From NCBI GenBank assembly GCA_016934575.1, contig JAFGSN010000106.1:1-41100 (forward strand): 41,100 nt of DNA, read 5' to 3'. Source of the stretch: Vicinamibacteria bacterium. Its GTDB lineage: Bacteria; Acidobacteriota; Vicinamibacteria; Fen-336. Both the position numbers and the translations under genes were made by a program. Each line of letters begins with the position of its first letter. Within the stretch, counting starts at the first letter, position 1. The notes beneath the pieces were generated by a model, which saw only the letters and a program-made list of their open reading frames with translations, was not told where the DNA came from and ran no database searches. Shown here in pieces: positions 1 through 41,100 of the stretch.

Positions 1-172
1 GAATCTCCGGATCGTGTCCCGCCGAATCATCGACGACGACGAAGCGCACTTCCCGGGCAGGGAGGGCGCTGGCGTCCAGGACGGCGAGGAGATTATCGCG
101 CAGCTTTAGGTATGCTTCGACGTCGCCATAGATAGGCGACACGATCCAGAGTGTATGTGCGTCTGATGTCAC
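1..172 (-). CDS. Glycosyltransferase family 2, N-terminal part (cut by window edge)
   Basis: The reading frame starts at a GTG at 172-170 and runs off the left edge, giving 57 residues. A GGAGG ribosome-binding site lies at 182-186 on the minus strand, nine bases before the GTG, which fixes the start. The peptide opens with a beta strand and the pattern LWIVSPIYGD (residues 8-17), then a helix, then RFVVVDDSAG (residues 43-52). This matches the first nucleotide-sugar-binding strand and the strand ending in two aspartates of GT-A family 2 enzymes that transfer a sugar from a nucleotide donor. The acceptor and the catalytic C-terminal half are outside the window. The family call rests on the N-terminus only. 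Confidence 0.7.
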   Translation of the reverse strand, partial: MTSDAHTLWIVSPIYGDVEAYLKLRDNLLAVLDASALPAREVRFVVVDDSAGHDPEI

Positions 173-298
173 GGATTTGAACCTCCAGAACGTCACTAGA
201 CTAACGCGGCGCGTGCGGGAGGTAAACCGAGGGTGCTCATCTTGACACACTCCCAGAGGACGCAGTAGCTTCGCGTTCGACTGGAGTCGACGACAGAG

Positions 299-2044
299 AT
301 GATCCACAGACGCTGGGCCGGCACGGCGCTGATCGTGTTGATCGCCCTATTCGCGTATCTGGCGGTCACGAGCCTTTGGAGGAAGTCGGCCACGTTCGAC
401 GAGGTCGCCTACCTGCCGTCAGGATACGTCAACCTCGCTCTTTCCGATTACCGTATGATCCCCGAGCATCCGGCGTTGGTTCGCGGCCTGGCGGCATTTC
501 CGCTCCTCATGATGGACGTGCGACTCATGCATGATCCGGAAGAGCGATACTGGCGCAATCGCCGGCAGTTCGAGTGGGGTCGGCTTTTTCTCTATCATTG
601 GAACGACGGGGACAGGCTCCTTCATGCTTCGCGTCTCGTCATCGTCGCGCTGGGCGTCATCTTGATCCTGGCGGTCTTTTCCTGGGCACGCGCTCGGCAT
701 GGAATGGCGACCGCGCTCGTCGCCGCATTCTTCTGCGCGTTGAGCCCTGACGTGCTCGCTCACAGCCGGCTTGTCACGACCGATCTGGCCGCGGCGTTGC
801 TCTACTTTCTTACCGTCGTCTTGTTCCGCGCTTTACTCACGCGCGTCACGCCGATTCACGTTCTGACGACGGGGCTCGCATTGGGAGCCGCTCTGGCAAC
901 GAAGTTCTCGGCCTTTGGATTGGTCTTTATCTTGGGAATCCTTGCGCTCGTTGCCCTGGTCCGATCCGCTCCCGGTGAAATCGTCTACAACAGTCGGCTT
1001 CCCGCGCGGATCCTCGCCGCGCCTCGCCAGAGAATCGTTACGCTGGTCATCGTGTTTATCGCGCTATTCGCCGTGGCGTATATCGCCGTGTGGGCCGTGT
1101 ACGGATTTCATTTCGCGATATCGCCGGAGCGATCGTTCGTCGATTCGCTCGACTGGAGCGAGGAGGCGCCTTCAAGCGTTTATGTGAAGGGCCTCGTCGA
1201 TAGCGCGCGTCATCTGCATCTATTTCCGGAGGGATATCTCTTCGGTTTCTCTCGTTTTCTCAAACACTCGGAGGCTCGGCCCGCGTTCCTCCTAGGGCGG
1301 AGATCAATGACGGGATGGTGGTACTTCTTTCCAACGACTTTCGCCATCAAGACGCCCATTCCGTTGATGCTGTTCGTCGCGCTCGGCGTCACATCGCTAT
1401 GGGGGCGTCGCCGAGATCTGACGACGGCCTGTCTCTGGATTCCCGTTGTGGTCTACTTCGCATTCACGATGACAAGTCGTTTGAATATCGGACATCGACA
1501 CCTTCTTCCGATCTATCCGTTTCTTTTTGTCATAGCGGCGCGGGGCGTCATATGGACGTGGCGGACGCGCTTGAGGGGAATGCGAGCGCTCGTCCTTGCG
1601 CTCCTGGCCTGGTATGGATGGGGCACGATCACGCTTCATCCTCACTATCTGGCGTATTTCAACGAGATCGTCGGCGGGCCGAGAAACGGATACCAATGCC
1701 TCGTCGACTCCAGTCTCGACTGGGGACAGGATCTGATCGGTCTGCGCGACTACATGCGCTTGAAAGGCGTTTCGACAATCAAATTGTCGTATTTCGGCGC
1801 GGCGGAACCCGAATACTATGGCCTGCCCTGTGAGCGATTGCCCGGGCTGCCGATTCCCCGCCCGGTTACAAAGCAAGTGCGAAAGGGCGACTTGCTCGCG
1901 ATCAGCGCCACGCACCTGCAGGGTCTTTACGTCGATGACGAGATGCGCCGATTCATGAGGCGCTTGCGCCGTCAGCCCTTCCTGGATGCGATCGGCCATT
2001 CGATCTTCATTTACCGTGCGGAATTCGACGACATGCTGGAGTGA
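299..2044 (+). CDS. Family 39-type membrane glycosyltransferase (PMT/ArnT superfamily)
   Basis: This 581-residue protein has many hydrophobic segments, the first at residues 9-26. The first periplasmic loop holds Asp34-Glu35 in ATFDE and a His-Pro at 57-58. An acidic pair in this loop is the expected catalytic feature of GT39 enzymes, which move a sugar from a polyprenyl-phosphate donor to a protein or lipid on the outer face of the inner membrane. Near the C-terminus are YFNEIVGG and DSSLDWGQD, a pairing common in bacterial family 39 proteins of unknown acceptor. It is divergent from the partial family 2 glycosyltransferase, so both may serve surface glycan assembly. A possible -35 box TTGACA sits at 242-247, but the -10 is poor. 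The substrate cannot be told. Confidence 0.85.
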   Translation: MIHRRWAGTALIVLIALFAYLAVTSLWRKSATFDEVAYLPSGYVNLALSDYRMIPEHPALVRGLAAFPLLMMDVRLMHDPEERYWRNRRQFEWGRLFLYHWNDGDRLLHASRLVIVALGVILILAVFSWARARHGMATALVAAFFCALSPDVLAHSRLVTTDLAAALLYFLTVVLFRALLTRVTPIHVLTTGLALGAALATKFSAFGLVFILGILALVALVRSAPGEIVYNSRLPARILAAPRQRIVTLVIVFIALFAVAYIAVWAVYGFHFAISPERSFVDSLDWSEEAPSSVYVKGLVDSARHLHLFPEGYLFGFSRFLKHSEARPAFLLGRRSMTGWWYFFPTTFAIKTPIPLMLFVALGVTSLWGRRRDLTTACLWIPVVVYFAFTMTSRLNIGHRHLLPIYPFLFVIAARGVIWTWRTRLRGMRALVLALLAWYGWGTITLHPHYLAYFNEIVGGPRNGYQCLVDSSLDWGQDLIGLRDYMRLKGVSTIKLSYFGAAEPEYYGLPCERLPGLPIPRPVTKQVRKGDLLAISATHLQGLYVDDEMRRFMRRLRRQPFLDAIGHSIFIYRAEFDDMLE

Positions 2045-2072
2045 TTCATATCGAGCCTCCTCTCTGTCCCGC

Positions 2073-2086
2073 CCCCTTCGGAGGGG
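2073..2086. repeat. Short GC hairpin between convergent genes
   Basis: A 5-bp stem (CCCCT/AGGGG) with loop TCGG lies in the 83-bp gap between the converging glycosyltransferase and galT genes. It could slow transcription from either side, but there is no T-run on either strand, so a classic intrinsic terminator is not supported. Confidence 0.3.
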
Positions 2087-2127
2087 TAAGCACAGGATTC
2101 ATGCGGAATCTTCAAGCGAGGCGTGGA

Positions 2128-3231
2128 TCATTCGACCCGATCGAGATAGTGCGTCTCCGGCAGCTCCCGCAACCGAGCCGCGGCTTGCTCCGGAGTGAGA
2201 TCGCGTTGCGGCGAGCCGAGCATCTCGTAACCCACCATGAATTTGCGGATCTTGGCCGAGCGGAGAAGCGGCGGGTAGAAGTGCATGTGCATGTGCCATT
2301 CCGGATGAAGTCGGCCGTCGGTGGGCTTTTGATGGAGTCCCATCGTGTACGGGAACGACGCATCGAAGAGATTGTCGTATCGCGTGGTCAGACGTATGAG
2401 AATATCGGCCAGGCCGCGTTGCTCGGCGTCGTTCAATCCGTCGATCGATTCGGCATGGCGCCGGCTGACGACAAGCGTTTCAAAGGGCCAGGTCGCCCAG
2501 AACGGCACGAGCGCGATGAAATGATCGTTCCGGCAGACGGCGCGTTCGTCGAGACGCTCCTCGATGTCGAGATAGTCGCAGAGAAGGCATCGTCCATGCC
2601 CCGTCAGGTGATTCATCTGTGACGACTGCTCCTTGAGCGGCTCGTTCGGAATGGCCTCGTCGGCCCAGATCTGGCAGTGCGGATGCGGATTGCTCGCGCC
2701 CATCATTTCGCCGCGATTTTCGAAGATTTGCACGTGGCGGATGAACGGTTTCTCGCCGAGCTCTCGATACTGATCGATCCAGACGCCGACAACGCGGCGA
2801 ACGGCGTCCGGCGACATGCGTGCAAGCGTGAGGCTGTGATCAGGGGAGAAACAGACGACGCGACAGACGCCGCGCGCGCTTCGCGCTTGAACGAGCGCGC
2901 CATGATCGATGACGCCCGACGGCGAATCCGGGAGAAGGGCGGCGAAGTCGTTGTCGAAAACGAACGTTCCCGTGTATCGCGGATTGCGATGACGTCCCGC
3001 GCGTTCGTTCCCCGGGCAGAGATAGCAGGCGGGGTCGTATCGCGGCCGCGTCTCGAGTGCCGGACGTTCCAACTGTCCCTGCCAGGGGCGCTGCGTGCGA
3101 TGGGGCGAGACGAGGACCCATTCACGGGTGAGCGGATTGAGCCGGCGATGTGCGTGCTGGACGGGATCGAACACGATGGTCGCGCCGATCGCCGGCTGTT
3201 TCTCAGGCCGGAGTGACTTCACCCGCTCCAT
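2128..3231 (-). CDS. galT: Galactose-1-phosphate uridylyltransferase
   Basis: This 367-residue protein matches the usual family length. It carries the active-site motif NPHPHCQIW, in which the second histidine is the nucleophile that becomes uridylylated, and a zinc-type CYLC pair near residues 67-70 that fits GalT. It exchanges UMP between UDP-glucose and galactose-1-phosphate in the cytoplasmic Leloir pathway. The start overlaps the end of galK by 29 bp, so the two are probably translated together. No galE or galM is present in the window. The ATG at 3231 has only a weak ribosome-binding site, as expected for a coupled gene. Confidence 0.96.
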
Positions 3232-4369
3232 CCGATGCGGTGCAGACGTAAACGTCGGGTTTCATAAAGTGTTTGATCTCGTACTCCTGCCGGACGGCGC
3301 CGACGAAACCTTCCACATGATCCTCGGCCACGATGTTGATGGTGCAGCCGCCGAATCCGCCGCCGGTCATGCGCGCGCCAAAGACGCCTTGATGGGCGGA
3401 CGCGATCTCGACGAGGGAGTCCAGCTCCACGCAGCTCACCTTGTAGTCGTCGCGCAGGCTGGCATGCGAGGCGGTCATGAGCCGGCCGAGGCGGCTCAGA
3501 TTGCTTTCTTCGAGGGCCTTGGCGGCCTCTACGACGCGCGCGTTTTCACTGACGACATGACGGCAACGGCGCGCGACGGATGCCGGCAAGCGGCTGTTCA
3601 AGCTCCGGATCTGCTCCATGGTGACGTCGCGCAGCGCGTGTATGGCGGGGATCGAGCGGCGGATGAGCTTGACTCCCATCTCGCACTCGGCGCGCCTTCT
3701 GTTGTACTCGCCGCTCGCCAGCTCATGCTTGACCATGGTGTTGCAGATGACGAGACGCACGTTCGGAGGAAGAGGCACGGCGCGGAAGGCGAGAGAGCGG
3801 CAGTCGAGCATCAGGGCATGCCCGGCTTGGGCGTGGCATGAGATGAACTGGTCCATGATGCCGCAGCGCATGCCGACGAAATCGTTCTCCGCCCGCTGGC
3901 ACAGGAGCGCCAATTCGAGAGGGGGCAGCGAGTCGCGGTTGACGTTGAGAAGCGCCAGCGCAGTAGCGACCTCGATCGCGGCCGATGATGATAGTCCGGC
4001 CCCCAGGGGGATCTCGCCTTTGATGAGGAGATTTGCGCCCCGCAGACGATGATCGGCGCGCTCGAGGACGACGGCGACGCCGCGCACGTAGTCGCTCCAG
4101 TGACGCATCGGTTTCGGGTCGGTCTCGTCGAGATCGAAGACGCGCTCATCATTGTAATTCTCGGAGCGGATGACCAGCATGCGGTCGTTCCGCGCGGCGG
4201 CCGCCACGAAGGTCGCGAAATCGATCGCTGCCGGCATGACGAAGCCGTCGTTGTAGTCGGTGTGCTCGCCGATCAAGTTGACGCGTCCCGGAGCGCGAAA
4301 GACGCGCGGTTTGGAGTTGAACCGCTCCCTGAAAAGCCTCGCGATGCTGGAGGTGATTTCAGAGGTCAT
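3203..4369 (-). CDS. galK: Galactokinase
   Basis: The protein is 388 residues from the ATG at 4369; a TTG at 4378 would add three residues. All three GHMP-kinase signatures are visible: the galactokinase signature [15 protein letters not shown] near the N-terminus, the ATP-binding [10 protein letters not shown], and the C-terminal GGGFGG. It phosphorylates alpha-D-galactose with ATP to galactose-1-phosphate, the substrate of the overlapping galT product. The stop codon of the upstream sodium symporter is only about 20 bp away, so the order symporter-galK-galT forms an uptake and phosphorylation operon. Neither candidate start has a strong Shine-Dalgarno site, consistent with translational coupling. 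Confidence 0.96.
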
Positions 4370-4390
4370 GCTTTTCAATACGATTATCGA

Positions 4391-6292
4391 TTACCAGAAA
4401 ATCGCGTAGAGAATCAACGTCGCCGCCACGATGACGATTCCCCATGTCCTTGCCCTCGGCGAGCTGGCCACCTCGATCTTCGTCTGTGCGGGCAGCGTCA
4501 CCGGGGCGGGCAGCGGCTTGATGACGGTGATGATCGCCATGACCGCGAGGACGGCGCCGAAGACGACGGCCATACGGTCGAGAAACGCCAGGCTCGGCCA
4601 GGACAGCTTGAGGATTCCGTAAAGGATCGGACTGAGGACGAGACCGGTGACGCCGCAAGCGCCCGGCGCTTTGTGCACGATCAGGCCGAAGACGAAGATG
4701 GCGAGAACGCCCGGCGAGATGAAGCCCTGGAATTCCTGAATATAAGTGAATATTCCGCCGAAACGCGGATCGCCAAGCAGCGGCGCGATCAGACAGCCGA
4801 TGACGACAAAGATCGCCACGCACAGGCGACCGACGGCGACGAGATTCGCCTGGCTGGCGCCCTTGCGCAGGTATTGACGGTAGAGGTCCATCGTGAAGAT
4901 CGTCGAGGCGGCGTTGAGCATCGCCGCCAGCGAGCTCATGACGGCGCCGAGGATGGCGGCGAGCATGAAGCCCCGCAGGCCGGGCGGGATCAGACGTTTG
5001 ATGAGCAGGGCAAAGGCCGAGTCGTACTGGTAACCGATGAGGCGCCGCTGCACTTCAAGCCGCTCAGCGGGCGGGCGCGAGACGTTCCGGCGAGAGACCG
5101 CATCAAGCAGTCTGGCGTTGGCCTCGGCGACGGGCAAATCCTCGGACAAGGGCAATCCGGAGACTGTTGCGTTGAAAGCGGCCATCTCGCGTGCCAGATC
5201 GGGGTAGAGGCCGGCAAAATCGGCGTTGAAATCAAAGACTTTCTTGTCGGCCGAAGGATCGGTTTTGACGCTTTCGAAAGCCGCGAGCGCCGCTCCGTTG
5301 GTCTTGGCGCGCGCCTCCTCCTGCATCTCGCTCTTGTAGAGGTTGAAGGCGATCATGCCCGGCACGACGATGATGAACGGAATGACAAGCTTGAGGCCGG
5401 CGGCGAAGACGATGCCTTTCTGGCCTTCGCTCACGGAGCGGGAACCGAGCGTGCGTTGCGTGATGTACTGATTCAGCCCCCAATAATAGAAGTTCGGGAT
5501 CCACAGGCCGACGACCAGGGCCGTCCAGGGAACGTAGAGGTCCGTGCTTGGCAGGACCATGTGAAGCTTGTGCGAGTTCAGCTCCATGAAGCGCGCCAGG
5601 CCGCCCGCGCCCGCCATCTCGTCGCTCAGGCCGAGGAGCGCGGGCTCCGTCCGGCCCAGCGTGATCATCGCGAAGATCACGACGATCGCGCCTCCCAGAA
5701 TCAGCGCCGAACCCTGGAGCAGGTCGGCCCAGGCGCATGCCTTGAGTCCGCCGGCCATGACGTATGCGGCGGCGAGAAGGCCGATCATCCACGCGGCGGT
5801 CGATATATTGATCGGTCGCGCGCCGAAGATCTCGACGTCGCCGAAGAGGACGTCCACCGTGATTGCGCCGGAGTAGATGACGGCCGCGATCGTGACGCCG
5901 ATGTAGATGATCATCATGAAAATCGACATCGTCGTGCGCGCCGCGGGGCTGTATCGGTACTCGAGGAACTCCGGGATGGTGTAAATGCCGGCGCGCAAGA
6001 ATTTGGGGATGAAGAAAAACGCCACGACGACGAGAGTGACGGCCGCCATCCACTCGTAGCTCGCGATGGCGAGGCCGATATAGTCGGCCGCCTGGCCCGA
6101 CATGCCGACGAACTGCTCGGTCGAGATGTTGGCGGCGATGAGCGAGAAGCCGATGAGCCACCAGGTCAATCCCCGTCCCGCGAGAAAATACGCCTCGCTA
6201 TCCTTTTCATGACGACTCTTGAGAATGCCAACGGTGAGCACTGCGGCGATGAATCCAACGAATACGATGATGTCGAGGAGCGCGGTCGGCAT
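4391..6292 (-). CDS. SSS-family sodium:sugar symporter, probable galactose importer
   Basis: This is a 633-residue polytopic membrane protein of the SGLT/solute:sodium symporter family. The N-terminal part has the ISTEQFVGMSGQA region typical of SGLT proteins, and later there is AVMSSLAAMLNAASTIF, the usual transmembrane helix 8-9 region near the sodium site. The galactose assignment comes from position directly before galK and galT, not from specific residues. A hydrophilic stretch of about 100 residues (roughly 318-425) interrupts the membrane core where most relatives have a short loop. An excellent AAGGAGG site (6300-6306) sits seven bases before the ATG, fixing the start. It is probably the first gene of the operon. 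Confidence 0.88.
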   Translation of the reverse strand: MPTALLDIIVFVGFIAAVLTVGILKSRHEKDSEAYFLAGRGLTWWLIGFSLIAANISTEQFVGMSGQAADYIGLAIASYEWMAAVTLVVVAFFFIPKFLRAGIYTIPEFLEYRYSPAARTTMSIFMMIIYIGVTIAAVIYSGAITVDVLFGDVEIFGARPINISTAAWMIGLLAAAYVMAGGLKACAWADLLQGSALILGGAIVVIFAMITLGRTEPALLGLSDEMAGAGGLARFMELNSHKLHMVLPSTDLYVPWTALVVGLWIPNFYYWGLNQYITQRTLGSRSVSEGQKGIVFAAGLKLVIPFIIVVPGMIAFNLYKSEMQEEARAKTNGAALAAFESVKTDPSADKKVFDFNADFAGLYPDLAREMAAFNATVSGLPLSEDLPVAEANARLLDAVSRRNVSRPPAERLEVQRRLIGYQYDSAFALLIKRLIPPGLRGFMLAAILGAVMSSLAAMLNAASTIFTMDLYRQYLRKGASQANLVAVGRLCVAIFVVIGCLIAPLLGDPRFGGIFTYIQEFQGFISPGVLAIFVFGLIVHKAPGACGVTGLVLSPILYGILKLSWPSLAFLDRMAVVFGAVLAVMAIITVIKPLPAPVTLPAQTKIEVASSPRARTWGIVIVAATLILYAIFW

Positions 6293-6489
6293 TGATCAGC
6301 CTCCTTGTTAGTGGAGCCCATGTGCTCGCATCGCAGAGCGACATCATAACGCAAAACCGTATCCGCCTTTCGGCGAGAACGGTCGCTCTCGGCGGGTCGT
6401 TTCGGAACGACTCCGTCCATTGACACACGAGATTACGGGTGGGCGCGGGGCGAAGGGCACGGCAGAGCGCGCGGAGCGGCCTTGCTGAA

Positions 6490-7128
6490 TCAAGAACGGC
6501 GCGGAGTCAGGCCGTGAAAGAGGCAGTTGAGATGCAGATCGGTCAGTCGCTCGATCTCGGGAGTGAAGCCGCGGCTGCCCGCGGTCGGCAGGCTGTCGCT
6601 GAGCAGCAACACGACCAGTCCATGCACATGCGTCCAGACGAAGAACGTCAGTTCCATCAGATCGCCCGTACGTATGCATCCGACGCGCTGGCCGTCCGAG
6701 AGGCACGCCAGAACATGCCCGAGCGCGGCATGCGCCGCTTCGTGCAAGGTCGGGTACTTTTCGATTGGAGGCCGCGCGGTGCCGAACATCAGGTGATACT
6801 CGGCGGGATGTTTCATGGCGAAGCGAACGTACTCGACGCCTAAGGCGCGCAAACGTTCCGCTGGATCGCCCGCTGCCCTCATGAAGACGCGGCGTATCGA
6901 GCGCATGAGCGTGCGAAATCCTTCTTCGGCCACGGCGGCGACCAGAGCCTGCTTGTCGGCGAAATGGCGGTAAGGCGCCGTCTGCGAGACCCCCGCGCGG
7001 CGCGCGGCTTCGCGCAGCGACAGGGCCTCGTCTCCGCCGGTCCGAATCAGGCGCACCGCCTCTCGGATGAGAGTGCGGCGAAGATCGCCGTGATGGTAGC
7101 GTGATCTTTTCTTGTTCCGGCGCGCCAT
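6490..7128 (-). CDS. TetR/AcrR-family transcriptional regulator
   Basis: The protein has 212 residues. The N-terminal DNA-binding domain (about residues 10-60) reads as a typical TetR helix-turn-helix, with SLREAARRAGVSQTAPYRHF as the turn and recognition helix. The C-terminal region (about 80-205) looks like the ligand-binding domain of the TetR_C_13 (WHG) type, with RFAMKHPAEYHLMFG. The ligand is unknown. It lies about 200 bp upstream of the symporter-galK-galT operon on the same strand, so it might control that operon, but it could equally act on itself or on the divergent gene at 7243. Some codons before the ATG (ATTCGCTC) show no clear ribosome-binding site. Confidence 0.9.
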   Translation of the reverse strand: MARRNKKRSRYHHGDLRRTLIREAVRLIRTGGDEALSLREAARRAGVSQTAPYRHFADKQALVAAVAEEGFRTLMRSIRRVFMRAAGDPAERLRALGVEYVRFAMKHPAEYHLMFGTARPPIEKYPTLHEAAHAALGHVLACLSDGQRVGCIRTGDLMELTFFVWTHVHGLVVLLLSDSLPTAGSRGFTPEIERLTDLHLNCLFHGLTPRRS

Positions 7129-7171
7129 GAGCGAATGATAGCAACAATCGGAACGATAACGAGGGTCTCGC

Positions 7172-7180
7172 TGATATAAT
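7172..7180 (+). promoter_or_regulatory. Extended -10 promoter for the MerR-like gene
   Basis: The string TGATATAAT is a perfect extended -10 element (TGnTATAAT) 63 bases before the ATG at 7243. No good -35 hexamer is seen, which an extended -10 can tolerate. It lies in the divergent gap shared with the TetR gene. Confidence 0.5.
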
Positions 7181-7242
7181 CAACAAATGATTTCCGGGTC
7201 GACGCGCCGACCAGCCGTGGCCTGGACCGGAGCGTTTCGATC

Positions 7243-7626
7243 ATGAAGTACTTCACGACTCTCGATGTCGCGCATCAGCTCGGCATCAGCAAGCAGACGC
7301 TTCTCAACTGGCTTTACGCGCGCAAGGTGCCCGAGCCGCCTCGCAACAAGGCCGGCTATAGACTGTGGAGCCCGGCGCGGGTCGATCTCGTCAAGAGTCT
7401 TATCTGGGAGGGGCGTCTCAACAAGCGCACGGTCATCTATCGCCGGCCCACGCGCCGTGCCGACATCGTGGCGGAACTAGCGCGCGACGTCGTTCATTTT
7501 CTGCATGATGCGAACGTCGGCATGGAAGTGTTCATCAAGGAATTGCGCGCCGCGCAGGCGCGCAAGCGAACGGCGAAACCGAGCGCCGTGAAGCGCCGCG
7601 CGCGCGTCGCGCGGCGCAGAGCCTGA
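7243..7626 (+). CDS. Small MerR-like helix-turn-helix DNA-binding protein with basic tail
   Basis: The protein has 127 residues. Residues 1-45 hold a MerR/HTH_17-type winged helix: TTLDVAHQLGISKQTLLNWL followed by a wing with GYRLWSPARVD. There is no MerR-type effector domain with cysteines. The middle (about 70-100) is predicted helical, and the last 25 residues are very rich in lysine and arginine (KRRARVARRRA), suggesting nonspecific nucleic-acid contact. It could be a local regulator or a nucleoid-associated protein; no target can be inferred. A GGAG ten bases before the ATG is the likely ribosome-binding site. Confidence 0.75.
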   Translation: MKYFTTLDVAHQLGISKQTLLNWLYARKVPEPPRNKAGYRLWSPARVDLVKSLIWEGRLNKRTVIYRRPTRRADIVAELARDVVHFLHDANVGMEVFIKELRAAQARKRTAKPSAVKRRARVARRRA

Positions 7627-7703
7627 CGGAGACTGTTGCGTGCGTCTTACGTGCGCCGGCGCGACGAAGCGGAAGGCATGCTCGGGCCGCGAGGTCGCGG
7701 CGC

Positions 7704-7891
7704 TCAACCGCGCGCCATGACGGCCAGCCGGTCCAGCTTCTCGCGATACCCGAGAGTGATGAGCACGTCGCCTCTCTCGATCGCGAGCTCGGACGCGGGA
7801 TCGGGGTCCAATTCTGAATGAACCGGTATACAAACGTTCCGCCGATGACGAGCAGGAATGGAACGTAGAGGGCGTGCCTGCGGATCGGCAA
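7704..7891 (-). pseudogene. Remnant of a TrkA-type potassium channel gene with internal deletion
   Basis: A TTG at 7891, seven bases after a GGAGG (7899-7903), begins a basic, then hydrophobic segment (PIRRHALYVPFLLVIGGTFV) like the first helix of bacterial two-helix potassium channels. After about 27 codons the frame becomes meaningless. In another frame, starting at about 7788, the sequence reads ELDPDPASELAIERGDVLI, then LGYREKLDRLAVMARG and stop, which is the typical end of an RCK_C (TrkA_C) regulatory domain. The two ends meet near 7785-7805. The pore, the filter and the whole RCK_N domain are missing. I read this as a gene that lost most of its interior plus a frame change; an assembly error is the main alternative. 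Confidence 0.6.
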
Positions 7892-7926
7892 GCGACGGCC
7901 TCCGTGCGTAACGCGTTAGGAAGGCA

Positions 7927-8595
7927 TCAAGCCCCGTCGAGTCCGATCCGCGAAGAGGATAATATATTGCGGGAGCTGCAATCTCGGCCGCTCACGGCCG
8001 CGAACGACCATTCCGCGACGAACGTCGCGATCGGCCGCGTGAGCGCCGCCGAACCGTCGCCGGGGAGCCGGACGACGGTGTTTAGCGGGCTGCGTTCAAG
8101 AGCGGCGCGGAAGGGCGCGACGTGCACGTCATCGTGAAACACGGCGAGTAACGGGATGCGCGCGGCGTCGATTCTGGAGGCGAGATCGTGCTGCTTTTGT
8201 TCGTGAAGGCTCGCGATGATGGGTGCAAGCGCGACGACGCCCTGGACCGGGGCGGAGTCGGCGAGCGCCAGCGCCAACATGCCGCCGCGGCCGTGGCCGG
8301 CGAGAATGACGGGCAGCCGCTCTGGCCAACGGGCGTCGATCGCGGCCAGACAGTCGCGTATCAACGAAAGCCGGTCGGGATGCCGCGGATCAGCGAGAGC
8401 GCCCGGGTCGAGGCACACGATCTCGATTCGATCCGCCAGATCTTCCATGAATCCATTGAGCGCGGAATCGTCAAGAGGCGTGCCGTCGTCGGGGTGGAAG
8501 AGAAGGCGTGCCGAGGAACCGCCGTATGGCCCCAGACGCAAGGCATGCAGGCGCGGTTGAGCGCCGAAATAGAGATCCTGCCGCAGTATCGCCAT
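7927..8595 (-). CDS. Alpha/beta-hydrolase-like protein with glycine at the nucleophile position
   Basis: The protein has 222 residues. The order of strands and the motif LPVILAGHGRGGMLALALA (about residues 94-112) fit the nucleophile elbow of the alpha/beta-hydrolase fold, and LLAVFHDDVHVAPF (about 147-160) fits the later acid/histidine region. The usual elbow is Gly-x-Ser-x-Gly; here the central residue is glycine (codon GGC), so a standard serine hydrolase mechanism is not possible. It may be a pseudoenzyme or a decaying gene, and the low-complexity C-terminus also looks unusual. It lies 34 bp downstream of the SGNH lipoprotein gene on the same strand and ahead of the potassium-channel remnant, so these three were probably one operon. 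Confidence 0.6.
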   Translation of the reverse strand: MAILRQDLYFGAQPRLHALRLGPYGGSSARLLFHPDDGTPLDDSALNGFMEDLADRIEIVCLDPGALADPRHPDRLSLIRDCLAAIDARWPERLPVILAGHGRGGMLALALADSAPVQGVVALAPIIASLHEQKQHDLASRIDAARIPLLAVFHDDVHVAPFRAALERSPLNTVVRLPGDGSAALTRPIATFVAEWSFAAVSGRDCSSRNILSSSRIGLDGA

Positions 8596-8629
8596 GTACG
8601 CGCGCTCGGATCAGGGCCGGCTGCTTAAA

Positions 8630-9619
8630 TCAGATACCCGGCACCGGCGGATTCGAGCCGCCGCGAGGTTGTGTGATCGCCTCAAAAAACTGATTCGCGA
8701 TGATTTCGTAACCCCGATCGTTGGGGTGGACGTGATCGTCGAAAAGCTGGGAGAGATCGCCGGTCTGAATAAAAGCGTCATGCACCTCCACCAAGACCGC
8801 GCCCTCCTCGGCGGCGAGCTGTCGTATGAGCGCGTTCATGCGGCTCACCCATTCGTTGCGTGCCGCGGGAATTCTCCAGTTGGCCGGATTCGCCGGAGGG
8901 AACGTCGCGATGAAGGGCAGGCTCTGCGTCGCCTTCGTCTCCTGGATGATCGTGCGCAGGCTGTCGATCGTGAAGCCGGGGAACTCGTGCACGCACTCGA
9001 TCTCGTTCCAGTCGTTCGTGCCGAACATGATCAGAGTGCAGGCCGGACGCCAACGGCGCAAGACGGCGTCGATACGCCAGGCGCCGTCCCGGCTCAGCGC
9101 GTTCTGAAAACCTTCGTTGATGACCTGCGCTCGGCCGAAATGCCCCCGCAGTCGTTCGGCGAGCAGGCTGATATATCCGGCGTCGTCGGTGATGCTGTCG
9201 CCGAATGCCATGTAGCTATGGAGCGTGTTGACTCCGATCGGCAGCGTGACAGGGAAGCGGGCGGCGCTGTCTTGCGGCACGCGGATCAGTAATCCATTCG
9301 TCTGAAAATATGGAGGCAGGGTTTCTTCGTTCAGGACCAGCGTCTGCTCGCCGGCCGGCACGAACGGGATGATCGCTTCGCCGGTTGTCGTCTGCGGGAT
9401 CACTTGACGTTCAAGGCCGAGCACGGAGATCTGAGATCCGGGGAACAGCGTCCTTTCCTGGTCGTCCTGCACGCCGTTTCCGTTCTCGTCGAAAAAGGCT
9501 ACGGCGGTGACGAAGGAATAGTCGTCGATTCCCGGTCCGGTCGGGTCAGTGCATCCGGCGCAGATCAGGATGAATATGATCGGCAGGAGCGCGATTCGTG
9601 GTCGGTGGCCTTGGAACAC
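8630..9619 (-). CDS. SGNH/GDSL-hydrolase lipoprotein with an N-terminal SdrD/B-like domain
   Basis: The protein has 329 residues from a GTG start. An N-terminal signal with hydrophobic core LLPIIFILICAGC ends in a lipobox-like cysteine at about residue 23, so it is probably lipid-anchored. Residues about 35-115 include FDENGNGVQDDQE, a calcium-binding motif of the SdrD/B-like beta-sandwich domain. The catalytic part (about 120-315) has block I AFGDSIT (Ser nucleophile), block III GTND and block V DDHVHPND (catalytic Asp and His). It likely removes acyl or acetyl groups from a carbohydrate or lipid at the cell surface; the substrate is unknown. Confidence 0.85.
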   Translation of the reverse strand: MFQGHRPRIALLPIIFILICAGCTDPTGPGIDDYSFVTAVAFFDENGNGVQDDQERTLFPGSQISVLGLERQVIPQTTTGEAIIPFVPAGEQTLVLNEETLPPYFQTNGLLIRVPQDSAARFPVTLPIGVNTLHSYMAFGDSITDDAGYISLLAERLRGHFGRAQVINEGFQNALSRDGAWRIDAVLRRWRPACTLIMFGTNDWNEIECVHEFPGFTIDSLRTIIQETKATQSLPFIATFPPANPANWRIPAARNEWVSRMNALIRQLAAEEGAVLVEVHDAFIQTGDLSQLFDDHVHPNDRGYEIIANQFFEAITQPRGGSNPPVPGI

Positions 9620-9725
9620 GCACGATATGATAGCACAAGCCGAACCCGGAGTAGCGGATGGGCGGATGGGATCTCGCTTGCCTGGAAGGATGCGGGTCGA
9701 TATACTCAGCGACGCAAGTGTTCAT

Positions 9726-10058
9726 ATGCCGAACGCATCAGGATCCCGAGGGAATCGCCGTCTCGCATCGCGTTTTCCGTGTCAATTGTCGGCGCGCTAC
9801 GAGAGTCGCGGCGGCTGGCACCCCGCGACGATGATGGATCTTTCGCTGCTGGGATGCCGTCTGCGTCTCGGCGAGCGCCTCCAGCGCGGCCAGAAGATCC
9901 GCGTGATTCTCGAACGGATCGGATCCGAGGAAAGCGTTCAGGTCGATGTTCCGGGTGAAGTGGTCTGGTCGCGCCTAGAGGGCCTTTCCCATCAAGTCGG
10001 TATTCGCTTCCTCAAGGAAGCGCCGGACATCGAAGCTCTGCTGAACGCGCGCTACTAA
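9726..10058 (+). CDS. PilZ-domain protein (probable c-di-GMP receptor)
   Basis: Starting at the ATG at 9726 gives 110 residues that are nearly all PilZ domain. The c-di-GMP-binding signature is visible: NRRLASRF (RxxxR) near residue 10, then DLSLLG (D/NxSxxG) about 25 residues later, followed by the beta-barrel strands EVVWSRL and HQVGIRFL. Such proteins bind cyclic di-GMP and change the activity of a partner in motility, secretion or exopolysaccharide production. An in-frame ATG at 9690 is possible; neither start has a well-spaced ribosome-binding site. Further upstream codons overlap the divergent SGNH gene and are not protein-like. Confidence 0.85.
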   Translation: MPNASGSRGNRRLASRFPCQLSARYESRGGWHPATMMDLSLLGCRLRLGERLQRGQKIRVILERIGSEESVQVDVPGEVVWSRLEGLSHQVGIRFLKEAPDIEALLNARY

Positions 10059-10148
10059 TCTCTTGGCTTCATGAAGGCGCGGTCCGCGCCGCATTCAAGT
10101 GTCCGCCGCCGTTCGGATCAAGCGTACGTCAGGCGCTCGCGGCGCGCG

Positions 10149-10409
10149 TCATCCGCGGCCGGCGAACCAGTCGGCGTTCAGCTTGGCGAAGCTCGCCTTG
10201 TCGTCCGGCAGCTCGTCCGACGGATGGATGGCCGCCGCGGGGCACACCGGAACGCAGGCGCCGCAATCGATGCAGGCTTCCGGATCAATGTAGAGCTGCG
10301 CCGCGCCGGCGAACTCCGGTTCGTCATCCTTGGGATGGATACAATCGACGGGACAGACCTTGACGCATTCCAGGTCCTTCGTGCAGGCGTCGGTGATCAC
10401 ATAACTCAT
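10149..10409 (-). CDS. FdxA-like 7Fe/8Fe ferredoxin
   Basis: An 86-residue soluble protein with two cysteine motifs: C9, C15, C19 and C23 in the part ending VCPVDCIHP, and C46, C49, C52 and C56 in ACIDCGACVPVCP. The second is a full [4Fe-4S] motif; the spacing of the first, with one cysteine fewer close together, resembles FdxA-type 7Fe ferredoxins. It would carry electrons in the cytoplasm. It stands alone, converges on the PilZ gene and is separated from adk by about 80 bp. The C-terminal helix KLNADWFAG is typical of the FdxA group. Confidence 0.9.
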   Translation of the reverse strand: MSYVITDACTKDLECVKVCPVDCIHPKDDEPEFAGAAQLYIDPEACIDCGACVPVCPAAAIHPSDELPDDKASFAKLNADWFAGRG

Positions 10410-10492
10410 GATTCGAGTCTCCTCTCGATATAGTCTTCTATCAGGACGTCCTCATCAAGACCAAGATAGCATGATGTCGACGCGGATGGCGC

Positions 10493-11128
10493 TTACCCGT
10501 CCAGGTCGAGCCCCGATCGTATCTGCCGGTATACGGACTCCGGCGCTTGCGTTCCGTCGACGACGACGACCTTCTCCTTCTTACGGAACAGAGCGATGAC
10601 CGGCTCCGTCACGGCGCGATAGTCCTTGAGGCGGTCGCGGATCGGTCCGGGCTGATCATCGGCGCGCTGAACGAGACGCCCGCCGCAGTCGCACGTGTCC
10701 TTGACCTTGGGCGGGCTCGATATGAGATTGTAATCGCGTCCGCAGCTCTCGCACAGCCGGCGCGCGAGCATGCGCTCGGAGACGACGGCGTCCGGGACTT
10801 CGATAACCACGACGGCGTCGACATCCCAGCGCTCGAGAAAAAACTCGGCCTGAGCGGCGTTACGCGGAAAGCCGTCGAGGATGAAGCCGTGGTTCCAGTC
10901 GTGCTGTTCGAGCCGCTCGGCTACGAGTCGCTCGACGGTTTCGTCGGGCACGAGCGCGCCGCTCGTGACGATACGCTTAACTTGCGCGCCAAGCCGGGTG
11001 CGATTTTGAATGTGCCAGCGGAAGAGGTCGCCGACGCTGATGTGAATCAGGTCGAGGTCCTTGACGAGCCTTCTGGCCTGCGTGCCTTTGCCGCTGCCTT
11101 GCACTCCCATAATGACGTACTTCTTCAT
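10493..11128 (-). CDS. adk: Adenylate kinase
   Basis: The start is the ATG at 11128, which follows GGAGG with seven bases between; an upstream in-frame extension is not protein-like. The 211-residue protein has the P-loop GVQGSGKGTQ (residues 8-17), the AMP-binding DGFPRN motif and a zinc-type LID with CESCGRDYN and CDCGG. It converts ATP and AMP into two ADP in the cytoplasm. The gene is not next to secY or ribosomal protein genes, where adk often sits, so it may be a second copy; that cannot be checked here. Confidence 0.95.
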   Translation of the reverse strand: MKKYVIMGVQGSGKGTQARRLVKDLDLIHISVGDLFRWHIQNRTRLGAQVKRIVTSGALVPDETVERLVAERLEQHDWNHGFILDGFPRNAAQAEFFLERWDVDAVVVIEVPDAVVSERMLARRLCESCGRDYNLISSPPKVKDTCDCGGRLVQRADDQPGPIRDRLKDYRAVTEPVIALFRKKEKVVVVDGTQAPESVYRQIRSGLDLDG

Positions 11129-11396
11129 TCGGCTTCCTCCGGGACGTACTCCGCCTTCTATGCTGAGTCGATGCGCCAAGCCGTCGGTGCTTTCCCCGGC
11201 CGAGCGGTCGAGGGATAACAATCAAGCGGAATCTTACCGCGTTTGCAGGCTTTGTTCCACTGATTCCAATGCGAGAATCATGGACGTGACATGACGACGG
11301 ATGCGGATTGTCGGATTCCTCTTGCGGGGCTCGGGACGAAGATTCCCGGAAGGCGCGCCTGTCAACTAATAATAGTCATCGGAGGATTGACGCAAC

Positions 11397-12089
11397 ATGA
11401 ACGACCGGCTCGTTCTCTTCGACATCGATGGCACGCTCCTCTCCGCCGGTCTCGTTTTCCGGAACGCCCTTTCCGAGGCCCTGCGCGAGTGCTATGGAAG
11501 AACCGGGCCGATCGATGGTTTCGACTTTTCAGGCAAGACGGATCCACAGATCGTGCGCGAGCTGATGAGGAAGGCCGGTCTCGGCGACGAGGCGATCGAC
11601 GCCCGCATGTCGGAAGCGCTCGAGAGATACGAGAAAGGGCTGTTGCCGCTGCTCGACGACCGTTCCGTGCGCGCCAAACCGGGCGCGGTCCCCTTGGTGC
11701 GGCGTTTGGCCGACGACTCGCGCGTTTCGCTCGGTCTGCTGACGGGCAACATCGAGCGTTGCGCGCATGCCAAGCTCGCGCCCCTGGGCCTCAACGATTG
11801 TTTTGGCGTCGGCGCATACGGCTCCGACGACGAGGATCGCGGTCGTCTTCCCGCGATTGCGGTAAGGCGCGCCTTCGACGCCACCGCGCGCCGATACGTC
11901 GGCAAGCAAGTCGTCATCGTCGGCGACTCCGTTGCGGACGTCCGTTGCGGACGCGGCATCGGCGTGCGCTCCGTTGCCGTTGCTTCGGGTCAGACGACGC
12001 GTTCGTCGCTTGCGAACGAGACGCCGGACGCCATCCTTGACGATTTCCGCGACGTTCAAGTGTCTTTACGCGCGATTCTCGGTGAGTGA
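11397..12089 (+). CDS. HAD-family hydrolase, phosphoglycolate-phosphatase-like
   Basis: The protein has 230 residues. Motif I is LFDIDGTLL with nucleophile Asp9 and acid Asp11; motif II is LLTGN; motif IV is VVIVGDSVADVRCGRGIGV. The helical cap between residues about 15 and 85 places it in the beta-phosphoglucomutase / phosphoglycolate phosphatase subfamily. Such enzymes hydrolyse small phosphate esters using magnesium. The physiological substrate is not evident. GGAGG lies 11 bases before the ATG, slightly far. The gene diverges from adk. Confidence 0.88.
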   Translation: MNDRLVLFDIDGTLLSAGLVFRNALSEALRECYGRTGPIDGFDFSGKTDPQIVRELMRKAGLGDEAIDARMSEALERYEKGLLPLLDDRSVRAKPGAVPLVRRLADDSRVSLGLLTGNIERCAHAKLAPLGLNDCFGVGAYGSDDEDRGRLPAIAVRRAFDATARRYVGKQVVIVGDSVADVRCGRGIGVRSVAVASGQTTRSSLANETPDAILDDFRDVQVSLRAILGE

Positions 12090-12384
12090 AAAAAGCGCTT
12101 GCCCGGCGTGCGCGTCGGACGGGGCTTTCGAGGCTATGAGCCTATCGCAGCCTTCGGCCACAACCAAACCAACGGTGCCATAGAGCCACGGAGCGCAGAG
12201 AGTCGGAGGATGAAGCGCTTGATCCCTTGCTGCAACGGGACGTCCACCGAAAGGATATCGCTAAAAAGCTCACGACTGTAGACCGTCTCATCGTCGATGG
12301 CCATTTGAGGCGATTCTGACGCCGACGCGCCTTTTTAGGCTTTCTGCTTCGGCAAGGACTCCACAATATAATGACGATGGACTC
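12090..12384. other. Non-coding gap before xseA
   Basis: This 295-bp gap has no convincing gene. A 56-codon minus-strand frame starts at an ATG near 12302 (MAIDDETVYSRELFSDIL) but has no ribosome-binding site and no recognisable family; it could be a remnant. The right end contains the -10-like TATAAT at 12367-12372. Confidence 0.4.
12367..12372 (+). promoter_or_regulatory. Possible -10 box just upstream of xseA
   Basis: A perfect TATAAT ends only 12 bases before the ATG at 12385, and that ATG has no Shine-Dalgarno site. If used, the transcript would have almost no leader. No good -35 is seen at the normal spacing. Confidence 0.35.
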
Positions 12385-13773
12385 ATGGAGCAACGCCGCC
12401 TTGATTTCGACGCGCCGCTCTCTCAATTGCAGGCGCCTGGCCGCCGGGCGCTGACAGTCACGCAGCTCACGCAGCGGATCCAAGAGCTGATCGAGCTGGA
12501 GCTCGTAGATGTCTGGGTCGAGGGTGAGATCTCCAATCTCACGATCGCCGCCTCGGGCCACTGGTACTTTTCGCTCAAGGACGAGAAGGCGCAAATCCGC
12601 GCCGTCGTCTGGAAGAGCGCCGCGCGCCATATGCGTTTCCGTCCGCGAGACGGGCTCATGGTCGTGGCGCGCGGCGCCTTACGCGTCTACCCGCCGAAGG
12701 GGGAGTATCAGATCGCGGTCGAGTTGCTCGAGCCGCTCGGCAAAGGTTCGCTTCAGGAAGCCTTCGAGCAGCTCAAGGCGCGGCTCGAAAAGGAAGGCCT
12801 TTTCGAGCAAGGCCGCAAACGGGCGCTGCCGGCGCTGCCGCGACGCATCGGCATCGTGACGTCGCCCACGGGCGCCGTTATCCGAGACGTCCTGCGCGTG
12901 CTGTCACGGCGTTTCTCCAACATCGAAGCCCTGATCTATCCCGCGCGGGTGCAGGGAAACGAGGCGGCGGGTGAGATCGTTCAGGGTTTGCGCGTCCTTG
13001 GACGCATAGGCGGGCTCGACGTGATCATCGTGACGCGCGGCGGCGGCAGTCTCGAGGATCTCTGGCCTTTCAACGAAGAAGAAGTCGCTCGCGCCCTGGC
13101 CGCCTGTCCGGTTCCGACCATCTCTGCGGTCGGACACGAGACCGACTTCACCATCGCCGATTTCGTGGCCGACGTGCGCGCCCCCACGCCCTCCGCTGCG
13201 GCGGAGATGGTCGTTCAGGCCAAGGCGGATCTTCGGGATCGCATCCAAGCTTTTGACGCGCGGCGGGATTCCGCCTTGCGCCTGCGCATGACCCGCCTGC
13301 GCGCGCGCGTCGCGTCGCTCACGGCGCACCGCGTTTTCGAAGCAGAGCGCGGCCGAATACGGAACCAGGCCCAGCGCATCGATGAGCTGGGCCGGCGGGC
13401 CGGGTTGGCTCTCGCCCGCCTCCTCGAGCGACGTCGCGAACGCTGGCGGCGGATGTTGGAGCGCCTCGATCTTTTTCGATGGGAGCGTCAGATCGCCGCG
13501 CGTCGCGATCGGCTCGTGCAACAGACGGAACGACTCGCGATGACGACGCGTTCGGCGATCGATAAGCGCCGCGGCGCTTTGACCCGACTAGCGGGCATGC
13601 TGTCGAGTCTATCGCCGTTGTCCGTGCTCGATCGAGGTTATGCGCTTGTCTGGAACGCCGCACGGGAGCGGCTCGTGCGTTGTCCCGGCGAAGTCGAGGC
13701 CGGCGACGCGTTGCGTATTCGCGTGCACGGCGGCGATATCAGGGCGACAGTCAGCGACAAGGAGGGCGCGTGA
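12385..13773 (+). CDS. xseA: Exodeoxyribonuclease VII large subunit
   Basis: The 462-residue protein has the expected order: an N-terminal OB-fold (RALTVTQLTQ onward, with VEGEISN and GHWYFSLKDEKAQIR), then the catalytic domain with RIGIVTSPTGAVIRD, VTRGGGSLEDLW and GHETDFTIADFVADVRAPTP (about residue 250 on), then a long coiled-coil rich in Arg and Glu, ending with LDRGYALV. With XseB it degrades single-stranded DNA from both ends to acid-insoluble oligonucleotides. It overlaps xseB by four bases. The first 25 residues before RALTV vary in the family, so the exact start is uncertain. Confidence 0.96.
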   Translation: MEQRRLDFDAPLSQLQAPGRRALTVTQLTQRIQELIELELVDVWVEGEISNLTIAASGHWYFSLKDEKAQIRAVVWKSAARHMRFRPRDGLMVVARGALRVYPPKGEYQIAVELLEPLGKGSLQEAFEQLKARLEKEGLFEQGRKRALPALPRRIGIVTSPTGAVIRDVLRVLSRRFSNIEALIYPARVQGNEAAGEIVQGLRVLGRIGGLDVIIVTRGGGSLEDLWPFNEEEVARALAACPVPTISAVGHETDFTIADFVADVRAPTPSAAAEMVVQAKADLRDRIQAFDARRDSALRLRMTRLRARVASLTAHRVFEAERGRIRNQAQRIDELGRRAGLALARLLERRRERWRRMLERLDLFRWERQIAARRDRLVQQTERLAMTTRSAIDKRRGALTRLAGMLSSLSPLSVLDRGYALVWNAARERLVRCPGEVEAGDALRIRVHGGDIRATVSDKEGA

Positions 13774-14078
13774 GCAAGAAGGAGAGGGAGACGAAAACCG
13801 TGGACGGCGCAATGGAGACGCCGCGTTTCGAGGACGCGCTCAAGCGCCTCGAAGAGATCGTCGCTCGTCTTGAGAAAGGCGAGCTGCCGCTCGAGGAATC
13901 GCTCGGGCTCTATGAAGAGGGCGTCAAGCTTTCGCGGCTTTGTCACGCCAAGCTCGAGGAGGCCGAGGGCAAGATCGAGCTGTTGCTCAAAGACTCCAAG
14001 GGCGAGGCGCAGGTCGATGCGTCCGGTCGCCCCAGGACGGAGCCGCTTACGCCAGGAGACGAGGATGCGCCGTTCTGA
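13770..14078 (+). CDS. xseB: Exodeoxyribonuclease VII small subunit
   Basis: I chose the GTG at 13770 as start because it overlaps the xseA stop codon (GTGA). This gives 102 residues. The core FEDALKRLEEIVARLEKGEL followed by LEESLGLYEEGVKL is the family signature, forming the helical hairpin that binds the XseA coiled coil. The C-terminal tail (about 75-102) is charged and probably disordered. It is translationally coupled to xseA and followed after 36 bp by the prenyl synthase gene. Confidence 0.95.
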   Translation: MSKKERETKTVDGAMETPRFEDALKRLEEIVARLEKGELPLEESLGLYEEGVKLSRLCHAKLEEAEGKIELLLKDSKGEAQVDASGRPRTEPLTPGDEDAPF

Positions 14079-14114
14079 TCGCTCTGTGAAGCGCCGTCAT
14101 GAAATGCGAGCCCC

Positions 14115-15014
14115 ATGAACCCTTCCCGATCTCAGGTAACGTTCGCGGAACGTCGCCGTCTCATCGACGAGGCTCTCGATCGAGCGTTGCCGTCAGAGGA
14201 GGCATGGCCCGAAACGATTCATCGCGCCGTTCGATACAGTCTCTTCGCCGGCGGCAAGCGCATCCGGCCGTTGCTGGTAATCGCCGCGGGCGAAGCGGTC
14301 GGCGGACGCAATGAAAACCTCATGCCCCTGGCGTGCGCCGTGGAGATGATCCACACCTACAGCCTCATTCATGACGATTTGCCGGCGATGGACGACGACG
14401 ATCTGCGCAGAGGCCGTCCGACGAATCACAAGGTTTTCGGCGAGGCGACGGCCATTCTCGCGGGCGACGCTTTGCTCACGCGCGCCTTTCATCTGATGGC
14501 CGAAACGCCGTGCAGGGAGCCTGCGGACGGTTTGCGACGCATGCGCGCCATCGCGATGCTCGGCGAGGCCTGCGGCACGACGGGGCTCGTCGGAGGCCAA
14601 GTCATGGATATGGAGTCCGAAGGACGCGACCTCTCCGCCGAGTCGCTAGAGAGGCTGCATCGCGCCAAGACCGGAGCGCTGCTCGCGGCCTGCGTGCGCG
14701 GCGGCGCGATTCTTGGAGGCGCCGGCGAGGACGACATGGAACGTCTCGGCGATTACGCCGAAGCCGTCGGCCTGGCTTTCCAGGTTGTCGACGATGTTCT
14801 CGACGCGACCGAATCCGCGGAGCGGCTCGGCAAGACCGCGGGAAAGGACAGGCAGGCGCGCAAGGCGACATACGTGAGCGTGCACGGGCTCGAACGAGCG
14901 CGCAGCACGGCGAGCGAGCTTCTCGACAAGGCGCTGGCGGCGATCGCGCCGTTCGGACCGCGCGCCGATCCTTTGGCGGCGCTGGCGCGGATCATCGTAG
15001 AGCGACGGTCGTAA
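14115..15014 (+). CDS. ispA: Polyprenyl synthetase (farnesyl/geranylgeranyl diphosphate synthase)
   Basis: The 299-residue protein has the first aspartate-rich motif DDLPAMDDDD (about residues 87-96), the second in FQVVDDVLD (about 222-230), the substrate region FAGGKRIRP and GGQVMDME. These are the residues of short-chain trans-prenyl synthases that add isopentenyl diphosphate units to make the C15 or C20 precursor for quinones, undecaprenol and other isoprenoids. The order xseA-xseB-ispA is widespread in bacteria; dxs, which often follows, is absent. Product chain length cannot be decided with certainty from the sequence. Confidence 0.93.
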   Translation: MNPSRSQVTFAERRRLIDEALDRALPSEEAWPETIHRAVRYSLFAGGKRIRPLLVIAAGEAVGGRNENLMPLACAVEMIHTYSLIHDDLPAMDDDDLRRGRPTNHKVFGEATAILAGDALLTRAFHLMAETPCREPADGLRRMRAIAMLGEACGTTGLVGGQVMDMESEGRDLSAESLERLHRAKTGALLAACVRGGAILGGAGEDDMERLGDYAEAVGLAFQVVDDVLDATESAERLGKTAGKDRQARKATYVSVHGLERARSTASELLDKALAAIAPFGPRADPLAALARIIVERRS

Positions 15015-15038
15015 GGGCGGGCTTGAAACTCGCGCCGC

Positions 15039-15068
15039 TTGACACGCCCGCCGTATATTTAATACAAT
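15039..15068 (+). promoter_or_regulatory. Sigma-70-type promoter of the Rrf2 operon
   Basis: A perfect -35 TTGACA (15039-15044) and a -10 TACAAT (15063-15068) are separated by 18 bases. Transcription would begin near 15075, about 30 bases before the Rrf2 start codon. This is the best complete promoter in the window. Confidence 0.65.
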
Positions 15069-15107
15069 GCAGATCGGTTAAGTCGTAATTGCAGCCGGAG
15101 AGAACGA

Positions 15108-15509
15108 ATGAGACTGACGTCGCGCAGCGAGTACGCGCTTCTGGCCCTGACGCACCTGGCGCGCCATGCGGCCCGGGGCGCGCTGTCGGTTGCGAGCATC
15201 GCCGAGGCGCAAGGGATTCCGCCCAAATTTCTGGAGCAGATCCTGCTGACGCTCAAGCGGGCGCGTATCGTGCAAAGCGCCAAGGGGCAACGCGGAGGTT
15301 ATCGCCTGGCGCGGCCGGCGGCCAAGATCACGCTGGCCGAGGTGATTCGTCTCGTCGACGGCGCGCTGGCGCCCACTGAATCGGTGAGCCGATATTTCTA
15401 CGAGTCGACGCCGATTGAAAAGGAACGAAAGGTTCTGCGCGTGCTAAGGCGAATCCGAGACTACATCTCGGACACCCTGGAAAAAACGACGCTCGCGGAC
15501 ATGGTCTGA
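15108..15509 (+). CDS. Rrf2-family transcriptional regulator without Fe-S cysteines (CymR-like)
   Basis: The 133-residue protein opens with MRLTSRSEYALLALTHLA, the typical Rrf2 start, then the winged helix with IPPKFLEQILLTLKRARIVQS and GQRGGYRLARP. Rrf2 proteins such as IscR and NsrR hold a cluster through three cysteines near residues 90-105; this protein has no cysteine at all. It therefore resembles the cluster-free CymR branch, which in Firmicutes controls sulfur and cysteine genes together with CysK. The next genes are a porin and a sulfate-binding protein, which fits a role in sulfur supply, but that link is inferred. Confidence 0.88.
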   Translation: MRLTSRSEYALLALTHLARHAARGALSVASIAEAQGIPPKFLEQILLTLKRARIVQSAKGQRGGYRLARPAAKITLAEVIRLVDGALAPTESVSRYFYESTPIEKERKVLRVLRRIRDYISDTLEKTTLADMV

Positions 15510-15587
15510 AAGAGTCGCAGCCGCCGGAGTCAAGAGGCGTGGAGACGCCTCGTGGAAGAGGTGCGTCTGGTGATGGAGGAGGTTCAC

Positions 15588-16823
15588 ATGCGAGAGGTGT
15601 TGGCCGTGAGCTTGATCGCTACCTTGTTCGCGATCTCGTCCAAGGCGGGGGACGACGACGGCCGGGCGAGCGCCCAGGGAGTCGATGAGCGAGAGAGCGT
15701 TTCCGCCGTCGATCTCGCGAGCGGCGATTGCCGCGTGAGATTGGGCGCCGTTATACAGGCGGACGGACGGTTCTTTCTCGGCGACAAGCGGGATCTCGGA
15801 GCGGACAGCTTCTTCCTGAGAAGGGCGGAAGTCGCCCTTCGCGGAAGCGTACGGAAGCATGTCGAATTCAGAATAGCGCCCAACTTGGGGATGGGCAAGG
15901 CAGCGCTTTCGGACGCCTACGTCGACTATCGCTTGTCACGCGCGGCGCGTTTACGAGTCGGGCGCACCAAGGTTCCGGTGAGCCTTGAGTATCTCCAATC
16001 CAACCGGATGCATTTGCTTCTCGAACCTTCGCTCCCGGCCCGGCTCGCGCCGGGGCGCGACCAGGGCGTGATGCTGCACGGCGCGCCCTTCAACGGACGG
16101 ATGGCCTACGCGCTCGGAGTCTTCAACGGCGCCGTCGACGGAAGCAGCGCCGATGGAGACACGGACGACGGCAAGGAGCTCGTCGCGCGGTTGCTGGCCC
16201 GGCCGTTCGCGACAGCGAAGTCGGCGCCGGGTTCAGGGCTGGCGTTGGGTCTGTCCGTTTCCACTCAGGAGCGGGCTGGCGTCATGCCGGCGTTCAAGAG
16301 CGCGGGGCAAATGTCGTTCTTCTCTTACGTCAAGGACGCCGCGGCCGACGGTCGTCAGAATCGCGTCGCGCCGCAAGGCATGTTTTATTCCGGGCCTTTC
16401 GGATTACAGGCGGAGTACGTTCGTTCCGAGCAGGAAGTCGTTTGCGCCGAGACGCGCGCGCGTCTGGCGCATCAGGCCTGGAGCGCGCTCGCCTCGGTTG
16501 TACTGTTCGGCGGCGCCGCGGGATTCGACAGCGTCAAAGTCGCGCACCCCTTCGAGCCGGAATCGGGAGACTGGGGCGCGCTGCAAATCGCGGTCCGTAT
16601 CGAGGGCTACGATGCCGACGGCGACGCCTTTGCCCTCGGTCTGGCCGAACCGCATCAATCGGCGCGCCGGGTGCGCGGTCTCGGCCTCGGCCTGCACTGG
16701 TATCTCGGTCCGAGCCTCAGATGCTCGATGGTTTTCAGTCGCACGCGTTTCGATGGCGGCGCCGAGTCCGGAGACCGGCCGGTGGAAAACACGGTTCAAG
16801 TACGCTCGCAAGTCGTTTTTTAA
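15588..16823 (+). CDS. OprP/OprO-type outer-membrane porin
   Basis: The ATG at 15588 is preceded by GGAGGAGG with five bases between, so it is preferred over in-frame codons at 15552 and 15573. The 411-residue product has a signal peptide ([20 protein letters not shown]), then long amphipathic beta strands ending in the aromatic VRSQVVF, as needed for insertion by the BAM machinery. Features of the phosphate-selective porin O/P family include [22 protein letters not shown]-like strands, [16 protein letters not shown] and the [20 protein letters not shown] strands. Members form trimeric anion channels. With a sulfate-binding protein next to it, passage of sulfate or another oxyanion is plausible. 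Confidence 0.85.
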
Positions 16824-16867
16824 TGCGCGAAAATCGATTCTCCGCGCATCGACGACAGGAGGTTGGC

Positions 16868-17890
16868 ATGAAACATCGTTCGTTGGATTTCGTGACTCGT
16901 GCGACGTTTGTTCTATCGGCGCTCTGCTGGGCGGGCGTCGCATCCGCCGGCGAGGTCGCGATCCTGAACGTGTCCTACGATCCCACGCGTGAGCTCTACC
17001 AAGAGCTCAACGCCTCATTCAAAAAGAAGTGGAAGGAAAAGACCGGGCAGGACGTCGTTGTCCGGCAGTCGCACGGCGGCTCGGGGAAACAGGCGCGCGC
17101 CGTTATCGACGGACTCGAAGCGGACGTCGTGACGCTGGCCCTGGCCTATGATATCGACGCCATCCAGAAGAACAGCGGATTGATTGCTCTCGAATGGCAG
17201 AAGCGTTTGCCGCACAACAGCTCGCCCTACTTTTCGACGATCGTGTTCCTGGTGCGCAAAGGCAATCCCAAGAAGATACGCGACTGGAACGATCTGGCCC
17301 GTCCCGGAGTCGCGGTGATCACCCCGAACCCGAAGACGTCGGGAGGCGCGCGCTGGAATTACCTCGCGGCCTGGGCCTATGCTCTGCGCCAGCCAGGCGG
17401 AGACGAGCAGAAAGCGCGCCGGCTCGTGGCCGGCATCTTCAAGAACGTTCCGGTGCTCGATTCCGGAGCGCGCGGCGCGACGGCGACGTTCGTGCAGCGC
17501 GGCATCGGCGACGTTCTCCTGGCATGGGAGAACGAAGCGCGTCTGGCGATCAAGCAGCTCGGCGACGACAAACTCGACGTCGTCTTTCCTTCCCTCAGCA
17601 TCCTGGCCGAGCCGCCGGTCGCCGTGGTCGACAAGGTTGTTGATCGTCGCGGAACGCGCGCCGTGGCCGAGGCTTACTTGCGGCATCTTTATAGCGACGA
17701 GGGGCAGGCGATGGCGGCCCGGCATTTCTACCGGCCGCGGGTCGAGCGCGTCGCCCGCAAGTTCGCGCGGATGTTTCCGAAGATCGAGATGATCACGATC
17801 GACGAGACGTTCGGAGGCTGGAAACGGGCGCAGAAGAAACACTTCGACGACGGCGGCGTTTTCGATCAGATCTACATGCCGGCGCGCTGA
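16868..17890 (+). CDS. sbp: Periplasmic sulfate-binding protein
   Basis: The ATG at 16868 follows GGAGG, and the N-terminus is a signal peptide ending near VASAGE. The 340-residue protein has the family motifs [48 protein letters not shown]-like (here [19 protein letters not shown]) and a later [10 protein letters not shown]. It would bind sulfate or thiosulfate in the periplasm and deliver it to CysT/CysW/CysA. None of those ABC genes follows; the next gene encodes an unrelated PEGA protein. The protein must use a transporter encoded elsewhere. It lies 44 bp after the porin gene. Confidence 0.93.
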
Positions 17891-17997
17891 GTTCGCCGCC
17901 GGGCGCTCCGCCGGGTCTCTTGCCTCGAACGGTGATCCGCGAGATCATCCTGCTCTTCGTCGTCTCGGGAGGCGGAGTCGTACGCCGGAAGGTCCGC

Positions 17998-18945
17998 ATG
18001 ACGGCGATGATGGGAAGGCCGATGCATTCGCTTTTTTCTTCCGGAAGTACGGTCGCGCCGGCGCCGTCACGTCACGGTCGACCAGTGCTCTGGATCGCGC
18101 TCGCGATTCTGGCATGCGGCATCGCCGTGGCCGGCTGGCTGACGGGAAAGAGAGAGCAACCGCTCCGAATCGAGGCGCCGCTCGAGCAAAGCGTTCGTAA
18201 AGCCGAGAAATCCGAAGTCATGATGGCCACGCTCCGGATCGACGCCGACGCGCCTGGAGCGCGGATCGTCGTCGATGGACGCGCCGTCGGAGTCGTACCC
18301 CGCACGATCGACGGCGTCATGCCCGGCCGGCATCGCGTTCGCGTCGACGCCGTGGACAGGATTCCCTGGGAGAGAGAAGTCAACCTCATTTCGGGAGAGA
18401 CGCAGAGGATCCACGCGCGGCTTGCGGCGACTCCGCCACGTTTGCGCGTCGAGAGCGACGTCCCCGGGGCGATGGTTTTCCTGGACAGACGTTATCTCGG
18501 CAAGACGCCGCTCACGGCCCGCGAAATCACACGCGGCTCCCATCGCCTCGACGTCTCCGTCGAGGGGCATGAAGTTCATAGCGAGACGGTCGATCTCGAC
18601 GCGGGGGAGCGAACCGTCATGGTGCGCTTTCGGCAGATGCTTCTCAATGAACGCCTTGCCGTCGTCCATCGCCATGGAATCGGCAGTTGCGAGGGCGAGC
18701 TCATCGCCACCTTGCAGGGCTTGCGTTATGAAAGCTCGAATCGTGAGCACTCGTTTTCGGCCACGCTCGACGCGATCGAGCGTTTTGAAGTCGACTACTT
18801 GAAGAAGAACCTGCATGTCCGTTTGCGCGGAGGACGAAAATTCAACTTCACGATTCGGAACGAAAGCGCCGATCCGCTGCTCGTTTTTCATCGCGAGGTC
18901 GAGCGCGCGCGAAGCTTCTTGGCGCGGAAATACACGTCGGAGTGA
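17998..18945 (+). CDS. Membrane-anchored PEGA-domain protein with a C-terminal beta-rich domain
   Basis: Starting at the ATG at 17998 (after GGAAGG at 17987-17992) gives 315 residues. One transmembrane helix lies at about residues 27-48 (LWIALAILACGIAVAGWL). Two PEGA repeats follow, at about 73-145 (GARIVVDGRAVGVVP) and 148-215 (GAMVFLDRRYLGKTP). The last 100 residues form a different domain with alternating strands: SCEGELIATLQGLRYES, then FSATLDAIERFEVDYLKKN and GGRKFNFTI. This resembles a pleckstrin-homology-like fold seen in uncharacterised bacterial proteins, but I do not assign a function. It probably acts at the inner membrane facing the periplasm or cell surface. Confidence 0.75.
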   Translation: MTAMMGRPMHSLFSSGSTVAPAPSRHGRPVLWIALAILACGIAVAGWLTGKREQPLRIEAPLEQSVRKAEKSEVMMATLRIDADAPGARIVVDGRAVGVVPRTIDGVMPGRHRVRVDAVDRIPWEREVNLISGETQRIHARLAATPPRLRVESDVPGAMVFLDRRYLGKTPLTAREITRGSHRLDVSVEGHEVHSETVDLDAGERTVMVRFRQMLLNERLAVVHRHGIGSCEGELIATLQGLRYESSNREHSFSATLDAIERFEVDYLKKNLHVRLRGGRKFNFTIRNESADPLLVFHREVERARSFLARKYTSE

Positions 18946-19003
18946 ACGGCATCCATGGCGTAGGCGGAGCGACGGCCGGCGGATCATTTGCTTTGGGCTG
19001 ACG

Positions 19004-19762
19004 ATGAGTCTGGCGCGTCTTGAAGAACACCGGCGCGTGTGGAATCGCAAGCGCGCTCTGGCGCGTATCTACGGCGTCTGGTTCAATCGTTTGCTCGCCG
19101 AGTTGCGGGCGGACTCCCGCGTGCTCGAGGTCGGCGCCGGTCCGGGTTTCCTGAGCGACTACGCGCGTCGCCATCGCGCCGACCTCCGCCTCTGGTCTTG
19201 CGACCTGATCGCCGCGCCCTGGAACGACTTCACGGCCAATGGAGAATCGCTTCCCATACGGACCGCAAGTCTGGACGGAGTCCTGGCGTTCGACGTGATT
19301 CATCATCTGGCGGATCCCGCCGCATTCTTCGGGGAATGCCGGCGCGTTCTCGTTTCACGAGGGCGAGTCGTCGTCGTCGAGCCCTGGGTGACGCCTTTTT
19401 CATTCCCCATCTACAAGTGGATTCATCGGGAGGGCTGTCACTGTGATCTCGACCCCTGGCGGCCGTTCGCCGGGGTCGCCGGCAAGACGCCCTTCGAGGG
19501 GGACGCCGGAGTTTTCAAGGGGATGATTCGTCGGACCTCCGATGCGCATTGGCGGAGATTGGGTTTCGAGCCACCCCTTCTGACGCCGCTCAGCGGCTTC
19601 GCATATCTGCTGAGCCTCGGATTCATCGATCACACCCTCCTTCCCGATCGCTTGACGACCTTGTTGATCGCGGTCGATCGAAGGCTGGAGTCTCTGGCGC
19701 GTTGTCTCGGGATGCGGGCTATGGCCGTATGGATTCGGTCCGGCGACGACTCTTCGGAATGA
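19004..19762 (+). CDS. Class I SAM-dependent methyltransferase
   Basis: The 252-residue protein begins at the ATG at 19004. Motif I VLEVGAGPGFLSDYA (about residues 39-53) binds SAM, ESLPIRTASLDGVLAFDVIHHL covers motifs II-III of the Methyltransf_11 type, and RVLVSRGRVVVVEPW is the post-III strand. The C-terminal half is hydrophobic in places (FAYLLSLGFIDHTLL), suggesting a lipid or isoprenoid-like substrate. The target is unknown. Its stop codon lies a few bases from the break point of the truncated response regulator on the other strand, so the 3' end may be close to an old rearrangement. Confidence 0.85.
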   Translation: MSLARLEEHRRVWNRKRALARIYGVWFNRLLAELRADSRVLEVGAGPGFLSDYARRHRADLRLWSCDLIAAPWNDFTANGESLPIRTASLDGVLAFDVIHHLADPAAFFGECRRVLVSRGRVVVVEPWVTPFSFPIYKWIHREGCHCDLDPWRPFAGVAGKTPFEGDAGVFKGMIRRTSDAHWRRLGFEPPLLTPLSGFAYLLSLGFIDHTLLPDRLTTLLIAVDRRLESLARCLGMRAMAVWIRSGDDSSE

Positions 19763-19904
19763 AACAAGCGGGACGCCGCTCGATCGCGAGACGAATGCCA
19801 GTCATTCCTTCGGCGGCCGTATCGACCGCGTAACCCTCGGCCTCGATGATCTGGGCCAAGCGGGGAAGGAGCGCCGTATCGTCGTCGATCAACAGGATCC
19901 GCAT
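19719..19904 (-). pseudogene. Truncated response-regulator receiver domain
   Basis: From the ATG at 19904, after GGAAG, the frame reads MRILLIDDDTALLPRLAQII and continues through AVDTAAEGMTGIRLAIE. This is a textbook OmpR-type receiver start with the acidic pocket (Asp8-Asp9). The phosphorylation-site strand expected next (LVILDxMLP) is missing: after about residue 43 the protein-like sequence stops and the frame runs into antisense of the methyltransferase gene. A complete regulator would be about 220 residues. This is a 5' fragment left by a deletion or rearrangement; it has no partner kinase nearby. Confidence 0.7.
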
Positions 19905-19986
19905 GTCGGCTTCCGGGCTATTTCAAGGCGCCGATCAGATCCAAATTCCTTCATGATATGCAACAGGAGTCTTTGAGCGTCGTTGT

Positions 19987-20014
19987 TTGCGGCAGGCTCG
20001 TCGTCTGTTAAAAT
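19987..20014 (+). promoter_or_regulatory. Probable promoter of the carbonic anhydrase-hisS-aspS operon
   Basis: A -10 like TAAAAT (20009-20014) has a -35 like TTGCGG (19987-19992) with a 16-base spacer. It is 23 bases before the TTG start at 20037 and lies in an otherwise empty gap. Confidence 0.4.
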
Positions 20015-20036
20015 CACCGATTTGCGGAGGGCGCGC

Positions 20037-20558
20037 TTGCTACGCACATATCGTTCAAAACAGCCGCGACTCGGAGCCCGCGTTTTCATTGATCGTTCGG
20101 CGCAAGTTGTCGGTGACGTTCATCTCGGCGATGACGTCAGCGTCTGGATGGGCGCCGTTTTACGCGGCGACGTCAACTCGATTCATGTCGGAGCGCGTTC
20201 CAACGTCCAGGACAACGCGGTGATCCACGTCGACTTCGGCGAGCACAAGGTCGAAATCGGGCAGGATGCGACTATCGGGCACGGCGTTATTCTCCACGGT
20301 TGCCGCATCGAGGACGCCGTTCTCATCGGCATGGGCGCCACGGTTTTAAACGGCGCGCGCGTCGGGGCCGAGAGCATCGTCGCGGCCGGCGCTCTCGTGA
20401 CCGAGGGGATGGAGATACCGCCCCGCAGTCTGGTGATGGGCGTGCCCGCGGCGATCAAGCGCACGGTGAGCGACGAAGAGACCGCGCGGCTGCGCGCCTC
20501 AGCCGAACACTACGTCAGCTTCAAGAACGATTATCTACGCGAGGGCGCGTCGCAATGA
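20037..20558 (+). CDS. Gamma-carbonic-anhydrase-family protein (left-handed beta-helix)
   Basis: I place the start at a TTG (20037) because GGAGG lies six bases upstream and the length, 173 residues, is normal; an ATG at 19983 would overlap the predicted promoter. Hexapeptide repeats run from residue 15 to about 140. The three zinc histidines are at about 64 (NAVIH), 82 (IGHG) and 87 (ILHG), and Arg43 and Asp45 (LRGDVNSI) are also present. Family members bind a metal, but many YrdA-type proteins show no strong carbonic anhydrase activity. The stop overlaps hisS by ATGA, so it is translationally coupled to hisS. Confidence 0.88.
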   Translation: MLRTYRSKQPRLGARVFIDRSAQVVGDVHLGDDVSVWMGAVLRGDVNSIHVGARSNVQDNAVIHVDFGEHKVEIGQDATIGHGVILHGCRIEDAVLIGMGATVLNGARVGAESIVAAGALVTEGMEIPPRSLVMGVPAAIKRTVSDEETARLRASAEHYVSFKNDYLREGASQ

Positions 20559-21814
20559 TCCGGGCCGTCAAAGGCACGCGGGACATTCTTCCGGCGGAAA
20601 CGCCGGGCTGGCAACGCGTGGAGGACGCCGCGCGCCGGCTTCTGGCGCGTTACGGCTTTCGTGAGATACGCACGCCGGCGTTCGAGGAGACGCAGTTGTT
20701 CGCGCGCAGCATCGGCGGCGAGACCGACATCGTGTCCAAGGAGATGTACACGTTTGATGATCGCGACGGCTCCTCGCTGACTCTGCGGCCGGAGGCCACC
20801 GCCGGCGTCGCGCGCGCCGTGATCGAGCACAACCTGGCGGAGACGGACCCGATCCTCAAGTTGTTCATGATCGGGCCGATGTTCCGTCGCGAACAACCGC
20901 AGAAGGGCCGGCAGCGGCAGTTTCATCAGATCAACGTCGAGGCTTTCGGCATGACTCGGCCCTCCGTCGACGTCGAAATGATCGAGTTATCGCTGGCGCT
21001 GCTCGATTGTTGCGGCATGAAGGAAGGCGATCTGTTCCTGAACTCGGTGGGCGACGCCAACTGCCGCCCACGATACGTCGCGGCTTTGCGTGAAGCCTTG
21101 CGGACGGAAGAGGATCGGTTGTGCGCGGACTGCCGGAGGCGCTCCGAGACGAATCCGCTTCGCGTGCTCGACTGCAAGGTCGCGGCCGATCAGGCGATCA
21201 TCGAGCGTCTACCGCGGATCACCGACTATCTCTGCCCGCAGTGCCGCGATCACTTCAACGAGGTTCGGCGTCAGCTCGACCTGCTCGATGTTCCGTACCG
21301 GTTGAACCATCGTCTCGTGCGCGGACTTGATTACTACACGCGCACGACGTTCGAAATCGTGGCGAGAAGCGAAGCGCTTGGCGCTCAGAACAGCGTTCTC
21401 GGCGGCGGGCGTTATGACGGGCTCATCAAGGATCTCGGCGGGCCGGATCTCGCGGGCATCGGCTTCGCCATCGGGATGGAGCGGCTGGTGCTGGCGTCTT
21501 CCCGCGTCGAGATCGACGAAAAGCGTTGCGACGTTTTCCTCGTGCCGCTCGGCGCGCCGGCGTTCGATCGAGCCCTCGTCGCGCAGCGCGATCTGCGACG
21601 TTCCGGCCGGAGCGCGCTCATCGATCACGAAGCGCGCGGACTCAAGGCGCAGATGCGGAAGGCCGACAAGATCGGAGCGCGCTACGTGGCCCTGCTCGGC
21701 GACAACGAGCTGGCGCGCGGCGTCTGGAGCGTGCGCGACATGACGGATTCGCGCCAGGAGGAGGTGCCGGAAGAGGATTTCGTCGGCTTCATCGAGAGGA
21801 GATTTAATGGCTGA
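20555..21814 (+). CDS. hisS: Histidyl-tRNA synthetase
   Basis: The 419-residue protein starts at the ATG in an ATGA overlap with the preceding gene. Class II motifs are visible: GTRDILP at the start, LRPEATAGVARA (about residue 76, motif 2), FHQINVEAFG, the histidine-specific GLDYYTRTTFEI (about 258) and GGGRYDGLI followed by GIGFAIGMERL (motif 3). A CADC...LDCK cysteine cluster in the insertion domain is normal. The C-terminal anticodon-binding domain is complete. It charges tRNA-His. It overlaps aspS by eight bases; hisS-aspS pairing is common in bacteria. Confidence 0.98.
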   Translation: MIRAVKGTRDILPAETPGWQRVEDAARRLLARYGFREIRTPAFEETQLFARSIGGETDIVSKEMYTFDDRDGSSLTLRPEATAGVARAVIEHNLAETDPILKLFMIGPMFRREQPQKGRQRQFHQINVEAFGMTRPSVDVEMIELSLALLDCCGMKEGDLFLNSVGDANCRPRYVAALREALRTEEDRLCADCRRRSETNPLRVLDCKVAADQAIIERLPRITDYLCPQCRDHFNEVRRQLDLLDVPYRLNHRLVRGLDYYTRTTFEIVARSEALGAQNSVLGGGRYDGLIKDLGGPDLAGIGFAIGMERLVLASSRVEIDEKRCDVFLVPLGAPAFDRALVAQRDLRRSGRSALIDHEARGLKAQMRKADKIGARYVALLGDNELARGVWSVRDMTDSRQEEVPEEDFVGFIERRFNG

Positions 21815-23609
21815 AGGACTCGAGGATCTCGCGCGGACGGATAATTGCGGATCGCTGCGCGAGACCGACATCGGCAGAACGGTGACGCTGATGGGCTGGG
21901 CCGCCAATCGCCGCGATCTGGGCGGAGTGATCTTCATCGATCTGCGCGACCGCGAGGGGATCGTTCAGGTCGTCGCCCGTCCCGAAGCCTCCGCGGAAGC
22001 GCATCGCGCCGCCGAACGCGTTCGTTTGGAATATGTGCTGGCCGTGGTCGGAGATGTGGTGGCGCGCGACGAGGAGACGCTGAATCTCGATTTGAAAACG
22101 GGCAAGATCGAGATCCTGGCGCGCGAGTTGCATGTTCTCTCGGAGGCGCGCACGCCGCCGTTCCCGATCGAGGACGAGCTTGTCACCTCCGAGGACGTTC
22201 GTCTCAAGTACCGATACCTCGATCTGCGGCGGCCGCGGCTTCAGAGAAACCTGCGCCTGCGCCACCAGGTCTGTCTCGAGACGAGGCGTTTCATGGACGA
22301 GCAAGGTTTCATAGAGATCGAGACGCCCTTTCTGACCAAGTCCACTCCCGAGGGCGCGCGTGATTACCTCGTTCCGTCGCGGATCCACAACGGCTGCTTC
22401 TACGCGCTGCCGCAGTCGCCGCAGCTCTTCAAGCAGCTCCTGATGATGGCCGGGTTCGATCGCTACTTCCAGATCGTGCGCTGCTTCCGTGACGAGGATC
22501 TGCGCGCCGATCGGCAGCCCGAGTTCACGCAGATCGACATCGAATCTTCTTTCACGCGTCCGGACGCCATCTTCGATCTCGTCGAGCGGTTGTTCGCGCG
22601 CGTCTTCTCCGTGGCCGGCGTCGAGATCGAACGGCCGTTTCCCCGTTTGTCCTACGCCGAAGCGCTGGCGCGCTACGGCACCGACAAGCCTGATCTGCGC
22701 TTCGACATGCCCATCGCCGACGTCACCGAGGAGATGGCGGCTCTGGGGCTGCTGACGTTTCCGGATCTCATCGCGGCCGGAGCGCGCGCCCGAGCCGTCG
22801 TGCTTGAGGCCGCTTCCGCACCTTCAGGGATGCGTCTGCGCAAGATCAACGAGGACGTCTGGCTGAAACGGATCGTCGCCGACGCCCGACTCGAACGTCG
22901 GAATCTCTTCACCTTGCGCGCGACGGAAGAAGCCTTGACCAATCTGGCCAACAAGGGCGCCAACGTCGCCGTGGCGCGGCGCTTGCTCGATGCGGCCGGC
23001 GCGCTGAAGGACGACGTCGTGATGCTGGCCGTCGATCGGCCCGCGCCGCTCGCCGTCGGAATGGGGATGCTGCGATTGGCCATGGGGAGCGAGCTGAAGC
23101 TGATCGAGGAGAGCGCCCGCCGATTCCTGTGGGTCGTCGATTTTCCGTTGTTCGAGTACGATCCGAGCGAGAAACGCAACGTCAGCCTGCACCATCCCTT
23201 CACCGCGCCTCTCGACGAGGACATTCCTCGTCTCGAAAGCGAGCCCGAGAAAGTCCGCGCCAAGGCCTATGACGTTGTGCTCAACGGCAGCGAAGTTGGC
23301 GGAGGCAGCATCCGAATCCACGACGCGGCGCTGCAGGCGCGCATCTTCAGGATTCTCGCGCTTTCGGACGAGGAAGCGCGCGAGCGTTTCGGCTTCTTTC
23401 TCGACGCCCTGCAATATGGCGCGCCGCCGCACGGCGGCATTGCGTTGGGGTTGGACCGGACCGTCATGATTCTCGCCGGCGAGACGTCCATTCGTGACGT
23501 CATCGCGTTTCCCAAAACCGCCAGCGCCGTCGATTTGATGAGCGGCTCGCCCTCGACAGTGCGCGAGGAGCAGCTCCGGGAGCTGGACCTGCTCGTCGTT
23601 GAACGCTGA
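21807..23609 (+). CDS. aspS: Aspartyl-tRNA synthetase
   Basis: The 600-residue protein is the long bacterial type. The N-terminal OB-fold binds the anticodon (TLMGWAANRRDLGGVIFIDLRD region). The catalytic core has FIEIETPFLTKSTPEGARDYLVPSR, the QSPQLFKQLLM loop and FRDEDLRADRQPEFTQIDIE (motif 2). A GAD-type insert follows, then GLDRTVMILAG and the C-terminal FPKTASAVDLMSGSPS. It charges tRNA-Asp; whether it also makes Asp-tRNA-Asn cannot be read with confidence. It is the last gene of the operon; 18 bp separate it from the convergent porin gene with no clear terminator. Confidence 0.98.
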   Translation: MAEGLEDLARTDNCGSLRETDIGRTVTLMGWAANRRDLGGVIFIDLRDREGIVQVVARPEASAEAHRAAERVRLEYVLAVVGDVVARDEETLNLDLKTGKIEILARELHVLSEARTPPFPIEDELVTSEDVRLKYRYLDLRRPRLQRNLRLRHQVCLETRRFMDEQGFIEIETPFLTKSTPEGARDYLVPSRIHNGCFYALPQSPQLFKQLLMMAGFDRYFQIVRCFRDEDLRADRQPEFTQIDIESSFTRPDAIFDLVERLFARVFSVAGVEIERPFPRLSYAEALARYGTDKPDLRFDMPIADVTEEMAALGLLTFPDLIAAGARARAVVLEAASAPSGMRLRKINEDVWLKRIVADARLERRNLFTLRATEEALTNLANKGANVAVARRLLDAAGALKDDVVMLAVDRPAPLAVGMGMLRLAMGSELKLIEESARRFLWVVDFPLFEYDPSEKRNVSLHHPFTAPLDEDIPRLESEPEKVRAKAYDVVLNGSEVGGGSIRIHDAALQARIFRILALSDEEARERFGFFLDALQYGAPPHGGIALGLDRTVMILAGETSIRDVIAFPKTASAVDLMSGSPSTVREEQLRELDLLVVER

Positions 23610-23627
23610 ACGGAATCCGACGGTTCG

Positions 23628-24740
23628 TTAAAAAACCACTTTGCCCGCAAGGTCGATAACATGGGCGGTGTTCGCGTCAGTCTGGCCCGCGATCCGCGTT
23701 CTCAGCCACTGGTATTCAAAAGCCAGCGAGAAGAAGTTGCCGATCGGGAAGATGAGGTCGCCATAGAAGGTCATGTTGTTTTCGATCTTGCCGTTTTCGA
23801 CGGTCGAGGAGACGATTTCATCGCCGAATCCGGCGACGATGTCGAAGAAACGGCTCGGTTTCGACGTCGCCTGGATCCAGTAACCGCGGGTGGTCACATC
23901 CACCGTCGCATTGCCGTTGCCGCCAACGGTAAACAGGTTGGCGTTGTTGAGGTTCGTTCCTGCGGCGAATTCCGCCTGAAGGCCGAACAACGCATGGAAC
24001 GGAAACTTGGCGTCTGCGCTGAAACCGAAGGTGGAGAGGTCTCTTTCTTTTCCGTATGCCGCATACGCGGTTGCGACGCCAACCTCCGCGCCTTTGCCGA
24101 ACGATGTCGACACGCGTCCCTGCATTAGCGGTATTCTCGAAACGTTGTCCTCTCCAATCCATGTTCCCGCAAGATCGTCTTCCCTGGCAGCCTCTCCCGC
24201 CGAGAATTGGACGAGCGGTTTCATCCCGCCGAGATCGAAACCGTATTGAAGAGTCAACTGCGATCTTCGGAATCCGTAGTTGCCGTTATACCAGAGATTG
24301 GCGTTGGTGTTGTTGGTGGTCGGGTTGAGCGGCGAGAAGATGTCCCACTGCTGTCCGGCGCGGATTTCGAATCCTTTGAACGGACGGCACCAGGCGTAGG
24401 CGAGGCGCATGCGGGGTTTGGCATTGGCGTTCGCGGCAATGACGAAGAAGTCGAGCTCAATGAGGCCGCCCATGGTGATATCGCCCGTCGCGCCGCTTCC
24501 CTTAAGTCCCAGACGTGTGTGCTGCGCGGTGAAACTGACGGCATTCGTGTCGAGGCCGGTGGCTGATGATGCACTGGTCAAGGCCGGCGTTCCCCAGGAG
24601 GAAACCCCGCCCATCGCAGAGTACATGTCACTCTTGATGAATCCGAAGGGCTCGAGTTTCGGTTTAACCGGTGCCGCCTCTTCGGCGAACAGTGAAGTGA
24701 TAAGCGCGCATGTCAGCGGTAAGAAGAGCAGCCTTTTCAT
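23628..24740 (-). CDS. DcaP-like outer-membrane porin
   Basis: The start is the ATG at 24740 (eight bases after AAAGG); a second ATG two codons upstream is less well placed. The 370-residue product has a signal peptide (KRLLFLPLTCALITSLFA) and amphipathic strands ending in the aromatic VIDLAGKVVF. The pattern PFGFIKSDMYSAMG, TRLGLKG, GGLIELDFF, GQQWDIFSPLNP and LRAGQQWD-like loops resembles DcaP-type porins. These trimeric channels pass small charged molecules; the substrate here is unknown. Its codons and neighbours resemble the left part of the window. It stands alone, next to the 528-bp gap. Confidence 0.8.
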   Translation of the reverse strand: MKRLLFLPLTCALITSLFAEEAAPVKPKLEPFGFIKSDMYSAMGGVSSWGTPALTSASSATGLDTNAVSFTAQHTRLGLKGSGATGDITMGGLIELDFFVIAANANAKPRMRLAYAWCRPFKGFEIRAGQQWDIFSPLNPTTNNTNANLWYNGNYGFRRSQLTLQYGFDLGGMKPLVQFSAGEAAREDDLAGTWIGEDNVSRIPLMQGRVSTSFGKGAEVGVATAYAAYGKERDLSTFGFSADAKFPFHALFGLQAEFAAGTNLNNANLFTVGGNGNATVDVTTRGYWIQATSKPSRFFDIVAGFGDEIVSSTVENGKIENNMTFYGDLIFPIGNFFSLAFEYQWLRTRIAGQTDANTAHVIDLAGKVVF

Positions 24741-25268
24741 ATGCAAAACCTTTCATTGAATTGTTTGGCGCGCCGTCGTCTGATGGTTTTTGCATGATGA
24801 CGGCGCGTATTTGTCATGGCTTCCGGCGACGCTGGAAGCTCGCCGGTTACGGCGAGCATGTCGCTCCGCGTTCAATCGATCCGCGGGCGCGATTCGCGTT
24901 CGCTTGACGAATCTGCTCGGGCTTTCGTGTCTCCATCGGTCCCAAGCCCCGTCGGTCGGATTATAACGAAAAACCAGTAGGCGTATCAGCGGTGGATTGG
25001 CCGAAATCGACAGTCCTGCGCGTACGAGACGCCACGCGCCCTGATGGCCGCGTCGATCAGGGAGGGGCTGGCGGCTGAGGTTCCGACGTCAACGACCAGG
25101 CCGGAGCTACTGGTCGCTCCGTGATCCTGCCACATGGATTGCAGGGACTGGACAAACGCGGCCGGACGAATCAAAATGCCCGTTGAAAAGTCTGAAGAAG
25201 CGCGCAAGGCCTTGCCGCCGCGCTCGCAGCAGATGAAACGCGATCCTTTTTAAAACAGGAGGCTGTTC
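24741..25268. other. 528-bp gap without a convincing gene, at the edge of the formate/molybdopterin block
   Basis: The left end holds the porin leader and the hairpin at 24838-24857. A minus-strand frame at 24986-25207 starts at a TTG and reads RPAAFVQSLQSMWQDHGATS, then VDVGTSAASPSLIDAAIRA. It looks rather protein-like and stays open to a stop at about 25254, but it lacks a ribosome-binding site, belongs to no family I know and overlaps the leader of the transporter gene. It could be a remnant. No tRNA, direct repeats or integrase that would mark an insertion point were recognised. No confident promoter for the downstream block was found. Confidence 0.5.
24838..24857. repeat. Perfect 8-bp inverted repeat upstream of the DcaP-like porin
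   Basis: GCTCGCCG, loop GTTA, CGGCGAGC. It is about 100 bases before the porin start on the minus strand. There is no T-run, so a terminator is unlikely; it may be an operator or a structured leader. Confidence 0.4.
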
Positions 25269-26534
25269 ATGCCGACGAAGGAAAAAGTAGCGCCGAATCG
25301 CTGGGGCATCGCCGCGGCGGGCGTGGCGATGCAGTTGATTCTGGGGACCGTTTATGCGTGGAGCGTTTTCAAAAATCCGTTCATGGCTCAACACGGATGG
25401 TCCGGAGAAAACGTCGGGTTGGCTTTCACGCTGGTCATACTCTTCATCGGTCTGGCTGCCGCGTTCGGCGGAAAGTTCGTCGACAAAGCCGGCGCCCGGA
25501 AGGTCGCGACCATCGCGGCCATCTTGTTCGGCGCTGGGACGATTTTAACCGGCGTGGCCGACGCCGCGGGTTCACTGGCTTTGCTTTACATCGGCTACGG
25601 AGTCATCGGCGGCATCGGAAACGGGCTGGGGTACATCACGCCCATCGCCGTTCTGGTGCGTTGGTTTCCGGACAAACGTGGATTGATCACGGGGTTGGCC
25701 GTCATGGGCTTCGGGTTCGGCGCCTCCATCATGGGGCAGATCGCCCCCTTCATGATCCCGAAAACCAGCATGGTGGACGGGGCCTTGAAGATCGTGGATC
25801 CCGGCCTCGGATTGGCGACCACTTTCTATATTTTCGGAGCCGCCTTCCTGGTCATCCTGTTGATCGCGGCGCAGTACCTCAACAATCCCCCCGCGGATTG
25901 GGTCGCCCCGGCCGCCGCCCAGAGCAAGGTTGCCGCCGCCTCCGCGACGACGCCGGTCGACCTCAAAGGCGCGTTGGGAATGAACCAGTTCTATCTGCTG
26001 TGGTTGGTCCTGTTCATCAACATCACGGCGGGCATTGCGTTGATCAGCAATCTGGCGGTCATGGCGCAGGAAAACTGCGGCGTCACGGCGATCGCGGCCG
26101 GCACGGTCATCTTCATCGCCTCGGTTTTCAACGGTCTCGGCCGGATCTTCTGGGCGTCCCTGTCCGATAAACTAGGGCGTAAGAACGTCTTCATGCTGAT
26201 CTTGGGGACACAGGTGCCCCTGTTTTTCATCCTTCCCGGCGTTAGCAGTATCGTCGTTTTCACGGTGATGGTGTGCTACATCCTCGCCTGCTACGGCGGC
26301 GGATTCGCGACCATGCCGGCGTACGCGGCGGACACTTTCACCGCCAAATTCATCGGCAATATTTACGGGAAAATCCTGCTTGCATGGGCGGCGGCGGGCG
26401 TGGTCGGCCCCATGCTGATGGAATTCATCAAGAAAAGCTCCGGCAGCTTCACGACGGCGATCTACGTGGCCGGTGGAATGCTTGTCGTCGGTTTCGTGAT
26501 CAACCTGTTATACCGGAAGCCCGAAAAAGCCTAG
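25269..26534 (+). CDS. OFA-family major facilitator transporter (formate/oxalate-type)
   Basis: The protein has 421 residues and 12 likely membrane helices. The N-terminal NRWGIAAAGVAMQLILGTVY with YAWSVFKNPF and the later GIGNGLGYITPIAVLVRWFPDKRGL are hallmarks of the OFA (oxalate:formate antiporter) group, which also includes YhjX-like proteins. Actual substrates in this group range over small carboxylates. The gene is the first of the block and is followed by formate dehydrogenase genes, so formate or oxalate is the best guess for the solute. GGAGG lies six bases before the ATG. Confidence 0.85.
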   Translation: MPTKEKVAPNRWGIAAAGVAMQLILGTVYAWSVFKNPFMAQHGWSGENVGLAFTLVILFIGLAAAFGGKFVDKAGARKVATIAAILFGAGTILTGVADAAGSLALLYIGYGVIGGIGNGLGYITPIAVLVRWFPDKRGLITGLAVMGFGFGASIMGQIAPFMIPKTSMVDGALKIVDPGLGLATTFYIFGAAFLVILLIAAQYLNNPPADWVAPAAAQSKVAAASATTPVDLKGALGMNQFYLLWLVLFINITAGIALISNLAVMAQENCGVTAIAAGTVIFIASVFNGLGRIFWASLSDKLGRKNVFMLILGTQVPLFFILPGVSSIVVFTVMVCYILACYGGGFATMPAYAADTFTAKFIGNIYGKILLAWAAAGVVGPMLMEFIKKSSGSFTTAIYVAGGMLVVGFVINLLYRKPEKA

Positions 26535-26622
26535 GCACGGCTGCGCCATGTTGATGATGCGGGGAACGTCTGGAAACGAGTAGATTGTTGAACCAGGACG
26601 AAAACGAATTGGGGGGCATTCG

Positions 26623-27492
26623 ATGTCGATTACCGTTGAGAAACAAGCGGATTTGAAAGATCCTCAGGAAGCCCTTTACCGTCCGCTTCTGTGCAAGATG
26701 GTATCGGTCAAGGAATTGACGCCCACGGAAAAGCTCTTTCGTTTGGAGCGGCTCGACGGCCGGCCGTTCGGCCATCGGCCCGGCCAGTTCGTTCAGGTGT
26801 CTATTCCGGGGATCGGAGAAGCGCCGATTTCGGTTTCATCCTCGCCTTCTCGAGGTTCTTACCTGGAACTGGGAGTGCGCCGGACGGGCGTGCTGACCGG
26901 CGCGTTGCACGAAATGATCCAACCAGGCGACGTTATTGGTTTTCGGGGTCCTTTCGGCACTTACTTCGACGTAGACGCCATGAAGGGCAGGGACCTGATC
27001 TTGATTTCCGGCGGTTGCGGGCTGGCCCCGATGAGAGCCCTCATTCAGTATATCGAGGACCATCGCGATCAATACGGGAAAGTCACCATTCTCTACGGCG
27101 CCAAGTCGCCTATCGACATCCTTTACAAGGATGAGCTCGCCCAGTGGGTGACATCCACGCAACTGAATTGCCAGTACACGGTCGACGATGTCCCGGAGGG
27201 AACTTGCTGGGATGCCAACGTTGGCTTGATCACTCAGCTCATCCCCCCGCTGGACATCGACCCGGCGCGATCCCTGGCGGTGATCGTCGGGCCGCCGATC
27301 ATGTACAGATTCGTTCTTCAGGAGCTCAAAAAGAAGAACCTGCCCATCAACCAAATCATTGTTTCTCTGGAGCGTTACATGAAGTGCGGAGTCGGAAAAT
27401 GCGGCCACTGCACCATCGAGCACCTCTATTGCTGCATGGACGGCCCGGTCTTCTGGCTCAATGACGTCATCAACCTTGCGGGTGCGTTATGA
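26623..27492 (+). CDS. FAD/NAD(P)-binding [2Fe-2S] subunit of formate dehydrogenase (HydG/AsrB-like)
   Basis: The 289-residue protein belongs to the ferredoxin-reductase-like group that includes the sulfhydrogenase gamma subunit and AsrB. The FAD domain has HRPGQFVQVSIPG and APISVSSSP; the NAD(P) domain has LISGGCGLAPMRALI and a later VGPPIMYRFVLQEL. The C-terminus has C255, C260, C263 and C270/271 for a [2Fe-2S] cluster (CGVGKCGHC). It probably passes electrons from the Fe-S subunit to NAD(P)+. Its stop overlaps the next gene as ATGA. A run of G bases (TTGGGGGG) precedes the ATG as ribosome-binding site. Confidence 0.9.
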   Translation: MSITVEKQADLKDPQEALYRPLLCKMVSVKELTPTEKLFRLERLDGRPFGHRPGQFVQVSIPGIGEAPISVSSSPSRGSYLELGVRRTGVLTGALHEMIQPGDVIGFRGPFGTYFDVDAMKGRDLILISGGCGLAPMRALIQYIEDHRDQYGKVTILYGAKSPIDILYKDELAQWVTSTQLNCQYTVDDVPEGTCWDANVGLITQLIPPLDIDPARSLAVIVGPPIMYRFVLQELKKKNLPINQIIVSLERYMKCGVGKCGHCTIEHLYCCMDGPVFWLNDVINLAGAL

Positions 27493-29528
27493 AAAGAGTA
27501 TTGACGACCTGCACATACTGCGGCGTGGGCTGCGGTTTTTACTTGGTGTCAAACGACGAAGGCCAGCTTGTGGGCGTGGAGGCCAGCCGGGAGCATCCAG
27601 TCGCGCAAGGACAGCTTTGCGTCAAGGGGTGGAATGCCTTTCAATTCGTACAACATCCCGACCGTTTGAAGCAGCCCCTCATCCGGCGCAACGGGCAGTT
27701 GTCCCCGGCGTTCTGGGACGAGAGCATGAAGACGATCGCCGGGAGGCTGAAGGAAATCCAGCGGAAGCACGGCAACGACTCCATCGCGTTTTTCGCGTCG
27801 GCCAAGACCAGCAACGAGGAAAACTACCTCATGATGAAGCTCGCGCGGGCCGTGTTCAAGACCAACAACGTGGATCATTGCGCCCGCCTTTGTCATGCCT
27901 CCACGGTTGTGGGGCTCGCGCAGATGTTCGGGTCCGGGGCCATGACCAATTCCATTTCATGCGTCGAGCAGGCCGACTGTATTCTCGTCATCGGTTCGAA
28001 CACCACGGAACAGCATCCCCTTATCGGCAGCCGTATCGTGAAGGCCGTCAGAAAGGGCGCCAAGCTTATCGTGGCGGACAACCGGAAGATTCGGCTGGCC
28101 CGCCTGGCTGGCCTGCATATTCGGCACCGTAATGGCACGGATGTGGCCCTTTTGAATTCCATGATGAACGTTATCATTCGGGAAGGCCTGGAAAACAAGG
28201 AATTCATCGCGGACCGCACCGAGAAATACGAGGAGTTCAGGAAAGTCGTGGAGAAATATCCGCCGGAGAAAGGCGCGAGTATCTGCGGCGTCACGGCGGA
28301 GGAAATCGTCCAGGCGGCCCGCATTTACGCGCAGGCGAAAAACGCCATGATCGTCTATTCCATGGGAATCACCCAGCACACTCACGGCGTGGATAACGTG
28401 CGGTCCTGCGGCAATCTCGCGATGTTGACGGGCAACTACGGGCGGCCCGGCGTGGGCGTGAACCCCCTGCGGGGCCAGAATAACGTGCAAGGGGCCTGCG
28501 ACATGGGAGCGCTTCCCAACGTTTTTTCGGGATACCAGGCGGTCACGGATGCCGCCATCCGGCAGAAGTTCGAGAAAGCCTGGGGCGTGGAAGGCCTTCC
28601 GGACACGCCCGGCCTTGCCGTCACCACCGCCCTGGATGCCGCGGCCGAGGGCAAGCTCAAGGCCCTCTACATCATGGGCGAAAACCCGATGATGTCCGAC
28701 CCGGACCAAAACCACGTGCGCAAGGCTTTGGAGAATCTGGAGTTCCTGGCGGTTCAAGACATCTTCGAGACGCCCACGACGCAACTGGCTCACGTCGTCC
28801 TGCCGGCGACTTCCTGGGCCGAAAAGGACGGCACCTTCACCTCCACCGAAAGGCGCGTCCAGCGTATCCGCACGGCCATCGAGCCTGTGGGCGAAAGCCG
28901 GCCAGATTGGAGAATCCTCTGCGACGTGGCGATGCTGGCCGGCTATGGGGGGATGAAATACGACTCGCCCAAAGAGATTCTGGACGAGGTGGCTTCCGTG
29001 ACGCCAAGTTACGGCGGCATAACCTTCGAGCGGATCGGTCAGTTCGGCCTTCAGTGGCCCTGCCCGAACAAGGAACACGCCGGTACTCCGATCCTGCATG
29101 TTGGAAAATTCACGCGGGGAAAGGGGGTTTTCGCGGCCGTCGATTATAGGCCTTCGGTCGAGCTGCCGGACGACGAATATCCCTATGTTTTGTCGACAGG
29201 GCGGATTTACTTCCATTACCACACCGGCACCATGACGCGGCGTTCAAAGCTTCTCGATCGGGAAGAGCGCTTTCCATTCGTGGAGGTCAACGAGAACGAC
29301 GCCAGAAGGCTCAAGATACGGGACCGACAGTGGGTTTGTGTCTCAACGCGCCGAGGGGAAGTCAAGGCCCAGGCCCGAGTCGCCGACGTGGTGCCGCCGG
29401 GCGTTCTGTTCATGCCTTTCCATTTCGAAGAGGGCGCCGCCAATGTCTTGACCATCAACGCGCTGGACCCGGAGGCGAAGATTCCCGAGTTCAAGGTTTG
29501 CGCCGCCGCCATAAGGAGCACGCCATGA
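27489..29528 (+). CDS. fdhA: Formate dehydrogenase catalytic subunit (Mo/W-bis-MGD, cysteine type)
   Basis: The 679-residue protein has the N-terminal [4Fe-4S] motif C8, C11, C15, C44. The active-site pair is Cys135-His136 in ARLCHAS; the codon is TGT, so this is a cysteine and not a selenocysteine enzyme. Molybdopterin-domain features include VIGSNTTEQHPLIGSRI, GENPMMSDPDQNHV, and the C-terminal STGRIYFHYHTGTMTRRS cap. It has no Tat signal and no N-terminal [2Fe-2S] domain, so it should act in the cytoplasm. It would oxidise formate to CO2 (or reduce CO2) on a molybdenum or tungsten centre; the linked tungstate transporter favours tungsten. Confidence 0.93.
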   Translation: MKRVLTTCTYCGVGCGFYLVSNDEGQLVGVEASREHPVAQGQLCVKGWNAFQFVQHPDRLKQPLIRRNGQLSPAFWDESMKTIAGRLKEIQRKHGNDSIAFFASAKTSNEENYLMMKLARAVFKTNNVDHCARLCHASTVVGLAQMFGSGAMTNSISCVEQADCILVIGSNTTEQHPLIGSRIVKAVRKGAKLIVADNRKIRLARLAGLHIRHRNGTDVALLNSMMNVIIREGLENKEFIADRTEKYEEFRKVVEKYPPEKGASICGVTAEEIVQAARIYAQAKNAMIVYSMGITQHTHGVDNVRSCGNLAMLTGNYGRPGVGVNPLRGQNNVQGACDMGALPNVFSGYQAVTDAAIRQKFEKAWGVEGLPDTPGLAVTTALDAAAEGKLKALYIMGENPMMSDPDQNHVRKALENLEFLAVQDIFETPTTQLAHVVLPATSWAEKDGTFTSTERRVQRIRTAIEPVGESRPDWRILCDVAMLAGYGGMKYDSPKEILDEVASVTPSYGGITFERIGQFGLQWPCPNKEHAGTPILHVGKFTRGKGVFAAVDYRPSVELPDDEYPYVLSTGRIYFHYHTGTMTRRSKLLDREERFPFVEVNENDARRLKIRDRQWVCVSTRRGEVKAQARVADVVPPGVLFMPFHFEEGAANVLTINALDPEAKIPEFKVCAAAIRSTP

Positions 29529-30514
29529 AGGCATACGACGAGACGGATCTGGCTCTATCCTTCCAAGCTCTGGGCGCGGATTACGATGTACGGGTTCCCA
29601 TCCTTCTTTCTGACGGCACGCGGTCACTTGGCCGCTTGGAGGAGGGAAAGATGGCGCTCGCGGGCGGAAAACTGGGCGCCAAGCCCACCAGCGTTTTTTT
29701 CCCGCAGATGGACCTTGTCTTCCAGCAGAAGGGAACTAATGTCAGAATGCAGGCCCCTCCATCCAAGCCTCTGATGGTTGTGGGATTGACCGCTCAGGAC
29801 GCCGACTGCCTCGCGTTCCTGGATCGGTTTTTCAGCACGAACTTCAAGGACGACCTCTACCGGCAGAAACGCATGAATTCCGCGGTCGTCGTCTTGTCGG
29901 GAAAATGCGGCAGGGACGGAGAGATGTTGAGGCTCTCAAGCGGAAACTGCGACCTGGAACTCGTTTTCGACGGAGACCGTTACCTAGCCTTGGCGCACTC
30001 GCAAACCGGAAAAGCGATGGCCGAAAAAATGAAAGGCGGCTTGGAAACGGACGAGATCTCGCTGGGACGTCTTCAAAGGGAATCTAAAGCGCTTCCGGAC
30101 GACGAACTGAAGTTGCTCCAGAGAGCCTCATCTCTTCTATTGGACAACAAGGTTCCCGAGGACTTCTGGGTGGATATTTCCAACCGCTGCATCGCTTGCA
30201 CGGCCTGCAACCTGGCATGCCCCACCTGCAACTGTTTCGACGTGTTCGACTGGAAGTGCGGCGATTCCTGCGTCAACCGCTATCGTCTTTGGGATTCCTG
30301 CCAGTTGGACGGTTTCATGAGAGAGGCCAGCGGGCACAACCCGATGGGAACCGAGGCCCTTCGCACCCGGCGCCGCATTCACCACAAGTTGGCGGCTGAC
30401 GTGATTCGGTGGGGTCAGATGGGCTGTTTCCTTTGCGGGCGTTGCGACGAGGTTTGCCCCACGGGTATTGGCATCAAGGCGGTTTCTCGCGAGATGGTCG
30501 AGAAGTACGGATGA
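29525..30514 (+). CDS. [4Fe-4S] dicluster electron-transfer subunit (HydB/AsrA-like)
   Basis: The 329-residue protein starts in an ATGA overlap with fdhA. The first 210 residues form a domain without cluster ligands, as in the sulfhydrogenase beta subunit and AsrA. Two [4Fe-4S] motifs follow: C222, C225, C228, C232 (RCIACTACNLACPTC) and C301, C304, C307, C311 (GCFLCGRCDEVCP). Other cysteines at 235, 245, 249 and 259 are notable. It would wire the catalytic subunit to the flavin subunit. Its stop overlaps mobA as ATGA. Confidence 0.88.
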   Translation: MKAYDETDLALSFQALGADYDVRVPILLSDGTRSLGRLEEGKMALAGGKLGAKPTSVFFPQMDLVFQQKGTNVRMQAPPSKPLMVVGLTAQDADCLAFLDRFFSTNFKDDLYRQKRMNSAVVVLSGKCGRDGEMLRLSSGNCDLELVFDGDRYLALAHSQTGKAMAEKMKGGLETDEISLGRLQRESKALPDDELKLLQRASSLLLDNKVPEDFWVDISNRCIACTACNLACPTCNCFDVFDWKCGDSCVNRYRLWDSCQLDGFMREASGHNPMGTEALRTRRRIHHKLAADVIRWGQMGCFLCGRCDEVCPTGIGIKAVSREMVEKYG

Positions 30515-31137
30515 CGGACGCCTCCCCCCCGAGAAAAATTAAAGTCGGAGGGGCGATTCTGGCCGGCGGAAAATCCCTGCGCATGGGCGGAATACCCAAA
30601 GGTCTGCTGAAGGCGTCTCCCCAGGGCGAGACCATCATCGCCAGGCTTATTCGGGAGTTGAACGCTTGCGGGATCCACGACTTGATCATTTCCGCGAATG
30701 ATCCGGCGCCTTACCGGCCTTTCGGCCTTCCCATTCTTTCCGATTCAACGAAAGGAATGGGACCGCTGGGCGGCATTGCGGGGGCGCTTGAGTATTACCG
30801 GGAGAGATGCGAAGGCGTGCTTTTTGTTCCGTGTGATTTGCCCGGATTCACTTCGCGGGAAATGCATGCGTTGCTGGATGCGTTTATAATGGCCCCCGAG
30901 GGCCGGATCGTGGCCGCGAGAACCGGCCATTTTATTTGGCAACCGTTATGCGCAGTTGTGCATATCGCCGTGGAGCCGTTCCTTCAACTGGCGCTTCGTG
31001 AAGGAAGGACGGGCATTCACCGCTTGTGGGATGAACTTGAGGCCATAGCCGTGGATTTCAAGGAAGAGACGCCGTTCTTCAACGTCAACTCGCAAAGGGA
31101 TTGGGATCAATGGATAAAACGTCGTTTCACCGACTGA
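30511..31137 (+). CDS. mobA: Molybdenum cofactor guanylyltransferase
   Basis: The 208-residue protein begins in the ATGA overlap. It has the nucleotide-binding signature LAGGKSLRMGGIPKGLL (about residues 17-33), LPILSDSTKGMGPLGGIAGAL, FVPCDLPGF with the metal-binding Asp, and the C-terminal FFNVNSQRDW. It adds GMP to molybdopterin to make MGD, the dinucleotide form needed by the formate dehydrogenase encoded just upstream. Length and motifs are complete. The 3' end overlaps the next small gene by 28 bases. Confidence 0.95.
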   Translation: MTDASPPRKIKVGGAILAGGKSLRMGGIPKGLLKASPQGETIIARLIRELNACGIHDLIISANDPAPYRPFGLPILSDSTKGMGPLGGIAGALEYYRERCEGVLFVPCDLPGFTSREMHALLDAFIMAPEGRIVAARTGHFIWQPLCAVVHIAVEPFLQLALREGRTGIHRLWDELEAIAVDFKEETPFFNVNSQRDWDQWIKRRFTD

Positions 31138-31427
31138 CTGGCCCGACGTTGGGGGCGCCGGAAAGCTTGTTCGAAGGACTCCGTGATTTTGTGGCGACAC
31201 GGGGCCTGCGCCTTCAGGTTTCGCCGTCGCCGGATGCGACCGTCAAGGTGCTGGAATCGAGCGAAAGACTGGAGAGCGGCGGAAACGTTCTTCAGGCGGG
31301 CGGATGGATTTCCTGCGGAAACGCCCGTCGCCTGGCGGTCAATCTCGGCTTGACGCTTATGGAAACCGGCCGCCTGCTGAATTTCCTCAAAATCAAAGTT
31401 CGTCAATGCGAATTGGGGCTTTTCTAG
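31110..31427 (+). CDS. Small uncharacterised protein between mobA and the MobB-ModE fusion
   Basis: A 105-residue soluble protein, starting at the ATG at 31110 inside the end of mobA (a TTG three codons earlier is also possible). The N-terminal 60 residues look mixed alpha/beta. The C-terminal 40 residues, WISCGNARRLAVNLGLTLME followed by GRLLNFLKIKVRQCELGLF, look like a compact helix-turn-helix with cysteines at 69 and 100. I recall similar tails in small proteins encoded near molybdenum-enzyme genes, but cannot verify that. I assign no function; a DNA-binding or cofactor-handling role is possible. Tight packing within the operon supports that it is real. Confidence 0.7.
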   Translation: MDKTSFHRLTGPTLGAPESLFEGLRDFVATRGLRLQVSPSPDATVKVLESSERLESGGNVLQAGGWISCGNARRLAVNLGLTLMETGRLLNFLKIKVRQCELGLF

Positions 31428-32227
31428 TGGCGCTCATCTGGGTGATCGCCGGAACGGGACGAGGGGTTGGGAAAACCCATCTGGCGATGAAACTGCGCGA
31501 GGCGCTGCCGTTGAGCGTTTACGCGAAAGGCGGTCACGGAAGCATGAAGGCCGACCGTGATCCGCACTTTTTCAATTCGCCCGCGAAACTGGACGCCTTT
31601 GTCCGCCGGGAATCGGCCCGACACCAGCATGTGATTGTGGAGTCAAACGCTTGGGCGAAGGAGGCCCGGGGAACTCTCATTTTGTTCCTGGAAGCGACGG
31701 GTCATTCCGATCCACGGAAAGATGCGGCCGTCCTCAGGAGGAACGCCCATATCCGTGTTGGCCCACAGGGCTCGATCCGCGGCTGGTCGTCGGTTTTACG
31801 GCGTTCCTTGCCCGACCCGAAGCCGAGAAAAGCAGTCATGGACTTGCTGGTGGATCAAAAACGGCGCCTGTCCCAAGGCGGGCTGGCCGTGCGCACCAAG
31901 GTGTGGTTCGCGACCGGCGACCTGCATGTTTTTGGCAACGGCCTTGCGCGCTTGTTGAGTCTCGTGAAGGAGCATCGCAGCCTTCGCACGGCGGCGCAGA
32001 CCGCCGGCATGAGTTACCGCTATGCCTGGGACCGGATTAAAAAAGCCGAAAAGCACCTGGGGAAACGCATCTTGTCACTTCATCCAGGCGGGGTGGGCGG
32101 AGGCAATGCCGAGTTGACGGCGGACGGGCAAAATCTCCTGGAGGTTTACTTGAGAGTCAGTCGGGAAGTGGCCAGATTCGCGGACAGGCGGTTCGAAGCC
32201 GGATACAGACTCATTCATGCCAAATAA
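31427..32227 (+). CDS. MobB-like P-loop protein fused to a ModE DNA-binding domain
   Basis: From the GTG at 31427, which overlaps the previous stop (TAGTG), the protein has 266 residues; an ATG at 31406 is an alternative. Residues 1-150 carry a P-loop GTGRGVGKT (9-17) and fit a MobB-like GTP-binding domain, although the sequence is divergent (VESNAWAKEA, LFLEATG). Residues about 160-245 match the winged helix of ModE: LRTAAQTAGMSYRYAWDRIK, then HPGGVGGGNAELTADG. The ModE molybdate-binding (Mop) domain is missing. MobB assists MGD synthesis; ModE represses or activates molybdenum genes. A single chain with both would link cofactor handling to gene control. Confidence 0.82.
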   Translation: MALIWVIAGTGRGVGKTHLAMKLREALPLSVYAKGGHGSMKADRDPHFFNSPAKLDAFVRRESARHQHVIVESNAWAKEARGTLILFLEATGHSDPRKDAAVLRRNAHIRVGPQGSIRGWSSVLRRSLPDPKPRKAVMDLLVDQKRRLSQGGLAVRTKVWFATGDLHVFGNGLARLLSLVKEHRSLRTAAQTAGMSYRYAWDRIKKAEKHLGKRILSLHPGGVGGGNAELTADGQNLLEVYLRVSREVARFADRRFEAGYRLIHAK

Positions 32228-32236
32228 GGATAAACG

Positions 32237-33451
32237 GTGAGCCGAGAAATTGAAATGACGCCGCTGGAAGAGGCGTTCGGCATCATGGGATCGGTTCTCC
32301 GAGACCTCCCTTCGAGCAAGGAGGAACTGCCTGTTCGGGAGGCCGTGGGACGGGTGTTGGCCGGCGATCAGCGCTCTTGTTTAGATCTGCCGCCTTTCCA
32401 CAAGTCCGCGGTGGACGGCTATGCGCTTATGAAAGGGAAGGCCGTCGACGGGTATGCCGTGACGGGCGTTGTTTTTGCCGGAGAATCCGGAGCCCAACCG
32501 CTTCTACCGGGAACCGCCGTCAAGGTAATGACTGGTTGTGTCCTGCCCGAGGGAACGGACCGCGTGGTCATGGTCGAATACGTCCGGGAAGAGGCCGGCC
32601 ATATTCGGCTCGTGAAACCGTTGGAGAGCGGCGCCAATATCTGCCGGCAAGCCGAAGATGTCAAGCGGGGGGACCTTCTGATGCGCGAAGGCGCTCGGTT
32701 GAGGCCTCTGGATGTTGCCGTGCTCCTGGCCTGCGGAGCCACCCGCGTGCAAGTGAAAAAGCCCATCCGCATGGTCGTCCTAGCAACCGGAGATGAGATC
32801 GTAGACGATCCGGAAAAAATCCGGCCGGGCAAGATCATCAATTCAAACGGCCCTCTGCTGGAAGCTCTGGCGCGGGAGGCCCATCTGGAGGTTCTTCCGG
32901 GCGGTATCGTGCCGGATGAGCGGGACCGATTGCGACAGGTCATTCAGGGCGCCCTGGAATCAGCCGAGATGATCGTGCTTTCAGGCGGAGTTTCCGTGGG
33001 CGACAAGGATTTCGTGCCGTCCACGCTGAAGGAAATGGGGCTCACCATTCATTTTTCCAAACTGGCGGTGAAGCCGGGCAAGCCCACCTTGTTCGCTTCC
33101 ACGCCCTCCCGGGTCGCTTTCGGCCTGCCGGGTAATCCGGTTTCGGCTTACTTGATGTTCCATTTGATCATTCGACATGCGCTTTTGATCCTCGAAGGTG
33201 CCACTCCGCGTGCCCGCCGGCTTTTCTTGCCGCTGGAAAACGAGTTCGTCCGCAGGCATGCGGAGCGCCTCGAGTTTGTGCCGGCGCGGTTGACGGGAAA
33301 GGGCGCGCTGGAAGCAGTCCCTTACAATGGCTCCGCTCACCTCTGCGCCGTCATTCCGGCGGATGGCTTTTTCATCGTTCCCTTGGGACAAACCAGACTT
33401 TTGGCCGGGGCGCAAACAGAGTTTTTTCCCGTCCCGGGATGGTCGCTATGA
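32237..33451 (+). CDS. moeA: Molybdopterin molybdenumtransferase
   Basis: The 404-residue protein starts at a GTG after AAGGA. It has the family motifs LPPFHKSAVDGYALM near residue 50, the MGCVLPEGTD-like stretch VMTGCVLPEGTDRVVMVE, the domain with VLATGDEIV, SGGVSVGDKDF, and AVKPGKPTLFAS followed by AFGLPGNPVSAYLMF. The C-terminal beta domain is present. MoeA inserts molybdate or tungstate into adenylated molybdopterin, the step after MogA; a MogA domain is encoded downstream in the same block. It ends in an ATGA overlap with moaA. Confidence 0.95.
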   Translation: MSREIEMTPLEEAFGIMGSVLRDLPSSKEELPVREAVGRVLAGDQRSCLDLPPFHKSAVDGYALMKGKAVDGYAVTGVVFAGESGAQPLLPGTAVKVMTGCVLPEGTDRVVMVEYVREEAGHIRLVKPLESGANICRQAEDVKRGDLLMREGARLRPLDVAVLLACGATRVQVKKPIRMVVLATGDEIVDDPEKIRPGKIINSNGPLLEALAREAHLEVLPGGIVPDERDRLRQVIQGALESAEMIVLSGGVSVGDKDFVPSTLKEMGLTIHFSKLAVKPGKPTLFASTPSRVAFGLPGNPVSAYLMFHLIIRHALLILEGATPRARRLFLPLENEFVRRHAERLEFVPARLTGKGALEAVPYNGSAHLCAVIPADGFFIVPLGQTRLLAGAQTEFFPVPGWSL

Positions 33452-34248
33452 AGGATTCCTTCGGCCGCAGCATCGATTACCTGCGGGTCTCGATCACTGA
33501 CCGCTGCAACCTGAGATGTCGTTACTGCCTGCCGGATGGAAAGGCGCGCCTCGTTCCCCGTCGGAATATCCTCACCTTCGAGGAAATCACGGAAGTCGTC
33601 AAGGCGGCCGCGGGAATGGGTTTCACGAAGGTACGCCTGACCGGAGGCGAGCCGCTGGTGCGAAGGAACGCCGTGACCCTGGTGCGGATGATCGCGGCGA
33701 TCCCGGGAATTCAGGATCTCGCCATGAGCACGAATGGAACCCTCCTCGCCGAGCACGCTGGCGCGCTGGCCGCCGCTGGTTTGATGCGAGTCAATGTCAG
33801 CTTGGATTCGGTGGATGCGGAGCGTTTTCGGCTGATTACCGGGGGAGGAGATGTGCAAGCGGTCATGCGGGGCATTTCGGCGGCCTCGAAAGCGGGGCTA
33901 ACGCCCATCAAGCTCAATTGCGTGATTCCGGCGTCATCCGATTCGGCGGACGCAAAGGCAGTCGCGGCGTTTGCCCAAGAAAACGGTTATTCCGTTCGGT
34001 TCATTCCCGAGATGGACCAGACCAAAGGAACCTTCGGCGTGGTTGAAGGCGGAAGCGGGGGAGATTGTCTGCGGTGCAGCCGACTTCGGCTTTCATGCGT
34101 CGGGGACATCCGGCCGTGCCTGTTTTCCGAACTAGCGTTCAACGTACGCGACCTGGGAGTGGAAGAGGCCCTTCGTCTTGCGGTGAAGAAAAAGCCGGAA
34201 AGCGGAGAGAAATGTTTCAGGCACGATATCCGCGGCATCGGAGGTTGA
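33448..34248 (+). CDS. moaA: Compact GTP 3',8-cyclase (MoaA)
   Basis: Starting in the ATGA overlap, the protein has 266 residues; typical MoaA has about 320-340. The radical-SAM cluster motif is C20-x3-C24-x2-C27 (DRCNLRCRYC). TGGEPLVRRN and MSTNGTLL are present. The second cluster ligands are C207, C210 and C224 (CLRCSRLRL...RPCLF), and the C-terminal double glycine (RGIGG) is kept. The missing stretch lies between RFIPEMDQ (184-191) and the second cluster. MoaA with MoaC converts GTP to cyclic pyranopterin monophosphate, the first step of cofactor synthesis. All catalytic residues I can check are intact. Confidence 0.9.
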   Translation: MKDSFGRSIDYLRVSITDRCNLRCRYCLPDGKARLVPRRNILTFEEITEVVKAAAGMGFTKVRLTGGEPLVRRNAVTLVRMIAAIPGIQDLAMSTNGTLLAEHAGALAAAGLMRVNVSLDSVDAERFRLITGGGDVQAVMRGISAASKAGLTPIKLNCVIPASSDSADAKAVAAFAQENGYSVRFIPEMDQTKGTFGVVEGGSGGDCLRCSRLRLSCVGDIRPCLFSELAFNVRDLGVEEALRLAVKKKPESGEKCFRHDIRGIGG

Positions 34249-34249
34249 C

Positions 34250-34708
34250 ATGGGACGTTTGTCGCACGTGGACGGACGCGGGAAGGCGCGCATGGTGGAC
34301 GTGGGCGACAAGAAGCCGCAGTTGAGGATCGCCAAGGCGGCGGGAAAGATCACCCTCTCGAAAGAGGCCCTGCGGCAAATTCGAAGAGCGGTCAATCGGA
34401 AGGGCGACGTGTTGTCGACGGCCCAGATCGCGGGCATCCAGGCGGCCAAGAAGACGGCAGAGCTGATCCCGCTTTGCCACACTCTTTTGCTGGACTGCGT
34501 GAAAGTGGAGATGAAGATCGGACGAGACGCGGTGGCGGCTGAAAGTGAAGTGCGTTCGCACGGACGCACGGGAGCGGAGATGGAGGCTTTGACCGCCGTC
34601 GTGGCGGCCCTCCTGACGGTTTATGACATGTGCAAGGCCGTGGACAAGGGCATGCGCATCCATGGCGTGCGCCTGGTTGAGAAAGAGAAACATGACATCA
34701 ATGGATGA
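34250..34708 (+). CDS. moaC: Cyclic pyranopterin monophosphate synthase
   Basis: The 152-residue protein has the normal MoaC length. Motifs include MVDVGDKKPQLRIAKAAGKI, AQIAGIQAAKKTAELIPLCH with the active-site His and following LLLDCVKVEM, and TGAEMEALTAVVAALLTVYDMCKAVDKGM. It completes the conversion of the MoaA product to cPMP. GGAGG lies five bases before the ATG. The end overlaps the MOSC-MogA gene. Confidence 0.96.
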   Translation: MGRLSHVDGRGKARMVDVGDKKPQLRIAKAAGKITLSKEALRQIRRAVNRKGDVLSTAQIAGIQAAKKTAELIPLCHTLLLDCVKVEMKIGRDAVAAESEVRSHGRTGAEMEALTAVVAALLTVYDMCKAVDKGMRIHGVRLVEKEKHDING

Positions 34709-35657
34709 GGTGCTTTCCGTCAACATCTCGGCGAAAAAGGGCGAGCCGAAAAAACCTGTGCCGGAGATCCGGTTGGATTCAAAGGGCATCGTCGGCGACG
34801 CCCACGCGGGTGAGTGGCACCGCCAGGTCAGCCTGTTAAGCCGGGAAAGCATTGATCGGTTTTCCGGGATTCTGGGACGGCCGATCGCGCCGGGGGAATT
34901 TGCGGAAAACGTGACCTTGAAGAATACGAATGCGCTTCAAGTCGCTCTTCTGGATCGTTTCCTCATCCAGGGGGCGGTGCTGGAGGTCACGCAAATCGGC
35001 AAGGAATGCCACGGCCACGCCTGTTCCATTTTCCGAGAGATCGGGAAGTGTGTCATGCCCAAGGAAGGCCTGTTCACGCGCGTCGTGAAGGGAGGCGAAG
35101 TCCGGCCGGGCGATCCGGTCGCCTATGCGCCGAAAACGCTGCGGATTCGGATCGTCACGCTCTCCGACCGGGCGGCGGCCGGGGCCTATCCGGATTACAG
35201 CGGGCCGCGTCTCAGCGAGCTTTTCCAGGAATCCACCGGGAGATTCCGCTGGCCGCTGGAGATGCAATACGTCCTCCTGTCGGATGACGCCGAAGGCCTT
35301 CGCCGGGAGTTGGCGGCGGCAAAACAGGCGGAATTGGATGCGGTTTTCACGATCGGCGGGACGGGCGTGGGGCCGCGCGATATGGCGCCCGAAACGGTTT
35401 CCGCCTTTTGCGACAAGCTCATCCCTGGAATCATGGAATCGATACGGGCGAAATTCGGCGCCGGCAATCCATGCGCACTACTGAGCCGCAGTGTCGCCGG
35501 TCTGGCGGGCACAACCCTGGTCTATACGTTGCCGGGCAGCGTGCGCGCGGCCGGCGAATACCTGGGAGAAATCCTGACCACGCTCGATCACTTGATTCTG
35601 ATGGTTCATGGTTTGGACGCTCACCGCAGGAGTGGCGAGGCGAGTCATGGCGCATGA
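34692..35657 (+). CDS. MOSC domain fused to a MogA-type molybdopterin adenylyltransferase
   Basis: The 321-residue protein starts at the ATG at 34692 (a second in-frame ATG is at 34701). Residues 1-150 form a MOSC domain: GIVGDAHAGEWHRQVSLLS, then VTLKNTN and IGKECHGHACSIFREIGKCV with conserved cysteines, as in proteins that move sulfur or bind cofactor. Residues about 155-310 form a MoeA/MogA-like domain: RIVTLSDRAAAGAYPDYSG, FTIGGTGVGPRDMAPETV and LSRSVAGLAGTTLVYTLPGS. MogA adenylates molybdopterin before metal insertion by MoeA. The fusion is recorded in several anaerobic bacteria as far as I recall. It completes the middle of the pathway. Confidence 0.9.
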   Translation: MTSMDEVLSVNISAKKGEPKKPVPEIRLDSKGIVGDAHAGEWHRQVSLLSRESIDRFSGILGRPIAPGEFAENVTLKNTNALQVALLDRFLIQGAVLEVTQIGKECHGHACSIFREIGKCVMPKEGLFTRVVKGGEVRPGDPVAYAPKTLRIRIVTLSDRAAAGAYPDYSGPRLSELFQESTGRFRWPLEMQYVLLSDDAEGLRRELAAAKQAELDAVFTIGGTGVGPRDMAPETVSAFCDKLIPGIMESIRAKFGAGNPCALLSRSVAGLAGTTLVYTLPGSVRAAGEYLGEILTTLDHLILMVHGLDAHRRSGEASHGA

Positions 35658-36477
35658 CGACATCAAACCATGGAGAAAAGACGCTGGATTCCGGGCTGTC
35701 CGTCCCTGGCGGATCGCGGCTGAGGGAAAGAGCCCCTATGAGGACCCATCCAGTGTGGCGGAGGAAGCCATGGTCACGCTCCGCCTGGAGCCGATCGGCG
35801 ATTTTACGGTTCTTTGCACGCCCACGGACTTGCCGCCGCTTGCGGCGGGATACGCCTACACGGAAGGTCTGGTTTCCAGGGAAGGGGGATGGACGGATTT
35901 TGCCGTGGATCAAACCGGCCCTTGGTCCTGGTTGGTGCGGGCGGAAATGGTCCGCCCGTTGGGTGCATCCGGCGGGCGTGATCGTATCATCACGCGCGCC
36001 CGCGGCGATCGGAACCTGGAAGGCTTGCTCTCTCGGGAAAGATTGAAGGAAACATTGCGTATATCGGCGGCCCAGTTGTGCGGCATTTCGGAAACCATGC
36101 GGTCCAGTCAAGAGGTTTTTCAAGCGACCGGGGGCGTCCATGCGGCGGCCGTTTTCGACGCGAGCGGGAAGGTCCTGTCGTTTGCCGAAGATGTCGGGAG
36201 GCATAACGCGCTCGACAAGGCCCTCGGCAAGTGCCTCCTTGAAGGAAGCTTCCCGACCTGTTGCGGCGCCATGATGTCGGGGCGCCTGAGTTACGACCTG
36301 ACGGCCAAGGCCGTTCACGCGGGCCTCGAGGTGCTAGCTGGCGTATCGGCGCCGACAATGCTGGCGGTCGAAGTCGCCGAACATCTCAATATGACCTTGT
36401 GCGGTTTCGTTCGTGAGGGTCGCATGACGGTTTATGCCGCCCCCCGGAGGATAACTGAAATGAAAGGCGCGGAATGA
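35647..36477 (+). CDS. fdhD: Formate dehydrogenase accessory protein FdhD, lacking the usual CxxC
   Basis: The 276-residue protein overlaps the previous gene by 11 bases; GAGG lies six bases before the ATG. The FdhD hallmarks are present: SVAEEAMVTLRLE near residue 36, LAAGYAYTEGLV, GGVHAAAVFD, EDVGRHNALDKALGK (181-195), MSGRLSYDLTAKA and AGVSAPTMLAVEVAE. FdhD passes sulfur from a cysteine desulfurase to the MGD cofactor of formate dehydrogenase. In E. coli a CGxCG loop does this. At the matching place (about residues 114-122) this protein reads IITRARGDR with no cysteine; cysteines at 145, 205 and 206 are elsewhere. It ends in an ATGA overlap with tupA. Confidence 0.9.
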   Translation: MAHDDIKPWRKDAGFRAVRPWRIAAEGKSPYEDPSSVAEEAMVTLRLEPIGDFTVLCTPTDLPPLAAGYAYTEGLVSREGGWTDFAVDQTGPWSWLVRAEMVRPLGASGGRDRIITRARGDRNLEGLLSRERLKETLRISAAQLCGISETMRSSQEVFQATGGVHAAAVFDASGKVLSFAEDVGRHNALDKALGKCLLEGSFPTCCGAMMSGRLSYDLTAKAVHAGLEVLAGVSAPTMLAVEVAEHLNMTLCGFVREGRMTVYAAPRRITEMKGAE

Positions 36478-37289
36478 AACGACGAGTCCTCGGGCTTTTG
36501 GGATCGGCGATCTGGCTTCTGTCGATTTCCGGACCGGCATGCAAGAAGGAAACCGCCATCAAGCTCGCCACGACGACGAGCACGGACAATTCCGGCCTTT
36601 TGGACGTCCTGCTTCCCGCATTCACGAAGGAAAGCGGCATCCAGGTACATGTGATCGCGGTGGGAACGGGAAAGGCGCTTAAGCACGGAGAGAACGGTGA
36701 CGTCGACGTCGTTCTCGTGCACGCACGCGCGGCCGAGGAGCGGTTCGTCCAGGACGGCTTCGGCGTGAATCGCCGGGACGTCATGTACAACGATTTCGTC
36801 ATCCTGGGGCCGAGGGATGATCCCGCCGGCGTGGGCGGAATGAAAGAAGCGCGGAAAGCCATGGCGAAGATCGCCGAGTCGACGGCCTATTTCGTTTCCC
36901 GTGGCGACGACTCCGGCACGCACGAGAAGGAAAAGGAACTTTGGAAAGCCGCGAAAGTAAAACCCTCGGGAAAGTGGCACCTGTCGGTGGGCCAGGGCAT
37001 GGGCGTTTGCCTGACCGTCGCCGATGAGAAGCAAGGATATGTCCTCGCCGATCGCGGCACATATCTCGCGTACAGGGAAGCGATCGATCTTTCGATACTC
37101 GTGGAAGGCGACCCGGCTCTGTTCAACCCTTACGGCGTGATCGCGGTGAATCCCGCGAAGCATCCTCATGTCAAGCACGCCGAGGCCATGAAGCTCATCG
37201 AGTGGCTGTGCTCGCCCGCGGGGCAGGAAATTATCGCGGGCTTTGAAAAAAACGGCGGAAAACTGTTTCACCCGGCCGCCGGCCGGTAG
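36474..37289 (+). CDS. tupA: Tungstate-binding protein of an ABC transporter
   Basis: The 271-residue protein has a signal sequence (RVLGLLGSAIWLLSIS) with a cysteine at about residue 23, so it may be a lipoprotein. The mature start IKLATTTSTDNSGLLDVLLP and the later YNDFVILGPRDDPAG, FVSRGDDSGTHEKEKELW and RGTYLAYR are characteristic of TupA, which binds tungstate with very high affinity and much more weakly molybdate. It would deliver tungstate to TupB/TupC encoded next. Gene context with formate dehydrogenase supports supply of tungsten to that enzyme. Confidence 0.95.
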   Translation: MKRRVLGLLGSAIWLLSISGPACKKETAIKLATTTSTDNSGLLDVLLPAFTKESGIQVHVIAVGTGKALKHGENGDVDVVLVHARAAEERFVQDGFGVNRRDVMYNDFVILGPRDDPAGVGGMKEARKAMAKIAESTAYFVSRGDDSGTHEKEKELWKAAKVKPSGKWHLSVGQGMGVCLTVADEKQGYVLADRGTYLAYREAIDLSILVEGDPALFNPYGVIAVNPAKHPHVKHAEAMKLIEWLCSPAGQEIIAGFEKNGGKLFHPAAGR

Positions 37290-37294
37290 CCATC

Positions 37295-38005
37295 ATGGAC
37301 GACTCGATTCTCCTCGGCGGTGCGGCGCACGCGTTCCGGTTGATCGCGTCGGGCGACGCGCGCGTATACGAGGCGGCTTTCACGTCGATATGGATCTCCT
37401 GCACGGCGACGGCGTTCGCTTCGGCCATCGGCCTTCCGCTCGGGTTCTTCACGGCCATCGGGCGTTTCAAAGGACGAGTGTTGCTTGTCGCGATACTAAA
37501 CACTCTTCTCGCCTTGCCCACGGTGATCGTGGGTTTGTTTGTGTACGCGCTGATACGTCGGGTATCGCTGCTCGGGCCGCTGGATCTGCTTTTTTCGCCC
37601 GGCGCCATGATCGTGGGACAGACGTTCCTGGCGATTCCCATCGTGGCGGCTCTTTGTCTGACGGCGATCGAGACGCTGGATCCGGCGGCGCGTGAGACAG
37701 CTTTTACACTGGGCGCGTCGCGCAAGCGCTTGCTTCTGACTGTCGCGTGGGAGGCGAGGCACGGGCTGCTCGTGGCTGTGGCGGTGGCCGGAGGACGGCT
37801 GATCGGAGAAGTGGGCGTCTCCATGATGCTGGGTGGGAACATCACGCATTACACTCGAACCCTCACCACCGCCATTGCGCTGGAAACATCGAAAGGCGAA
37901 TTCGCGGTGGCCATGGCCATGGGTCTGATATTGCTTGCCCTGGCTCTCGGCTTGAACCTTCTCCTGCGATGGATTCAGGGCATGAGGGGAGGGCGGCTTG
38001 GATAA
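37295..38005 (+). CDS. tupB: Tungstate ABC transporter permease
   Basis: The 236-residue membrane protein has about five to six hydrophobic segments and an ABC inner-membrane component loop (ETAFTLGASRKRLLLTVAWE, about residues 133-152) that docks with the ATPase. The sequence AFTSIWISCTATAFASAIGLPLG and FLAIPIVAALCLTAI fits TupB. It follows tupA by five bases and overlaps tupC by eight. Confidence 0.94.
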   Translation: MDDSILLGGAAHAFRLIASGDARVYEAAFTSIWISCTATAFASAIGLPLGFFTAIGRFKGRVLLVAILNTLLALPTVIVGLFVYALIRRVSLLGPLDLLFSPGAMIVGQTFLAIPIVAALCLTAIETLDPAARETAFTLGASRKRLLLTVAWEARHGLLVAVAVAGGRLIGEVGVSMMLGGNITHYTRTLTTAIALETSKGEFAVAMAMGLILLALALGLNLLLRWIQGMRGGRLG

Positions 38006-39056
38006 AGCAGCCCCCAATACGCCCGCCGTCAGTGTCACGGGATTGACCAAGGTTTACGGCAACGTGACGGCTCTCTGCATTGAGCGCGTCCAGTTCGACG
38101 CCGGATGCGTGCATGCGATCGTCGGCCCCAATGGCGCCGGGAAGACGACGCTTTTCAGGCTGATCGCAGGTCTCGAGCCATCCGACCAAGGCGATCTTCG
38201 CGTGCTGGGGGGCAAGATTCACGGGCGGTCCGGTGAAGAGCATCTGAGTTTGAGGAGGCGCATCGGTTTTGCAGCGCAACGGCCCTACCTCTTCAGCGCG
38301 AGCGCACGCTGGAACGTGGAGTATCCCCTGCGCGTCCGTGGAATTACCCGCGCGGAATCGGAGAACAGGGCGCGCGCGGCCATGGCCAGGCTCGGCGTCG
38401 CCCATCTGGCCGCACGGAAGACCGGAACGCTTTCCGCGGGCGAGAGACAGCGGATTTCCATCGCGAGGGCCATCGTCACCGAACCGGAATTGCTGCTCGT
38501 GGACGAGCCTTTCGCCAACCTGGACCCGGAGGGCGTGCCGATCCTGGAAAGCACGCTTCTGGATCTTGTTTCTTCCGGAACCACGATCCTGGTCGCGACG
38601 CACCTCACGGACCGGGCTTATCGACTTTCAACCCGGATTCTCCGCCTGGAAGGGGGGCGCCCGGCGCCTCCCGCAGTCGTGAACATTCTGGAAGGCGAGG
38701 TCGTTTCAACGAACTCGGGCCCCATGCTCGTGCTCGAAGGCGGCACGCGGATCCACGTGGCGACGGATCGAATCGGACGAAGGAGAGCGTCGATTTTCCC
38801 GGAAGATGTGATCGTCTCCGCCCGGCCGTTTGATTCGAGCGCACGCAACATCCTGAGGGGACGCATAACGGCGCTTCAGGAGCGGGGAAGCACGGTTTTC
38901 GCCACCGTGGACGCTGGCGTCTCGCTCACGGCCGCCGTGACGCCGGAATCCTGCCGGAGGCTTGCTTTGACAGTCGGCTCCAACGTCGTGCTCACTTTCA
39001 AGGCCGCCGCCGTCAAGCTTTTCTACAAAGCAGGTAGCGTGTCCGAAAAGCACTAA
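37998..39056 (+). CDS. tupC: Tungstate ABC transporter ATP-binding protein with C-terminal MOP/TOBE region
   Basis: The TTG at 37998 is chosen because GGAGG lies five bases upstream. The 352-residue protein has Walker A GPNGAGKTT, Q-loop GFAAQRPYLF, signature LSAGERQRIS, Walker B LLLVDEPF and the switch-region histidine in VATHL. The last 115 residues (about 235-350) form a TOBE/MOP-like domain, with ARNILRGRITALQERGSTVF and a VVLTFKAAAVKLF end, where molybdate or tungstate can bind and inhibit transport in ModC-type ATPases. Some TupC proteins lack such a tail. It powers uptake through TupB. Confidence 0.92.
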   Translation: MDKAAPNTPAVSVTGLTKVYGNVTALCIERVQFDAGCVHAIVGPNGAGKTTLFRLIAGLEPSDQGDLRVLGGKIHGRSGEEHLSLRRRIGFAAQRPYLFSASARWNVEYPLRVRGITRAESENRARAAMARLGVAHLAARKTGTLSAGERQRISIARAIVTEPELLLVDEPFANLDPEGVPILESTLLDLVSSGTTILVATHLTDRAYRLSTRILRLEGGRPAPPAVVNILEGEVVSTNSGPMLVLEGGTRIHVATDRIGRRRASIFPEDVIVSARPFDSSARNILRGRITALQERGSTVFATVDAGVSLTAAVTPESCRRLALTVGSNVVLTFKAAAVKLFYKAGSVSEKH

Positions 39057-39076
39057 ACGATTGGAAGGAAGAATCG

Positions 39077-41062
39077 ATGCACAACCGCATTCTCACGCCG
39101 CATATCCACGCGATCTTTTCCCGATTACGAAATGGAGGTCTTCATAAAAAAGGAATTCTCTTGACGCTGTCCCTGTGCCTGTCACTGATCGGATCCTTTT
39201 CCACGGCCGAGGAAGCGCAGGTGGAGAAACAAGAGAAGGGCAAGAGCATAACGTTGCCCATGATCACCGAATCGGTGACCGTCGAGGCCAAGGTCCCTCG
39301 GGATCTGCCATACTCCGCAACATCGGAGTTGAAATCCGAGCGAATTGAACCGCTCAAGCCCAAGGACCTGACCGACATCCTCTCCAACGTTCCGGGAACT
39401 TACGTTTCCACCGGCGCCAAGAACGAATGGGGCGTCAAGCTGCGCGGCCTGGGCACAAACCGCATCACCCTGCTTTACGACGGCATCCCGGTATACGAGC
39501 CCTACTACAACTCCTTCGACGTCAAGGCATTCGCCGCCGACCAGATCGACTCGGTCAAGGTGGTCAAGGGCGCCTCGTCGGTGCTTTACGGCCCCAACGC
39601 CATGGGCGGCGTCGTTGACGTGCTCAGCAAGCGGCCGGCGACCGATCAGCTCACTCTGCGTCTGGACTACGGCACGCGCCGGACCTACGGCGCCTACGCC
39701 GGCGGCGCCCTGAGCGGCCGCAACGTCCTGTTCATCGGCTCGGCCCTTCGCGAGGCCTCCAACGGTTACAACTGGTTGAACGACGGAAACACCGAGCAGC
39801 GGCTGAACAGCGATTATGAGCGGATCAGCCCGAGCGGCAAGATTTACTTTAATCCAGGGAACGGCGCCGAGGTCATGGCCGAGGTCAACTTCTACAAGGC
39901 CGAGTACGGCGTCCCCACGGCCACCGAATATTACAGGAAGAACTACTGGCGCTTCAGGGACTGGCGGCGCCTCATGGCCAACCTGGGCGGCAGCTTCCCC
40001 GTTCTGGACGGCGGTTACATCAAAGCGCGCACGTACTATGTCAAGCACTACAACGTTCTGGACGCTTACAAGGACGATCAATTCGCCGACCTCAACTGGG
40101 AGTCGACTTACGACAACTACGCCCTGGGCGCGTTCGTCCTGGGCATGGCGCCGCTGAGTGAAAGACACCATCTGCACGCCAGCGCCTCTTATCGCGACGA
40201 CGACGTCAGCACCCAGTCCGCCGTCAACGCGCACTGGGAGCACTACGAGCACAAGACTCTTTCGCTTGGTTTGGAGGATCGGTTCCGTCTCATCGAGAAG
40301 ATCGAGCTCATGGCCGGGACCAATCTCGACCACCTGAATAAACAGAACGGCGAGAACCGGACCACCCTGAACCCGATTCTGGGAGTGAAATACAATCCCC
40401 GCGAATGGGTCGATCTACACCTGACCCTGTCTCAGAAATCGCGCTTCCCCTCGATGAAGAACCTCTACAGCCTTCCTGAAAACGGCGGTAATCCCGACTT
40501 GCGCGAAGAGATCGGCACCAACGTCGAGATCGGCTTCACCTTTGATCGCGGCTGGTTCGTCAGCGGCGCCGCCTTCCATAACCGTATTCGCGACATGATA
40601 GAAAGCCGCATCAACGCCGACTTCATCAAGCAGAACATCAACGTGGCCCGGGCCCGGATTACGGGCGTCGAGCTGGAGACGCGCAAGGCCATCGGTCCTT
40701 TTTCCTTCGCGGCCAGCTATACATGGCTCGACACGCGCAACGACGAGACCGACGAGCGGCTCGACCTCGTCCCGGCTTCGCAACTGAACGCCTCGCTGCG
40801 TTTCGATCGCGCGTCCCTGTTTTCGATCACCCTGTGGGGCGTTTACGCTTCCGAATCCAGCTACCATTCCAATAGCGGCATCGTCGACGTCGCCCCTTAT
40901 TCCATCCTCAACACCGTTTTCGAGCGCGGATTCGGGAAAACCAGCGTTTTCTTGAAGGTGGAGAACCTGCTGAACAACGAATACTGGACGGAGCCCGGCT
41001 GGCCGATGAAAGCCCGCACCGTCTCCACCGGGATGCGCTTCTTCATGGAAGGTAGAAAGTAA
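39077..41062 (+). CDS. TonB-dependent outer-membrane receptor linked to the tungstate genes
   Basis: The 661-residue protein has a signal peptide (about residues 25-45, GILLTLSLCLSLIGSFSTA), a TonB-box-like ESVTVEA, and the plug domain: LTDILSNVPGTYVSTGAKNE, RITLLYDGIPVYEP and VVKGASSVLYGPNAMGGVVDV. The barrel of beta strands ends in the aromatic TGMRFFMEGRK. It would move a ligand across the outer membrane using the proton gradient. It starts 20 bases after tupC, so tungstate or molybdate, perhaps chelated, is a possible ligand; this is inference from position. BtuB-like or siderophore receptors are the main alternatives. Confidence 0.88.
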   Translation: MHNRILTPHIHAIFSRLRNGGLHKKGILLTLSLCLSLIGSFSTAEEAQVEKQEKGKSITLPMITESVTVEAKVPRDLPYSATSELKSERIEPLKPKDLTDILSNVPGTYVSTGAKNEWGVKLRGLGTNRITLLYDGIPVYEPYYNSFDVKAFAADQIDSVKVVKGASSVLYGPNAMGGVVDVLSKRPATDQLTLRLDYGTRRTYGAYAGGALSGRNVLFIGSALREASNGYNWLNDGNTEQRLNSDYERISPSGKIYFNPGNGAEVMAEVNFYKAEYGVPTATEYYRKNYWRFRDWRRLMANLGGSFPVLDGGYIKARTYYVKHYNVLDAYKDDQFADLNWESTYDNYALGAFVLGMAPLSERHHLHASASYRDDDVSTQSAVNAHWEHYEHKTLSLGLEDRFRLIEKIELMAGTNLDHLNKQNGENRTTLNPILGVKYNPREWVDLHLTLSQKSRFPSMKNLYSLPENGGNPDLREEIGTNVEIGFTFDRGWFVSGAAFHNRIRDMIESRINADFIKQNINVARARITGVELETRKAIGPFSFAASYTWLDTRNDETDERLDLVPASQLNASLRFDRASLFSITLWGVYASESSYHSNSGIVDVAPYSILNTVFERGFGKTSVFLKVENLLNNEYWTEPGWPMKARTVSTGMRFFMEGRK

Positions 41063-41070
41063 GGCGCCCG

Positions 41071-41100
41071 ATGAATCTTAACCAATTGTATATCCCGGTC
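41071..41100 (+). CDS. Start of the next gene in the block (cut by window edge)
   Basis: An ATG nine bases after the receptor stop codon is preceded by AAGG with six bases between. Ten codons (MNLNQLYIPV) are visible before the window ends. The product cannot be identified; the spacing suggests it continues the same operon. Confidence 0.5.
   Translation, partial: MNLNQLYIPV

Follow-up and report, generated by a model that had tools for sequence, protein, structure and literature searches.

A TonB-dependent receptor family of Acidobacteriota as a candidate outer-membrane transporter for tungsten

Porins are usually assumed to be the means by which tungstate and molybdate pass through the outer membrane. 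The 41,100-nucleotide stretch of Vicinamibacteria DNA analyzed herein (the window) raises the question of whether tungsten may have a dedicated outer-membrane receptor, for it carries a TonB-dependent receptor gene directly behind the genes of a tungstate-type ABC transporter. The receptor is judged, at a probability of roughly three in four, to be a TonB-energized outer-membrane transporter dedicated to tungsten, taken up either as tungstate or as a complex yielding periplasmic tungstate. The ligand, the direction of transport, the repression, the periplasmic hand-over, and the metal specificity are what we infer, with tungsten being likely over molybdenum as the receptor's metal.

The receptor gene and the run that contains it

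The receptor stands last in a co-directional series ordered as formate dehydrogenase subunits, mobA, a ModE-domain protein, moeA, moaA, moaC, MOSC-moaB, fdhD, tupA, tupB, tupC, and receptor. The features are as follows.

26623-30514, + strand: formate dehydrogenase genes (three subunits)
26623-27492, + strand: formate dehydrogenase FAD/NAD subunit
27489-29528, + strand: formate dehydrogenase catalytic subunit (TIGR01591, 893 bits, above cut-off)
29330-30514, + strand: formate dehydrogenase Fe-S subunit
30409-31137, + strand: mobA-like nucleotidyltransferase
31427-32227, + strand: 266-residue protein with a C-terminal ModE-type helix-turn-helix
32237-33451, + strand: moeA
33439-34248, + strand: moaA
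34250-34708, + strand: moaC
34623-35657, + strand: MOSC domain fused to a MoaB/Mog-like domain
35608-36477, + strand: fdhD, formate dehydrogenase sulfurtransferase (TIGR00129, above cut-off)
36474-37289, + strand: tupA-like binding protein (TupA model, E 1.4e-71; 241 bits against a cut-off of 400)
37295-38005, + strand: tupB-like permease (TupB, best equivalog, E 1.3e-56; 192 bits against a cut-off of 320)
37998-39056 (stop included), + strand: tupC-like ABC ATPase with a TOBE domain (best model WtpC, 175 of 440 bits)
39077-41062, + strand: TonB-dependent receptor, 661 aa, with an ATG start, signal region, TonB-box-like segment, plug, and beta-barrel
39077-39148, + strand: region matching a leader ORF of relatives, in frame in the window and giving a 24-residue N-terminal extension
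41071-41100, + strand: cut-off ORF, probably CcsA-like

The interval 39077-41062 is a real gene encoding a complete TonB-dependent receptor and no chance ORF, because residues 75-179 match the Pfam Plug domain PF07715 (E 1.6e-22; 80.5 bits against a cut-off of 23.9) and residues 221-631 match TonB_dep_Rec_b-barrel PF00593 (E 3.7e-35; 123.1 bits against a cut-off of 27). A putative TonB-box-like segment (ESVTVEA, residues 65-71), recognized by eye against the consensus, has one variable residue among seven close sequences, and ExbD is matched three times in the host genome. The preliminary description of this DNA had set the receptor 20 bp behind tupC and ahead of another ORF. The gap is as described, with tupC ending at 39056 and the receptor ATG at 39077; the following ORF is just visible, an ATG at 41071 opening ten codons (MNLNQLYIPV) before the contig stops at 41100, 38 bp past the receptor. 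By eye, these ten residues resemble the beginning of a CcsA-like gene that occupies this position in two related loci, L002 and L003 (MPALGTLYLPA...). AlphaFold2 modeling of the receptor from seven sequences gave a mean pLDDT of 30.0.

The name tupABC is right as a best match, with TupA and TupB both scoring under their NCBIfam curated cut-offs. As the TupB cut-off is passed in none of 396 genomes of the phylum, it looks strict for this Acidobacteriota sample. TupA is the sole NCBIfam model matched by the product of 36474-37289, in which a TTTS motif and an Arg-x5-Thr motif (SRGDDSGT) are present, the equivalence of the residues being judged from their spacing; TTTS and Arg/Thr oxyanion residues are described for tungstate binding by TupA in the available part of PMC5517513. 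Elsewhere in the run, a sub-threshold SECIS_3 match (27888-27946; 28 of 63 bits, E 0.012) lies inside the gene for the formate dehydrogenase catalytic subunit, whose reading frame is uninterrupted by any stop, and the N-terminal part of the 31427-32227 protein has a P-loop-like start by eye and no Pfam match.

A receptor family behind Moco/Tuco riboswitches

A scan of genome contigs returned six close relatives of the receptor (L002-L007; 72-78% identity), all in Aminicenantes/Acidobacteria MAGs, while viral contigs gave no relative and plasmids gave generic receptors of less than 60% identity, none of them closer. In the phylum sample of 396 genomes, a family threshold of E 1e-40 yielded 34 rows in 31 genomes; G322 and G385 each have a gene taken to be divided between two contigs, which leaves 32 genes, and the 5' end of the G132 gene lies off its contig, which leaves 31 genes with checkable upstream DNA. 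The genome-contig loci and the phylum-sample genes overlap, L002 being a contig of G226 and L007 a contig of G418. A tree was built from 32 family rows (the fragment row L017 being left out), six E. coli receptors (BtuB, FepA, CirA, FhuA, FecA, and PqqU), and 19 other receptors of the phylum. The phylogeny with characterized receptors that the preliminary description had proposed as a check sets the family apart from cobalamin and siderophore receptors: 31 of the 32 family rows, the window protein included, form a clade of their own (SH-aLRT 97), distinct from all six E. coli receptors in a tree whose deep outgroup branches are without resolution. The remaining row, G368, qualifies for the family by its E-value but branches beside two class receptors, away from the clade; it has no riboswitch and was kept in the denominators. 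Three lysines (K115, K422, and K454) are invariant in 31 family rows and missing from 24 other receptors, and would be candidates for a predicted anion site.

The family is also marked by what precedes its genes. In 25 of the 34 rows, equal to 25 of the 31 checkable genes, the receptor match has ahead of it, on the same strand and at -7 to +184 nt, Rfam's molybdenum/tungsten-cofactor (Moco/Tuco) riboswitch RF01055; the riboswitch is likewise present in all six of L002-L007, at least two of which are contigs already among the 25. The receptor-linked aptamers score at or above the Rfam gathering threshold, and the link is common to several families of the phylum. A control was drawn from the 24 genomes with both receptor and RF01055, for which the matches listed hold 150 PF00593 rows (25 family and 125 other): none of the 125 others among the matches listed lies behind RF01055, a barrel being counted if it falls up to 3.5 kb downstream of one of the 42 riboswitches that these genomes contain. 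The six checkable genes without RF01055 are those of the window (G000), G246, G202, G120, G144, and G368. RF01055 is missing from the window genome. An Rfam scan of the window operon that admitted weak scores detected no riboswitch, and a pattern search for the aptamer core gave four matches, no more than chance, with as many in 12 of 100 shuffles.

The class of these aptamers bears on the metal. In the available part of Regulski 2008 (PMC2408646), P3-lacking aptamers go with tungsten-cofactor genes and sensing of the tungsten cofactor is proposed; the rule rests on correlation. P3 is absent in nine of ten receptor-linked aptamers aligned (L051 has a stem there), and 24 of the 25 receptor-linked aptamers measure 118-129 nt, the length expected without P3, the remaining one measuring 157 nt. 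In the phylum sample, 78 RF01055 were found, the nearest assigned downstream gene being the receptor in 25, MoaA in 14, TupA in 12, WtpA in 6, MoeA in 6, an aldehyde dehydrogenase in 5, a PF01497 binding protein in 3, MoaC in 2, and the secreted protein c1 (see below) and a distant c1 relative in 1 each, with no gene assigned in 3. The TupA/WtpA-linked aptamers are short in 18 of 18, and one RF01055-linked WtpA passes the NCBIfam WtpA cut-off. Longer aptamers make up 12 of the 16 linked to MoaA/MoaC versus 1 of the 25 linked to the receptor (Fisher P 3e-6, uncorrected for kinship); four of the 14 MoaA-linked aptamers are also short, and the four short MoaA/MoaC-linked ones include two, of 113 and 116 nt, that are possibly incomplete.

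How the window came to differ from its relatives can be read from a DNA alignment with the six, in which homology begins at the ATG behind the ribosome-binding site of the aptamer; upstream of this shared ATG, the position taken by the aptamer in the relatives is taken in the window by the end of tupC. The alignment is read most simply as a loss of the riboswitch by the receptor gene upon its placement behind tupABC. In five of the six relatives, the shared ATG opens a leader ORF of 25-26 codons that ends at the receptor start codon and may couple translation to the riboswitch, whereas in L005 and the window that ATG shares the receptor's reading frame. The leader ORFs start at L002:9957, L003:4315, L004:9951, L006:9452, and L007:9939. 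As the same receptor stands next to tupABC or behind the riboswitch, two different arrangements tie it to tungsten supply.

Contamination was considered as a source of the contig and rejected: its AspRS is 69-74% identical to those of nine same-family genomes and 66% to that of one genome of the same order, as opposed to 46-53% for f40, the group holding the closest receptors. The window receptor is 78% identical to f40 receptors, and 13 same-family genomes gave no receptor match better than E 1.2e-13. Because the receptor thus follows f40 and has no close match in those kin while AspRS follows its own family, the gene was probably acquired by transfer, or else lost in all sampled kin.

Tungsten and the competing ligands

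Genomes with the receptor keep characteristic company. Genes for tungsten-type aldehyde oxidoreductase (AOR, PF01314) are present in 30 of 31 genomes with the receptor, compared with 98 of 365 without it (P 3e-15). For TupB at E 1e-40, the corresponding figures are 16 of 31 and 51 of 365 (P 3e-6). These Fisher values overstate significance because the receptor genomes are related rather than independent; the TupB figures support the co-occurrence with tup genes that had been suggested as a check. One or the other is present in 31 of 31 receptor genomes. TupB is absent at E 1e-40 from 15 of the 31, three of which hold a riboswitch-linked TupA. With RF01055 before 25 of the 31 checkable homologues, the adjacency to tupC, and the AOR/Tup company, the original proposal of a receptor for tungstate or a metal chelate is supported. 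Points against tungsten are that the window genome is without RF01055 and AOR and that six of 31 checkable homologues are without the riboswitch; furthermore, Mo and W systems share genes.

As a tungsten transporter, the receptor would bind tungstate, bare or complexed, outside the cell, and TonB/ExbBD would open the plug and permit import of the ligand to the periplasm. In the window, TupA would capture the periplasmic tungstate, a task that in relatives would fall to binding proteins of the WtpA-like or PF01497 type; the tungstate would then be pumped inward to furnish the tungsten cofactor of formate dehydrogenase (window) or of aldehyde:ferredoxin oxidoreductase (most relatives). In most relatives, plentiful cofactor would act through the short, P3-lacking aptamer beside the ribosome-binding site to shut the receptor gene; in the window, where the riboswitch is gone, the receptor gene would be tied to the tup genes instead.

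Among the alternatives, the one retaining the greatest weight is a sub-case of the tungsten transporter, in which the receptor takes up a W- or Mo-loaded catecholate-like metallophore rather than the bare oxyanion, and it is best regarded as a tentative option that falls short of even odds. Of solved receptors, the catecholate receptor CirA is closest by profile, and in three genomes without TupB at E 1e-40 (G233, G336, and G385) an RF01055 precedes a PF01497 binding protein, with a FecCD permease and an ABC ATPase in the one scanned. PF01497/FecCD transporters usually serve chelates, and these sets behind RF01055 thus leave room for a chelate. On the other hand, a look around the receptor, which was unsystematic, noticed no metallophore synthesis genes, and TupA binds free tungstate, so that a ligand has to reach it in that form. 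The affinity of TupA-type proteins for free tungstate is picomolar according to the available part of PMC5517513, which suggests free tungstate as the periplasmic form. That molybdate or a molybdenum complex is the true ligand, with tungsten incidental, is unlikely: RF01055 covers both cofactors, the window operon contains moa/moe genes, and 14 MoaA-linked RF01055 occur in the same phylum, yet the receptor aptamers are short in 24 of 25, like those of TupA/WtpA and unlike the majority at MoaA/MoaC, AOR is found in all but one receptor genome, and the neighbors of the receptor are tup rather than mod genes.

It is highly improbable that this is a receptor for cobalamin, heme, or a siderophore whose association with tungsten genes is incidental. 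The highest NCBIfam scores do belong to the heme (TIGR01785, 131.2 bits), siderophore (TIGR01783, 113.8 bits), and vitamin B12 (TIGR01779, 101.5 bits) receptor models, and CcsA/ResB-like heme-handling genes follow the receptor in some relatives; nevertheless, these scores lie well under the curated cut-offs (316.85, 223.5, and 599.7 bits, respectively), as does that of the copper receptor model TIGR01778 (35.1 against 472.45 bits), and the Mo/W riboswitch link is direct and found across families of the phylum. A B12-riboswitch-controlled homologue, which the preliminary description had named as evidence to the contrary, was sought: neither the window nor any of the 35 homologue loci scanned yielded a cobalamin riboswitch. 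Import of molybdopterin, a precursor, or ready-made Mo/W cofactor appears just as remote a prospect. Control of the receptor gene by a cofactor riboswitch would suit such an importer, as would a secreted protein family faintly like molybdopterin-binding oxidoreductases (c1), which follows the receptor in at least 13 loci; against this, the window operon has its own moa/moe genes, as do loci behind other switches, the adjacency to tup points to an oxyanion, and the free cofactor is labile to oxygen, and its scavenging is not known to occur.

Relation to known systems and further neighbors

Like BtuB, CirA, FepA, CntO, and CrtA, the window receptor combines a plug, a barrel, and a putative TonB-box-like segment, and some known TonB receptors are riboswitch- or metal-regulated, as is predicted for most of this family; BtuB behind a cobalamin riboswitch and a molybdate transporter behind a separate riboswitch are described in the available part of PMC5317091. 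Unlike those five, the family forms a clade of its own, with the window protein scoring under all curated receptor cut-offs, and its genes stand behind a riboswitch for Mo/W cofactor or, in the window, next to tupABC. The inner-membrane systems TupABC and WtpABC share its regulon (short RF01055) and, in the window, its gene run; they cross the inner membrane, whereas the receptor would cross the outer one. The P3-lacking variant of the RF01055 riboswitch of Regulski 2008 matches the receptor-linked aptamers, although here, unlike in the available part of PMC2408646, an outer-membrane gene is a main target. Word searches found neither 'TonB' nor 'outer membrane' in the available text of that paper, and neither term appears in the accessible portion of a 2013 regulon survey (PMC3766115); likewise, 'molybd' and 'tungst' were absent, by word search, from the text available for a 2024 review of TonB-dependent substrates (PMC11658791).

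The nearest earlier hint in the open-licence PMC literature, as far as the accessible texts extend, is the 2012 genome paper on Pelobacter carbinolicus (PMC3543383), whose available part notes ligand-gated channels near molybdopterin-binding proteins or cobalamin/molybdopterin riboswitches and states that these channels may transport metals. It amounts to one sentence on one genome, with no claim for tungstate, no family, and no aptamer class in the accessible text, and the likeness is one of description. An outer-membrane step for a group-6 oxyanion has also been proposed in Pseudomonas aeruginosa, where the molybdate route described in the available part of PMC8602904 (ModA-IcmP) comprises T6SS-secreted ModA and a metalloprotease, with no TonB-dependent receptor. 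If the receptor is indeed a tungsten transporter, tungsten would join the metals actively imported by Gram-negative bacteria, the life of tungsten-dependent anaerobes at very low tungstate would be explained in part, and a marker of tungsten-based metabolism in uncultured Acidobacteriota and Aminicenantes would be at hand. The targets of the Moco/Tuco riboswitch are extended to the outer membrane, and the question of 'porin or pump?' for tungstate is made directly testable.

Further genes recur around the receptor, their counts being lower bounds where gene calls are rough and long spurious ORFs arise in G+C-rich DNA. A molbindin-type TOBE protein (~70 aa) lies just upstream of the receptor in all six of L002-L007, where it is preceded in each case by a PF03547 (auxin-efflux-type) permease, and a secreted protein and/or CcsA/ResB-like genes come after the receptor in four of the six. 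Other loci have AOR within ~8 kb of the receptor (two confirmed by domain scan), as well as MobB-like, MoaD-like, and ThiF-like genes over the same distance, recognized by eye from translations.

The secreted family c1 (~340 aa) is encoded directly after the receptor or a few genes further along in at least 13 of 32 loci, examples being L004:11945-12904 and L007:11948-12958 along with 11 further loci. A YedY/sulfite-oxidase-like identity, considered for c1 by eye, received little support, and c1 is left unassigned: hhalign against E. coli MsrP gave 5% probability, PF00174 was matched in 1 of 13 members (E 0.0016), and neither a solved relative nor an invariant cysteine was found among them. 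AlphaFold2 on three c1 sequences gave a mean pLDDT of 32.4. The L061 member has a CxxCH motif, with a CcsA-like gene between c1 and the receptor, and in G131 (L109) a c1 homologue is itself directly preceded by an RF01055 aptamer. Cluster c11, a family of small membrane proteins with multiple spans and no convincing Pfam match, is next to the receptor or one gene off in L071, L077, L078, L079, L083, and L084.

In G233, G336, and G385, the extra RF01055 measures 137-149 nt and stands directly before the PF01497 gene. At L126:223-3099 (G233:C108), the FecCD permease and ATPase come after the PF01497 protein, a set that could possibly be a MolABC-like importer of Mo/W or a chelate, to go by its domains; PF01497 matches also occur in L129 and L140. 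The aldehyde dehydrogenase genes behind short RF01055 are found in five genomes (L113, L114, L121, L136, and L137).
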